Below are positions 1-42,524 of a DNA stretch of 42,524 bases, piece by piece. The translations under genes were made by a program, and so were the position numbers. The notes beneath the pieces were generated by a model that was not told the origin of the DNA, ran no database searches, and saw only the letters and a list, made by a program, of their open reading frames with translations. Every line of letters begins with the position of its first letter. Position 1 is the stretch's first letter. The DNA comes from Flavobacteriaceae bacterium (GTDB taxonomy: Bacteria > Bacteroidota > Bacteroidia > Flavobacteriales > Flavobacteriaceae), in assembly GCA_023257625.1 (NCBI GenBank), contig JALRBW010000038.1, positions 1 through 42,524 on the forward strand, written 5' to 3'.

Positions 1-1472
1 ATAAAGAAGTGGAAGATAATGAGTTTTCTGTAGGTGATATTTTTATTGCCAAAATCAGAAAACCTGTTCCCGGTCTTAATGCAGCCTTCATTGATGTAGG
101 CCACGAAAAAGATGGTTTTTTACACTACCATGATTTAGGACCGAAACTTCCCTCCCTATTAAAATACATTAAACAGGTAAGCACAGGTAAAAACAAAGAT
201 TATCTATTAAAACAATTTCGTTTTGAAAAAGATATTGATAAAGATGGAAATATTGCAGACGCAATTTCATCTAATCAAAATCTTTTAGTACAAATCGTAA
301 AAGAACCCATTTCAACAAAAGGACCGAGATTAAGCTCAGAAATCTCCTTAGCAGGACGATTTATGGTATTAATGCCTTTTTCTGACCGTGTATCTATTTC
401 ACAAAAGATAGAAGATAACGCTGAAAAAACCAGACTTAAAAAGTTAGTTCAAAGTATACGGCCAAAAGGATTTGGTCTTATTATTAGAACGGTAGCAGAA
501 GGACAAAAAGTAGCAGCGCTTGATGCAGATATTCAGCAACTCTTAACACGATGGAAAAACCTTTCAGCCAAACTGAAACAAATTGATAAATATCCTACCA
601 AAGTGTTACGTGAAATAAATCGTTCATCAAGTATTTTGCGAGATATATTTGATGATTCGTTTACTGGCATCCATGTAGATGATCCTGAAATTGAAAACGA
701 GGTAAAAGATTATTTAGAAACGATTGCTCCAAATAAAAAAGCAATCGTAAAGCGATATGAAAGTTCACTGCCAATTTTTGAAAAATTTGGTGTTGAAAGA
801 CAGATAAAATCTTCATTTGGAACTACTGTTTCGATGCAAAAAGGAGCCTATTTGGTAATTGAGCATACAGAAGCGCTTCACGTTATTGACGTGAATAGTG
901 GAAACCGATCAAATCGATCCAAAAATCAAGAAGAAACAGCTATGGAAGTTAATATGATTGCAGCTACTGAAATAGCCCGTCAGCTAAGACTTCGAGATAT
1001 GGGAGGAATTATTGTTGTCGATTTTATTGATCTAAATTCAAACGAAAACCGAAAAAAACTCTTTGATCATCTTCGCGCAGAAATGAGTACTGACCGAACA
1101 AAACATAAAATATTGCCTCCGAGCAAGTTTGGTCTAATTCAAATTACACGTCAACGTGTTCGCCCAGAAATGAGCATTAAAACCAAAGAGCCTAATCCAA
1201 ATCCAAATGGGGAAATAGAAGCCCCAATAGTACTTATAGACAAAATCAGCACAGAGCTTAGTAATATAACTAAGAATCCCCGCAACGCTAAAGAAAAATT
1301 ACAATTACATGTACATCCTTTTGTTGCGGCATACCTTTTAAGCGGGACTCCATCCCAACGTTTAAAGTGGTATTTTGAATACAAAAAGTGGATTACTATT
1401 GTTCCACGCCATGCTTATCAATATTTGGAGTATAGAGTTCTAAATAAAGAACGAAAAAGACTTCACGCTTAA
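1..1472 (+). CDS. rng: Ribonuclease E/G family protein (RNase G), 5' end cut by window
   Basis: Endoribonuclease of the RNase E/G family, which processes rRNA precursors and degrades mRNA in the cytoplasm. The frame is open through position 1 (codons HKE precede the GTG at 9), and family members have roughly 30 more N-terminal residues, so GTG 9 is internal and the true start lies outside the window. The visible part begins in the S1-like region (VGDIFIAKIRKPVPGLNAAF). It carries both catalytic metal-binding aspartates, in LHVIDVNSG (Asp codon at 888) and IIVVDFIDL (Asp codon at 1020), followed by the conserved ITRQRVRPE. The Zn-link CPxCxG motif that follows this point in E. coli RNase E/G is absent, and the visible protein has no cysteine at all. 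A terminator directly follows, so recX is probably transcribed separately. Confidence 0.93.
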   Translation, partial: KEVEDNEFSVGDIFIAKIRKPVPGLNAAFIDVGHEKDGFLHYHDLGPKLPSLLKYIKQVSTGKNKDYLLKQFRFEKDIDKDGNIADAISSNQNLLVQIVKEPISTKGPRLSSEISLAGRFMVLMPFSDRVSISQKIEDNAEKTRLKKLVQSIRPKGFGLIIRTVAEGQKVAALDADIQQLLTRWKNLSAKLKQIDKYPTKVLREINRSSSILRDIFDDSFTGIHVDDPEIENEVKDYLETIAPNKKAIVKRYESSLPIFEKFGVERQIKSSFGTTVSMQKGAYLVIEHTEALHVIDVNSGNRSNRSKNQEETAMEVNMIAATEIARQLRLRDMGGIIVVDFIDLNSNENRKKLFDHLRAEMSTDRTKHKILPPSKFGLIQITRQRVRPEMSIKTKEPNPNPNGEIEAPIVLIDKISTELSNITKNPRNAKEKLQLHVHPFVAAYLLSGTPSQRLKWYFEYKKWITIVPRHAYQYLEYRVLNKERKRLHA

Positions 1473-1480
1473 ATTAAAAA

Positions 1481-1512
1481 ACCGCATCTTTCTAAAGATT
1501 GCGGTTTTTTTA
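1481..1512 (+). terminator. Rho-independent terminator after RNase G gene
   Basis: An inverted repeat pairs ACCGCA-TCTT with AAGA-T-TGCGGT (one-base bulge, short loop) and is followed directly by a run of seven Ts. It lies 9 nt after the RNase G stop codon and ends 22 nt before recX, so it should terminate the RNase G transcript. Confidence 0.8.
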
Positions 1513-1533
1513 TGGCAATTGGGTATCTTGTAA

Positions 1534-2004
1534 ATGTCAATGAAAAATACTTTAACATTAATTGAAGCACAGCAAAAAATTGAACGCTATTGCGCATATC
1601 AAGAAAGATGTCATATTGAAGTAGAAGAAAAACTTAAAACTATGGGGATGATACCCGCTGTTCGAGAAATTCTTATTAGCCAATTGATCGAAAGTGACTA
1701 TTTAAATGAAAGTCGGTTTGCACAACTCTACGCAAGAGGAAAATTTAGAATAAAAAAGTGGGGAAAAATTAGGATTCAAAAAGAACTTAAAGCCCGTAAA
1801 ATTTCCGAATACAATATTAAATTAGCCCTAAAAGAAATTAATCTGGATGACTATTTACAATCCTTTTATGCCCTTTTTGAAAAAAGATGTGAAGCAGTAA
1901 AAAATGAAAAACCTGCTTTGCGAAAGAAAAAAATATTTGATTATCTGGTTTATAGGGGATGGGAAACTAGCTTAATTTATGAGGCATTAAACGATATTGA
2001 CTAA
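1534..2004 (+). CDS. recX: Regulatory protein RecX
   Basis: RecX modulates RecA by capping or inhibiting its filaments. The 156-aa product is all-helical and rich in Lys and Glu, and shows the RecX three-helix repeat layout. Recognisable pieces are the N-terminal AQQKIERYCAYQERCHIEVE, the central LIESDYLNESRFAQLYARGK and WGKIRIQKELKARKIS, and the C-terminal RKKKIFDYLVYRGWE. Length is normal for the family. Two ATG codons (1534 and 1540, giving MSMK) are equally possible starts. The gene sits just after the RNase G terminator and converges on atpC with a 19-nt gap. recA is not in the window. Confidence 0.88.
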   Translation: MSMKNTLTLIEAQQKIERYCAYQERCHIEVEEKLKTMGMIPAVREILISQLIESDYLNESRFAQLYARGKFRIKKWGKIRIQKELKARKISEYNIKLALKEINLDDYLQSFYALFEKRCEAVKNEKPALRKKKIFDYLVYRGWETSLIYEALNDID

Positions 2005-2023
2005 TTATTCTAAACGCTTGTTA

Positions 2024-2299
2024 TTAGTCAGATAATAAGATGACTTTATTATCTCTCATTTCTACCACACCAGATTTTATAGAAAATAGTATTTTGTCTC
2101 CTGTTTGCGTGAAATGTTTTTTCATTGCCTCAGTAATGTTAATCTTACCTTGGATAATAACTTGACCTTCTTTAAGTGTTGAAACTATAGGTGCATGATT
2201 ATTTAAAATTTGAAATGAGCCTAAGGCACCCGGTAACGTAATACTTTCGACCTCACCACTAAATAATTTTGCCACAGGAGAAACGATTTCTAAATGCAT
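2024..2299 (-). CDS. atpC: ATP synthase F1 epsilon subunit, short form
   Basis: Epsilon subunit of the F1 sector, on the rotor stalk next to gamma. The 91-aa protein matches only the N-terminal beta-sandwich domain: MHLEIVSPVAKLFSGEVESI, then LPGALGSFQILNNHAPIVS (the conserved G-x-hydrophobic-NNHAP turn). The C-terminal two-helix domain, which makes E. coli epsilon about 139 aa and can inhibit ATP hydrolysis, is missing. The stop codon is clean and the next gene is close, so this looks like a genuine short form rather than a frameshift; short epsilons are known in Bacteroidota. It follows atpD after 2 nt on the same strand, so translation is probably coupled. The other ATP synthase genes are not in the window. 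Confidence 0.93.
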   Translation of the reverse strand: MHLEIVSPVAKLFSGEVESITLPGALGSFQILNNHAPIVSTLKEGQVIIQGKINITEAMKKHFTQTGDKILFSIKSGVVEMRDNKVILLSD

Positions 2300-2301
2300 G
2301 A

Positions 2302-3816
<1,515 letters not shown>

Positions 3817-3857
3817 TTAAATACTTAAACGATTATTATAACGTATTTTTCGCGCTG

Positions 3858-3865
3858 CAAATATA
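3858..3865 (-). promoter_or_regulatory. Candidate -7 box of the atpD-atpC promoter
   Basis: Read on the minus strand this is TATATTTG, a perfect match to the Bacteroidota -7 consensus TAnnTTTG. It lies about 44 nt upstream of the atpD start codon. No TTTG sits at the ideal 19-21 nt spacing upstream; a T-rich run ending in TTTG lies only 8 nt away. The -33 element is therefore unresolved and the call rests on the -7 box and its position. Confidence 0.4.
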
Positions 3866-3913
3866 GGGTTTCCCAAAAAAAAACGACTTATTATTTTTCC
3901 TTTTTTTAGCTAT

Positions 3914-3942
3914 AAAAAAAGGGCTCATGGAGCCCTTTTCTT
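3914..3942 (-). terminator. Terminator of the 1009-aa TonB receptor gene
   Basis: The hairpin GGGCTC-catg-GAGCCC is followed on the minus strand by a run of seven Ts. It lies 16 nt past the receptor stop codon and upstream of atpD, so it separates the two minus-strand transcripts. A T-rich side on the other strand could make it weakly bidirectional, but no plus-strand gene reads into it. Confidence 0.8.
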
Positions 3943-3957
3943 TGTTCTTATTCATCG

Positions 3958-6900
3958 TTATAGATCAATAGTGGCTTTTAACAATACCCTTCTTCCAATA
4001 ACTGGCATACTTGGAAAAGCACGATATTTTTGATTAAAAAGGTTCGTGGCAGATAAATCTAATCCAAAACCATCACTCAATTGATATCCAAGATTTAAAT
4101 CAAAAAGATTTTTCTTTTGAACTGTTCCTGCAAAAAATCCTTGATCCGAATCAAAAGCATTGTCATGCTGGAATGCTAATGAAGATCTAAAACCTGAATC
4201 AGCATTGTAATTTACTCCCAAGCGATATTTAAAAAGTGGAGCATTTAAATACGAAGAGAAGGGTAAATCATCATCATTATCTTCTCCTGGAATCCAAACA
4301 TTTTGACTTAACCAAGAGGCATTTCCCCACCAAGTCCAATTTTCAGAAGCTAGGTAACGTAAAGATATGTCGGACCCATAGTGACTTCTTGTTGCGTTAC
4401 CATAACGACGGTATCCTGCAGGTATGTGAGTAATTCCATCTCCCTGCGGAACTCGGTCTGATTCAACTGTTCCAAAAACAGTGGCAATTGGTGTTATTGC
4501 AGCTGCGTAACCTGCGCCCCCTTGTGTAAATGCTTGAGCTACTCCACCAACCAATTGTTGAGTTGCAGCCTGAATTGCACCAGGAATAATTCCTGCTGCA
4601 GTGGCTGCTGTGGCAGCGGCTACTGATGGAATGGCTGGTGATCCAGGAAATAATGCATTTGCAGGTGCTCCTGTGCCCCAAATGGCTTGTGGAATTCCAG
4701 AAGCGGTATATTGCGCCTCTACCCCAGCTTGTACTTGAGCATTTACTGCTGCAGCAGTTCCCGCTGCAATAACTGCTTGAATTATTGGATCAGCAGCAAA
4801 ATCAGCTGAAACTGCTGTTGCCAAATCCCCTGCTATTTGGTTTATTCCTCCTAAAGCATAAGTGGGTCCAATTGCAGTAAATTGTGTAAATCCTTTTCTT
4901 TCATAGGTATATAAATCAATCCCTAAAGACCATTTTTCTCCCAACATTCCCTTGTATCCTAATTCCCAAGAAGTAAGCGTTCCAATCTCAGCAGATCCTG
5001 TATTGGTAAGTGAAGTCATGGGTTGTTGATTAAATAAGTTATAAGGGGTTAGTGAACCTGTAAGCCCTTTTGGCCCTGCATAACCATTAAAGAAGTTTTG
5101 AACATAAGGAGCAATACCTGCTGTTTGTGGTGATCCGTTCAATACTGCCAATAAGCCTTGTAAAGTTGGAGCAGCTACTGCTCCATAAGGTATTGCAAGC
5201 GGAAGACCAGGTGTTCCATAGGGAAGTGTGAAACCATTCATTCCTGTAATTTCAATCCCTGCACCAGGTGAAAAATTCTGAGGATCAATTTGTCCCGCTA
5301 ACCAAATATCCAATACTCCAGGGGCAAGAGTACGTACTGGAAAATCAATATAGGTTTCTAATGCTGAAGGTCCTGTAGTGGCAACGTTATATGACAAACG
5401 TAATGAACTTTTAGGACTTGCTTTGTATACCATCGCAATTCTAGGAGCAATAGCTCCTTTATCAATAAAGTTGAATTTGTCATATCGTAAGGCATAGGTT
5501 AAATCAATTTTTTCTCCAAATCTTGAGGTTCCTTGTCCATAAACTCCAGTAATTACATAAGGATCATCATCATCATTTCTACCATAAAGTGTGTATTCAG
5601 AATCAGAAGACGTATTTCTATAATCAGTACCTAAAGTAAAATTAGAATCTAGAAAATTAGGAGCATCAAAATTATATTGTAATTGGGCTTCTAAAGAAAC
5701 TCTTTTGGCTACTTGTCTAAACCCGGAGGCATATAAAAAGGTAGGATTTTCTTCACTTCCTCCGTCATTATAATTATAATAGGCTTGCGCAAATAACCCC
5801 CCTTTTTGTAAACGAGCTTGTGCCCAGTAGTCACTACCCTGTGTAAATCCAACTCCTTGAGAATTAAAAAATAGTCCGCTTCCATTATTTACTCCACCGG
5901 CAATTACACCAGAGGTATTGTCATTAGGTCGGAATTCTAAATGAGCATTTACTGCAAAGTTCTTATATTCAGAAGACATCGGATTTCCATCACCGTCTGT
6001 ATCCATCTCAGAAGCATTAAGCAAGGTTGTTCCTTGTTGTGTTGCATCTACAATTTTATTTTTTATAGCAGGTTGACGGACAGAATTTTGAAAAGTAGAA
6101 ATAAATGCCGCATCTTCAACTGGATCTAATGTAAAATCATTTCCTCGATTGTAGCGTGCATTAATTTTATATCCAAACGTTTTGCTTTCATTTCTAGCAG
6201 CATGGCGAAGAGATCCTCCAAAAGAAGAAAGGTTTCCCCCATACATTTCAACAGTAGTTCCAGGATAATCTATTGGCTTTTTACTTAAAAAGTGTACTAC
6301 ACCAGAGGTAACGCCTGGACCATATAATGCAGAAGCTGCTCCTCGCACTACTTCTACACGCTCAATATCAATATTGGAAAGTCCCGTTTGATAGCTTAAA
6401 AATACTCCAGCCGATGGTGTAACTAAATACCTATAATCAAGTATCGGAAAAGCAGAAGTTCCAAACACCCCTGACCCAGCTCTCATTTCAAAATTGAGTG
6501 AGTTAGCAGATTGTTGCTGAACCTGAACTCCAGGTATATTGACCAAGTTTCTAACGGGATCAGTTACGTTTGCAGAGTTTTGAATGTCTCTAGAAGAAAT
6601 AATAGATACTGATGCTGGTGCGTCTTGTACCTTTTCAGATCTTCTGGACGCTGAAATTACAACCTCTTGAAGGTTTTGACCAAAAGCTAAGGCTACTTGA
6701 ATAGACTGATCTGCACTTGTTACTTCGATAATTTTTGACCCAAAACCGATTGAACTTACTTCTAGTTGAAAAGGGAGTTGTGCCGTTGTAGTAAGTGAAA
6801 AGTTACCGTCAAAATCAGTAGCTGTTCCAGTATTTGATCCCACAACAATAATGTTGGCTCCTGGTAATCCTTCTTGAGTTTCAGAATCTACTACAGAACC

Positions 6901-6987
6901 TGATATAGTAGTCTGTGCTGAAGCCCAAGTTAAGAAAAGTAGAAAAAGTACAAACAGACTTTGTTTCATTGCATTTTTTGTTTTCAT
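3958..6987 (-). CDS. TonB-dependent receptor with CarboxypepD_reg domain and Ala-rich loops
   Basis: Outer-membrane active transporter powered by TonB/ExbBD; substrate unknown. The 1009-aa protein has a signal peptide (about residues 1-24, ending TWASA), a CarboxypepD_reg-like domain (about 26-110, ISGSVVDSETQEGLPGANI, with the TATDFDGNFSL turn), a plug domain starting EVVISASRRSEKVQD and containing VVRGAASALYGPGVTSGVV, then a long beta-barrel ending NLFNQKYRAFPSMP. Two long loops are unusual: a Pro/Gly/Ala-rich one around nt 5030-5345 and a strongly Ala-rich, hydrophobic one around nt 4480-4840 (about residues 717-837). Loops like these are expected outside the cell or in the barrel mouth. 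There is no SusD partner beside it, so it is not a standard glycan-uptake pair. It has its own terminator and probably its own promoter in the 273-bp divergent gap. Confidence 0.9.
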   Translation of the reverse strand: MKTKNAMKQSLFVLFLLFLTWASAQTTISGSVVDSETQEGLPGANIIVVGSNTGTATDFDGNFSLTTTAQLPFQLEVSSIGFGSKIIEVTSADQSIQVALAFGQNLQEVVISASRRSEKVQDAPASVSIISSRDIQNSANVTDPVRNLVNIPGVQVQQQSANSLNFEMRAGSGVFGTSAFPILDYRYLVTPSAGVFLSYQTGLSNIDIERVEVVRGAASALYGPGVTSGVVHFLSKKPIDYPGTTVEMYGGNLSSFGGSLRHAARNESKTFGYKINARYNRGNDFTLDPVEDAAFISTFQNSVRQPAIKNKIVDATQQGTTLLNASEMDTDGDGNPMSSEYKNFAVNAHLEFRPNDNTSGVIAGGVNNGSGLFFNSQGVGFTQGSDYWAQARLQKGGLFAQAYYNYNDGGSEENPTFLYASGFRQVAKRVSLEAQLQYNFDAPNFLDSNFTLGTDYRNTSSDSEYTLYGRNDDDDPYVITGVYGQGTSRFGEKIDLTYALRYDKFNFIDKGAIAPRIAMVYKASPKSSLRLSYNVATTGPSALETYIDFPVRTLAPGVLDIWLAGQIDPQNFSPGAGIEITGMNGFTLPYGTPGLPLAIPYGAVAAPTLQGLLAVLNGSPQTAGIAPYVQNFFNGYAGPKGLTGSLTPYNLFNQQPMTSLTNTGSAEIGTLTSWELGYKGMLGEKWSLGIDLYTYERKGFTQFTAIGPTYALGGINQIAGDLATAVSADFAADPIIQAVIAAGTAAAVNAQVQAGVEAQYTASGIPQAIWGTGAPANALFPGSPAIPSVAAATAATAAGIIPGAIQAATQQLVGGVAQAFTQGGAGYAAAITPIATVFGTVESDRVPQGDGITHIPAGYRRYGNATRSHYGSDISLRYLASENWTWWGNASWLSQNVWIPGEDNDDDLPFSSYLNAPLFKYRLGVNYNADSGFRSSLAFQHDNAFDSDQGFFAGTVQKKNLFDLNLGYQLSDGFGLDLSATNLFNQKYRAFPSMPVIGRRVLLKATIDL

Positions 6988-7260
6988 ATTGATTTGTTTA
7001 TTTTAATACCACAACAGTATTCGGATAAATTTAAGATAAGATTTTAGGAAGTTTTCAAAAGTTTCATGGTTTCTAATACAGATGAAAATTCCTCTAAGTT
7101 AGTACAAATTTTGTATTGAATCTCAAAATCTGACTTACTGACTATTTCTTTTTTTGAAAACGAACTTGAAGATAAGATGTGTTTTGAAAGAATTTTATTT
7201 GAATTGATTGGTTTCCATAGGTATATATCTTATTTTCGAAACTATTAGGATTAATTTCAA

Positions 7261-8295
7261 TTGAAAACACTAGTATATTTCGGGTTAAAATATTTACTGC
7301 GTTTTTATAATCACATTTATTTTCGTTCTGTTAAAGTCTATGGAATTAAAAATATCCCCTCTGACGGAGGTGTTTTATATTCTCCAAACCATCAAGGAGC
7401 ATTTCTTGATCCTCTGTTAATAGGCTCTATTACACCTGGAAAAGTAACTTCATTAACAAGAAGTGATGTGTTTGGAGGGCCATTACAATGGTTTTTAAAT
7501 GCCCTTCAAATGTTACCCGTTTACCGTATTCGTAATGGCTATGAAAATTTAAAAAAGAATGACGCAATTTTTGAACAGTGTTATGATATACTAGGAGATA
7601 GTAAAAATATAATGATGTTTTCAGAAGGCGGACATCACAACGAGTATTTTTTACAACGCCTTTCAAAGGGAAGTAGTCGGCTAGCTTTTCTAGCCCATAA
7701 AAAAAATCCCTCACAAAAAATATATCTCCAACCAGTTGGAATTAATTATGGACACCATCAACAACCCCGATGTACATTGCATTTAGTTTTTGGAAATCCT
7801 ATTGAGGTAGGGGCATTAATAAAACCCAATCTTACGGATGCAGAAAATATAAATCTCCTTAAAGAAGAATTGCAAGGTCGAATGGCCGCATGTATGTGGT
7901 TACCTAACCATGATGAACATTACTTAGATAGAAAAATAAGAATAAACGGTGAAACAACATTGAAAGATTTTTTCACATTGAAAGAAGCTCTAGCAAAGGA
8001 TTGGAAAAAAATGCCATGCAGAAAAAATCACTCCTCCCTCATCAAATTTTTAGCCTTTCTATTATTTATTCCTTCATTTGTCCCCTTGCTGATTAGCCGA
8101 TTTATTATAAATAAGTTTGAAGATATTGTATTTGTAAGCTCTATGAAATATGCCCTTGGTATTTTCTTTTTCCCAATTTGGTGGGTATTTTCTGGTTTTA
8201 TCCTCGGTAATATTTTTTCCTTTCAATTGGCGCTATTTTATATTGGAGTATCAATTATTACTTTATTTTATAGAGAAAATATATTATTATATTAA
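7261..8295 (+). CDS. Lysophospholipid/glycerol-3-phosphate acyltransferase family protein (PlsC-like)
   Basis: Membrane-associated acyltransferase that likely transfers acyl chains to a glycerophosphate or related lipid. The 344-aa product contains the PlsC-family blocks: SPNHQGAFLD (residues 41-50; catalytic His44 and Asp50), a central LPVYRIRNG (block II), FSEGGHHNE (120-128, equivalent to FPEGTR) and LQPVGI (157-161, block IV). The catalytic pair is spaced HX5D, one residue longer than classic HX4D, as I recall for a Bacteroidota branch of the family. The last 80 or so residues form hydrophobic membrane segments. The start is TTG at 7261; no ATG upstream fits. The exact acyl acceptor cannot be told from sequence. 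Confidence 0.85.
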   Translation: MKTLVYFGLKYLLRFYNHIYFRSVKVYGIKNIPSDGGVLYSPNHQGAFLDPLLIGSITPGKVTSLTRSDVFGGPLQWFLNALQMLPVYRIRNGYENLKKNDAIFEQCYDILGDSKNIMMFSEGGHHNEYFLQRLSKGSSRLAFLAHKKNPSQKIYLQPVGINYGHHQQPRCTLHLVFGNPIEVGALIKPNLTDAENINLLKEELQGRMAACMWLPNHDEHYLDRKIRINGETTLKDFFTLKEALAKDWKKMPCRKNHSSLIKFLAFLLFIPSFVPLLISRFIINKFEDIVFVSSMKYALGIFFFPIWWVFSGFILGNIFSFQLALFYIGVSIITLFYRENILLY

Positions 8296-8407
8296 CATTA
8301 ATAGTTTTATATTATAATTTATTTTTTTAACAAAATATTTATATTATTATTTTTTATTTATTATAATTTTTACTAATATATTTTTATTTTATAATAGTTT
8401 ATTTCTA
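8296..8407. other. Extremely AT-rich intergenic stretch
   Basis: About 110 bp made almost only of A and T (about five G or C bases by my count) between the acyltransferase stop and the promoter of the YpdA-like gene. There is no ORF, no convincing hairpin with a T-run and no repeat unit. It may act as an upstream promoter element, a melting-prone region or a site for an AT-binding nucleoid protein; nothing in the sequence decides between these. Confidence 0.5.
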
Positions 8408-8438
8408 TTGTTTAGATTTTTTGTATTGCCTATCTTCG
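8408..8438 (+). promoter_or_regulatory. Candidate promoter of the YpdA-like gene
   Basis: TTG at 8408-8410, a 20-nt spacer, then TATCTTCG at 8431-8438, close to the Bacteroidota consensus TTTG-N19-TAnnTTTG (one mismatch in the -7 box). The ATG at 8444 is only 5 nt downstream, so the transcript would be leaderless or nearly so. The AT-rich stretch immediately upstream fits a promoter-enhancing element. Confidence 0.5.
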
Positions 8439-8443
8439 CTTCT

Positions 8444-9406
8444 ATGTATGATGTTGTAATTATCGGTGCAGGGCCCATTGGCCTGGCTTGCGGGATTGAA
8501 GCAGAAAAAAAGAAACTGGCTTATTTAATTGTTGATAAGGGTACACTCGTTAATTCATTGTTTAATTATCCGCTCAATATGACTTTTTTTTCTACTTCAG
8601 ATAAATTAGAAATTGGGAATGTACCTTTCATCTCTCATAATGCAAAACCCACTAGATCTGAAGCGCTTGAGTACTACCGAAGAGTAACTTCATCTTGGAA
8701 ACTAAAGGTAAAACTGTATGAAGAAATAACAACAATACAGCGACAAGAAGCATTCTTTGAGGTAAAAACCTCTAAGAGCAACTATATGGCTAAAAACATT
8801 ATAATTTCAACTGGATTCTATGATCGCCCCTTCCTTTTAAATGTCCCTGGAGAAGCATTGCCAAAAGTAAAACACTATTATAGTGAACCTCATCCGTATT
8901 ATGGGATGGAAATTGTTGTAGTAGGTGCTGCAAACTCAGCTGTAGATGTAGCCTTGGAAACCTACAGAAAAGGGGCCAAAAAGGTGACCATGATTATTCG
9001 CGAAAAAACAATAGGAGAGAATGTAAAATACTGGGTTCGCCCTGACATAATTAACAGAATTGAGGAAGGCAGTATTCAAGCCTTTTTTCAGGCAGAAATT
9101 ACAAAAATAACACCTACACATGTTCATTTTAAAGACAAAAAAGGGTCATATAAAATTTCTAATGACTTTGTTTTAGCAATGACAGGATATGAACCTAATT
9201 TTGAGTTACTAGAAAATTTAGGAGTACATTTTGAAAAGGACGAATTTAAAACTCCAAAATACAATCCACATTCTATGGAATCAAATGTTGAAGGAGTCTA
9301 TTTGGCTGGAGTGGTATGCGGTGGTTACAAAACTAACAAATGGTTTATTGAAAATTCAAGAGAGCATGCACCCATAGCTATTAACCATATTACTTCTAAA
9401 CGTTAA
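8444..9406 (+). CDS. ypdA: YpdA family FAD/NAD(P)-dependent oxidoreductase (putative bacillithiol disulfide reductase)
   Basis: Two-nucleotide-domain flavoprotein resembling YpdA, the reductase of oxidised bacillithiol. The 320-aa product begins YDVVIIGAGPIGLACGIEAE (FAD-binding GxGxxG at residues 8-13). It has a second Rossmann motif in EIVVVGAANSAVDVALE, then AMTGYEPNFELL and GVYLAGVVCGG near the C-terminus. It lacks the CxxC redox pair of thioredoxin reductase, as YpdA does. I chose ATG 8444 because the protein then starts exactly at the flavin fold; the frame is open upstream to 8408, but that part (MFRFFVLPIFAS) overlaps the promoter. Bacillithiol use is inferred from the family; no bsh genes are in the window. 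Confidence 0.82.
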   Translation: MYDVVIIGAGPIGLACGIEAEKKKLAYLIVDKGTLVNSLFNYPLNMTFFSTSDKLEIGNVPFISHNAKPTRSEALEYYRRVTSSWKLKVKLYEEITTIQRQEAFFEVKTSKSNYMAKNIIISTGFYDRPFLLNVPGEALPKVKHYYSEPHPYYGMEIVVVGAANSAVDVALETYRKGAKKVTMIIREKTIGENVKYWVRPDIINRIEEGSIQAFFQAEITKITPTHVHFKDKKGSYKISNDFVLAMTGYEPNFELLENLGVHFEKDEFKTPKYNPHSMESNVEGVYLAGVVCGGYKTNKWFIENSREHAPIAINHITSKR

Positions 9407-9462
9407 CTCTTCACTAAAATTGATGTCTTTATTTTGTAATTTGGAAGTTTGAAATCAATCAT

Positions 9463-10593
9463 TTGAAAATTCTTATACTTCCAGATTCATTTAAAGGTAG
9501 CTTATCCGCTTCTGATGTTTGTGAAGAAATGGTAAAAGCAGTGAAACATTTCTTTCCTGCTAGTGAAGTAATTTCAATTCCATTTTCAGATGGCGGTGAA
9601 GGAGCTTTAGAAGTATTAAAAAATAACATTGCTGGAAAACTTGAATATTGTAACACCTATGATGCAGTTCATAGAAATATTATAGCACCCTACTTTAAGT
9701 TCAAAAAAAACAACACTGCATGGATTGAACTTTCCCAAACTGCTGGTTTAGCTCAACTTTCAGCAAAGGATCAGAATCCTTTAAAAACCTCAACATATGG
9801 AACAGGGGTAATGTTAAAAGACGCATTAGAAAAGGGCTGTACTACTCTTTATTTAGGAATTGGGGGGAGTGCTACTCATGATTTAGGCTTTGGCTTACTT
9901 CAGGCGTTAGGAGTTGGTTTTTTTGATGAAAATGGAAAAGAAATTAAAATAAACGGAGGATCATTGCATCAAATCCATGATATTGTAATGGATACACTTG
10001 ATCCAAGGGCAAAGAAGGCTAAATGGATTATTGCTTGCGATGTACAAAACATTCTTTTAGGAGAAAACGGAGCAGCTTATATATATGCCAAACAAAAAGG
10101 AGCAAATCTCAGCCAAATTAAACAGTTAGAATTTGGAACCCAACATATTGCTCAAATCCTGCTAACTCAATTCCAAAAAAATATAAAAAATTTAATTGGA
10201 GGTGGTGCTTCAGGAGGTGTAAGTGCTGGTTTACATGCCCTTTTAAATGCAAAACTTACTTCTGGATTTGAGCTATTATCAAAGACTATTAATTTAGATA
10301 ATCATATAAATACTGCTGATTTAATTTTAACAGGTGAAGGCCAATTTGATTTCCAAAGCCAATTTGGAAAACTTCCAAATCAAGTTGCTAAAAAAGCTTT
10401 AAGTAAAAAAATACCAACGCTTTTATTTACTGGAAAGTCAGAAATTTATTCAGATGCTGAACTTCCACATCTTCAGGTATTTACAATAACTCCTAAAGGA
10501 GTGTCAATGGAAAAAGCAATGAATGAAGCCCGTCTTTTTTTATCTTTAAAATTAGCTGAAATATTGCCAAATTTTAAATTCCTATCAAAATGA
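9463..10593 (+). CDS. Glycerate kinase (GarK/GlxK family)
   Basis: Phosphorylates D-glycerate with ATP, feeding it into lower glycolysis. The 376-aa length is typical of the GarK/GlxK family. Motifs: KGSLSASDV near the N-terminus, PFSDGGEGALEVL (residues 40-52), LGIGGSATHDLGFGLLQALG (131-150), GGGASGGVSAGL (247-258) and LILTGEGQFDFQS. The product could be 2-phosphoglycerate or 3-phosphoglycerate; the family resembles glycerate 2-kinases but the sequence alone does not settle this. The start is TTG (9463), which puts MKILILPDSFKGS at the N-terminus as expected. The next gene, a GntP-family permease, starts 4 nt before this stop (ATGA overlap), so uptake and phosphorylation are coupled. The YpdA-like gene ends 56 nt upstream. 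Confidence 0.93.
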   Translation: MKILILPDSFKGSLSASDVCEEMVKAVKHFFPASEVISIPFSDGGEGALEVLKNNIAGKLEYCNTYDAVHRNIIAPYFKFKKNNTAWIELSQTAGLAQLSAKDQNPLKTSTYGTGVMLKDALEKGCTTLYLGIGGSATHDLGFGLLQALGVGFFDENGKEIKINGGSLHQIHDIVMDTLDPRAKKAKWIIACDVQNILLGENGAAYIYAKQKGANLSQIKQLEFGTQHIAQILLTQFQKNIKNLIGGGASGGVSAGLHALLNAKLTSGFELLSKTINLDNHINTADLILTGEGQFDFQSQFGKLPNQVAKKALSKKIPTLLFTGKSEIYSDAELPHLQVFTITPKGVSMEKAMNEARLFLSLKLAEILPNFKFLSK

Positions 10594-11924
10594 TAGAAGA
10601 CTTTATTAATATTGCTTTTGTAATAATTTGGATTGTTTTAGGAACATCTATTTTCAAGCTCCATCCTTTTTTAGTACTTTTTACTGCAGCTTTGGGTTTA
10701 GGTTTTTTATTGGGAATTACTCCACTAGAAACACTAATATTAATTCAAAAAGGATTTGGAAAATTAATTGAAAATATTGGCTTATTAATTTTATTTGGGA
10801 CAATGATAGGTGTAGCTCTTGAAAAATCAAAGGGAACTGTCGCTATTGCAAATGGAATATTACTATATGTTAAAAGATTGCCACTGCCTTTTGCTGTAAG
10901 TTTTATGGGCTATCTTATTTCAATCCCCGTTTTTTGTGATGCGGCATTTGTTATTCTTTCTCAACTCAACAAAACTTTAGCTGAAAAAACAAAAACTCCT
11001 CTTATTGGACTTACAGTAGCCCTATCAACTGGTTTGTTTGCTCCACACGTTTTGGTCCCCCCTACGCCAGGTCCTTTAGCAGCAGCTTCAAATTTACATT
11101 TAGAAAATTTAGCCCTCCTTATTGTAATGGGATCATTAGTAGCGCTTGTTCTTGTTTTAGTTGGTGGGAGCTATGGCTACTATTTATCTAAAAAGAATAG
11201 TATTTTGATTCAAAAATCCCAAGGAGAAAATCAATTTGAAATAGATACAACATTACCGAAATTTAGGATTGCAATTGCACCAATTTTAATTCCTATTTTA
11301 TTGATGTGTTTAGGCACTTTATGTGATATGTATTCAGATACATCTCCTTTTTTAGAACTAGTCTCTTGGTTAGCTACCCCCACTATGGCACTTGCCATAG
11401 GGTTAGTGTTAGCTTTTTTAGGAAATCCAAAAAATAAAAAATATTTTATTAATGAAGTCATAACAGAGGGTATAAATCAAGCAGCTCCCATATTACTTAT
11501 AACTGGGATGGGGGGTGCATTAGGTAGTATACTGAGTTCCGTTCCTCTTGGTGAATATGCTCAAGGTTTTACAAATTTTGAAAGTTGGGGGCTCTGTATC
11601 CCATTTTTAATTGCTGCCCTACTTAAAACAGCTCAAGGATCATCAACCGTCGCAATGATTACCACATCATCGATTTTTTATCCCCTTTTACCCTTATTTG
11701 GATTAGATACTGAAATGGGTAAAGTTTGGGCAATTTTAGCTATAGGCGTGGGTTCAATGACCGTTTCTCATGCTAACGATTCTTATTTTTGGATTGTTTC
11801 CCAATTGGGGGGACTGGATATAAAAACCGCTTATCGGTCGCATACTGTAGCTACCTTTCTTCAAGGTATGGTAGGATTGGCAACAGTTTTATTAGGATTT
11901 GCCGTATGGATTTGGATGAGTTAA
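10590..11924 (+). CDS. GntP family permease, likely glycerate/gluconate:H+ symporter
   Basis: Inner-membrane transporter of the gluconate:H+ symporter family. The 444-aa protein is hydrophobic throughout, with about 12 predicted membrane segments. It shows the family signatures IPVFCDAAFVILSQL, APHVLVPPTPGPLAAASNL, LKTAQGSSTVAMITT and SHANDSYFWIVSQLGG. Its 4-nt overlap with the glycerate kinase gene makes glycerate the most likely substrate, though gluconate or another sugar acid is possible. The start ATG at 10590 is set by the overlap. Its stop codon overlaps the DUF4270 stop on the other strand by 4 nt, so no separate terminator fits between them. Confidence 0.92.
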   Translation: MIEDFINIAFVIIWIVLGTSIFKLHPFLVLFTAALGLGFLLGITPLETLILIQKGFGKLIENIGLLILFGTMIGVALEKSKGTVAIANGILLYVKRLPLPFAVSFMGYLISIPVFCDAAFVILSQLNKTLAEKTKTPLIGLTVALSTGLFAPHVLVPPTPGPLAAASNLHLENLALLIVMGSLVALVLVLVGGSYGYYLSKKNSILIQKSQGENQFEIDTTLPKFRIAIAPILIPILLMCLGTLCDMYSDTSPFLELVSWLATPTMALAIGLVLAFLGNPKNKKYFINEVITEGINQAAPILLITGMGGALGSILSSVPLGEYAQGFTNFESWGLCIPFLIAALLKTAQGSSTVAMITTSSIFYPLLPLFGLDTEMGKVWAILAIGVGSMTVSHANDSYFWIVSQLGGLDIKTAYRSHTVATFLQGMVGLATVLLGFAVWIWMS

Positions 11925-13747
11925 AAATCAGAATAGATAAGTTCTAATTTTACTTTTTTGTCTTCTAAGGTAGTCTCTGGATGTGATCCTATCAAAAGGG
12001 TACCTAAAGGATTTAAAGTTGCTGACAAGGGGAAAAAGATGTCTTTAGTTAATGATGGATTAACTCCTTTTACCAAACTGGGATCATTTATGTTTGCTGT
12101 AACCACAAGACCCAAATCCACGTTTAAAGAATCATTGCGAATGATATTTGAAATATGTGAAGTCAAATTGAATTTATACCGAAATGGCTTTCCGAAATCA
12201 TCATATTCTAATGTCCCTCCAAATATTTTTTTATTTGAATTCACACCAAAATTTGAAACAGAACCGTCATTTTGATAATCTAATAAAGCTTGTCCAGTGT
12301 TGAATTTATAAAGGTATAACCGAAGCGCTATTAAGTCTTGGGGAAAGTTTGTGTTTGGGTCGATATAAAAAGACAAATTGGCTTCATTTAGCAACCAATT
12401 TTTGGTCCTCAAGTTGTTAATTAATGAATTTTCATCTTGATTTTCGCTTGAAAACAATCTTATTTTTCCATATAAACTTCCACTTTGGATGTACAAACGA
12501 TCTGTTGGCTGGTTGCTTTTAGAAGCTTCAATACGCTGCTCAACAGCCGCATCAAATAAGGAGTTTTTTAAGGTATTTACACGAATACCATTTAAAGAAA
12601 TTACAAATTCTTTTTCTGATTTTAAAATACTATCATCTGTAATGTCCTGAGGCGTTCCGTTGGTGTTATAATCGTCATACTCATAAAATACTGTAATGTT
12701 TGCATTATTAATATCCAATAACATATAAAGGTCTTCTGAAAAATTTTCAGCTCTGATAATAATACCCCTTAGCATTTCTCGAAATGCAGCATCATTACGC
12801 AAAACATCCTCATCTTCAAGGTCGATAAGATTTTTTTGAAAAAAATCAGTATTTAGAGGGACCCGAATTCTTGGGGATAAACGTGTTTCAATTTTTGTAG
12901 TTTCATCAACATCAGGAGTTTCAGGATCGTCTTCTTTATAATTAAAGCGAAGTTCTTCAAAGTTTAATGTGATCCTTTGATCTAATAATTGTTCTCCCAC
13001 AAACCCTTGCTCATAAAAATCTTGAGAAGAATAATAGGCTTGAGTTGTTTCAAAATTAGTGGAAGGATCCAGTGCATTAAGAAAATAGTTTAATTCATAA
13101 ATTTTTAAATCAAAACTAGCATTTCGATTTCCGTAAATAGAATCTATGTCATACACTTTATTGTCGGCATCATACCCTGAATTATCATCATCAGCATGAT
13201 CTAAAATACCATCCCCATCACTATCTGGGTTTAAAGGGTTTAATCCTGATTGAAATTCTACTAAGTCTGAAAGTTCATCACTATCTGAATTACTTTGGGG
13301 ATCTTGCGGGTCAGTATCAAATGAGTCAATAACTCCATCATTATCTGCATCATTTTGATTATAGAAAAAAGGGATTTCTAATACTACTGAAGTAACTTTT
13401 TCATTTTCAGGAATTAGATTAATATCGCTTGGATTTTCTTCCTCTTCAAAACGTTGTCTATGGTCACCAAAAAAGGGATTATTACCGATTGAGAGTTGGG
13501 TTGCAAAACTTGCCTCAGCTTTTCCAAATACTGGATGGTTAATTGTCCCCAATTGAACTAAAGGAAGTCCATTTGTTTGGACTTTATCTAATTTTTCTTG
13601 AAATGTGAAGGCTGGGGCTATTTCTCTTTTCGTAGAAAGGTTTAAATCTGATAGCATCATATCGCCTACAGGAATAAAATCTTGATTACAGCAAACGGTA
13701 ATAAGCATCACACTGATACTAACTAGAAAAAGGGAGGTAAATCGCAT
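11921..13747 (-). CDS. DUF4270 domain lipoprotein with Ca2+-binding-type Asp repeats
   Basis: Predicted secreted lipoprotein of the DUF4270 family, found in Bacteroidota and of unknown function. The 608-aa product has a hydrophobic signal (MRFTSLFLVSISVMLITVCC) with Cys at 19 and 20 as possible lipidation sites; the residue before either Cys is not the usual Gly/Ala/Ser, so the lipobox is atypical. The family start is visible in QDFIPVGDMMLSDL and GTINHPVFGKAEASFATQLS. At about residues 131-197 lies an Asp-rich, thrombospondin-type-3-like segment (DADNDGVIDSFDTDP, then DSDGDGILDHADDD) typical of calcium binding. The rest looks beta-rich. It follows the half-glycogen-synthase-like gene after 14 nt and probably shares its promoter. 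Confidence 0.88.
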   Translation of the reverse strand: MRFTSLFLVSISVMLITVCCNQDFIPVGDMMLSDLNLSTKREIAPAFTFQEKLDKVQTNGLPLVQLGTINHPVFGKAEASFATQLSIGNNPFFGDHRQRFEEEENPSDINLIPENEKVTSVVLEIPFFYNQNDADNDGVIDSFDTDPQDPQSNSDSDELSDLVEFQSGLNPLNPDSDGDGILDHADDDNSGYDADNKVYDIDSIYGNRNASFDLKIYELNYFLNALDPSTNFETTQAYYSSQDFYEQGFVGEQLLDQRITLNFEELRFNYKEDDPETPDVDETTKIETRLSPRIRVPLNTDFFQKNLIDLEDEDVLRNDAAFREMLRGIIIRAENFSEDLYMLLDINNANITVFYEYDDYNTNGTPQDITDDSILKSEKEFVISLNGIRVNTLKNSLFDAAVEQRIEASKSNQPTDRLYIQSGSLYGKIRLFSSENQDENSLINNLRTKNWLLNEANLSFYIDPNTNFPQDLIALRLYLYKFNTGQALLDYQNDGSVSNFGVNSNKKIFGGTLEYDDFGKPFRYKFNLTSHISNIIRNDSLNVDLGLVVTANINDPSLVKGVNPSLTKDIFFPLSATLNPLGTLLIGSHPETTLEDKKVKLELIYSDF

Positions 13748-13761
13748 GAAATGCTATAAGG

Positions 13762-14562
13762 TTAAATCTTTTTAGTGTAAAAATTTATAAACGCTTCCTC
13801 GTTTTTTGACGCTGCAAAATCCAAGTGGGGTTTTTTGTTTTTCTTTACAAGTTCAATTACTGATTCAGGTAAATTTTCAGAAGACAAAATTACTCCATGG
13901 GAATGTTGAATTGCAATTTCTGATAAGGCCTCGTAAGTTGCATTTTGAAGAGGTATCATCATGTTTGATTTTATATTATCAAAGGCCACTTTTTCTTCAA
14001 AATTTTCTGAAAAAACGCCTTCAAAATCAGGAGCATAAATAGAAGTTACTATCTTACTTTCAGCAAACAATGGCTCATCTGCATAAAATGTTTTTAAATA
14101 TAGTGGAAATAAGGATGTAAACCATCCATGAAGATGGATAACATCTGGTGACCAATTTAATTTTTTTACAGTTTCTATGACTCCTTTGGTAAAAAATATC
14201 ATGCGTTCATCATTATCACTATAGCATTTTTTGTTTTTATCATGTAATAATGCTTTCCTTTTGAAAAATTCTTCATTATCAATAAAATAAACTTGAATAC
14301 GCTCTTTAGGAATGGAAGCCACCTTTATAATTAAGGGAGTATCCATATCGTTAATAACTAAATTCATGCCTGATAAACGAATTACTTCATGTAATTGATG
14401 TCGTCTTTCATTAATTAAACCATAGCGAGGCATAAATATTCGTGTTTGCCCTCCATGGTCATTAATAGCTTTTGGTATTTGGAATGAATTAACAGCTTGT
14501 TCTGTTTGAGGAAGATAGGGAACAACCTCTGAAGAAATGATTAATACGCGCTTATCTTTCAT
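13762..14562 (-). CDS. Half-length glycogen/starch synthase-like protein (GT5 N-terminal domain only)
   Basis: The 266-aa protein resembles the N-terminal Rossmann domain of GT5 glycogen synthases: RVLIISSEVVPYL at the start, GGQTRIFMPRYGLINERRHQ, and DVIHLHGWFTSLFPLYLK, which fits the conserved HxHGW region. It lacks two things a real glycogen synthase needs: the KTGGL ADP-glucose motif after SEV (here LPQTEQAVNS) and the whole C-terminal GT-B domain (family length about 470 aa). The stop is clean and the downstream sequence does not continue the domain, so this is not a simple frameshift. Similar short proteins are, from memory, conserved in Flavobacteriaceae beside DUF4270 genes. Function unknown; glycogen synthesis is unlikely. 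It leads a two-gene operon with the DUF4270 lipoprotein. Confidence 0.82.
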   Translation of the reverse strand: MKDKRVLIISSEVVPYLPQTEQAVNSFQIPKAINDHGGQTRIFMPRYGLINERRHQLHEVIRLSGMNLVINDMDTPLIIKVASIPKERIQVYFIDNEEFFKRKALLHDKNKKCYSDNDERMIFFTKGVIETVKKLNWSPDVIHLHGWFTSLFPLYLKTFYADEPLFAESKIVTSIYAPDFEGVFSENFEEKVAFDNIKSNMMIPLQNATYEALSEIAIQHSHGVILSSENLPESVIELVKKNKKPHLDFAASKNEEAFINFYTKKI

Positions 14563-14592
14563 ATGCTAATTTTTCCCAAGAGAAAAGTTCTG

Positions 14593-14625
14593 CAAAAATA
14601 CAAAAAATATGCTTATTTACTCAAA
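14593..14625 (-). promoter_or_regulatory. Promoter of the GT5-like/DUF4270 operon
   Basis: On the minus strand: TTTG (14622-14625), a 21-nt spacer, then TATTTTTG (14593-14600). Both elements match the Bacteroidota consensus exactly and the spacing is at the accepted upper end. The start codon of the GT5-like gene is about 30 nt downstream. It is divergent from panC. Confidence 0.65.
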
Positions 14626-14660
14626 ATCTAGCTACTTTAGCAACGTTAAACCTTTACTAA

Positions 14661-15506
14661 ATGTTGGTTTTTTCAAACGCTTATGAGCTTCAAGCGGAAT
14701 TGCCTACTTCTTTTTCTTCCTTAGGTTTAGTGCCTACCATGGGTGCCTTACATCAAGGGCATATTTCTCTTGTGGAACGTGCAATCAAAGAAAATTCACA
14801 CGTTATTGTTAGTATTTATGTTAATCCAACTCAATTTAATAGGGTTGAAGATCTTGAACAATACCCAAGAAATATAGATAAAGACCTTGAAACATTGGCC
14901 CCCTATTCGAATAAGATTATGGTATATATCCCAACAAATGAAGATCTTTATCCAGAAGGAATAAAAGTAAAAACTTATGCCTTTGGAACTTTAACTCAAT
15001 ATTTTGAAGGAGCATACAGACCGGGTCATTTTGATGGTGTTGCCACAGTTATCGAATCACTATTTACTAGGATAAATCCTACAAAGGCCTATTTTGGAGA
15101 AAAAGATTTTCAGCAGGTTCTAGTAATTAAAGCTTTAGTTAAACTTTTAAGTTTAAACATAAAGATTATCTCCTGTCCTATAATACGCGCAAAAGATGGA
15201 TTGGCCTTAAGTTCTAGAAACGCATTGTTGTCTAAAGAACACCTTGAGAAGGCATGTGTTATCTATAATATACTCCAAAAAATCACTGAAAATAGAGGCC
15301 ATTGGAATGTACAACAAATGAGAGCATATTTCTTCGAAAAGATAGAAGCCCTTTCAGGTTTTAAGATTGACTATTTTGCTGTAGCAGATCCAAAAACCTT
15401 AACGCCAGAAGAAGAGCTTATTCCTTCAAAAAACTATAGAATATTTATTGCGGTTTATGCCGGCACCATTCGTCTTATTGACACCATAGAATTACGCAGA
15501 AAATAA
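14661..15506 (+). CDS. panC: Pantoate--beta-alanine ligase (pantothenate synthetase)
   Basis: Condenses pantoate and beta-alanine with ATP to form pantothenate, the coenzyme A precursor. The 281-aa length is normal. Motifs: LVPTMGALHQGHISLVERA (residues 23-41), with the HxGH nucleotide signature at 31-34; SIYVNPTQFN; PGHFDGVATVI; FGEKDFQQVLVI; and LALSSRNALLS, the KMSKS-like region. The gene for the enzyme supplying beta-alanine, panD, follows 13 nt downstream. A TACTTTAG box at 14633-14640 could be its -7 element, but no -33 element is visible. Confidence 0.97.
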   Translation: MLVFSNAYELQAELPTSFSSLGLVPTMGALHQGHISLVERAIKENSHVIVSIYVNPTQFNRVEDLEQYPRNIDKDLETLAPYSNKIMVYIPTNEDLYPEGIKVKTYAFGTLTQYFEGAYRPGHFDGVATVIESLFTRINPTKAYFGEKDFQQVLVIKALVKLLSLNIKIISCPIIRAKDGLALSSRNALLSKEHLEKACVIYNILQKITENRGHWNVQQMRAYFFEKIEALSGFKIDYFAVADPKTLTPEEELIPSKNYRIFIAVYAGTIRLIDTIELRRK

Positions 15507-15514
15507 TACCTTTG
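15507..15514 (+). promoter_or_regulatory. Candidate -7 box just upstream of panD
   Basis: TACCTTTG is a perfect TAnnTTTG match, and its last base is 6 nt before the first base of the panD ATG (15520). The nearest upstream TTG is 26 nt away, longer than the usual 19-21, so the -33 element is weak or absent. If used, it would give panD a leaderless transcript in addition to read-through from panC. Confidence 0.35.
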
Positions 15515-15519
15515 CGCGC

Positions 15520-15870
15520 ATGTTAATCGAAGTAGTTAAATCAAAAATTCACCGCGTTCGGGTTACTGATGCTGACCTTAATTATATTGGAAGCATTACA
15601 CTTGACAAAAAACTTATTGAAGCCTCTAATTTAGTTGTTGGTGAAAAAGTACATGTCGTTAACGTAAACAATGGAGAGCGTTTAGAAACCTATGTAATTG
15701 AGGGAATTGAAGGCTCTGGTGAGGTAACTTTAAACGGACCTGCAGCACGTAAAGTGCAAAAGGGCGATATAATCATTATCATCAGTTATGCGCATATGGA
15801 GCCTGAGGCTGCCAGAAATTATAAGCCAACCATTATTTTCCCAGATGAAAACTCAAACTTAATTACTTAA
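15520..15870 (+). CDS. panD: Aspartate 1-decarboxylase proenzyme
   Basis: Decarboxylates L-aspartate to beta-alanine, the second substrate of PanC. The 116-aa proenzyme cleaves itself at Gly24-Ser25 to form the pyruvoyl cofactor; that site is visible in LNYIGSITLD, with Ser exactly at residue 25. Other conserved parts are KSKIHRVRVTDADL, the catalytic-loop Lys9 region, NGERLETYVIEG and NGPAARKVQKGDIIIIISY. Length fits the family. It lies between panC (13 nt upstream) and the UPF0104 gene (2 nt downstream), so it is part of the same transcript, possibly with its own internal promoter. Confidence 0.97.
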   Translation: MLIEVVKSKIHRVRVTDADLNYIGSITLDKKLIEASNLVVGEKVHVVNVNNGERLETYVIEGIEGSGEVTLNGPAARKVQKGDIIIIISYAHMEPEAARNYKPTIIFPDENSNLIT

Positions 15871-15872
15871 TC

Positions 15873-16853
15873 TTGGGATCATTAAAAACCATCTTAAAAA
15901 TATTTCTCCCTTTAGGTATTGGTGTTTTTTTTATATTTCTTACTCTTAAAAATACAACTGCAGAAGAGCAAAAAATCATTTTAGATTATATGAAAAAAGC
16001 AGATATTAAATTTGTGCTTTTATCGGGTCTATTTGGTGTTTTAAGTCATTTGTCAAGAGCTTATCGGTGGAATTTTTTATTGCATCCCTTGGGCTATCAT
16101 ACCCGATTTATTAATTCAACTTTAGCAGTTTTAATTGCCTATATTTCCAATTTAGGCATACCACGTTCCGGAGAAATTCTTCGCGCTACAACAATTAGTA
16201 CATATGAGAATATACCTTTTGAAAAAGGGTTTGGAACCATTATAGCAGAACGAATGATTGATTTAGTAATGCTTTTGTTTTTTATTGTATTGGCTTTAGG
16301 GTTACAGTTTGATTTGATATGGAATGTGTTGATGCAAAACGACTTTTCGTTTTCAAAGCTTTCCCTTTTGGGAACCATTATATTTATTACCATCTTTTTA
16401 TTGCGAAAGCCCTACAAAAAAGGAAAACATCCCTTTTTTGTCAAAATAAAACAATTTATTTCAGGGTTAATAGAGGGAATTTACAGTTTAAAAAACATTA
16501 AAAACAAAGGCGCATTTCTATTTCATACTCTATTTATTTGGTTCATGTATTTTGCCATGTTTTATGTTATTAAATGGACCGTTCCAGAAACAGAATCTTT
16601 AAGTGCATTGGCATTACTACCTGCATTTGTAGTAGGAGGGTTTACAATTTCAGCAACTAATGGCGGAATAGGAATTTACCCCTTTTCAGTTGCACTAGTT
16701 CTTACTGCATATGGAATTTCTAGTGAGTCTGGATTAGCCTTTGGATGGATTATGTGGTCTGCACAAACAGCACTTGTAATTCTCTTTGGAAGTCTTTCCT
16801 TTTTTATTTTACCTTTAGTCAATCAGCGATTGAAATCCAACCCAAATGGCTAA
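15873..16853 (+). CDS. UPF0104 / lysylphosphatidylglycerol synthase-like membrane protein
   Basis: Integral membrane protein of the YbhN/UPF0104 (LPG synthase transmembrane region) family, whose members act as or resemble lipid flippases and aminoacyl-lipid proteins. The 326-aa product has about seven or eight hydrophobic segments. Conserved features include LSHLSRAYRWNFLL, the stretch LGIPRSGEILRATTIS, and FGTIIAERMIDLVML. The soluble aminoacyl-transferase domain of MprF is absent, so only the membrane half is present. Start is TTG 15873, 2 nt after the panD stop, giving translational coupling. The stop overlaps the radA start by 8 nt. Its specific job is not known. Confidence 0.8.
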   Translation: MGSLKTILKIFLPLGIGVFFIFLTLKNTTAEEQKIILDYMKKADIKFVLLSGLFGVLSHLSRAYRWNFLLHPLGYHTRFINSTLAVLIAYISNLGIPRSGEILRATTISTYENIPFEKGFGTIIAERMIDLVMLLFFIVLALGLQFDLIWNVLMQNDFSFSKLSLLGTIIFITIFLLRKPYKKGKHPFFVKIKQFISGLIEGIYSLKNIKNKGAFLFHTLFIWFMYFAMFYVIKWTVPETESLSALALLPAFVVGGFTISATNGGIGIYPFSVALVLTAYGISSESGLAFGWIMWSAQTALVILFGSLSFFILPLVNQRLKSNPNG

Positions 16854-18198
16854 AGTCAAAAAGGCTTTTTTTTGTCAAAGTTGTGGTACCGAGCATGCTC
16901 AGTGGCAAGGACAATGTAATTCATGTAAAGAATGGAATACCCTTGTTGAAGAAAACATACAAAAAGAAATCCCAAAAAATTGGCAAAACTCAGCATCTAC
17001 ACTTACTTCTCAACCAATTCGAATTGAGGATATTGATGTAGATTCCATTCCCCGAATTTCAACAGCTGACTCAGAGTTAAATAGAGTATTGGGGGGCGGT
17101 TTAGTTCCTGGTTCAGTAGTATTATTAGGAGGTGAACCCGGAATTGGAAAGTCAACTTTACTATTACAGCTTTCATTACAAATCCAACAAAAAGTACTCT
17201 ACATATCTGGTGAAGAAAGTCAACAGCAAATTAAATTACGTGCTGAAAGAATGAATATTAAGGGCACAAATTGTTTTGTATTAAGCCAAACCGATACTCA
17301 AAAAATATTTAAAGAAATTCATAGCCTCAATCCTCATCTGGTAATAATTGATTCTATACAAACTTTATTCAGTCCAATGATAGAAAGTGGTGCGGGAAGT
17401 GTTTCTCAAATTAGGACTAGTGCAGCTGAATTAATTCATTTTGCCAAAGCAACACATACCCCTGTAATACTGGTAGGTCATATTACAAAAGAGGGAGCAA
17501 TAGCAGGTCCAAAAATTTTAGAACATATGGTAGATACAGTGCTTCAATTTGAAGGTGACCGTAATCACGTTTATCGCCTATTACGTTCACAAAAAAACCG
17601 ATTTGGATCTACTTCAGAAATTGGAATTTATGAAATGCTAACTGAGGGACTTCGGCCGGTTCAAAATCCAAGTAAAGTATTGTTAACTGAAAAAGAAGAA
17701 ACATTAAGTGGCCATGCTATTGCGGCTACTGTAGAAGGTTTGCGCCCTATGATGATAGAAGTTCAAGCCCTTGTGAGTAGTGCTGTGTATGGAACCCCTC
17801 AACGCAGTTGTACTGGTTATAATAGTAAACGTCTAAATATGCTTCTGGCAGTTCTCGAAAAAAGGGCTGGCTTTGCATTAGGCAGTAAAGATGTTTTTAT
17901 CAATATTGCTGGAGGATTACGAATTGAAGACCCAGCCCTAGATCTTGCAGTTGTTGCAGCTTTACTTTCAAGTTATCATGATATCCCAGTAAGTAAAGAT
18001 TTTTGTTTTGCTGCTGAAATAGGATTATCTGGCGAAATTAGGCCAATTCCTAAAGTAGATCTTCGAATCCAAGAAGCAGAAAAACTGGGGCTTAAAGGAA
18101 TCGCAATATCTACATATTCTAAATTGGCTAAGAATACCAAAGGGATACAAATTCATTCTTTTTCAAAGGTAGAATCACTCATTGAATTTCTATTTTAA
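16846..18198 (+). CDS. radA: DNA repair protein RadA (Sms)
   Basis: ATP-dependent branch-migration protein for recombinational repair. The 450-aa product has the C4 zinc finger intact (Cys10, 13, 24 and 27), a RecA-like ATPase with Walker A GGEPGIGKST (residues 95-104) and Walker B LVIIDS (165-170), the diagnostic KNRFG motif (250-254), and a Lon-protease-like C-terminal domain (about 270-450, with AEIGLSGEIRPIPKVDLRI). ATG 16846 overlaps the upstream membrane-protein gene by 8 nt. Confidence 0.97.
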   Translation: MAKVKKAFFCQSCGTEHAQWQGQCNSCKEWNTLVEENIQKEIPKNWQNSASTLTSQPIRIEDIDVDSIPRISTADSELNRVLGGGLVPGSVVLLGGEPGIGKSTLLLQLSLQIQQKVLYISGEESQQQIKLRAERMNIKGTNCFVLSQTDTQKIFKEIHSLNPHLVIIDSIQTLFSPMIESGAGSVSQIRTSAAELIHFAKATHTPVILVGHITKEGAIAGPKILEHMVDTVLQFEGDRNHVYRLLRSQKNRFGSTSEIGIYEMLTEGLRPVQNPSKVLLTEKEETLSGHAIAATVEGLRPMMIEVQALVSSAVYGTPQRSCTGYNSKRLNMLLAVLEKRAGFALGSKDVFINIAGGLRIEDPALDLAVVAALLSSYHDIPVSKDFCFAAEIGLSGEIRPIPKVDLRIQEAEKLGLKGIAISTYSKLAKNTKGIQIHSFSKVESLIEFLF

Positions 18199-18239
18199 GG
18201 ATTCTATTTTCAAAATAATTTAAGGTATCTTCGAATGCA

Positions 18240-18247
18240 TAATTTTG
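18240..18247 (+). promoter_or_regulatory. Candidate -7 box just upstream of gdhA
   Basis: TAATTTTG, a perfect TAnnTTTG match, ends 7 nt before the ATG at 18254. A second, imperfect box (TATCTTCG) lies at 18226-18233. No clear TTTG sits at 19-21 nt upstream of either. If the nearer box is used, the gdhA mRNA would begin at or next to its ATG. Confidence 0.3.
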
Positions 18248-18253
18248 AATCCC

Positions 18254-19594
18254 ATGGATAAAATAATTCGTCAATTTTTAGCAGAAGTCAATGCAAAAAA
18301 TCAAAATGAACCTGAGTTCATGCAAGCTGTTACAGAAGTAGCTGAAACAGTAATTCCATATATTGTACAACATGATATTTATTATGGTCAAAATATTTTA
18401 TTGAGAATGGTTGAACCTGAACGGGTAGTCTCTTTTCGTGTCGCCTGGATTGATGATAAGGAAGAAATACAAGTCAATAGGGGATATCGAATTGAGATGA
18501 ACTCTGCCATTGGGCCATATAAAGGTGGACTTCGATTTCATCCAAGTGTTAATTTAAGTGTATTAAAATTTTTAGCATTTGAGCAAATTTTTAAAAATAG
18601 CTTAACAACCCTTCCTATGGGGGGAGGAAAGGGAGGTTCTGATTTTGATCCGAAAGGAAAATCTGATACTGAAGTAATGCGATTTTGCCAAAGTTTTATG
18701 ACAGAATTATTTCGCCATATTGGACCAAATCGAGATATTCCTGCTGGTGATATTGGAGTTGGAAGTAGAGAAATTGGTTATTTATTTGGACAATACAAAC
18801 GCTTAAAAAATGAATTTACAGGGGTACTTACAGGAAAAGGGGTAAGTTGGGGAGGCTCATTAATCCGTCCTGAAGCTACAGGATATGGAGTCGTTTATTT
18901 CACTCAACAAATGCTTTCTCATACTGGTAAAAGTATTGAAGGAAAAAGAGTAGTGATTTCGGGCTCTGGAAATGTAGCTCAATATGCTGCTGAAAAATGC
19001 ATCCACCTTGGCGCAAAAGTTATTACACTTTCTGATTCTTCTGGTTACATTTTTGATAATGATGGTATTGACAAAGAAAAATTAGCACTTATTATGAATA
19101 TCAAAAACGTAAAACGCGGAAGAATAAGTGAATATATAGAGCGCTATCCAAGAGCGGCTTTTCATGCTGGTAAAACCCCATGGGAAGTACCCTGTGATGT
19201 TGCACTTCCATGTGCAACTCAAAATGAACTTCTTGAAAATGATGCTAAAATACTAGTTAAAAATGGATGTACCTGTGTTGGTGAGGGAGCCAATATGCCT
19301 TGTACTCCAGAAGCTATTCATCTGTTTTTAAAACATAAAATTTTATATGCCCCAGGTAAAGCATCTAATGCAGGGGGGGTAGCTGTTTCAGGTCTAGAAA
19401 TGGCTCAAAATTCACTTCGCTATAGTTGGACTCGTGAAGAAGTAGACCAGCGTTTGCATTCAATTATGAAAGATATTCACAAATCATGTCTCGAATACGG
19501 TCAAGAAAAAGATCACATAAATTATGTTAAAGGAGCCAACATTGCCGGTTTTGTGAAAGTTGCAGACGCTATGTTAGCTCAAGGAGTCGTTTAA
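18254..19594 (+). CDS. gdhA: NADP-specific glutamate dehydrogenase
   Basis: Reversible amination of 2-oxoglutarate to glutamate, the low-affinity ammonia assimilation route; the NADPH form is usually biosynthetic. The 446-aa hexameric-type enzyme shows IGPYKGGLRFHPSVNLSVLK, the catalytic-lysine region LPMGGGKGGSDFDPKGKS, PAGDIGVGSREIGYLFGQYK, the dinucleotide-binding VVISGSGNVAQYAAEK, and APGKASNAGGVAVSGLEMAQ. I chose ATG 18254; a TTG at 18245 would add three residues but falls inside the candidate -7 box. NADP preference is inferred from similarity to the gdhA class. recO follows after 10 nt. Confidence 0.95.
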   Translation: MDKIIRQFLAEVNAKNQNEPEFMQAVTEVAETVIPYIVQHDIYYGQNILLRMVEPERVVSFRVAWIDDKEEIQVNRGYRIEMNSAIGPYKGGLRFHPSVNLSVLKFLAFEQIFKNSLTTLPMGGGKGGSDFDPKGKSDTEVMRFCQSFMTELFRHIGPNRDIPAGDIGVGSREIGYLFGQYKRLKNEFTGVLTGKGVSWGGSLIRPEATGYGVVYFTQQMLSHTGKSIEGKRVVISGSGNVAQYAAEKCIHLGAKVITLSDSSGYIFDNDGIDKEKLALIMNIKNVKRGRISEYIERYPRAAFHAGKTPWEVPCDVALPCATQNELLENDAKILVKNGCTCVGEGANMPCTPEAIHLFLKHKILYAPGKASNAGGVAVSGLEMAQNSLRYSWTREEVDQRLHSIMKDIHKSCLEYGQEKDHINYVKGANIAGFVKVADAMLAQGVV

Positions 19595-19604
19595 AATTAA
19601 TTTT

Positions 19605-20333
19605 GTGATTCATAGCCTTCATGCCATAACAATTGGATCAGTTAAGTATGGGGACTCTAGCCTAATAGCAAACTGTTTTACGCTTGAATTTGGGCTTCAA
19701 TCTTATATGCTCAAAGGGATTTTAACCTCAAAAAAAAATCAAAAAATTTCAAAATCCTATTTTGAACCCCTAACTTTACTTGAAATTCAAGCGCCACAAA
19801 ATAAAGAAAATAAGTTAGGCTATCTTAAAGAAGTTAAATTAGAATATGCCTATCAAAGCCTTCCATTTGACATTAAAAAAAAGTCAGTTTTATTTTTTCT
19901 TGCCGAAGTTATCCAACAAGTGGTTCGTGAGGAACCTCAAGAAAATAGTGGTTTATACCGGTTTTTAAAAGGTCGCTTGTTATGGTTGGATGACATACAA
20001 AAAGTAGATCTTTTTCATATCAAATTTATGCTTGACCTAACAAAATATATTGGATTTTATCCTAATCTAGAAGATTCACATTTACCCTATTTCGATTTGG
20101 CTTCTGGTTGTATGAGTAATACAAAAACAAAGTACAGTTTAGAAGGTAGAAATAAAATACTTTTGGAAACCCTATTAGGCATGAAATTTGATGAGAAGTG
20201 TAAACTTAAATTAGAAAAAGAAGAAAAATTAGAGCTGCTCCATCACGCTATCACTTATTTCGAATTACATTTACAACAATTTAAACCACCAAAATCAACA
20301 TCCGTTTTACATGAAGTATTTAGCACTTCTTAA
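19605..20333 (+). CDS. recO: DNA repair protein RecO
   Basis: RecO works with RecR to load RecA onto SSB-coated DNA. The 242-aa product starts with the N-terminal OB fold (AITIGSVKYGDSSLIANCFT, then GLQSYMLKGIL), followed by a helical C-terminal part (IKFMLDLTKYIGFYPNLED). The CxxC zinc cysteines of some RecO proteins are absent, as in E. coli. GTG 19605 is the only start giving a complete OB fold. A TAATTTTG string overlaps this start codon (19598-19605) but cannot be its promoter if GTG is used. The last 23 nt also encode the signal peptide start of the following receptor gene in another frame. Confidence 0.9.
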   Translation: MIHSLHAITIGSVKYGDSSLIANCFTLEFGLQSYMLKGILTSKKNQKISKSYFEPLTLLEIQAPQNKENKLGYLKEVKLEYAYQSLPFDIKKKSVLFFLAEVIQQVVREEPQENSGLYRFLKGRLLWLDDIQKVDLFHIKFMLDLTKYIGFYPNLEDSHLPYFDLASGCMSNTKTKYSLEGRNKILLETLLGMKFDEKCKLKLEKEEKLELLHHAITYFELHLQQFKPPKSTSVLHEVFSTS

Positions 20334-22788
20334 TTTCTTGTTTTTTACTTTTACGCATACTTTATTTTGGGGTCAGGAAGTTAAAGTGATTGATGCTAAT
20401 ACCGAAGAGGCTATTGAAGGCGTAGCTTTATACAATACACAAAAAACAAAATCAGTTTTGACTAATGCTTCAGGAGAAGCTAGCTTGCATATTTTTTCAG
20501 CTGAGGAAACATTAAATGTTCAATTTTTTGGGTATATCAATCAAGAATTATCTCCCGAGGAATGGAGAAAAGACACTCTTGTGATTTTAACCTTATCACC
20601 AGAGGAACAATCGTTGGAAGAAGTAATTCTTTCTGTTGCAAGAAATCCCACCTCAAGGAAACAAATTGCGGAAAAAGTGGCGGTAATAAGCAAACAAGAA
20701 ATTGAATTACAGCGCCCTTCAACAGGTGCTGAACTGGTAAGTTTAAGTCCTGGAATACGAATTCAAGAGTCGCAAGGAGGAGGAGGAAGTCCTGTAATTC
20801 GTGGATTTGAAGCCAACCGTATTCTTTTAGTAGTTGATGGTGTGCGTATGAATAATGCAATATACAGAAGTGGCCATTTACAAAATGCAATAACTATCAA
20901 TCCCAATATAATTGAACGGGTTGAAATAGTATATGGTTCTTCTTCTGTGGGATATGGATCAGATGCACTAGGAGGTGTTATTCATTATTATACAAAAAGC
21001 CCTCGTTTAAATTCAGATCAAAAAATTACAACATCCCTTACAAGTGATTTTTCATCTGCAAAAAATAGTTTTATCAATTCACTTACTTCCGAATTGAGTT
21101 TTAAAAAATTGGCCGCCCTCATCAATGTGAGTTATTCTGATTTTGGAGATATTAGGATCGGTAAAAACAGATCACATGGTTATGAAAATTGGGGCCTTAC
21201 TCCCTTTTACTCCGCCAACAACAGAACGGAATACTCCCCGAGTCAGTTAATTAATCCTGATCCAAATATTCAAAAAAACACAGGATACAATCAAGTGGAT
21301 GTTTTCCAAAAGTGGCTTTATCAAATTGACACAAAAAACCAGTTGGTTTTAAATCTTCAATATTCAAATTCTTCAGATATTTTTAGGTATGACATGTTGG
21401 TCCAAGAAAAAAACGGAGGATTACGTTTTGCCGAATGGTATTATGGGCCTCAAAAAAGGTTGTTACTTGCCCCTCAACTTAAAATTTTCCCAGATAAAAG
21501 ATTCATGCGTTCTGGAATGATAACTACTGCCTACCAAAAAATTGAGGAATCGCGAATAGATCGTTCATTTAATAGTCTTACTCGAAATACATATTTAGAA
21601 AAAGTAAACTTGTGGAGTATTAATGCTGATTTTGAGTTTGAGATAGAAAATAATCATTCTTTTTCCTATGGTTTAGAAGCTACAAATAATGATGTGCGCT
21701 CTTATGCATATCAAAACAACCTGATTCTAAATCAGAATACTATTGTTGGATTAACTCCTAGTTTACCAATTCCAACACGATATCCTAGTAGAGGTAGCGG
21801 CTATTTAAGTTTCGCTGGTTTTGTAAACTGGGTATGGTCTTTAAACGAGCAACTTACATTAAATTTAGGAGCCCGAATTACAACGACATCACTAGAAGCG
21901 CGATGGAAAGAATACTATAATATAAACGCTTTATTATCTAACGTTAGATTAGATGCAGAAGCTTTAACTTCAACTTTAGCTATAACTTACCGTCCTACCA
22001 ACAAAACACAATGGAATGTTATTTTATCTGATGGTTTTAGAAATCCAAATATTGATGATGTTGGAAAAATTAGAGAAAATAAAGGCGTATTGATTGTACC
22101 TAACCCAAACCTTTTCCCTGAATATGCATACAATTTTGAATTGGGTTTGACGCGTTACTTAAAAGAGCCCAAAAATTATTTTGATTTTCGAGGGTTTACT
22201 ACTTTAATTTCAAGGCATATAGGTAGAGATTTTTATACCATTTTTGCTGATAAATCTACACCTGATCTAAGTACAATACTTTACAATGGGGCAGAAGTAA
22301 CTACAATGTCTAATGATAATATGGGGAATCGTTTCTTAGTTGGAGGTTCGGCTGAAGGAAAGCTCGAGTTTTTACAAGCTCTTCAACTCCAAGGTAGTCT
22401 TACCTATATCAGAGCATTAAAAAATGAAAAATATGGTCCTTTGCCTTCAATATCCCCCCTATTTGGTTCTTTATTATTTCATTATTCAAAAAATCAATGG
22501 TTTAGTCAACTTCGTTTTCAGTTCAGTGGTTCTAAGAACCCTTCTCAATACAGCTATGGAGGTGAAGACGGATTAGAGGAAACTCCTGTAATTTCAAAAG
22601 AATTAGAACAATATGCTGGAACCCCCGCTTGGAACACTTTTTCTTGGATGTTGCAATACAATTGGAATGAACAAATTAGATTTCGTTTTGCTTTAGACAA
22701 TATTTTTGATCAACACTACAGAACCTTTGCCTCAGGAATTTCAGCGCCAGGTAGAAATTTAAGTCTCGGTGTACATCTTCAGTTTTAG
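20311..22788 (+). CDS. TonB-dependent receptor, heme/hemoglobin-receptor-like
   Basis: Outer-membrane transporter of 825 aa. It has a signal peptide (about residues 1-22, ending LFWGQ), a short CarboxypepD_reg-like domain (VKVIDANTEEAIEGVALY), a plug domain with PVIRGFEANRILLVVDGVRM and YGSSSVGYGSDALGGVIHYY, and a barrel ending SLGVHLQF with a C-terminal Phe. RGFEANRILLVVDG and the NPNL motif (in IVPNPNLFPEYAYNFELG) are typical of heme/hemoglobin receptors; the FRAP box is FRNP here. Heme or another iron source is thus a reasonable guess, not proof. ATG 20311 lies inside recO, so translation is probably coupled to it. There are no heme-degradation or siderophore genes beside it. Confidence 0.85.
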   Translation: MKYLALLNFLFFTFTHTLFWGQEVKVIDANTEEAIEGVALYNTQKTKSVLTNASGEASLHIFSAEETLNVQFFGYINQELSPEEWRKDTLVILTLSPEEQSLEEVILSVARNPTSRKQIAEKVAVISKQEIELQRPSTGAELVSLSPGIRIQESQGGGGSPVIRGFEANRILLVVDGVRMNNAIYRSGHLQNAITINPNIIERVEIVYGSSSVGYGSDALGGVIHYYTKSPRLNSDQKITTSLTSDFSSAKNSFINSLTSELSFKKLAALINVSYSDFGDIRIGKNRSHGYENWGLTPFYSANNRTEYSPSQLINPDPNIQKNTGYNQVDVFQKWLYQIDTKNQLVLNLQYSNSSDIFRYDMLVQEKNGGLRFAEWYYGPQKRLLLAPQLKIFPDKRFMRSGMITTAYQKIEESRIDRSFNSLTRNTYLEKVNLWSINADFEFEIENNHSFSYGLEATNNDVRSYAYQNNLILNQNTIVGLTPSLPIPTRYPSRGSGYLSFAGFVNWVWSLNEQLTLNLGARITTTSLEARWKEYYNINALLSNVRLDAEALTSTLAITYRPTNKTQWNVILSDGFRNPNIDDVGKIRENKGVLIVPNPNLFPEYAYNFELGLTRYLKEPKNYFDFRGFTTLISRHIGRDFYTIFADKSTPDLSTILYNGAEVTTMSNDNMGNRFLVGGSAEGKLEFLQALQLQGSLTYIRALKNEKYGPLPSISPLFGSLLFHYSKNQWFSQLRFQFSGSKNPSQYSYGGEDGLEETPVISKELEQYAGTPAWNTFSWMLQYNWNEQIRFRFALDNIFDQHYRTFASGISAPGRNLSLGVHLQF

Positions 22789-22842
22789 AGATAAGCCTTT
22801 GATTTCCATCCACCCAAGGGCAATTATTTTAGTTGAATTACT

Positions 22843-22850
22843 TACTTTCG
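22843..22850 (+). promoter_or_regulatory. Weak candidate -7 box upstream of ileS
   Basis: TACTTTCG differs from TAnnTTTG at one base and lies 65 nt upstream of the ileS GTG, in a 126-nt intergenic gap. There is no TTTG at the right distance upstream. It is offered as the best candidate in the gap only. Confidence 0.25.
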
Positions 22851-22914
22851 CAATCAAATTTAAGAGAATAAAAATTTTCTTTATTTAATCTTAAAAGATG
22901 AAATAGCAACTAAG

Positions 22915-25900
22915 GTGAAGTTTAACGAATACAAAGGGCTTAATTTACCTCAAATAGCTTCAACTGTTTTAGAAAAATGGAAACAAGAAGGCACGTTTGA
23001 GGCTAGCATTTCTCAACGAGAAAGGCAGAAAGCTTTTGTTTTTTATGAAGGTCCTCCATCTGCCAATGGAATGCCTGGAATTCATCATGTTATGGCACGA
23101 ACCATTAAGGATATTTTTTGTCGCTTTAAAACTCAAAAAGGGTTTCAAGTTCATCGAAAAGCTGGGTGGGACACCCACGGATTGCCTGTTGAACTTGGGG
23201 TTGAAAAGGAATTGGGAATTACAAAAGATGCCATTGGAAAAAGTATTTCAGTAGCTGACTATAATGCAGCTTGTAAAGAAGCCGTAATGCGCTACACTGA
23301 TGTATGGAATAACCTAACCGAACGAATTGGGTACTGGGTAGATATGAAAGACCCATATGTTACTTATACTCCAAAGTATATGGAATCAGTTTGGTGGTTA
23401 ATTAAACAAATTTATTCGAAAGGCCTACTTTATAAAGGGTATACAATTCAACCCTATTCTCCTATGGCGGGAACTGGATTGAGTTCGCATGAATTAAACC
23501 AACCTGGAACGTACCAAGATGTTAGTGATACTACTGTTACAGCGCAATTCAAAACAATTCAAAGTTCTCTTCCAGACCATTTAAAATCTGATATTCCTTT
23601 GTATTTCCTTGCTTGGACAACAACTCCGTGGACATTACCTTCCAATACAGCTCTCACCGTTGGAAAAAAAATTGAATACGCTATTATAAATACTTACAAT
23701 CAATATACATTTAAACCCATACGTGTAGTATTAGCTAAAACACTTATAAATAAACAATTTGGGAAAAAATATGAGCATCGAGAAATTATAACTGAATATA
23801 CTCCTGAAGATAAAATCATACCCTATACTATTGAGAAAACAATTTTAGGGTCAGCTTTATTAGATATTCGTTACGAACAATTATGGGCAGAGGCTCCGCT
23901 TCCACTGACACATCCTGAGAATGCATTTCGCGTGATTGCTGGTGATTTTGTTACAACTGAAGAAGGTACTGGAATCGTTCACACTGCACCTACCTTTGGA
24001 GCAGATGATGCTAAGGTGGCTAAAGAAGCTCTCCCAGAAGTTCCCCCAATGTTAGTATTAGATGAAAATGGAAATCCTACTCCTTTAGTCGATCTTCAGG
24101 GCCGTTTTCGAAAAGAAGTAGGGGCCTTAGCTGGTCGGTATGTAAAACAAGAATATTACCCTGATGGCGAAGCACCCGAGCGCTCAACAGATGTTGAGAT
24201 TGCCATACAGCTTAAAGAAGAAAATAAAGCTTTTAAGGTCGAAAAATACGTTCACTCATATCCCAACTGTTGGCGAACCGATAAACCCATTCTATATTAT
24301 CCGCTTGACTCTTGGTTTATCAAAGTAACAGAGGTTCGAGATAAAATGACCTCTCTTAATAAAGAAATTAATTGGAAGCCAAAAGCCACAGGTGATGGTC
24401 GCTTTGGCAATTGGCTAGCCAATGCTAATGATTGGAATCTTTCTCGTTCTCGTTTTTGGGGAATTCCCCTTCCAGTTTGGAGAACAGATGACGGTTCGGA
24501 AACAAAGGTTATCGGCTCTGTTTCAGAATTGAAAAATGAAATTGATTTGGCTATAAACAAGGGGCTTATGCAGTTAAATCCCTTTGCTCAATTTGAAGAA
24601 AACAATACTGCTGATAGCAATTATGAAGTCGTTGATTTACATAAACATGTGGTAGATACAATAGTTTTATGTAGTAACTCTGGAAAACCAATGCTTCGAG
24701 AGCAAGACCTTATTGATGTTTGGTTTGACTCTGGAGCCATGCCCTACGCTCAGTGGCATTATCCCTTTGAAAACAAAGATCTTATTGATCAAGGCACCTA
24801 TTTTCCTGCAGATTACATTGCAGAGGGTGTAGATCAAACACGAGGCTGGTTTTATACTCTTCATGCCATTTCTACTCTTGTTTTTGGTAAAAAAGCATAT
24901 AAAAATGTGGTTTCAAATGGATTAGTTTTAGACAAAACAGGACAAAAAATGTCTAAAAGACTTGGAAATGCAGTAGATCCATTCGAAACCTTAGATCGCT
25001 TTGGCCCCGACGCAACAAGGTGGTACATGATTTCAAATGCTAACCCATGGGATAATTTAAAATTTGATATCGAAGGTATTGCTGAAGTACAGCGAAAATT
25101 TTTTGGGACATTATACAATACATATTCCTTTTTTAGCCTGTATGCAAATATTGATGGCTTTAATCCTTTCAATGAAAAAGAAATTCCATTGACTGAAAGA
25201 ACTGAATTAGACCGGTGGATTTTATCTGAGCTAAACAGTCTAATACAATCTGTTAATGCCGCTTATGAAGATTATGAACCTACTAAAGCCAGTAGGGCAA
25301 TTTCAGATTTTGTTCAAGAGCGACTTAGTAATTGGTATGTGCGTTTATCAAGAAGACGATTTTGGAAAGGTGAATTTGGTAGCGACAAAATTGCTGCTTA
25401 TCAGACTTTACATCATTGTTTAGTGTCTGTAGCTCAACTGGCTGCACCTATTGCACCTTTTTACACCGATCAATTGTACCAAGATTTAACTTTAGGACAA
25501 AAAGGATCTATTCACTTAAGTGATTTTCCAAAACCTGAAGTGAATACTATTGATCTTGCTTTAGAAGAACAAATTAATACTGCCCGAAGTCTTACTTCTT
25601 TAGCACTCTCCCTTCGGAAAAAGGAACAAATTAAAGTACGGCAACCCCTTCAAAAAATGATTATTCCTGTCAAAAATAAAGAGGAAAGAAATAGGATAGA
25701 ACGCGTTGCTGAACAGCTAAAAAGCGAAATTAATGTCAAAGAAATTGAATTACTTGACGACGCTAATAGTCTGCTAGTAAAAGAGATAAAGCCTAATTTT
25801 AAAGTTTTAGGTCCCCGCTTTGGGAAAGACTTAAAAGCTGTTGTTAATGCTATTGCAGCTTTGAATCCTTCTCAAATAGATACTCTTGAAGAAAAAGGTC

Positions 25901-26301
25901 AATTAGAAATTCAGATAAATGAAAAAAATAGTATTTTAGAGCGCTCTGATGTAGAAGTCTTTTTTAAAGACATTGAAGGCTGGGAAGTAGCACAAGGGTA
26001 TGGTTTAACCGTTGCCCTAGATATGACTTTGAGTCTCGAACTTAGAAATGAGGGGATGGCTCGAGAGTTGGTTAATCGCATCCAAAACTACAGAAAGGAA
26101 AGCGGTTTAGAAGTAACCGATAAAATTGAAATTTCATTGGTAGCTGAACCTGAATTAAAGATAGCAGTTTCTGAAAATTTAAATTATATACTTTCTGAAA
26201 CGCTGGCTAGAAAACTGCAATTCGAAACAGAAATTAAAGACGGATTGACAGTTGAATTTGATACAATTTTTGCAAAGATTCGAATTAAAAAGATATCCTA
26301 A
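22915..26301 (+). CDS. ileS: Isoleucyl-tRNA synthetase, IleS2/eukaryotic-like type with GxHH motif
   Basis: Charges tRNA-Ile with isoleucine. The 1128-aa product is long, like the IleS2 (eukaryotic-like) type rather than the E. coli type (938 aa). The HIGH signature reads GIHH (residues 55-58, in PPSANGMPGIHHVMARTIKD), so the first and third positions are swapped compared with HxGH. GWDTHGLPVE follows as in IleS2. The editing domain (TTPWTLPSNTALTVG) is present, and the KMSKS loop is KMSKR (678-682, in TGQKMSKRLGNAVDP). GTG 22915 starts the canonical KFNEYKGLNLPQ. An ATG-AAA-TAG triplet lies 8 nt upstream (22898-22906). It leads the ileS / DksA-like / lspA operon, common in Bacteroidota. Confidence 0.97.
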   Translation: MKFNEYKGLNLPQIASTVLEKWKQEGTFEASISQRERQKAFVFYEGPPSANGMPGIHHVMARTIKDIFCRFKTQKGFQVHRKAGWDTHGLPVELGVEKELGITKDAIGKSISVADYNAACKEAVMRYTDVWNNLTERIGYWVDMKDPYVTYTPKYMESVWWLIKQIYSKGLLYKGYTIQPYSPMAGTGLSSHELNQPGTYQDVSDTTVTAQFKTIQSSLPDHLKSDIPLYFLAWTTTPWTLPSNTALTVGKKIEYAIINTYNQYTFKPIRVVLAKTLINKQFGKKYEHREIITEYTPEDKIIPYTIEKTILGSALLDIRYEQLWAEAPLPLTHPENAFRVIAGDFVTTEEGTGIVHTAPTFGADDAKVAKEALPEVPPMLVLDENGNPTPLVDLQGRFRKEVGALAGRYVKQEYYPDGEAPERSTDVEIAIQLKEENKAFKVEKYVHSYPNCWRTDKPILYYPLDSWFIKVTEVRDKMTSLNKEINWKPKATGDGRFGNWLANANDWNLSRSRFWGIPLPVWRTDDGSETKVIGSVSELKNEIDLAINKGLMQLNPFAQFEENNTADSNYEVVDLHKHVVDTIVLCSNSGKPMLREQDLIDVWFDSGAMPYAQWHYPFENKDLIDQGTYFPADYIAEGVDQTRGWFYTLHAISTLVFGKKAYKNVVSNGLVLDKTGQKMSKRLGNAVDPFETLDRFGPDATRWYMISNANPWDNLKFDIEGIAEVQRKFFGTLYNTYSFFSLYANIDGFNPFNEKEIPLTERTELDRWILSELNSLIQSVNAAYEDYEPTKASRAISDFVQERLSNWYVRLSRRRFWKGEFGSDKIAAYQTLHHCLVSVAQLAAPIAPFYTDQLYQDLTLGQKGSIHLSDFPKPEVNTIDLALEEQINTARSLTSLALSLRKKEQIKVRQPLQKMIIPVKNKEERNRIERVAEQLKSEINVKEIELLDDANSLLVKEIKPNFKVLGPRFGKDLKAVVNAIAALNPSQIDTLEEKGQLEIQINEKNSILERSDVEVFFKDIEGWEVAQGYGLTVALDMTLSLELRNEGMARELVNRIQNYRKESGLEVTDKIEISLVAEPELKIAVSENLNYILSETLARKLQFETEIKDGLTVEFDTIFAKIRIKKIS

Positions 26302-26678
26302 TGAGTACAAAAACTAGATATAATGATGCTGAACTTAAGGAATTTAAAACCTTAATAGAAGAGAAAATCCAGAAAGCTAAAGCCGATCTTGAATTGCTTA
26401 AAAGTGCTTATATGAATGATGGAAATAATGGCACTGATGACACAGCACCTACCTTTAAGGCGTTTGAGGAAGGCTCTGAAACTATGTCAAAAGAAGCGAA
26501 CACTCAGTTGGCTCTACGCCAAGAAAAATTTATTCGCGATTTAAAAAATGCCTTGGTGCGTATTGAAAATAAAACCTACGGAATTTGCCGTGTCACGGGA
26601 AATCTAATTGATAAAAAACGCTTGTATTTAGTCCCTCATGCTACCTTAAGTATTGAAGCTAAAAACATGCAAAGCTAA
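26301..26678 (+). CDS. DksA/TraR-family protein lacking zinc-ribbon cysteines
   Basis: The 125-aa protein resembles DksA/TraR regulators that bind RNA polymerase's secondary channel: an N-terminal coiled-coil region (about residues 10-90) and a degenerate C-terminal ribbon. The usual pattern YGxCxxCG..RL..P.A..CxxC is here YGICRVTGNLIDKKRL then VPHATLSIEA: Cys96 remains, but the other three ligands are Thr99, Ser117 and Ala120, so a Cys4 zinc site cannot form. The coiled-coil tip (GNNGTDDTAPT) contains acidic residues, as in DksA. Its ATG overlaps the ileS stop by 1 nt. A transcription-regulator role is inferred; RNA polymerase binding is not shown. Confidence 0.82.
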   Translation: MSTKTRYNDAELKEFKTLIEEKIQKAKADLELLKSAYMNDGNNGTDDTAPTFKAFEEGSETMSKEANTQLALRQEKFIRDLKNALVRIENKTYGICRVTGNLIDKKRLYLVPHATLSIEAKNMQS

Positions 26679-26681
26679 AAT

Positions 26682-27371
26682 TTGACCCCTCCGATTAAAT
26701 CTAAACTATCATATTTTAATTCCCGATGGGCCCTAGCGGTTATTGTGGGAGTGTTACTTATTGATCAGTGCAGTAAATTCTATATAAAACTCAATTACCC
26801 ACTAAGCGGCTATGGGGTTTCTCCGATATTGGATTGGGGATTTTTTAAAATTTTATTTGTTGAAAATAGTGGAATGGCAATGGGAACACAATTAAATGAT
26901 ATACTCCCTTTTGTTAGCGATGAACTTGCCAAATTAATTTTAACCCTATTTCGACTAATTGCCATTAGCGGTTTGGGTTACTGGTTATGGAAAACATTAA
27001 AAAAACAAAATGCAGTATTGTTAAGTTGGGCTTTGTCCTTAATCTTTGCTGGAGCATTAGGAAATATAATTGATTCCGTATTTTATGGTGTAATTTTTAC
27101 CGATAGTTATCGAAACATTGCCACCCTTTTCCCTGAACAAGGATATGCTCCTTTATTTTTTGGACATGTTGTAGATATGCTCCAATTTCCTTTGGTAGAA
27201 TGGGACTGGCCTGAATGGTTACCTTTAATTGGTGGAAAACATTTTTTATTTTTTCAATACATTTTTAATATTGCCGATGTAGCAATCAGTACTGGTGTAG
27301 GCATTTTAATATTCTTTAATAAAAAAATCTTTTCTAAGTCTGACCAAAGTAGTGAATTGCCTGTGGAGTAA
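26682..27371 (+). CDS. lspA: Lipoprotein signal peptidase (signal peptidase II)
   Basis: Inner-membrane aspartyl protease that cleaves the signal peptide of prolipoproteins; this window encodes likely substrates (DUF4270 and M23 lipoproteins). The 229-aa product has four membrane segments, with conserved VENSGMAMG, the first catalytic Asp in GNIIDSVFYG (D131) and the second in FNIADVAIS (D199). It is longer than E. coli LspA (164 aa) because of a long loop between the catalytic Asp residues (about 135-190), usual in Bacteroidota. Start TTG 26682 is 3 nt after the DksA-like gene. Its last 38 nt overlap, in convergent orientation, the end of the 5-formyl-THF cyclo-ligase gene. Confidence 0.95.
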   Translation: MTPPIKSKLSYFNSRWALAVIVGVLLIDQCSKFYIKLNYPLSGYGVSPILDWGFFKILFVENSGMAMGTQLNDILPFVSDELAKLILTLFRLIAISGLGYWLWKTLKKQNAVLLSWALSLIFAGALGNIIDSVFYGVIFTDSYRNIATLFPEQGYAPLFFGHVVDMLQFPLVEWDWPEWLPLIGGKHFLFFQYIFNIADVAISTGVGILIFFNKKIFSKSDQSSELPVE

Positions 27372-27903
27372 CACATATATCCAAGGGTATATCTCCTGAA
27401 TGCAAGTCTTCTATTTCTCCTTCTGGATCAAAAAATGAAATACCAATTTTTATAGTCTCCTGATTACATTGCGCTAAAAAAGAATCATAGAACCCTTTCC
27501 CATATCCTACTCTATTTCCATTTTTATCAACTCCTAATAATGGAACAAAAACAACTTGAGCCCATTTTTCATCAACTTCAATCCCCGTTTCGGGTTCAAT
27601 AAGATTCCATTTTGTTTTGACTAATTTGGTGGCATCCGTTAATAAAATAGATGTGAACTTTTGTTTTCCAATTACTTTGGGTAATGCAATATTTTTATCT
27701 CGCCCTTGTAAGAGAGTTAAAAGAGGAGTAGTATCTACCTCTGCTTTAGTCTGAATTGATAAAAAAAGATGAAAATTAGAATAGTTCCAAATGGGTAGCC
27801 TTAAGGATTGATTTGCAATGGCAATGCTCATCTCATCTCTCTTATGTTCCGGTAGCGCCATTCGTAACCGAATCATTTGTGTTCTAAATTCATTTTTTGT
27901 CAT
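27334..27903 (-). CDS. 5-formyltetrahydrofolate cyclo-ligase
   Basis: Converts 5-formyl-THF to 5,10-methenyl-THF using ATP, returning it to the active folate pool. The 189-aa product has the family's ALPKV region, FVPLLGVDKNGNRVGYGKGFYD (nucleotide-binding GYGKGFYD at residues 133-140) and the C-terminal PLDICVTPQAIHYF. Its 3' end overlaps lspA by 38 nt, with both C-termini conserved enough to be real: VTPQAIHYFGQT here, SDQSSELPVE for LspA. It is divergent from uvrC, 65 nt apart. Confidence 0.95.
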   Translation of the reverse strand: MTKNEFRTQMIRLRMALPEHKRDEMSIAIANQSLRLPIWNYSNFHLFLSIQTKAEVDTTPLLTLLQGRDKNIALPKVIGKQKFTSILLTDATKLVKTKWNLIEPETGIEVDEKWAQVVFVPLLGVDKNGNRVGYGKGFYDSFLAQCNQETIKIGISFFDPEGEIEDLHSGDIPLDICVTPQAIHYFGQT

Positions 27904-27956
27904 GAAAAAGAAATTGGAAATCAGTAGGATAACATTTCTCTACCAAAGAAAATCAA

Positions 27957-27964
27957 TATTTTCG
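27957..27964 (+). promoter_or_regulatory. Candidate -7 box just upstream of uvrC
   Basis: TATTTTCG (one mismatch to TAnnTTTG), with TTTC 18 nt upstream at 27935-27938 as a possible -33 element. The GTG start is only 4 nt downstream, which would give a leaderless mRNA. Confidence 0.3.
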
Positions 27965-27968
27965 TGAT

Positions 27969-29765
27969 GTGAAATTAGAATCAGTTGAAATTCAAGTCAA
28001 AAGCCTCCCTGAAGTGCCAGGAGTGTATCAATATTATGATAAAAATGATAAAATTCTCTATATCGGTAAGGCAAAAAATATTAAAAAAAGAGTGTTATCA
28101 TATTTCACCAAAACTCATAATCAACGCAAAACGACTCTTCTTGTAAAAAATATTGCTCGTATTGAACATATTGTTGTCGTTTCTGAAATGGATGCCCTTC
28201 TACTTGAAAATACACTTATCAAAAAACACAAACCAAGGTTTAATGTCATGTGGAAAGATGATAAAACCTATCCTTGGATTTGTATAAAAAACGAGTCATT
28301 CCCTCGAATTTTTTTGACCCGAAGAACCCCAGCGGATGGCTCAGAATACTATGGCCCCTTCACCAGTCTTAAGCCCATTAGAGCATTAATGGATTTAATT
28401 AAAATTTTATATCCCATTCGGAGTTGTCATTACGATTTGAGTCCAGATAAAGTAGCAGCAAAAAAATATAAAGTTTGTCTTGAATACCATATCGGAAACT
28501 GCCTTGCCCCCTGTGTTGATCTTGTTTCCCCGCTTGTGTATAATGATAATATTGAAACCATTCGCCAAATCATAAAGGGAAATTACAAGCAAGCATTAGA
28601 AGCTTTTAGAAAAGAAATGGAACGATTTGCACTTTCCCAAGAATATGAAAAAGCTCAATGGATAAAAGAAAAAATAGAACATTTAGAAAATTACCAAGCA
28701 AAGTCTACTGTTGTAAATCCAAAAATAAGTAACGTTGATGTTTTTTCGATTTTTTCAGATGAAAGTTATGGCTACATAAATTATTTACAAGTGGCACATG
28801 GTGCAATTATTCGTTCACATACCCTTGAAATTAAGAAAAAACTAGATGAAACAGATGCAACGCTTTTAGAATTAGGTATTGTTGAAATTCGGCAACTTTT
28901 TTCTAGTACTGCAGATACATTATTCGTTTCTGAAAAAGTTTCGTTAGGGGATTCATTAACTATTTTTATTCCAAAACAAGGAGACAAGAAAAAACTAGTT
29001 GATCTTTCACTTCGAAATGCTAAATATTTTCGTATAGAACGGTTTAAGCAAATGAAAGTAGTAGACCCTGACCGCCATTTAAAACGTATCATGGCCCAAA
29101 TGAAAGCAGATTTACGCCTTTCTCAATTTCCTTTTCATATTGAATGCTTTGACAATTCAAATATTCAAGGTACGAGCCCAGTAGCTGCTTGTGTTGTTTT
29201 CAAAAATGGAAAACCAAGTAAAAAAGAATATCGACACTACAACATTAAAACAGTTATGGGTCCTGATGATTATGCATCTATGGAGGAAGTTGTTTTTCGT
29301 CGCTACAAAAGATTGCAAGATGAAGGAGCAGAATTGCCTCAGCTTATTGTGATTGATGGTGGAAAAGGACAGCTTTCAGCAGCCTTAAAAAGTATAGAAG
29401 TTTTAGGGCTTAGAGGTAAAATTGCTATTTTAGGTATCGCCAAACGATTAGAAGAAATTTATTTCCCTGAAGACCCGATTCCCTTATATCTGGATAAAAA
29501 ATCTGAAACCTTAAAAATATTACAACAAGTGCGAGATGAAGCACATCGTTTTGGGATAACCTTTCATCGACAAAAGCGAAATAAAAAAGGTCTTTCCTCT
29601 TCTTTAGATGTCATCCCTGGAATAGGCCCCGCCCTTAGAGATCGATTACTTGAGAAATTTAAATCAGTGAAAAGAATAAAAGAGGCTTCAGAAGAAGAAT
29701 TTCAAACCTTGTTGGGTATAAATAAAGGGAGTGCAATTTATAAGGCTTTAAACAAGCCTGATTAA
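27969..29765 (+). CDS. uvrC: UvrABC system protein C (excinuclease subunit C)
   Basis: Nuclease subunit of nucleotide excision repair that cuts on both sides of a lesion marked by UvrAB. The 598-aa product has the GIY-YIG domain at the N-terminus (PGVYQYYDKNDKILYIGKAK), the UVR domain (about 205-240, ALSQEYEKAQWIKEKIE), the RNase H-like endonuclease (IECFDNSNIQGTSPVAACVV then YRHYNIK), and tandem HhH motifs at the end (LDVIPGIGPALRDRLLEKF). Start is GTG 27969; no other start keeps the GIY-YIG domain whole. Confidence 0.97.
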   Translation: MKLESVEIQVKSLPEVPGVYQYYDKNDKILYIGKAKNIKKRVLSYFTKTHNQRKTTLLVKNIARIEHIVVVSEMDALLLENTLIKKHKPRFNVMWKDDKTYPWICIKNESFPRIFLTRRTPADGSEYYGPFTSLKPIRALMDLIKILYPIRSCHYDLSPDKVAAKKYKVCLEYHIGNCLAPCVDLVSPLVYNDNIETIRQIIKGNYKQALEAFRKEMERFALSQEYEKAQWIKEKIEHLENYQAKSTVVNPKISNVDVFSIFSDESYGYINYLQVAHGAIIRSHTLEIKKKLDETDATLLELGIVEIRQLFSSTADTLFVSEKVSLGDSLTIFIPKQGDKKKLVDLSLRNAKYFRIERFKQMKVVDPDRHLKRIMAQMKADLRLSQFPFHIECFDNSNIQGTSPVAACVVFKNGKPSKKEYRHYNIKTVMGPDDYASMEEVVFRRYKRLQDEGAELPQLIVIDGGKGQLSAALKSIEVLGLRGKIAILGIAKRLEEIYFPEDPIPLYLDKKSETLKILQQVRDEAHRFGITFHRQKRNKKGLSSSLDVIPGIGPALRDRLLEKFKSVKRIKEASEEEFQTLLGINKGSAIYKALNKPD

Positions 29766-29826
29766 TTGTAATCCCTTTTTAATGGTGTTTTAAATTTCTA
29801 TTTTAACATTTTATAACGTTAATCTA

Positions 29827-29857
29827 TTTCAAGCATTTCGCCCAATGCTTAACTTTA
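29827..29857 (+). promoter_or_regulatory. Candidate promoter of the DUF3108 gene
   Basis: TTTC (29827-29830), a 19-nt spacer, then TAACTTTA (29850-29857): spacing is ideal, with one mismatch in each element compared with TTTG/TAnnTTTG. The ATG at 29862 is 4 nt downstream, again predicting almost no leader. Confidence 0.35.
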
Positions 29858-29861
29858 CCGC

Positions 29862-30656
29862 ATGAAAAGAAGAATGCTTTTTTTATTTCTTTGGGGTTTC
29901 TTTACTCAGGCACAATTTAGCAATGAAGGAAAAATCGAACCTGTTGAACCTTATAAAGCCGGTGAATGGTTTCAGTTAAGACTACATTATGGCCCTTTTA
30001 ATGCAAGTTATGCTACCCTATCCCTTGAAAGTGATACCATAAATGGAACCCCCGTATTTCATGCAAAAGGCTTTGGGGAAACTACAGGTTTAGCACGTTG
30101 GTTTTTTAAGGTTGAAGATTATTATGAAAGCTATTTTGATGCCAAAACAGGAATGCCTTATAAGTTTATTAGAAACATTAATGAAGGAGGCTATACCAAA
30201 AATATAGAAATAGATTTTGACCATTCAAAACTAGTAGCCCGGGTGAATGATAAAAAAAAGAAAACCATAAATAACTTTTCAATTCAACCCAATGTTCAAG
30301 ACCTCATGTCTTGTTTCTATTATTTAAGAAATTTTTATCCTGTAAAAAAACTCCCCATAAATGATAGTTTTGACATTAATATGTTTTTTGATAATGAAAA
30401 TTATGTTTTTAAACTAAAATATTTGGGAGTAGAGACTATTGATACCAAGTTTGGATCCATTTCTTGTATGAAATTTCGACCAATGGTTCAATCTGGAAGA
30501 GTATTTAAAGAACAGGAAAGTCTAACTTTATGGGTTTCTGATGATCTGAATCGGCTTCCAATTCGATTTAAAGCAGATATTCTTGTTGGATCAATTATGG
30601 CTGATCTTGAAAACTTTAAAAACTTGAAACATCCATTTAAAATTATAGTTGATTGA
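29862..30656 (+). CDS. DUF3108 domain-containing secreted protein
   Basis: Protein of unknown function with a DUF3108-like domain, probably periplasmic or cell-surface. The 264-aa product has a signal peptide (about residues 1-18, MLFLFLWGFFTQAQF), followed by beta-rich sequence typical of this family: YKAGEWFQLRLHYGPFNASY, KGFGETTGLARWFFKVEDYY, QDLMSCFYYLRNF and LTLWVSDDLNRLPIRF. No catalytic motif is visible. It lies 80 nt upstream of the M23 peptidase start, same strand, so the two may act together at the envelope; this is inference. Confidence 0.85.
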   Translation: MKRRMLFLFLWGFFTQAQFSNEGKIEPVEPYKAGEWFQLRLHYGPFNASYATLSLESDTINGTPVFHAKGFGETTGLARWFFKVEDYYESYFDAKTGMPYKFIRNINEGGYTKNIEIDFDHSKLVARVNDKKKKTINNFSIQPNVQDLMSCFYYLRNFYPVKKLPINDSFDINMFFDNENYVFKLKYLGVETIDTKFGSISCMKFRPMVQSGRVFKEQESLTLWVSDDLNRLPIRFKADILVGSIMADLENFKNLKHPFKIIVD

Positions 30657-30736
30657 TCGAATGTTTTTAATAACTAGATAAAAACTTTTTAAAAGTGCCA
30701 TGCAGATGTTCAATAAAGTTTCGAAATTTGCTATTG

Positions 30737-32038
30737 ATGAGTAGATTATTTTCCATTTTAATACTATCTCTTTTTTTTGTGGTCTCTTGCCAAGAGAACC
30801 CCAACGCTACTTCAGAAAATGAAGACAACACGGATAACGTTATCTCACCTGATTATTACTTTGGTATTGATCGAAATCTTTTTGAAGTAAAAGAAGAAAA
30901 AATTAAGCGTGGAGATACGTTTGGAAAAATATTAGAAGCACAGGGTATTGATTATCCACAAGTATATGCTATACTTCAAGCAATTAAAGGAGAGATAGAC
31001 GTTCGCAAATTAACTTTAGGCAAACCCTATAGTTTATTTTATGCAAAGGCCGATAGTGTTCTTTCTACCCCGGAATATTTTGTTTATCACCCCGATGTTA
31101 GTGGATATTCTGTGATTCATTTAAAAGATAGTCTTTATGGACAATTCATTCAAAAATCTGTTCGATTAGTAGAAATGGAAGCTAAAGGCGTAATTGAGAA
31201 TTCTTTGTATGAAACTTTGAATGAAAATGGTATTAATGAAGCTTTGACTTTCTATCTGTCAGATGTTTATGCTTGGACAATTGACTTTTTTAGATTACAA
31301 AAGGGGGATCGATTTAAAGTAATTTATACTGAAAAATTTGTGGACGATACTGTATCTATTGGTATAGACAGAATCAAGGCAGCTTATTTCGAACATAATA
31401 ACAAACCCTTATATGCCTTTGAATTTATTAGTGACCCTCAAAAAGGAATTGTTGATTATTTTGACGATGAAGCCAACAGTTTGCGTCGCACTTTTCTTCA
31501 AGGTCCCTTAAAATTCAATCGCGTTTCTTCACGCTATAATCTTAAACGCAGAATTGCTTATTACGGAAATCGTATTAGACCACACAAAGGAACTGATTTT
31601 GCTGCTGCTGTTGGAACACCCATTCTAGCAACGGCAAATGGTACCGTTGTAAAATCAAGTTACACCAAAGGAAATGGAAACTATGTAACTATTAAACACA
31701 ATAATACCTATTCTACACAATACCTACATATGAAAAAACAAAATGTTAAGGTAGGTCAATATGTATCCCAAGGCGATATTATAGGATGGGTGGGAATGAC
31801 GGGAAATACCTCAGGCCCACATGTTTGTTATCGTTTTTGGAAAAATGGGAAACAAGTGGATCCTTTTAAACAAAAGCTTCCCGAAGCAAAACCCATTTCA
31901 AATGATTTAAAAGCGCAATATACTGAGCACATTTATCCCTATAAATATAAATTAGATTGCATCTCTTTTGAAAATGAAGAAAATTCAGAGGTAGTTGTAG
32001 TCGACAACCCACAGCAAAATGCCAAAACCTCTTCCTAA
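30737..32038 (+). CDS. M23 family metallopeptidase lipoprotein (LytM-like)
   Basis: Predicted peptidoglycan DD-endopeptidase anchored as a lipoprotein. From ATG 30737 the product is 433 aa and begins [18 protein letters not shown], a lipoprotein signal with lipobox VVSC. The frame is open further upstream to 30695, but that would bury the signal peptide. The LytM/M23 domain is in the C-terminal half: HxxxD in RPHKGTDF (His283, Asp287), TQYLHMKK, and the final motif [12 protein letters not shown] (His362, Cys364). The last metal-binding His of the usual HxH is replaced by Cys here; I recall similar HVC in flavobacterial homologues. The N-terminal half probably includes a helical regulatory region. 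It overlaps pgi by 20 nt. Confidence 0.9.
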
Positions 32039-33659
32039 TACTAACCCCACTTCCCTCCCTGCTTGGAAAGCGCTTGCCCAACATAAAAAATCAATAGAAT
32101 CTTTTCAAATAAAATCTTTTTTTAAACAAGAGCCCAACCGTTTAGATTATACTACTTTTTCTTGGGAAGAATTTTATGTAGACACTTCTAAAAACCGATG
32201 GGATAAAAAAACTTTTGAACTATTAATACAATTGTGTAACGAGTCCCAATTAAAAGTAGCCATTGAGGCTCAGTTTGCTGGAGAAAAAATTAATGCAACC
32301 GAAGATCGTGCTGTTTTACATACTGCCCTAAGAAAATTAGACTCGTCTGCTGTTTATGTAAATTCAGAAAATATAGTTCCTGAAGTAAAAATTGTGCAAG
32401 AAAAAATGTTTGCCTTTTGTGAAAAAATAATTTCGGGAGAATGGAAAGGCTATTCGGGTAAGTCAATAACTCATGTCGTTAATATTGGTATTGGTGGATC
32501 TGATTTGGGTCCAGCTATGGTAGTTGAAGCTTTAGAGCATTATAAAAATCATCTACATATGCGTTTTATTTCTAACGTAGAAGGTGATCATTATCAAGAA
32601 ATTGTAAAAGACCTACACCCCGAGACAACCTTATTTGTAATAGTATCTAAAACTTTTACAACCCAAGAAACATTAAGTAATGCGAATAGTATAAGGGAGT
32701 GGTTTTTGCAAAAGGCCCCTGAAAATGCAATTTCTAAACACTTTGTTGCAGTATCTACCAATATTGAAAAAACCGCAGCCTTTGGCATCAGTAAGGAAAA
32801 TACCTTCCCGATGAATGATTGGGTTGGGGGTCGTTTTTCATTATGGAGTACCGTTGGGTTAAGTATTGCCCTAGCCGTTGGCCCTTTACATTTTAAAAAA
32901 TTGTTAGAAGGAGCTGGTCAAATGGATCAACATTTTAAAGAAACTCCTTTTGAAAAAAATATCCCCGTTGTATTGGCTTTATTAAGTATTTGGTACAATA
33001 ACTTTTGGGGGGCTGAAAGTGAAGCCCTTATTCCTTACACTCAATATTTAAGAAATTTTCCTGCTTATCTCCAACAAGGTATCATGGAAAGTAATGGAAA
33101 AAGTGTTGGGCGTGATGGTAAACGAGTGAATTATGAAACTGGAACCATTATTTGGGGGGCTTCAGGAACAAATGCCCAACATGCTTTTTTTCAACTTATT
33201 CATCAAGGAACAAAACTCATTCCTACTGATTTTATTGGTTTTAAAAAAGAACTTAAAAAAAATCCTGATCATCAACAAAAGCTTCTTGCCAACTTTATTG
33301 CCCAAACCGAGGCTTTAATGAATGGCAAAACCGCAGAAGAAGCTTCACTTGAATTACAAAATAGTGGTGTTGCTTCTGAATTTATAAAACAACTGGTTCC
33401 TTTCAAGGTTTTTGAAGGCAATAAACCGACGAATACCCTTTTGATTGATCAACTTACTCCAAAAACATTGGGCTCATTAATTGCCCTTTATGAACATAAA
33501 ATTTTTGTACAAGGAGTGATTTGGAATATTTATAGCTATGATCAATGGGGTGTAGAATTAGGCAAACAATTAGCCAATGTTATATTGAATGATCTTTCTG
33601 GTATTTCATCACATAAACATGATCCATCTACTACTGCTTTATTAAATCAACTGAAATAA
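32019..33659 (+). CDS. pgi: Glucose-6-phosphate isomerase
   Basis: Interconverts glucose-6-phosphate and fructose-6-phosphate. The 546-aa protein has the SIS phosphosugar-binding motif [19 protein letters not shown], the PGI signature [17 protein letters not shown], the active-site [16 protein letters not shown] (catalytic Glu) and the terminal [15 protein letters not shown] signature. Length is typical of the E. coli-type enzyme. Its ATG at 32019 lies inside the end of the M23 gene (20-nt overlap), so its translation is likely coupled to it. Confidence 0.97.
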
Positions 33660-33766
33660 GAATGGTTTATTAACTATTTTTTAATAAAAAAAATTACTAC
33701 TTAATAATATAAAAATATTCGAATTTAAAATTTCAATTACTTTTACAAAAATTTAAAAAAATAACT

Positions 33767-36478
33767 ATGAAAAAAACACTTCTCAATTTAGCTGTATTGA
33801 TGCTATTGAGTCTACAAGTACTTGTAGCTCAGCGTACTATAACTGGAAATGTAACTGATGAACAAGGAGTTCCTCTTCCAGGTGCATCTGTTTTAGAAAT
33901 TGGGACTACCAATGGAACAAGTACTGATTTTGATGGTAACTACACCTTAACTGTTCAAGAGGGTGCGGATATTGAAGTTAGCTATGTTGGATATCTTGCT
34001 TCTAGAGTAAAAGTTGGTGCTCAAGATCAAATTAATTTTTCATTATCTCTTGGCAATGAATTACAAGAGGTAATCGTTTCTTCTGGGGTAATTGATATTG
34101 CAAAAGAACGGGAAACCCCTATTGCATTAAGCCAGATTTCTGCTCAAGAAGTATTGCTTAAAGTTGGAAACCAAGAATTTCCAGAAATAATGAATAAAAC
34201 TCCTGGTGTATATGCAACAAAAGATTCTGGGGGTTATGGCGATAGTCGTATTTCACTTCGTGGATTTGACCAAACCAATACCGCTATATTGATAAATGGT
34301 CAACCTGTAAATGATATGGAAAACGGAAGATTATATTGGTCTAACTGGCAAGGACTAACTGACATAGCTTCTGGAATTCAAATTCAAAGGGGTTTAGGAG
34401 CAACCAAATTGGCTGTTCCTTCTGTTGGAGGAACCATTTCCATTTTTACAAAAAGTGCTGAAAAAGAACAAGGGGGTTCACTAACCCAATTAATAGGAAA
34501 TAATGGGTATGTAAAAACTACTGCCCTTTATAATAGTGGAGTTAATGACAAAGGTTGGTCTTCCTCTTATTTACTAACTAAATGGTCTGGAAATGGATAT
34601 GTATACAATACAAAAGGGGAAGGATGGACTTACTTTTTTGCTTTAGGTTACACCCCCGAAGGATCTGCACATAGTTTAAACTTTTCTTTTTTAGGGGCAG
34701 GTCAATGGCACCACCAGCGTGATTCTTGGGTGTCAATCAGAGACTATGAAAATTTTGGTGAAGAAGGAATTGATCCGCGTTGGAATACCAATGGTGGGAT
34801 CTTAAATGGAGAAGAATTCAATATTCGAAGAAATTTTTATAACAAACCACTTGCAACCTTCAACTGGGATTGGAAAATTTCAGAAACGGTTGATTTAGCT
34901 ACTTCTTTATACGGCTCTGCAGGTCGTGGAGGCGGAACTGGAGGAAGAGGGTCTAACTTTAGAAATGCAGATATTGACTTATATCCGTTTAATAAAGATC
35001 TTACTGAGCATTATTTAGAAAATGGAAGAGGCTCAAGAACACCAGATGGCTTTATAAATTTTGACCGCGTAGTATCTGTTAACCGTTCAAACCCTTCTCC
35101 CTACGCTGGCCCTATTTCTGGATTTAGTGGTAAATTAATTGGTTCTAACGGTTTTAGAAATGATGGTGTTAGCCGAGAGATTTTGATTCGTAGATCCTCT
35201 ATGAATTCACATGACTGGATAGGTGGAATTTCAAATTTAAATTTTAGATCTGATAAAATGCGATACAGCATTGGTGTTGATTTAAGAAATTACAAAGGCT
35301 ATCACTACAGAGTACTAAGTGATTTATTAGGCTTAGATGGCTATTATTCTACAGGAAATAAAAACTCTGCAGGGTTAATTATAGAAACTTTAGTTGATCC
35401 AAGTCCCTTTAAAAGCACTGGAATTAAAGGCCCTAAAATTGATTATTATAACGTAGGTCTTGTAGGATGGCAAGGGGTAAACGGACTAGCAGAATATTCT
35501 TCTGACGCTATTACTGCGGTAATTCAAGCTGGTCTATCTAACCAATCTTTTCAAAGAGAAGATTTGATGGATCAACCCGGTCTTCCCCTTTCTGAAAAGA
35601 AAAATGTGGGTGGGGGTTATCTAAAAGGAGGGGCAAACCTCAACTTTAATGAAAAATCAAACCTTTTCTTTAATGCAGGATACATTTCTCGTCAACCAAA
35701 ATTTGATGCAGTATTTCCAAACTTTGCCAATCTTGTAAATCCAGATTTGCAAAATGAAACCATTCAATCTTTAGAAATTGGATATGGATATATAGGGAAT
35801 GGATTCAAACTCAATGTTAATGCATATTCTACTGTTTGGGGAAATCGATTCATCTCTAGAAGTCTTTTTAACCAACAAGGTATAGAGGGTACTGCTCAAT
35901 TTAGAAATATTGATGTGGTTCACAATGGAATAGAAATTGAGGGACAATACCGCCCTTCTAGTGATACACGTATCAGAGGAATGCTTTCCATAGGAGATTG
36001 GCGCTACACTAAAGATTTTGAGGCAGAATTGTTTGATGATAATCAAAGATCTGTAGGGACAGGAAAATTGTATACTGAAGGAGCTAAAGTAGGTGACGCC
36101 GCTCAATTTGTATTTTACTTAGGATTAGATCAAAAATTGGGTGATGCGTTCCGTTTTGATATCGATTATCGATTTGTAGATGGTTTATATGCCGACTATA
36201 GCATTACCGATTCAGCTTTCACAAATCCAAACAATGAGGGTGCGCTAAAACTTCCTTCCTACGGTCTAGTTGATTTGGGAGGAACCTTTCAATTTGGTTC
36301 AGGGTGGAGTGTAAGAGCTAATATAAATAACCTTTTAAATACTCTATATATTGCAGAATCAAATACAAATATACATGCCACCTCAAGTTCAGCTACATGG
36401 AACGGTATAGATACTATGAATTCCGTTTGGTTTGGATTTGGAAGAACATGGAACCTTTCGTTACGTTATCAATTCTAA
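33767..36478 (+). CDS. TonB-dependent receptor with CarboxypepD_reg domain (SusC-like N-terminus)
   Basis: Outer-membrane transporter of 903 aa. Signal peptide about residues 1-22 (LSLQVLVAQ), a CarboxypepD_reg-like domain (ITGNVTDEQGVPLPGASVLE, then GTSTDFDGNYTLTV), a plug domain (LQEVIVSSGVIDIAKERET, then YGDSRISLRGFDQTNTAILI and LGATKLAVPSVGGTISIF), and a barrel ending RTWNLSLRYQF with the C-terminal Phe. The distinctive NDMENGRLYWSNWQGLTD region marks a subfamily whose substrate I cannot name. No susD follows. The ATG 33767 is preceded by 107 very AT-rich bases, with a possible weak -7 box TACTTTTA at 33738-33745. A strong terminator follows the stop. Confidence 0.92.
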   Translation: MKKTLLNLAVLMLLSLQVLVAQRTITGNVTDEQGVPLPGASVLEIGTTNGTSTDFDGNYTLTVQEGADIEVSYVGYLASRVKVGAQDQINFSLSLGNELQEVIVSSGVIDIAKERETPIALSQISAQEVLLKVGNQEFPEIMNKTPGVYATKDSGGYGDSRISLRGFDQTNTAILINGQPVNDMENGRLYWSNWQGLTDIASGIQIQRGLGATKLAVPSVGGTISIFTKSAEKEQGGSLTQLIGNNGYVKTTALYNSGVNDKGWSSSYLLTKWSGNGYVYNTKGEGWTYFFALGYTPEGSAHSLNFSFLGAGQWHHQRDSWVSIRDYENFGEEGIDPRWNTNGGILNGEEFNIRRNFYNKPLATFNWDWKISETVDLATSLYGSAGRGGGTGGRGSNFRNADIDLYPFNKDLTEHYLENGRGSRTPDGFINFDRVVSVNRSNPSPYAGPISGFSGKLIGSNGFRNDGVSREILIRRSSMNSHDWIGGISNLNFRSDKMRYSIGVDLRNYKGYHYRVLSDLLGLDGYYSTGNKNSAGLIIETLVDPSPFKSTGIKGPKIDYYNVGLVGWQGVNGLAEYSSDAITAVIQAGLSNQSFQREDLMDQPGLPLSEKKNVGGGYLKGGANLNFNEKSNLFFNAGYISRQPKFDAVFPNFANLVNPDLQNETIQSLEIGYGYIGNGFKLNVNAYSTVWGNRFISRSLFNQQGIEGTAQFRNIDVVHNGIEIEGQYRPSSDTRIRGMLSIGDWRYTKDFEAELFDDNQRSVGTGKLYTEGAKVGDAAQFVFYLGLDQKLGDAFRFDIDYRFVDGLYADYSITDSAFTNPNNEGALKLPSYGLVDLGGTFQFGSGWSVRANINNLLNTLYIAESNTNIHATSSSATWNGIDTMNSVWFGFGRTWNLSLRYQF

Positions 36479-36497
36479 CAAAATAAATTTTGAATTT

Positions 36498-36526
36498 AAA
36501 AACCTCGCAAAATGCGGGGTTTTTTA
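36498..36526. terminator. Bidirectional terminator between the TonB receptor gene and recJ
   Basis: AACCTCGCA-aaa-TGCGGGGTT forms a 9-bp stem (one G-T pair) with a 3-nt loop. It is followed by T-runs on the plus strand and preceded by As that give a shorter T-run on the minus strand. It sits between two convergent genes and should stop both. Confidence 0.85.
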
Positions 36527-38215
36527 TTATTCGAACTTGATATCTTTTACTTTAAGTTGCAATTGTTTCACTCCATTAAATTCATTTTCTTCAAGAGTGT
36601 AGAGTATAGAAAACGGTTTTTGTTCTTTTATAGGGATAAGGAATTCAGCTTGTCCAAATGCAATTCCACTAAAAACATTACCTGTAGTATCTTTAATTTC
36701 TAATTTTAAGTGAGTTTTATCTTTACCTACAATTCGGGTTCCCCCCGCATCTGTACAACCGAAAGTAACAAAAACAGGCCTCATATTTTGTGGTCCAAAT
36801 GGTTCCATTTGCTGGAGAATTCTATAAAATTTTGACGTAATTAAATCAAATGATAACTCAGTGTCGTAAAGATAAGAGGGTGTTTTTTGAGTGTCTAGAA
36901 GAGTATTTGAAACCACCTGTTCAAAAGCTTTTTTAAAAGATTCCAAATCTTTTTGAGCTAATGTTATACCTGCAGCGTATTTATGACCACCAAATTGTAT
37001 TAGATGTTCTTCACAAGAGGCTATGGCTTCATATACATCAAATCCTGAAACAGAACGCACGGAGCCCGCTAAGACACCCTCTGACTGGGTTAAAACTACT
37101 GTAGGCCGATAATATGATTCAATTAATCGAGAGGCTACTATACCAATAACTCCCTTGTGCCAAGAAGGATGATATACTACTGTGCTTGCTGAATTTTGAT
37201 CTTCTTGAAGTTCAATTTGTTGTAATGCTTCTATTGTAATTCGTTCTTCAGTAGATCTGCGTTCAGTATTAAAAAACTCAATCATTCTAGAAATTCGTAA
37301 AGCTGTTTCTGAATCTTCAGCCATAAGTAACTCAACAGCACTATGCCCTTTTTCCATTCTTCCTGCGGCATTAATTCTTGGTGCAAGAACAAAAACCAGG
37401 TCTGATACTTGTATAGGGTGTTTTACAGATTGTAAAAAATAATAAAGCCCTGCCCTAGGTTTAGTACGTATGCTTTTCAAACCTAGAGTACAAAATACTC
37501 GGTTTTCACCATTTATTGGAACAATATCTGCAGCGATAGCAATCGCTACTAAATCAAAATAAGAAAATAGTTTTTCTAGTTTGTCTCCCCTTGTTTGATG
37601 TACTGCTTGAATGAGTTTAAACCCAATACCACAACCACATAATTCTTTGAAGGGATAGGTACAATCATCTCGCTTTGGATCAAGGACAGCATATGCGGAA
37701 GGAAGTTCTGGTCCTGGTAAATGATGATCGCAAATAATAAAATCAATCCCTAATTCTTTAGCATAAGTTGTTTCTTCATTGGCTTTGATTCCGCAATCAA
37801 GTGCAATAATTAAGGTGACTCCTAACTTATGGGCCTCATCAATTCCTTGTATAGAAATTCCATAACCTTCTTTATATCGATCAGGGATGTAAGCAACTAC
37901 TTCAGTGAAATCTTTTAAATATGATGCTACTAAAGCTACAGAAGTAGTGCCATCTACATCATAATCACCAAATACCATAATTTTTTCTTGAGATGAAAGT
38001 GCGCGTTCTATTCGCTGAATCGCTCGATCCATATCTTTCATCAAAAACGGATCATGAAGGTGAGCCGCCTCTGGTCGAAAAAATAACTTAGCATCTTCAA
38101 ATGAAATCACCCCTCGTTGAACTAAAAGGTGAGCTATTGTATATGGAACTTGAAGATTTTTTGCCAGATCTTTGACAATTATAGAATTGGGATTTGGACT
38201 TGGAATCCAACGCAT
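36527..38215 (-). CDS. recJ: Single-stranded-DNA-specific exonuclease RecJ
   Basis: 5'-to-3' exonuclease of the DHH family, used in recombinational and mismatch repair. The 562-aa protein shows GDYDVDGTTSVAL (residues 83-95), the DHH motif ICDHHLPGPE (163-165 for DHH), RINAAGRMEKG, the DHHA1 motif GGHKYAAGITL (late C-terminal half) and a C-terminal OB-like domain. It is last in the minus-strand operon of unknown gene, rsmI and recJ, 4 nt after rsmI. Confidence 0.96.
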   Translation of the reverse strand: MRWIPSPNPNSIIVKDLAKNLQVPYTIAHLLVQRGVISFEDAKLFFRPEAAHLHDPFLMKDMDRAIQRIERALSSQEKIMVFGDYDVDGTTSVALVASYLKDFTEVVAYIPDRYKEGYGISIQGIDEAHKLGVTLIIALDCGIKANEETTYAKELGIDFIICDHHLPGPELPSAYAVLDPKRDDCTYPFKELCGCGIGFKLIQAVHQTRGDKLEKLFSYFDLVAIAIAADIVPINGENRVFCTLGLKSIRTKPRAGLYYFLQSVKHPIQVSDLVFVLAPRINAAGRMEKGHSAVELLMAEDSETALRISRMIEFFNTERRSTEERITIEALQQIELQEDQNSASTVVYHPSWHKGVIGIVASRLIESYYRPTVVLTQSEGVLAGSVRSVSGFDVYEAIASCEEHLIQFGGHKYAAGITLAQKDLESFKKAFEQVVSNTLLDTQKTPSYLYDTELSFDLITSKFYRILQQMEPFGPQNMRPVFVTFGCTDAGGTRIVGKDKTHLKLEIKDTTGNVFSGIAFGQAEFLIPIKEQKPFSILYTLEENEFNGVKQLQLKVKDIKFE

Positions 38216-38219
38216 CTGC

Positions 38220-38888
38220 TTATATTTTTTTACCTTCTACAATTAGAACAAACTCTCCCTTTGGCGCGTGGGCTTCAAAATAAGAGATCGACTCTTTAAT
38301 TGAACCCCGAAATGTGGTTTCAAATTTTTTTGTCAATTCCCTAATAACAGCTATTTTACGATGTTCTCCAAAAAGGGGTAACATTTGAAGAAGGGTTTTT
38401 AAAATTCGATGAGGTGATTCATAAAACACCAATGTGCGTTCTTCATCCGCTAAAGTGAGAAACCTTGTCTGTCGGCCTTTTTTGGGAGGTAAAAATCCCT
38501 CAAAAATAAAACGATCACATGGAATTCCGCTTTGTACAAGAGCTGGAATAAGTGCCGTAGGGCCAGGTAAACATTGCACTTCTATACCTGCTTCAAGTGC
38601 TTCGCGAACAAGTAAAAATCCAGGGTCGGCTATCCCTGGTGTTCCCGCATCTGAAATCAAAGCTATTGTTTTTCCTCCCTTTAATTGGTCAATAATCTGG
38701 CCTACCTTTGAGTGTTCGTTGTGCATATGAAAACTTTTCATTGGTGTAGTAATTCCATAATGATGAATTAAAACACGACTCACCCGGGTGTCTTCTGCCA
38801 AAATCAAATCAGATTCCTTTAAAAGACGAATTGCTCTAAGAGTAATGTCTTCTAAATTTCCAATAGGGGTGGGAATAATATATATCAA
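38220..38888 (-). CDS. rsmI: 16S rRNA (cytidine1402-2'-O)-methyltransferase RsmI
   Basis: Methylates the 2'-O of C1402 in the decoding centre of 16S rRNA, using SAM. The 222-aa product has the diagnostic IPTPIGNLEDITLRAI (residues 5-20), AEDTRVSRVLIHHYGI, ISDAGTPGIADPGFLLV (SAM-binding tetrapyrrole-methylase fold) and FYESPHRILKTL. It is shorter than E. coli RsmI (286 aa), ending after the core domain (VEGKKI). It is followed by recJ and preceded by the unknown 225-aa gene after a 29-nt gap. Confidence 0.95.
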   Translation of the reverse strand: MIYIIPTPIGNLEDITLRAIRLLKESDLILAEDTRVSRVLIHHYGITTPMKSFHMHNEHSKVGQIIDQLKGGKTIALISDAGTPGIADPGFLLVREALEAGIEVQCLPGPTALIPALVQSGIPCDRFIFEGFLPPKKGRQTRFLTLADEERTLVFYESPHRILKTLLQMLPLFGEHRKIAVIRELTKKFETTFRGSIKESISYFEAHAPKGEFVLIVEGKKI

Positions 38889-38917
38889 CTGGCTTGAATC
38901 TTATTAATATAAAAGGT

Positions 38918-39595
38918 TTATTGTTCATAGTGTTTTTGCAACACAGCAAAAAAACGGGCTTCTAGTTCAGGCTTCTCTTCCCAATGTGTATATTCTGATT
39001 TTACCTGATGGTAAATAAAATTTTGAACTTCTTCCCAAGTTTCATAAGTACTAATTTGAGAAAGTACACGCTCATAGTCACTTGCATTTTCCTCAAATAG
39101 ATATTTTACAAAGGCAATTCTGTCGTTTAAATCTATTGAAACAATTTTGGCAAATTGGTCGTTTAGATTTTTCTTTTTTGTACTTGAATCTGAAGAAACA
39201 CTAACGCTTTTCTTATCAGAGTCAAGCTCTACTTTTTCAAAAAAAACAGGAGCTTCGTTTGGAGTGTCAAAAAGCGGATCAAATTCGTTTGGGTCAGGCA
39301 TCTCTATTACCATGTTTTTTATAGTTTCAATCATAGGAGCTACCTCAAGGTTTTCTTCAATTGAACCCTGTTGTTCAGCAGGGGTTAACTGTGCAATAAC
39401 TTCATTGAGTTGATTCTGTTGTCTTTTCCATACTTCATTTGATGAGGAAGTAAACTGAGAAACCATTTGGTTATAAATAGAAATTTCATAAAGTTTTTGC
39501 AAGGTATTGTGAAGTTTTTGGGCATCCCAATCTTCTTGGTCTTGTACTATTTTTTGTGCCCATAGGATCAGTGCGTTTTTTAATTCTTCCGTCAT
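38918..39595 (-). CDS. Conserved hypothetical acidic protein upstream of rsmI
   Basis: 225-aa protein I cannot assign to a functional family. It has no signal peptide or membrane segment. It divides into a helical N-terminus (residues 1-75, LKNALILWAQKIVQDQEDWD), a low-complexity, Ser/Asp/Glu/Pro-rich linker (about 80-145, with SVSVSSDSSTKKK) and a conserved C-terminal helical block (NDRIAFVKYLFEENASDYER, then WEEVQNFIYHQVKSEYTHWE). I recall similar C-terminal blocks in other Flavobacteriaceae proteins. It is first in the minus-strand operon ahead of rsmI and recJ, and divergent from tdk. Codon use and composition fit the neighbours. Confidence 0.75.
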   Translation of the reverse strand: MTEELKNALILWAQKIVQDQEDWDAQKLHNTLQKLYEISIYNQMVSQFTSSSNEVWKRQQNQLNEVIAQLTPAEQQGSIEENLEVAPMIETIKNMVIEMPDPNEFDPLFDTPNEAPVFFEKVELDSDKKSVSVSSDSSTKKKNLNDQFAKIVSIDLNDRIAFVKYLFEENASDYERVLSQISTYETWEEVQNFIYHQVKSEYTHWEEKPELEARFFAVLQKHYEQ

Positions 39596-39627
39596 AAATT
39601 CTAATGCATTAACCCATTTGATTTTAA

Positions 39628-39635
39628 TACCTTTG
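39628..39635 (+). promoter_or_regulatory. Candidate -7 box upstream of tdk
   Basis: TACCTTTG, a perfect -7 match, 51 nt upstream of the ATG at 39686. No -33 element is visible at the usual spacing. An AGGAGG run and a small GAGG/CCTC hairpin lie between this box and the upstream ATG at 39662. Confidence 0.35.
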
Positions 39636-39685
39636 TGTGAAGAGGAGGCGAATTACCTCAGATGTTTCACGTTGAAAATTACGAA

Positions 39686-40294
39686 ATGTTTTTAGAAAAT
39701 ACGGTACCCTCAAACGAACAATTTGGATGGATTGAAGTGATTTGTGGATCTATGTTTTCCGGAAAAACGGAAGAACTGATTCGACGATTAAAAAGAGCCC
39801 AGTTTGCGAATCAAAAAATTGAAATCTTTAAACCTGCCATTGATCAGCGTTACAATGATAAATTGGTAACCTCGCATGACCAAAATCATATTGCATCAAC
39901 GCCAGTACCTGCCGCAGCAAACATTCCAATGTTAGCAGATCAATGTGACGTTGTGGGCATAGATGAAGCTCAATTTTTTGATGATGAAATTGTACAGGTG
40001 TGTAATGATCTTGCTAATCGAGGTGTTCGTGTGATTGTTGCAGGACTCGATATGGACTTTCAAGGTAAACCTTTTGGCCCAATGCCTGCCTTAATGGCAA
40101 CTGCAGAATATGTCACTAAAGTACACGCTATATGTACACGTACTGGACAATTAGCGCATTATAGTTATCGAATTAAAGAAGACGATAAATTAGTTTTACT
40201 TGGAGAAAAAGAAGCTTATGAACCTCTATCGCGTGGTGCTTATTTCAAAGCAAAACAATCACAAAAAGAGCAAAAAAAACAAAAACCTTCCTAA
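39686..40294 (+). CDS. tdk: Thymidine kinase, type II, with degenerate zinc site
   Basis: Phosphorylates thymidine in the nucleotide salvage pathway. Type II (TK1-like) features: P-loop [13 protein letters not shown], the Walker B-like [11 protein letters not shown], and [16 protein letters not shown] chose ATG 39686, giving 202 aa and MFLENTV, the usual flavobacterial start; an upstream ATG at 39662 adds MFHVENYE. The four structural zinc Cys of TK1-type enzymes are not complete: HAICTRTGQ keeps one Cys, and the C-terminal CRxCH is replaced by [11 protein letters not shown]. alr follows after 14 nt. Confidence 0.93.
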
Positions 40295-40308
40295 ACCCTA
40301 TCCCCACT

Positions 40309-41397
40309 TTGAACACACTTTATCTTTCCTCTCAAAATTTAACCCATAATTATAATGTACTTCGCAGTAAGATAGGAGATAAGACAAAATTCATTGCGGT
40401 TGTAAAGGCCAATGCCTATGGAAGTGCGCTGGCCCCTTTTGCTCAACACTTAGTCAATTTAGGAGTTGACGCTTTAGCAGTAGCCTACACCGAAGAAGGT
40501 GTTCAACTTCGTGCCTTGGGAATTCAAATTCCCATTCTTGTTTTTTATCCTCAAATTCCGACTCTCCACGTACTTGTTTCAAATTCTTTACAACCCTGTC
40601 TTTACAATCCAACTCTTTTTTTAGAGCTAAAAAAAATTGTTTTACAAGAAAGGCATTCCAATTATCCTGTCCATATAAAATATAATACCGGTTTAAATCG
40701 AGTTGGGTTTCTACCCAATGAAGTCAATTGGGTATTAAATCAAATCCGAACGGCTCCCTTTGCAATTCAAAGTGTGTATTCTCACCTAGCCGCTTCTGAA
40801 GAAAAAAGACCCTCTTCTTTATGCGATAAGCAGATAAAATATTTTCAAAAGATCAAAACGAATCACCTTGAGTTAGAAACTTCCCAACCCTATTTTCATT
40901 TGCTTAACAGCTCTGGTGTGTTTAATTATCCCGAATATCAATTTGACGCCGTACGTTGTGGCATTGCCTTGCACGGTTTTGCCAATAATGATAAATGGGA
41001 TAATGAACTGCAACCCGTAGCTACCCTTAAAAGTTCAATAAGTCAAATTATTTCAGTTAAAAAAGGAGCCTCTGTAGGCTATGATCACGGGTGGGTTGCC
41101 CCTAAAGACAGTAGTATAGCTACCCTTCCCATTGGTCATGCCGATGGTATTGGTCGCCATTTTGGTTCAGTAAAAACACCAGTATATCTTCACAATAAAC
41201 CTGTTTCTATAGTGGGAAATGTATGTATGGATATGCTGATGATTGACATTACAGGGGTGGCGTGTGAGTTAGGAGATGAAGTTGAAATTTTTGGTTTACA
41301 ACATCCCGCCTCTGAATTTGCACTACATGGAAAGACTATTAGCTATGAAGTGCTTACCCAATTAGGGCCCAGAATTGAAAGAAAATGGCTGTCATAA
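40309..41397 (+). CDS. alr: Alanine racemase, stand-alone
   Basis: PLP enzyme that supplies D-alanine for peptidoglycan. The 362-aa product carries the PLP lysine in FIAVVKANAYGS (Lys33), the IKYNTGLNRVGF region, the VRCGIALHGF motif, the catalytic Tyr in ASVGYDHGWVAP, and the terminal YEVLTQLGPRIERKW. Start is TTG 40309, which gives the complete N-terminus. It is not fused to MurF, as happens in some Bacteroidota. The stop codon overlaps the stem of the following terminator. Confidence 0.95.
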   Translation: MNTLYLSSQNLTHNYNVLRSKIGDKTKFIAVVKANAYGSALAPFAQHLVNLGVDALAVAYTEEGVQLRALGIQIPILVFYPQIPTLHVLVSNSLQPCLYNPTLFLELKKIVLQERHSNYPVHIKYNTGLNRVGFLPNEVNWVLNQIRTAPFAIQSVYSHLAASEEKRPSSLCDKQIKYFQKIKTNHLELETSQPYFHLLNSSGVFNYPEYQFDAVRCGIALHGFANNDKWDNELQPVATLKSSISQIISVKKGASVGYDHGWVAPKDSSIATLPIGHADGIGRHFGSVKTPVYLHNKPVSIVGNVCMDMLMIDITGVACELGDEVEIFGLQHPASEFALHGKTISYEVLTQLGPRIERKWLS

Positions 41398-41427
41398 TGT
41401 TATTTTTATAACATTTTGTTATTTTTT
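41396..41427 (+). terminator. AT-rich terminator after alr
   Basis: AATGTTAT-tttt-ATAACATT is a perfect 8-bp stem with a 4-nt loop, then TTGTTATTTTTT. The stem is AT-rich, so its strength is modest, but the T-run fits rho-independent termination. It starts in the alr stop codon and lies upstream of the asd promoter. Confidence 0.6.
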
Positions 41428-41446
41428 GTGAAATCCGCCACCTTTA

Positions 41447-41477
41447 TTTGTTTCCCTACGTTTTAGTCCTAATTTTG
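41447..41477 (+). promoter_or_regulatory. Consensus Bacteroidota promoter of asd
   Basis: TTTG (41447-41450), a 19-nt spacer and TAATTTTG (41470-41477): exact consensus in both elements and ideal spacing. The ATG is 17 nt downstream of the -7 box, leaving a short leader. Confidence 0.78.
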
Positions 41478-41494
41478 CGCAAAATAAAAACCCT

Positions 41495-42484
41495 ATGAAA
41501 GTAGCTGTAGTTGGTGCCACAGGAATGGTGGGCCGTGTAATGCTTGACGTTTTAAAAGAACATCAATTTCCCTATAGTGAATTGCTATTAGTGGCCTCGG
41601 AGCGTTCCGCAGGCAAAAAAATTGACTACAATGGCAAAACCTATACCGTTATGGGTCTTGACTCGGCTATTGCCGCTCGCCCTGACGTTGCCTTGTTTTC
41701 TGCTGGGGGGGAAACCTCATTAGCATGGGCTCCAAAATTTGCTGCTGTAGGTACTACGGTTATTGATAATTCCTCTGCATGGAGGATGGACCCCAACATT
41801 AAACTAATTGTTCCAGAAATCAATGGTGCACTATTAACTCGAGCCGATAAAATCATTGCCAATCCCAATTGTTCAACCATACAAATGGTTATGGCGCTAG
41901 CCCCTTTACATAAAGCATTTACCATTAAAAGATTGGTTATTTCTACATATCAATCTATTACAGGAACAGGAGTAAAAGCTGTTCAACAATTAGAAAATGA
42001 ATCCAAAGGAATAGCAGGCGAAAAAGTGTATCCCCATCCTATTCATAAAAATGCTCTTCCCCATTGTGATGTCTTTTTAGATAATGGATACACGAAAGAA
42101 GAAATGAAATTGGTTAATGAAACCCATAAAATTTTGGGTGATTCTTCAATTGGAATAACGGCAACAGCTGTACGTATTCCTGTAGTAGGTGGCCATAGCG
42201 AATCGGTGAACATCACTTTTTCCTCTCCCTTTGAAGTAAGTGAAGTCCGAAGATTATTGACGCATACTCCAGGTGTAACTGTTCTTGATGATTTGCAAAA
42301 CAATAAGTACCCTACACCACTTCAATCAGAAGGGAAAGATGATGTTTATGTTGGCCGCATACGTAGAGATCATTCCCAAGAAAACGGTTTAAACCTTTGG
42401 ATTGTTGCAGATAACCTAAGAAAAGGAGCGGCAACAAATACGATTCAAATTGCTTCCTATATGGTAGCTAAAGGGTTACTTTAA
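41495..42484 (+). CDS. asd: Aspartate-semialdehyde dehydrogenase
   Basis: NADPH-dependent reduction of aspartyl phosphate to aspartate semialdehyde, the branch point to lysine/diaminopimelate, threonine and methionine. The 329-aa protein has the dinucleotide-binding VVGATGMVGRVMLDVL, LFSAGGETS, the catalytic Cys126 in ANPNCSTIQMV, and VVGGHSESVNI with the catalytic His234. Length is typical of the Bacteroidota form. It is the last gene in the window; 40 nt after it show no further feature. Confidence 0.97.
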   Translation: MKVAVVGATGMVGRVMLDVLKEHQFPYSELLLVASERSAGKKIDYNGKTYTVMGLDSAIAARPDVALFSAGGETSLAWAPKFAAVGTTVIDNSSAWRMDPNIKLIVPEINGALLTRADKIIANPNCSTIQMVMALAPLHKAFTIKRLVISTYQSITGTGVKAVQQLENESKGIAGEKVYPHPIHKNALPHCDVFLDNGYTKEEMKLVNETHKILGDSSIGITATAVRIPVVGGHSESVNITFSSPFEVSEVRRLLTHTPGVTVLDDLQNNKYPTPLQSEGKDDVYVGRIRRDHSQENGLNLWIVADNLRKGAATNTIQIASYMVAKGLL

Positions 42485-42524
42485 AACAAAGACATAAATT
42501 TAAGTTGCGCGTTAAATTTTTTTA

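Follow-up and report, generated by a model that had tools for sequence, protein, structure and literature searches.

Isoleucyl-tRNA synthetase (IleRS, encoded by ileS) loads isoleucine onto its cognate tRNA. According to the main text of Brkic et al. (2023, PMC10485003), the class I signature HxGH is replaced by a G/AXHH motif in 86 type 2 enzymes (IleRS2) among 379 IleRS, while no IleRS1 carries the swap. The motif is there tied to an up to thousand-fold higher Ki for mupirocin, with activity retained. The natural ALHH enzyme of Deinococcus radiodurans has a Ki of 6600 μM; two canonical type 2 enzymes have values of 0.20 and 1.08 μM, and one type 1 enzyme 0.00029 μM (PMC10485003). Streptomyces griseus IleRS2, for which a Ki of 10 mM has been reported (PMC4861432), shares the motif (PMC10485003). 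When GVHH was put into canonical IleRS2 the Ki increased to just 35 and 460 μM, compared with the 6600 μM of the natural ALHH enzyme, which makes the magnitude of the effect context-dependent; when the swap was introduced into two IleRS1 neither was active (PMC10485003). Catalysis there relies on the third histidine instead of the first, and in models this third histidine clashes with mupirocin (PMC10485003).

The ileS gene described here lies in the window, meaning the whole stretch of DNA that was analysed (42,524 nucleotides). The encoded enzyme is very probably the sole housekeeping type 2 IleRS of a Flavobacteriaceae-like bacterium and a natural GxHH form, the swap being ancestral and vertically kept. 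The preliminary description had pointed to a GxHH swap in an IleS2 and to a published link between such swaps and very high mupirocin resistance, a link that PMC10485003 indeed contains. Earlier publications thus cover the motif together with its mechanism and consequence, and as the feature also turns out to be normal in the sampled phylum, the novelty of the present case is low.

The ileS gene and its assignment to type 2

The features of the locus are collected in Table 1. The open frame starts with GTG and has no internal stop codons, and GWDTHGLPVE begins at residue 84. The length of 1128 amino acids and the GWDTHGLPVE following the motif stand as first described. Against TIGR00392 (isoleucine--tRNA ligase) the protein scores 975.9 bits (cut-off 621.4) over profile positions 4-858 of 861, and the Pfam domains tRNA-synt_1, Anticodon_1 and DUF5915 were found, the last at residues 934-1126.

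Table 1. Features of the ileS locus, with positions in the window.
Feature	Position	Strand	Basis or remark
ileS, isoleucyl-tRNA synthetase type 2 (IleRS2)	22915..26301	+	TIGR00392, 8c8w match, Pfam domains
Ser49, presumed counterpart of E. coli IleRS Tyr59, which acts in tRNA-dependent pre-transfer editing	23059..23061	+	GPP-x-[A/V]NG context
Class I signature in swapped order, G55-I56-H57-H58	23077..23088	+	Replaces HxGH; G55, H57 and H58 invariant
HYPFE, type 2 / eukaryote-like hallmark, residues 615-619	24757..24771	+	Hallmark according to PMC4861432
KMSKR, second class I signature, residues 678-682	24946..24960	+	K678, M679, S680 and K681 invariant in 21-row alignment
DksA/TraR-like protein	26301..26678	+	DksA-family matches below cut-offs; directly downstream of ileS, one-base overlap
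lspA, lipoprotein signal peptidase	26682..27371	+	NF011369 245.6 bits, cut-off 200

Type 2 enzymes are recognized by HYPFE and by the absence of the bacterial-type Tyr59 and of NKIL (PMC4861432). The window IleRS has HYPFE, no NKIL after the signature motif and no Tyr59, Ser49 being presumably at its place, and VMARTIKDIF follows GIHH. The sole cysteine beyond residue 586 is Cys835, in keeping with a type 2 C-terminal domain devoid of the zinc-binding motif. When it comes to solved structures, the nearest chain by sequence is 8c8w (Priestia megaterium IleRS2) at 786.2 bits, while the IleRS1 1ffy scores 312 bits. A structure of the protein was predicted from a 21-sequence alignment (mean pLDDT 84.9, pTM 0.74). 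The best Foldseek hit of this model is 8c8v, also P. megaterium IleRS2 (E 4.4e-99, 38% identity, rmsd 7.4 Å, over 1129 alignment columns with gaps counted), followed by the yeast, Thermus and Candida IleRS and then by type 1 enzymes such as 8c9f (E 5.5e-57) and 8c9e (E 2.2e-55) at 25% identity. Judged from these features together with the pairwise and fold scores, the window IleRS is assigned to type 2, and the IleS2/eukaryotic-like identity first proposed agrees with HYPFE, TIGR00392 and the P. megaterium IleRS2 scores.

Copy number and gene neighbourhood

The genome that contains the window is an assembly of 1,929,534 bases in 75 contigs (90.91% complete, 0.16% contamination). It has one match above the ileS cut-off, which is the window gene, while weaker matches were read as ValS, LeuS and MetG. 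The single ileS first reported for the window is also the only one found in the assembly, which, being 90.9% complete, might lack a second. This incompleteness, and the fact that some Bacillaceae have both IleRS types (PMC10485003), could be taken to mean that the window gene is a resistance copy of accessory or transferred origin, the sensitive and essential ileS having been missed by the assembly. Such a situation is very unlikely when the relatives are considered. Among the family genomes, the window genome included, 60 of 60 have one listed ileS over the cut-off (52 of them with 90% or more completeness and no more than 5% contamination; in four, one or two first-look candidates were left unscored).

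The gene order argues in the same direction. Out of 587 related loci in named genomes, the best 80 were compared with flanks of up to 4000 bases, which covers close relatives, and in all 80 the dksA-like gene follows ileS, with lspA present in 73. The zinc-finger match of the DksA/TraR-like protein in the window is slightly below the Pfam cut-off. The 80 loci include 42 with recO upstream of ileS and 21 with a related TonB receptor. Their titles name Flavobacteriaceae, Flavobacteriia or Bacteroidetes, or else genera that are presumably members of these groups, and the closest full-length relative among them, with 76% identity, is from an uncultured Bacteroidetes assembly. The organism itself is presumably a member of the Flavobacteriaceae.

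There is no sign of a mobile or accessory resistance gene in the window. Of its 37 frames of at least 100 amino acids 32 were scanned, the other five overlapping longer frames, and the scanned ones encode mainly housekeeping enzymes, DNA repair genes and TonB-type receptors. For one protein the match was confined to a domain of unknown function, and no mobile-element family came out best for any of the 32. The window contains no tRNA. A leader RNA upstream of ileS was sought, and no Rfam family reaches its gathering score anywhere in the window. Three other frames on the minus strand may be mentioned. The frame at 13762-14562 encodes 266 amino acids matching Glyco_transf_5, which is the first half only of a glycogen/starch synthase, the second half being absent, and it is divergent from panC. 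A 222-amino-acid homologue of the 16S rRNA cytidine-2'-O-methyltransferase at 38220-38888 covers model positions 1-223 of 275, and a 225-amino-acid frame at 38918-39595 matched neither NCBIfam nor Pfam at the thresholds applied.

Distribution of the GxHH signature

In-frame translation of 23047-23109 gives EGPPSANGMPGIHHVMARTIK, residues 45-65 of the window IleRS, and G-I-H-H is thus found at residues 55-58 in place of H-x-G-H as originally described. This corresponds to the order G/A-hydrophobic-H-H of the G/AXHH IleRS2. The residues G55, H57 and H58 are unchanged throughout a 21-row alignment that includes sequences down to 45% identity. Three other class I synthetases read in the window genome have the normal HxGH order, namely HMGH, HVGH and HIGH, and would by their weak matches be ValS-like, LeuS-like and MetG-like, respectively.

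The loci examined number 142, namely the window gene (L001), L006-L114 and L133-L164. GxHH was read in 137 of them, the window gene included, while the remaining five (L110, L158, L160, L161, and L162) do not contain the signature part of an ileS, and L162, which matches weakly, looks like a ValS. No canonical HxGH IleRS was found among the loci read. At the position taken to correspond to Tyr59, 111 of the 137 have Ser and 26 have Thr. The assignment of Ser49 to this position is tentative, being based on the surrounding GPP-x-[A/V]NG and on the E. coli sequence. PMC4861432 describes the role of this tyrosine in tRNA-dependent pre-transfer editing and gives Phe or Thr, but not Ser, as its usual replacement in type 2 enzymes.

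The second class I signature is more variable. KMSKR is found in the window IleRS and in 100 of the 109 close-relative loci L006-L114, of which eight have KMSKS and one is unread; by group, KMSKR and KMSKS number 25 and 4 of the 29 GxHH enzymes in L006-L034, and 75 and 4 of the 80 in L035-L114, where the unread one belongs. KMSKS dominates the more distant loci L133-L162 (n=30), with 23 KMSKS, two KMSKR, one KMSKK and four unread, and GxHH wherever readable. A coupling between KMSKR and GxHH was rejected, as GxHH enzymes carry KMSKR, KMSKS or KMSKK.

The spread in the phylum was assessed with a DNA pattern encoding [A/V]-N-G-x-P-G-hydrophobic-H-H in 296 genomes drawn evenly from the phylum. 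The pattern is present in 295 of the 296 and in 140 of 140 genera, a count of genomes that match at the DNA level rather than of ileS genes identified one by one. For genomes with a completeness of 90% or more and a contamination of 5% or less the figure is 292 of 292, and the table for the 296 genomes has no match to the reversed pattern used as control. The sole genome without the pattern (G291, 88% complete) has IleRS residues 757-1100 only, at the start of a contig, and was missed because the signature end of the gene is lacking from that contig, which begins at residue 757. A first pattern that required ANG had matched 192 of the 296 and suggested a patchy distribution. Of its 104 misses 30 were examined; the stretch lies outside the fetched locus in four (L158, L160, L161, and L162) and was readable in 26, all of which have PTVNGxPGxHH. 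The patchy reading was dropped as the corrected [A/V]NG pattern gives 295 of 296.

An HxGH pattern, covering ANG forms, matches 41 of the 296 genomes and its reversed control two. All 41 listed places read ANG-x-L-H-x-G-H and look like methionyl-tRNA synthetases, since the MetG-like locus of the window genome reads TNGPIHIGH. When it comes to extra copies of the GxHH pattern, those in G002 (17-codon frame) and G183 (38-codon frame) were rejected as chance. The third, L163 at 261-782 on the minus strand of a 5580-base contig of G115, is an N-terminal IleS fragment of about 75 residues that runs into an unrelated frame, and G115 has a full ileS elsewhere. The frame near this fragment is presumably transposase- or integrase-like. 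With two of the three extra copies due to chance and one a gene fragment, chance matches do occur, but rarely.

In the phylum as sampled, GxHH is what one normally finds, in this organism as in others, and the pattern in 295 of 296 genomes does not support the peculiarity to this gene implied by the preliminary description. What could be a striking motif is normal for the phylum, and a false lead is thereby removed. From this distribution we read the swap as ancestral in the phylum and vertically kept, neither a recent nor a local resistance mutation. Antibiotic pressure has been proposed for the emergence of GXHH in general (PMC10485003), and the swap might by extension be seen as having arisen recently or locally in this organism as a response to a mupirocin-like antibiotic. 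This is improbable to a high degree, as the swap, found in 295 of 296 phylum genomes, long predates the organism so that no local origin is needed, and as there is no HxGH relative among the 137 loci with a readable stretch. An assembly or sequencing artefact is refuted by the relatives and has a negligible probability, the same GxHH being read in 137 of 142 loci and the other five being without the stretch, and together with the phylum count this means that GIHH is neither chance nor a sequencing slip.

In the literature searched we found no claim of a phylum-wide fixation of the swap, but the tree or the supplement of PMC10485003 may well contain it.

Proposed mechanism and comparison with known systems

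By analogy with other published enzymes, His57 at the third position of the ancestral and vertically kept GxHH form would assume the transition-state role that the first histidine has in HxGH enzymes, the type 2 active site offering space for a histidine there. The same residue would be expected to clash with bound mupirocin and to move the Ki towards millimolar values. Isoleucine activation by the window IleRS should then be normal and its binding of mupirocin very weak. Retained isoleucine activation we infer from the sole ileS found and from its conservation, and hyper-resistance at the level of the enzyme is likely. Resistance of the whole, Gram-negative cell would also depend on uptake or efflux. 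No Ki or MIC of mupirocin for Bacteroidetes, Bacteroides or Flavobacterium was found in the literature searched, which included PMC7564983. A table in PMC10835994 has, as a listing, the IleRS of a Flavobacteriaceae member among resistance-related genes under mupirocin.

If GxHH is fixed in the only IleRS of the phylum, the phylum should be insensitive to mupirocin at the target. A wider interpretation, to which we give an even chance, is that throughout the phylum the essential IleRS, present in a single copy, carries the swap as a fixed feature. The whole phylum would then activate isoleucine without the first HIGH histidine and be intrinsically hyper-resistant at the enzyme level, and the swap would be kept by active-site architecture and history and not by present mupirocin exposure. 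If true, this bears on the selectivity of mupirocin in mixed communities, and also on the question of how a histidine at the core of catalysis can be shifted by two places with function preserved.

Among known systems, the G/AXHH IleRS2 of S. griseus and D. radiodurans (Brkic et al., 2023, PMC10485003) are also type 2 with the first and third HxGH positions swapped. They are from other phyla, while the window enzyme, known here from its sequence, has Ile as X and 1128 amino acids; the word stem "bacteroid" is not in the main text of PMC10485003. The solved structures nearest to the window IleRS by both sequence and fold are those of P. megaterium IleRS2 (8c8u, 8c8v, 8c8w, and 8c9d). The wild type of that enzyme has the canonical HVGH (PMC10485003) and chains of at most 1032 residues, unlike the GIHH and 1128 residues found here, and its His582 (PMC10485003) aligns with Leu670 of the window IleRS. 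MupA and MupB (NF000257 and NF000258) are type 2 relatives against which the window IleRS scores 738 and 742 bits, far under their cut-offs of 1900 bits, and its gene order recurs in relatives. IleRS1 from Staphylococcus aureus (1ffy and 1qu2) and P. megaterium (8c9e) share the reaction and the overall fold with the window enzyme, at lower similarity.
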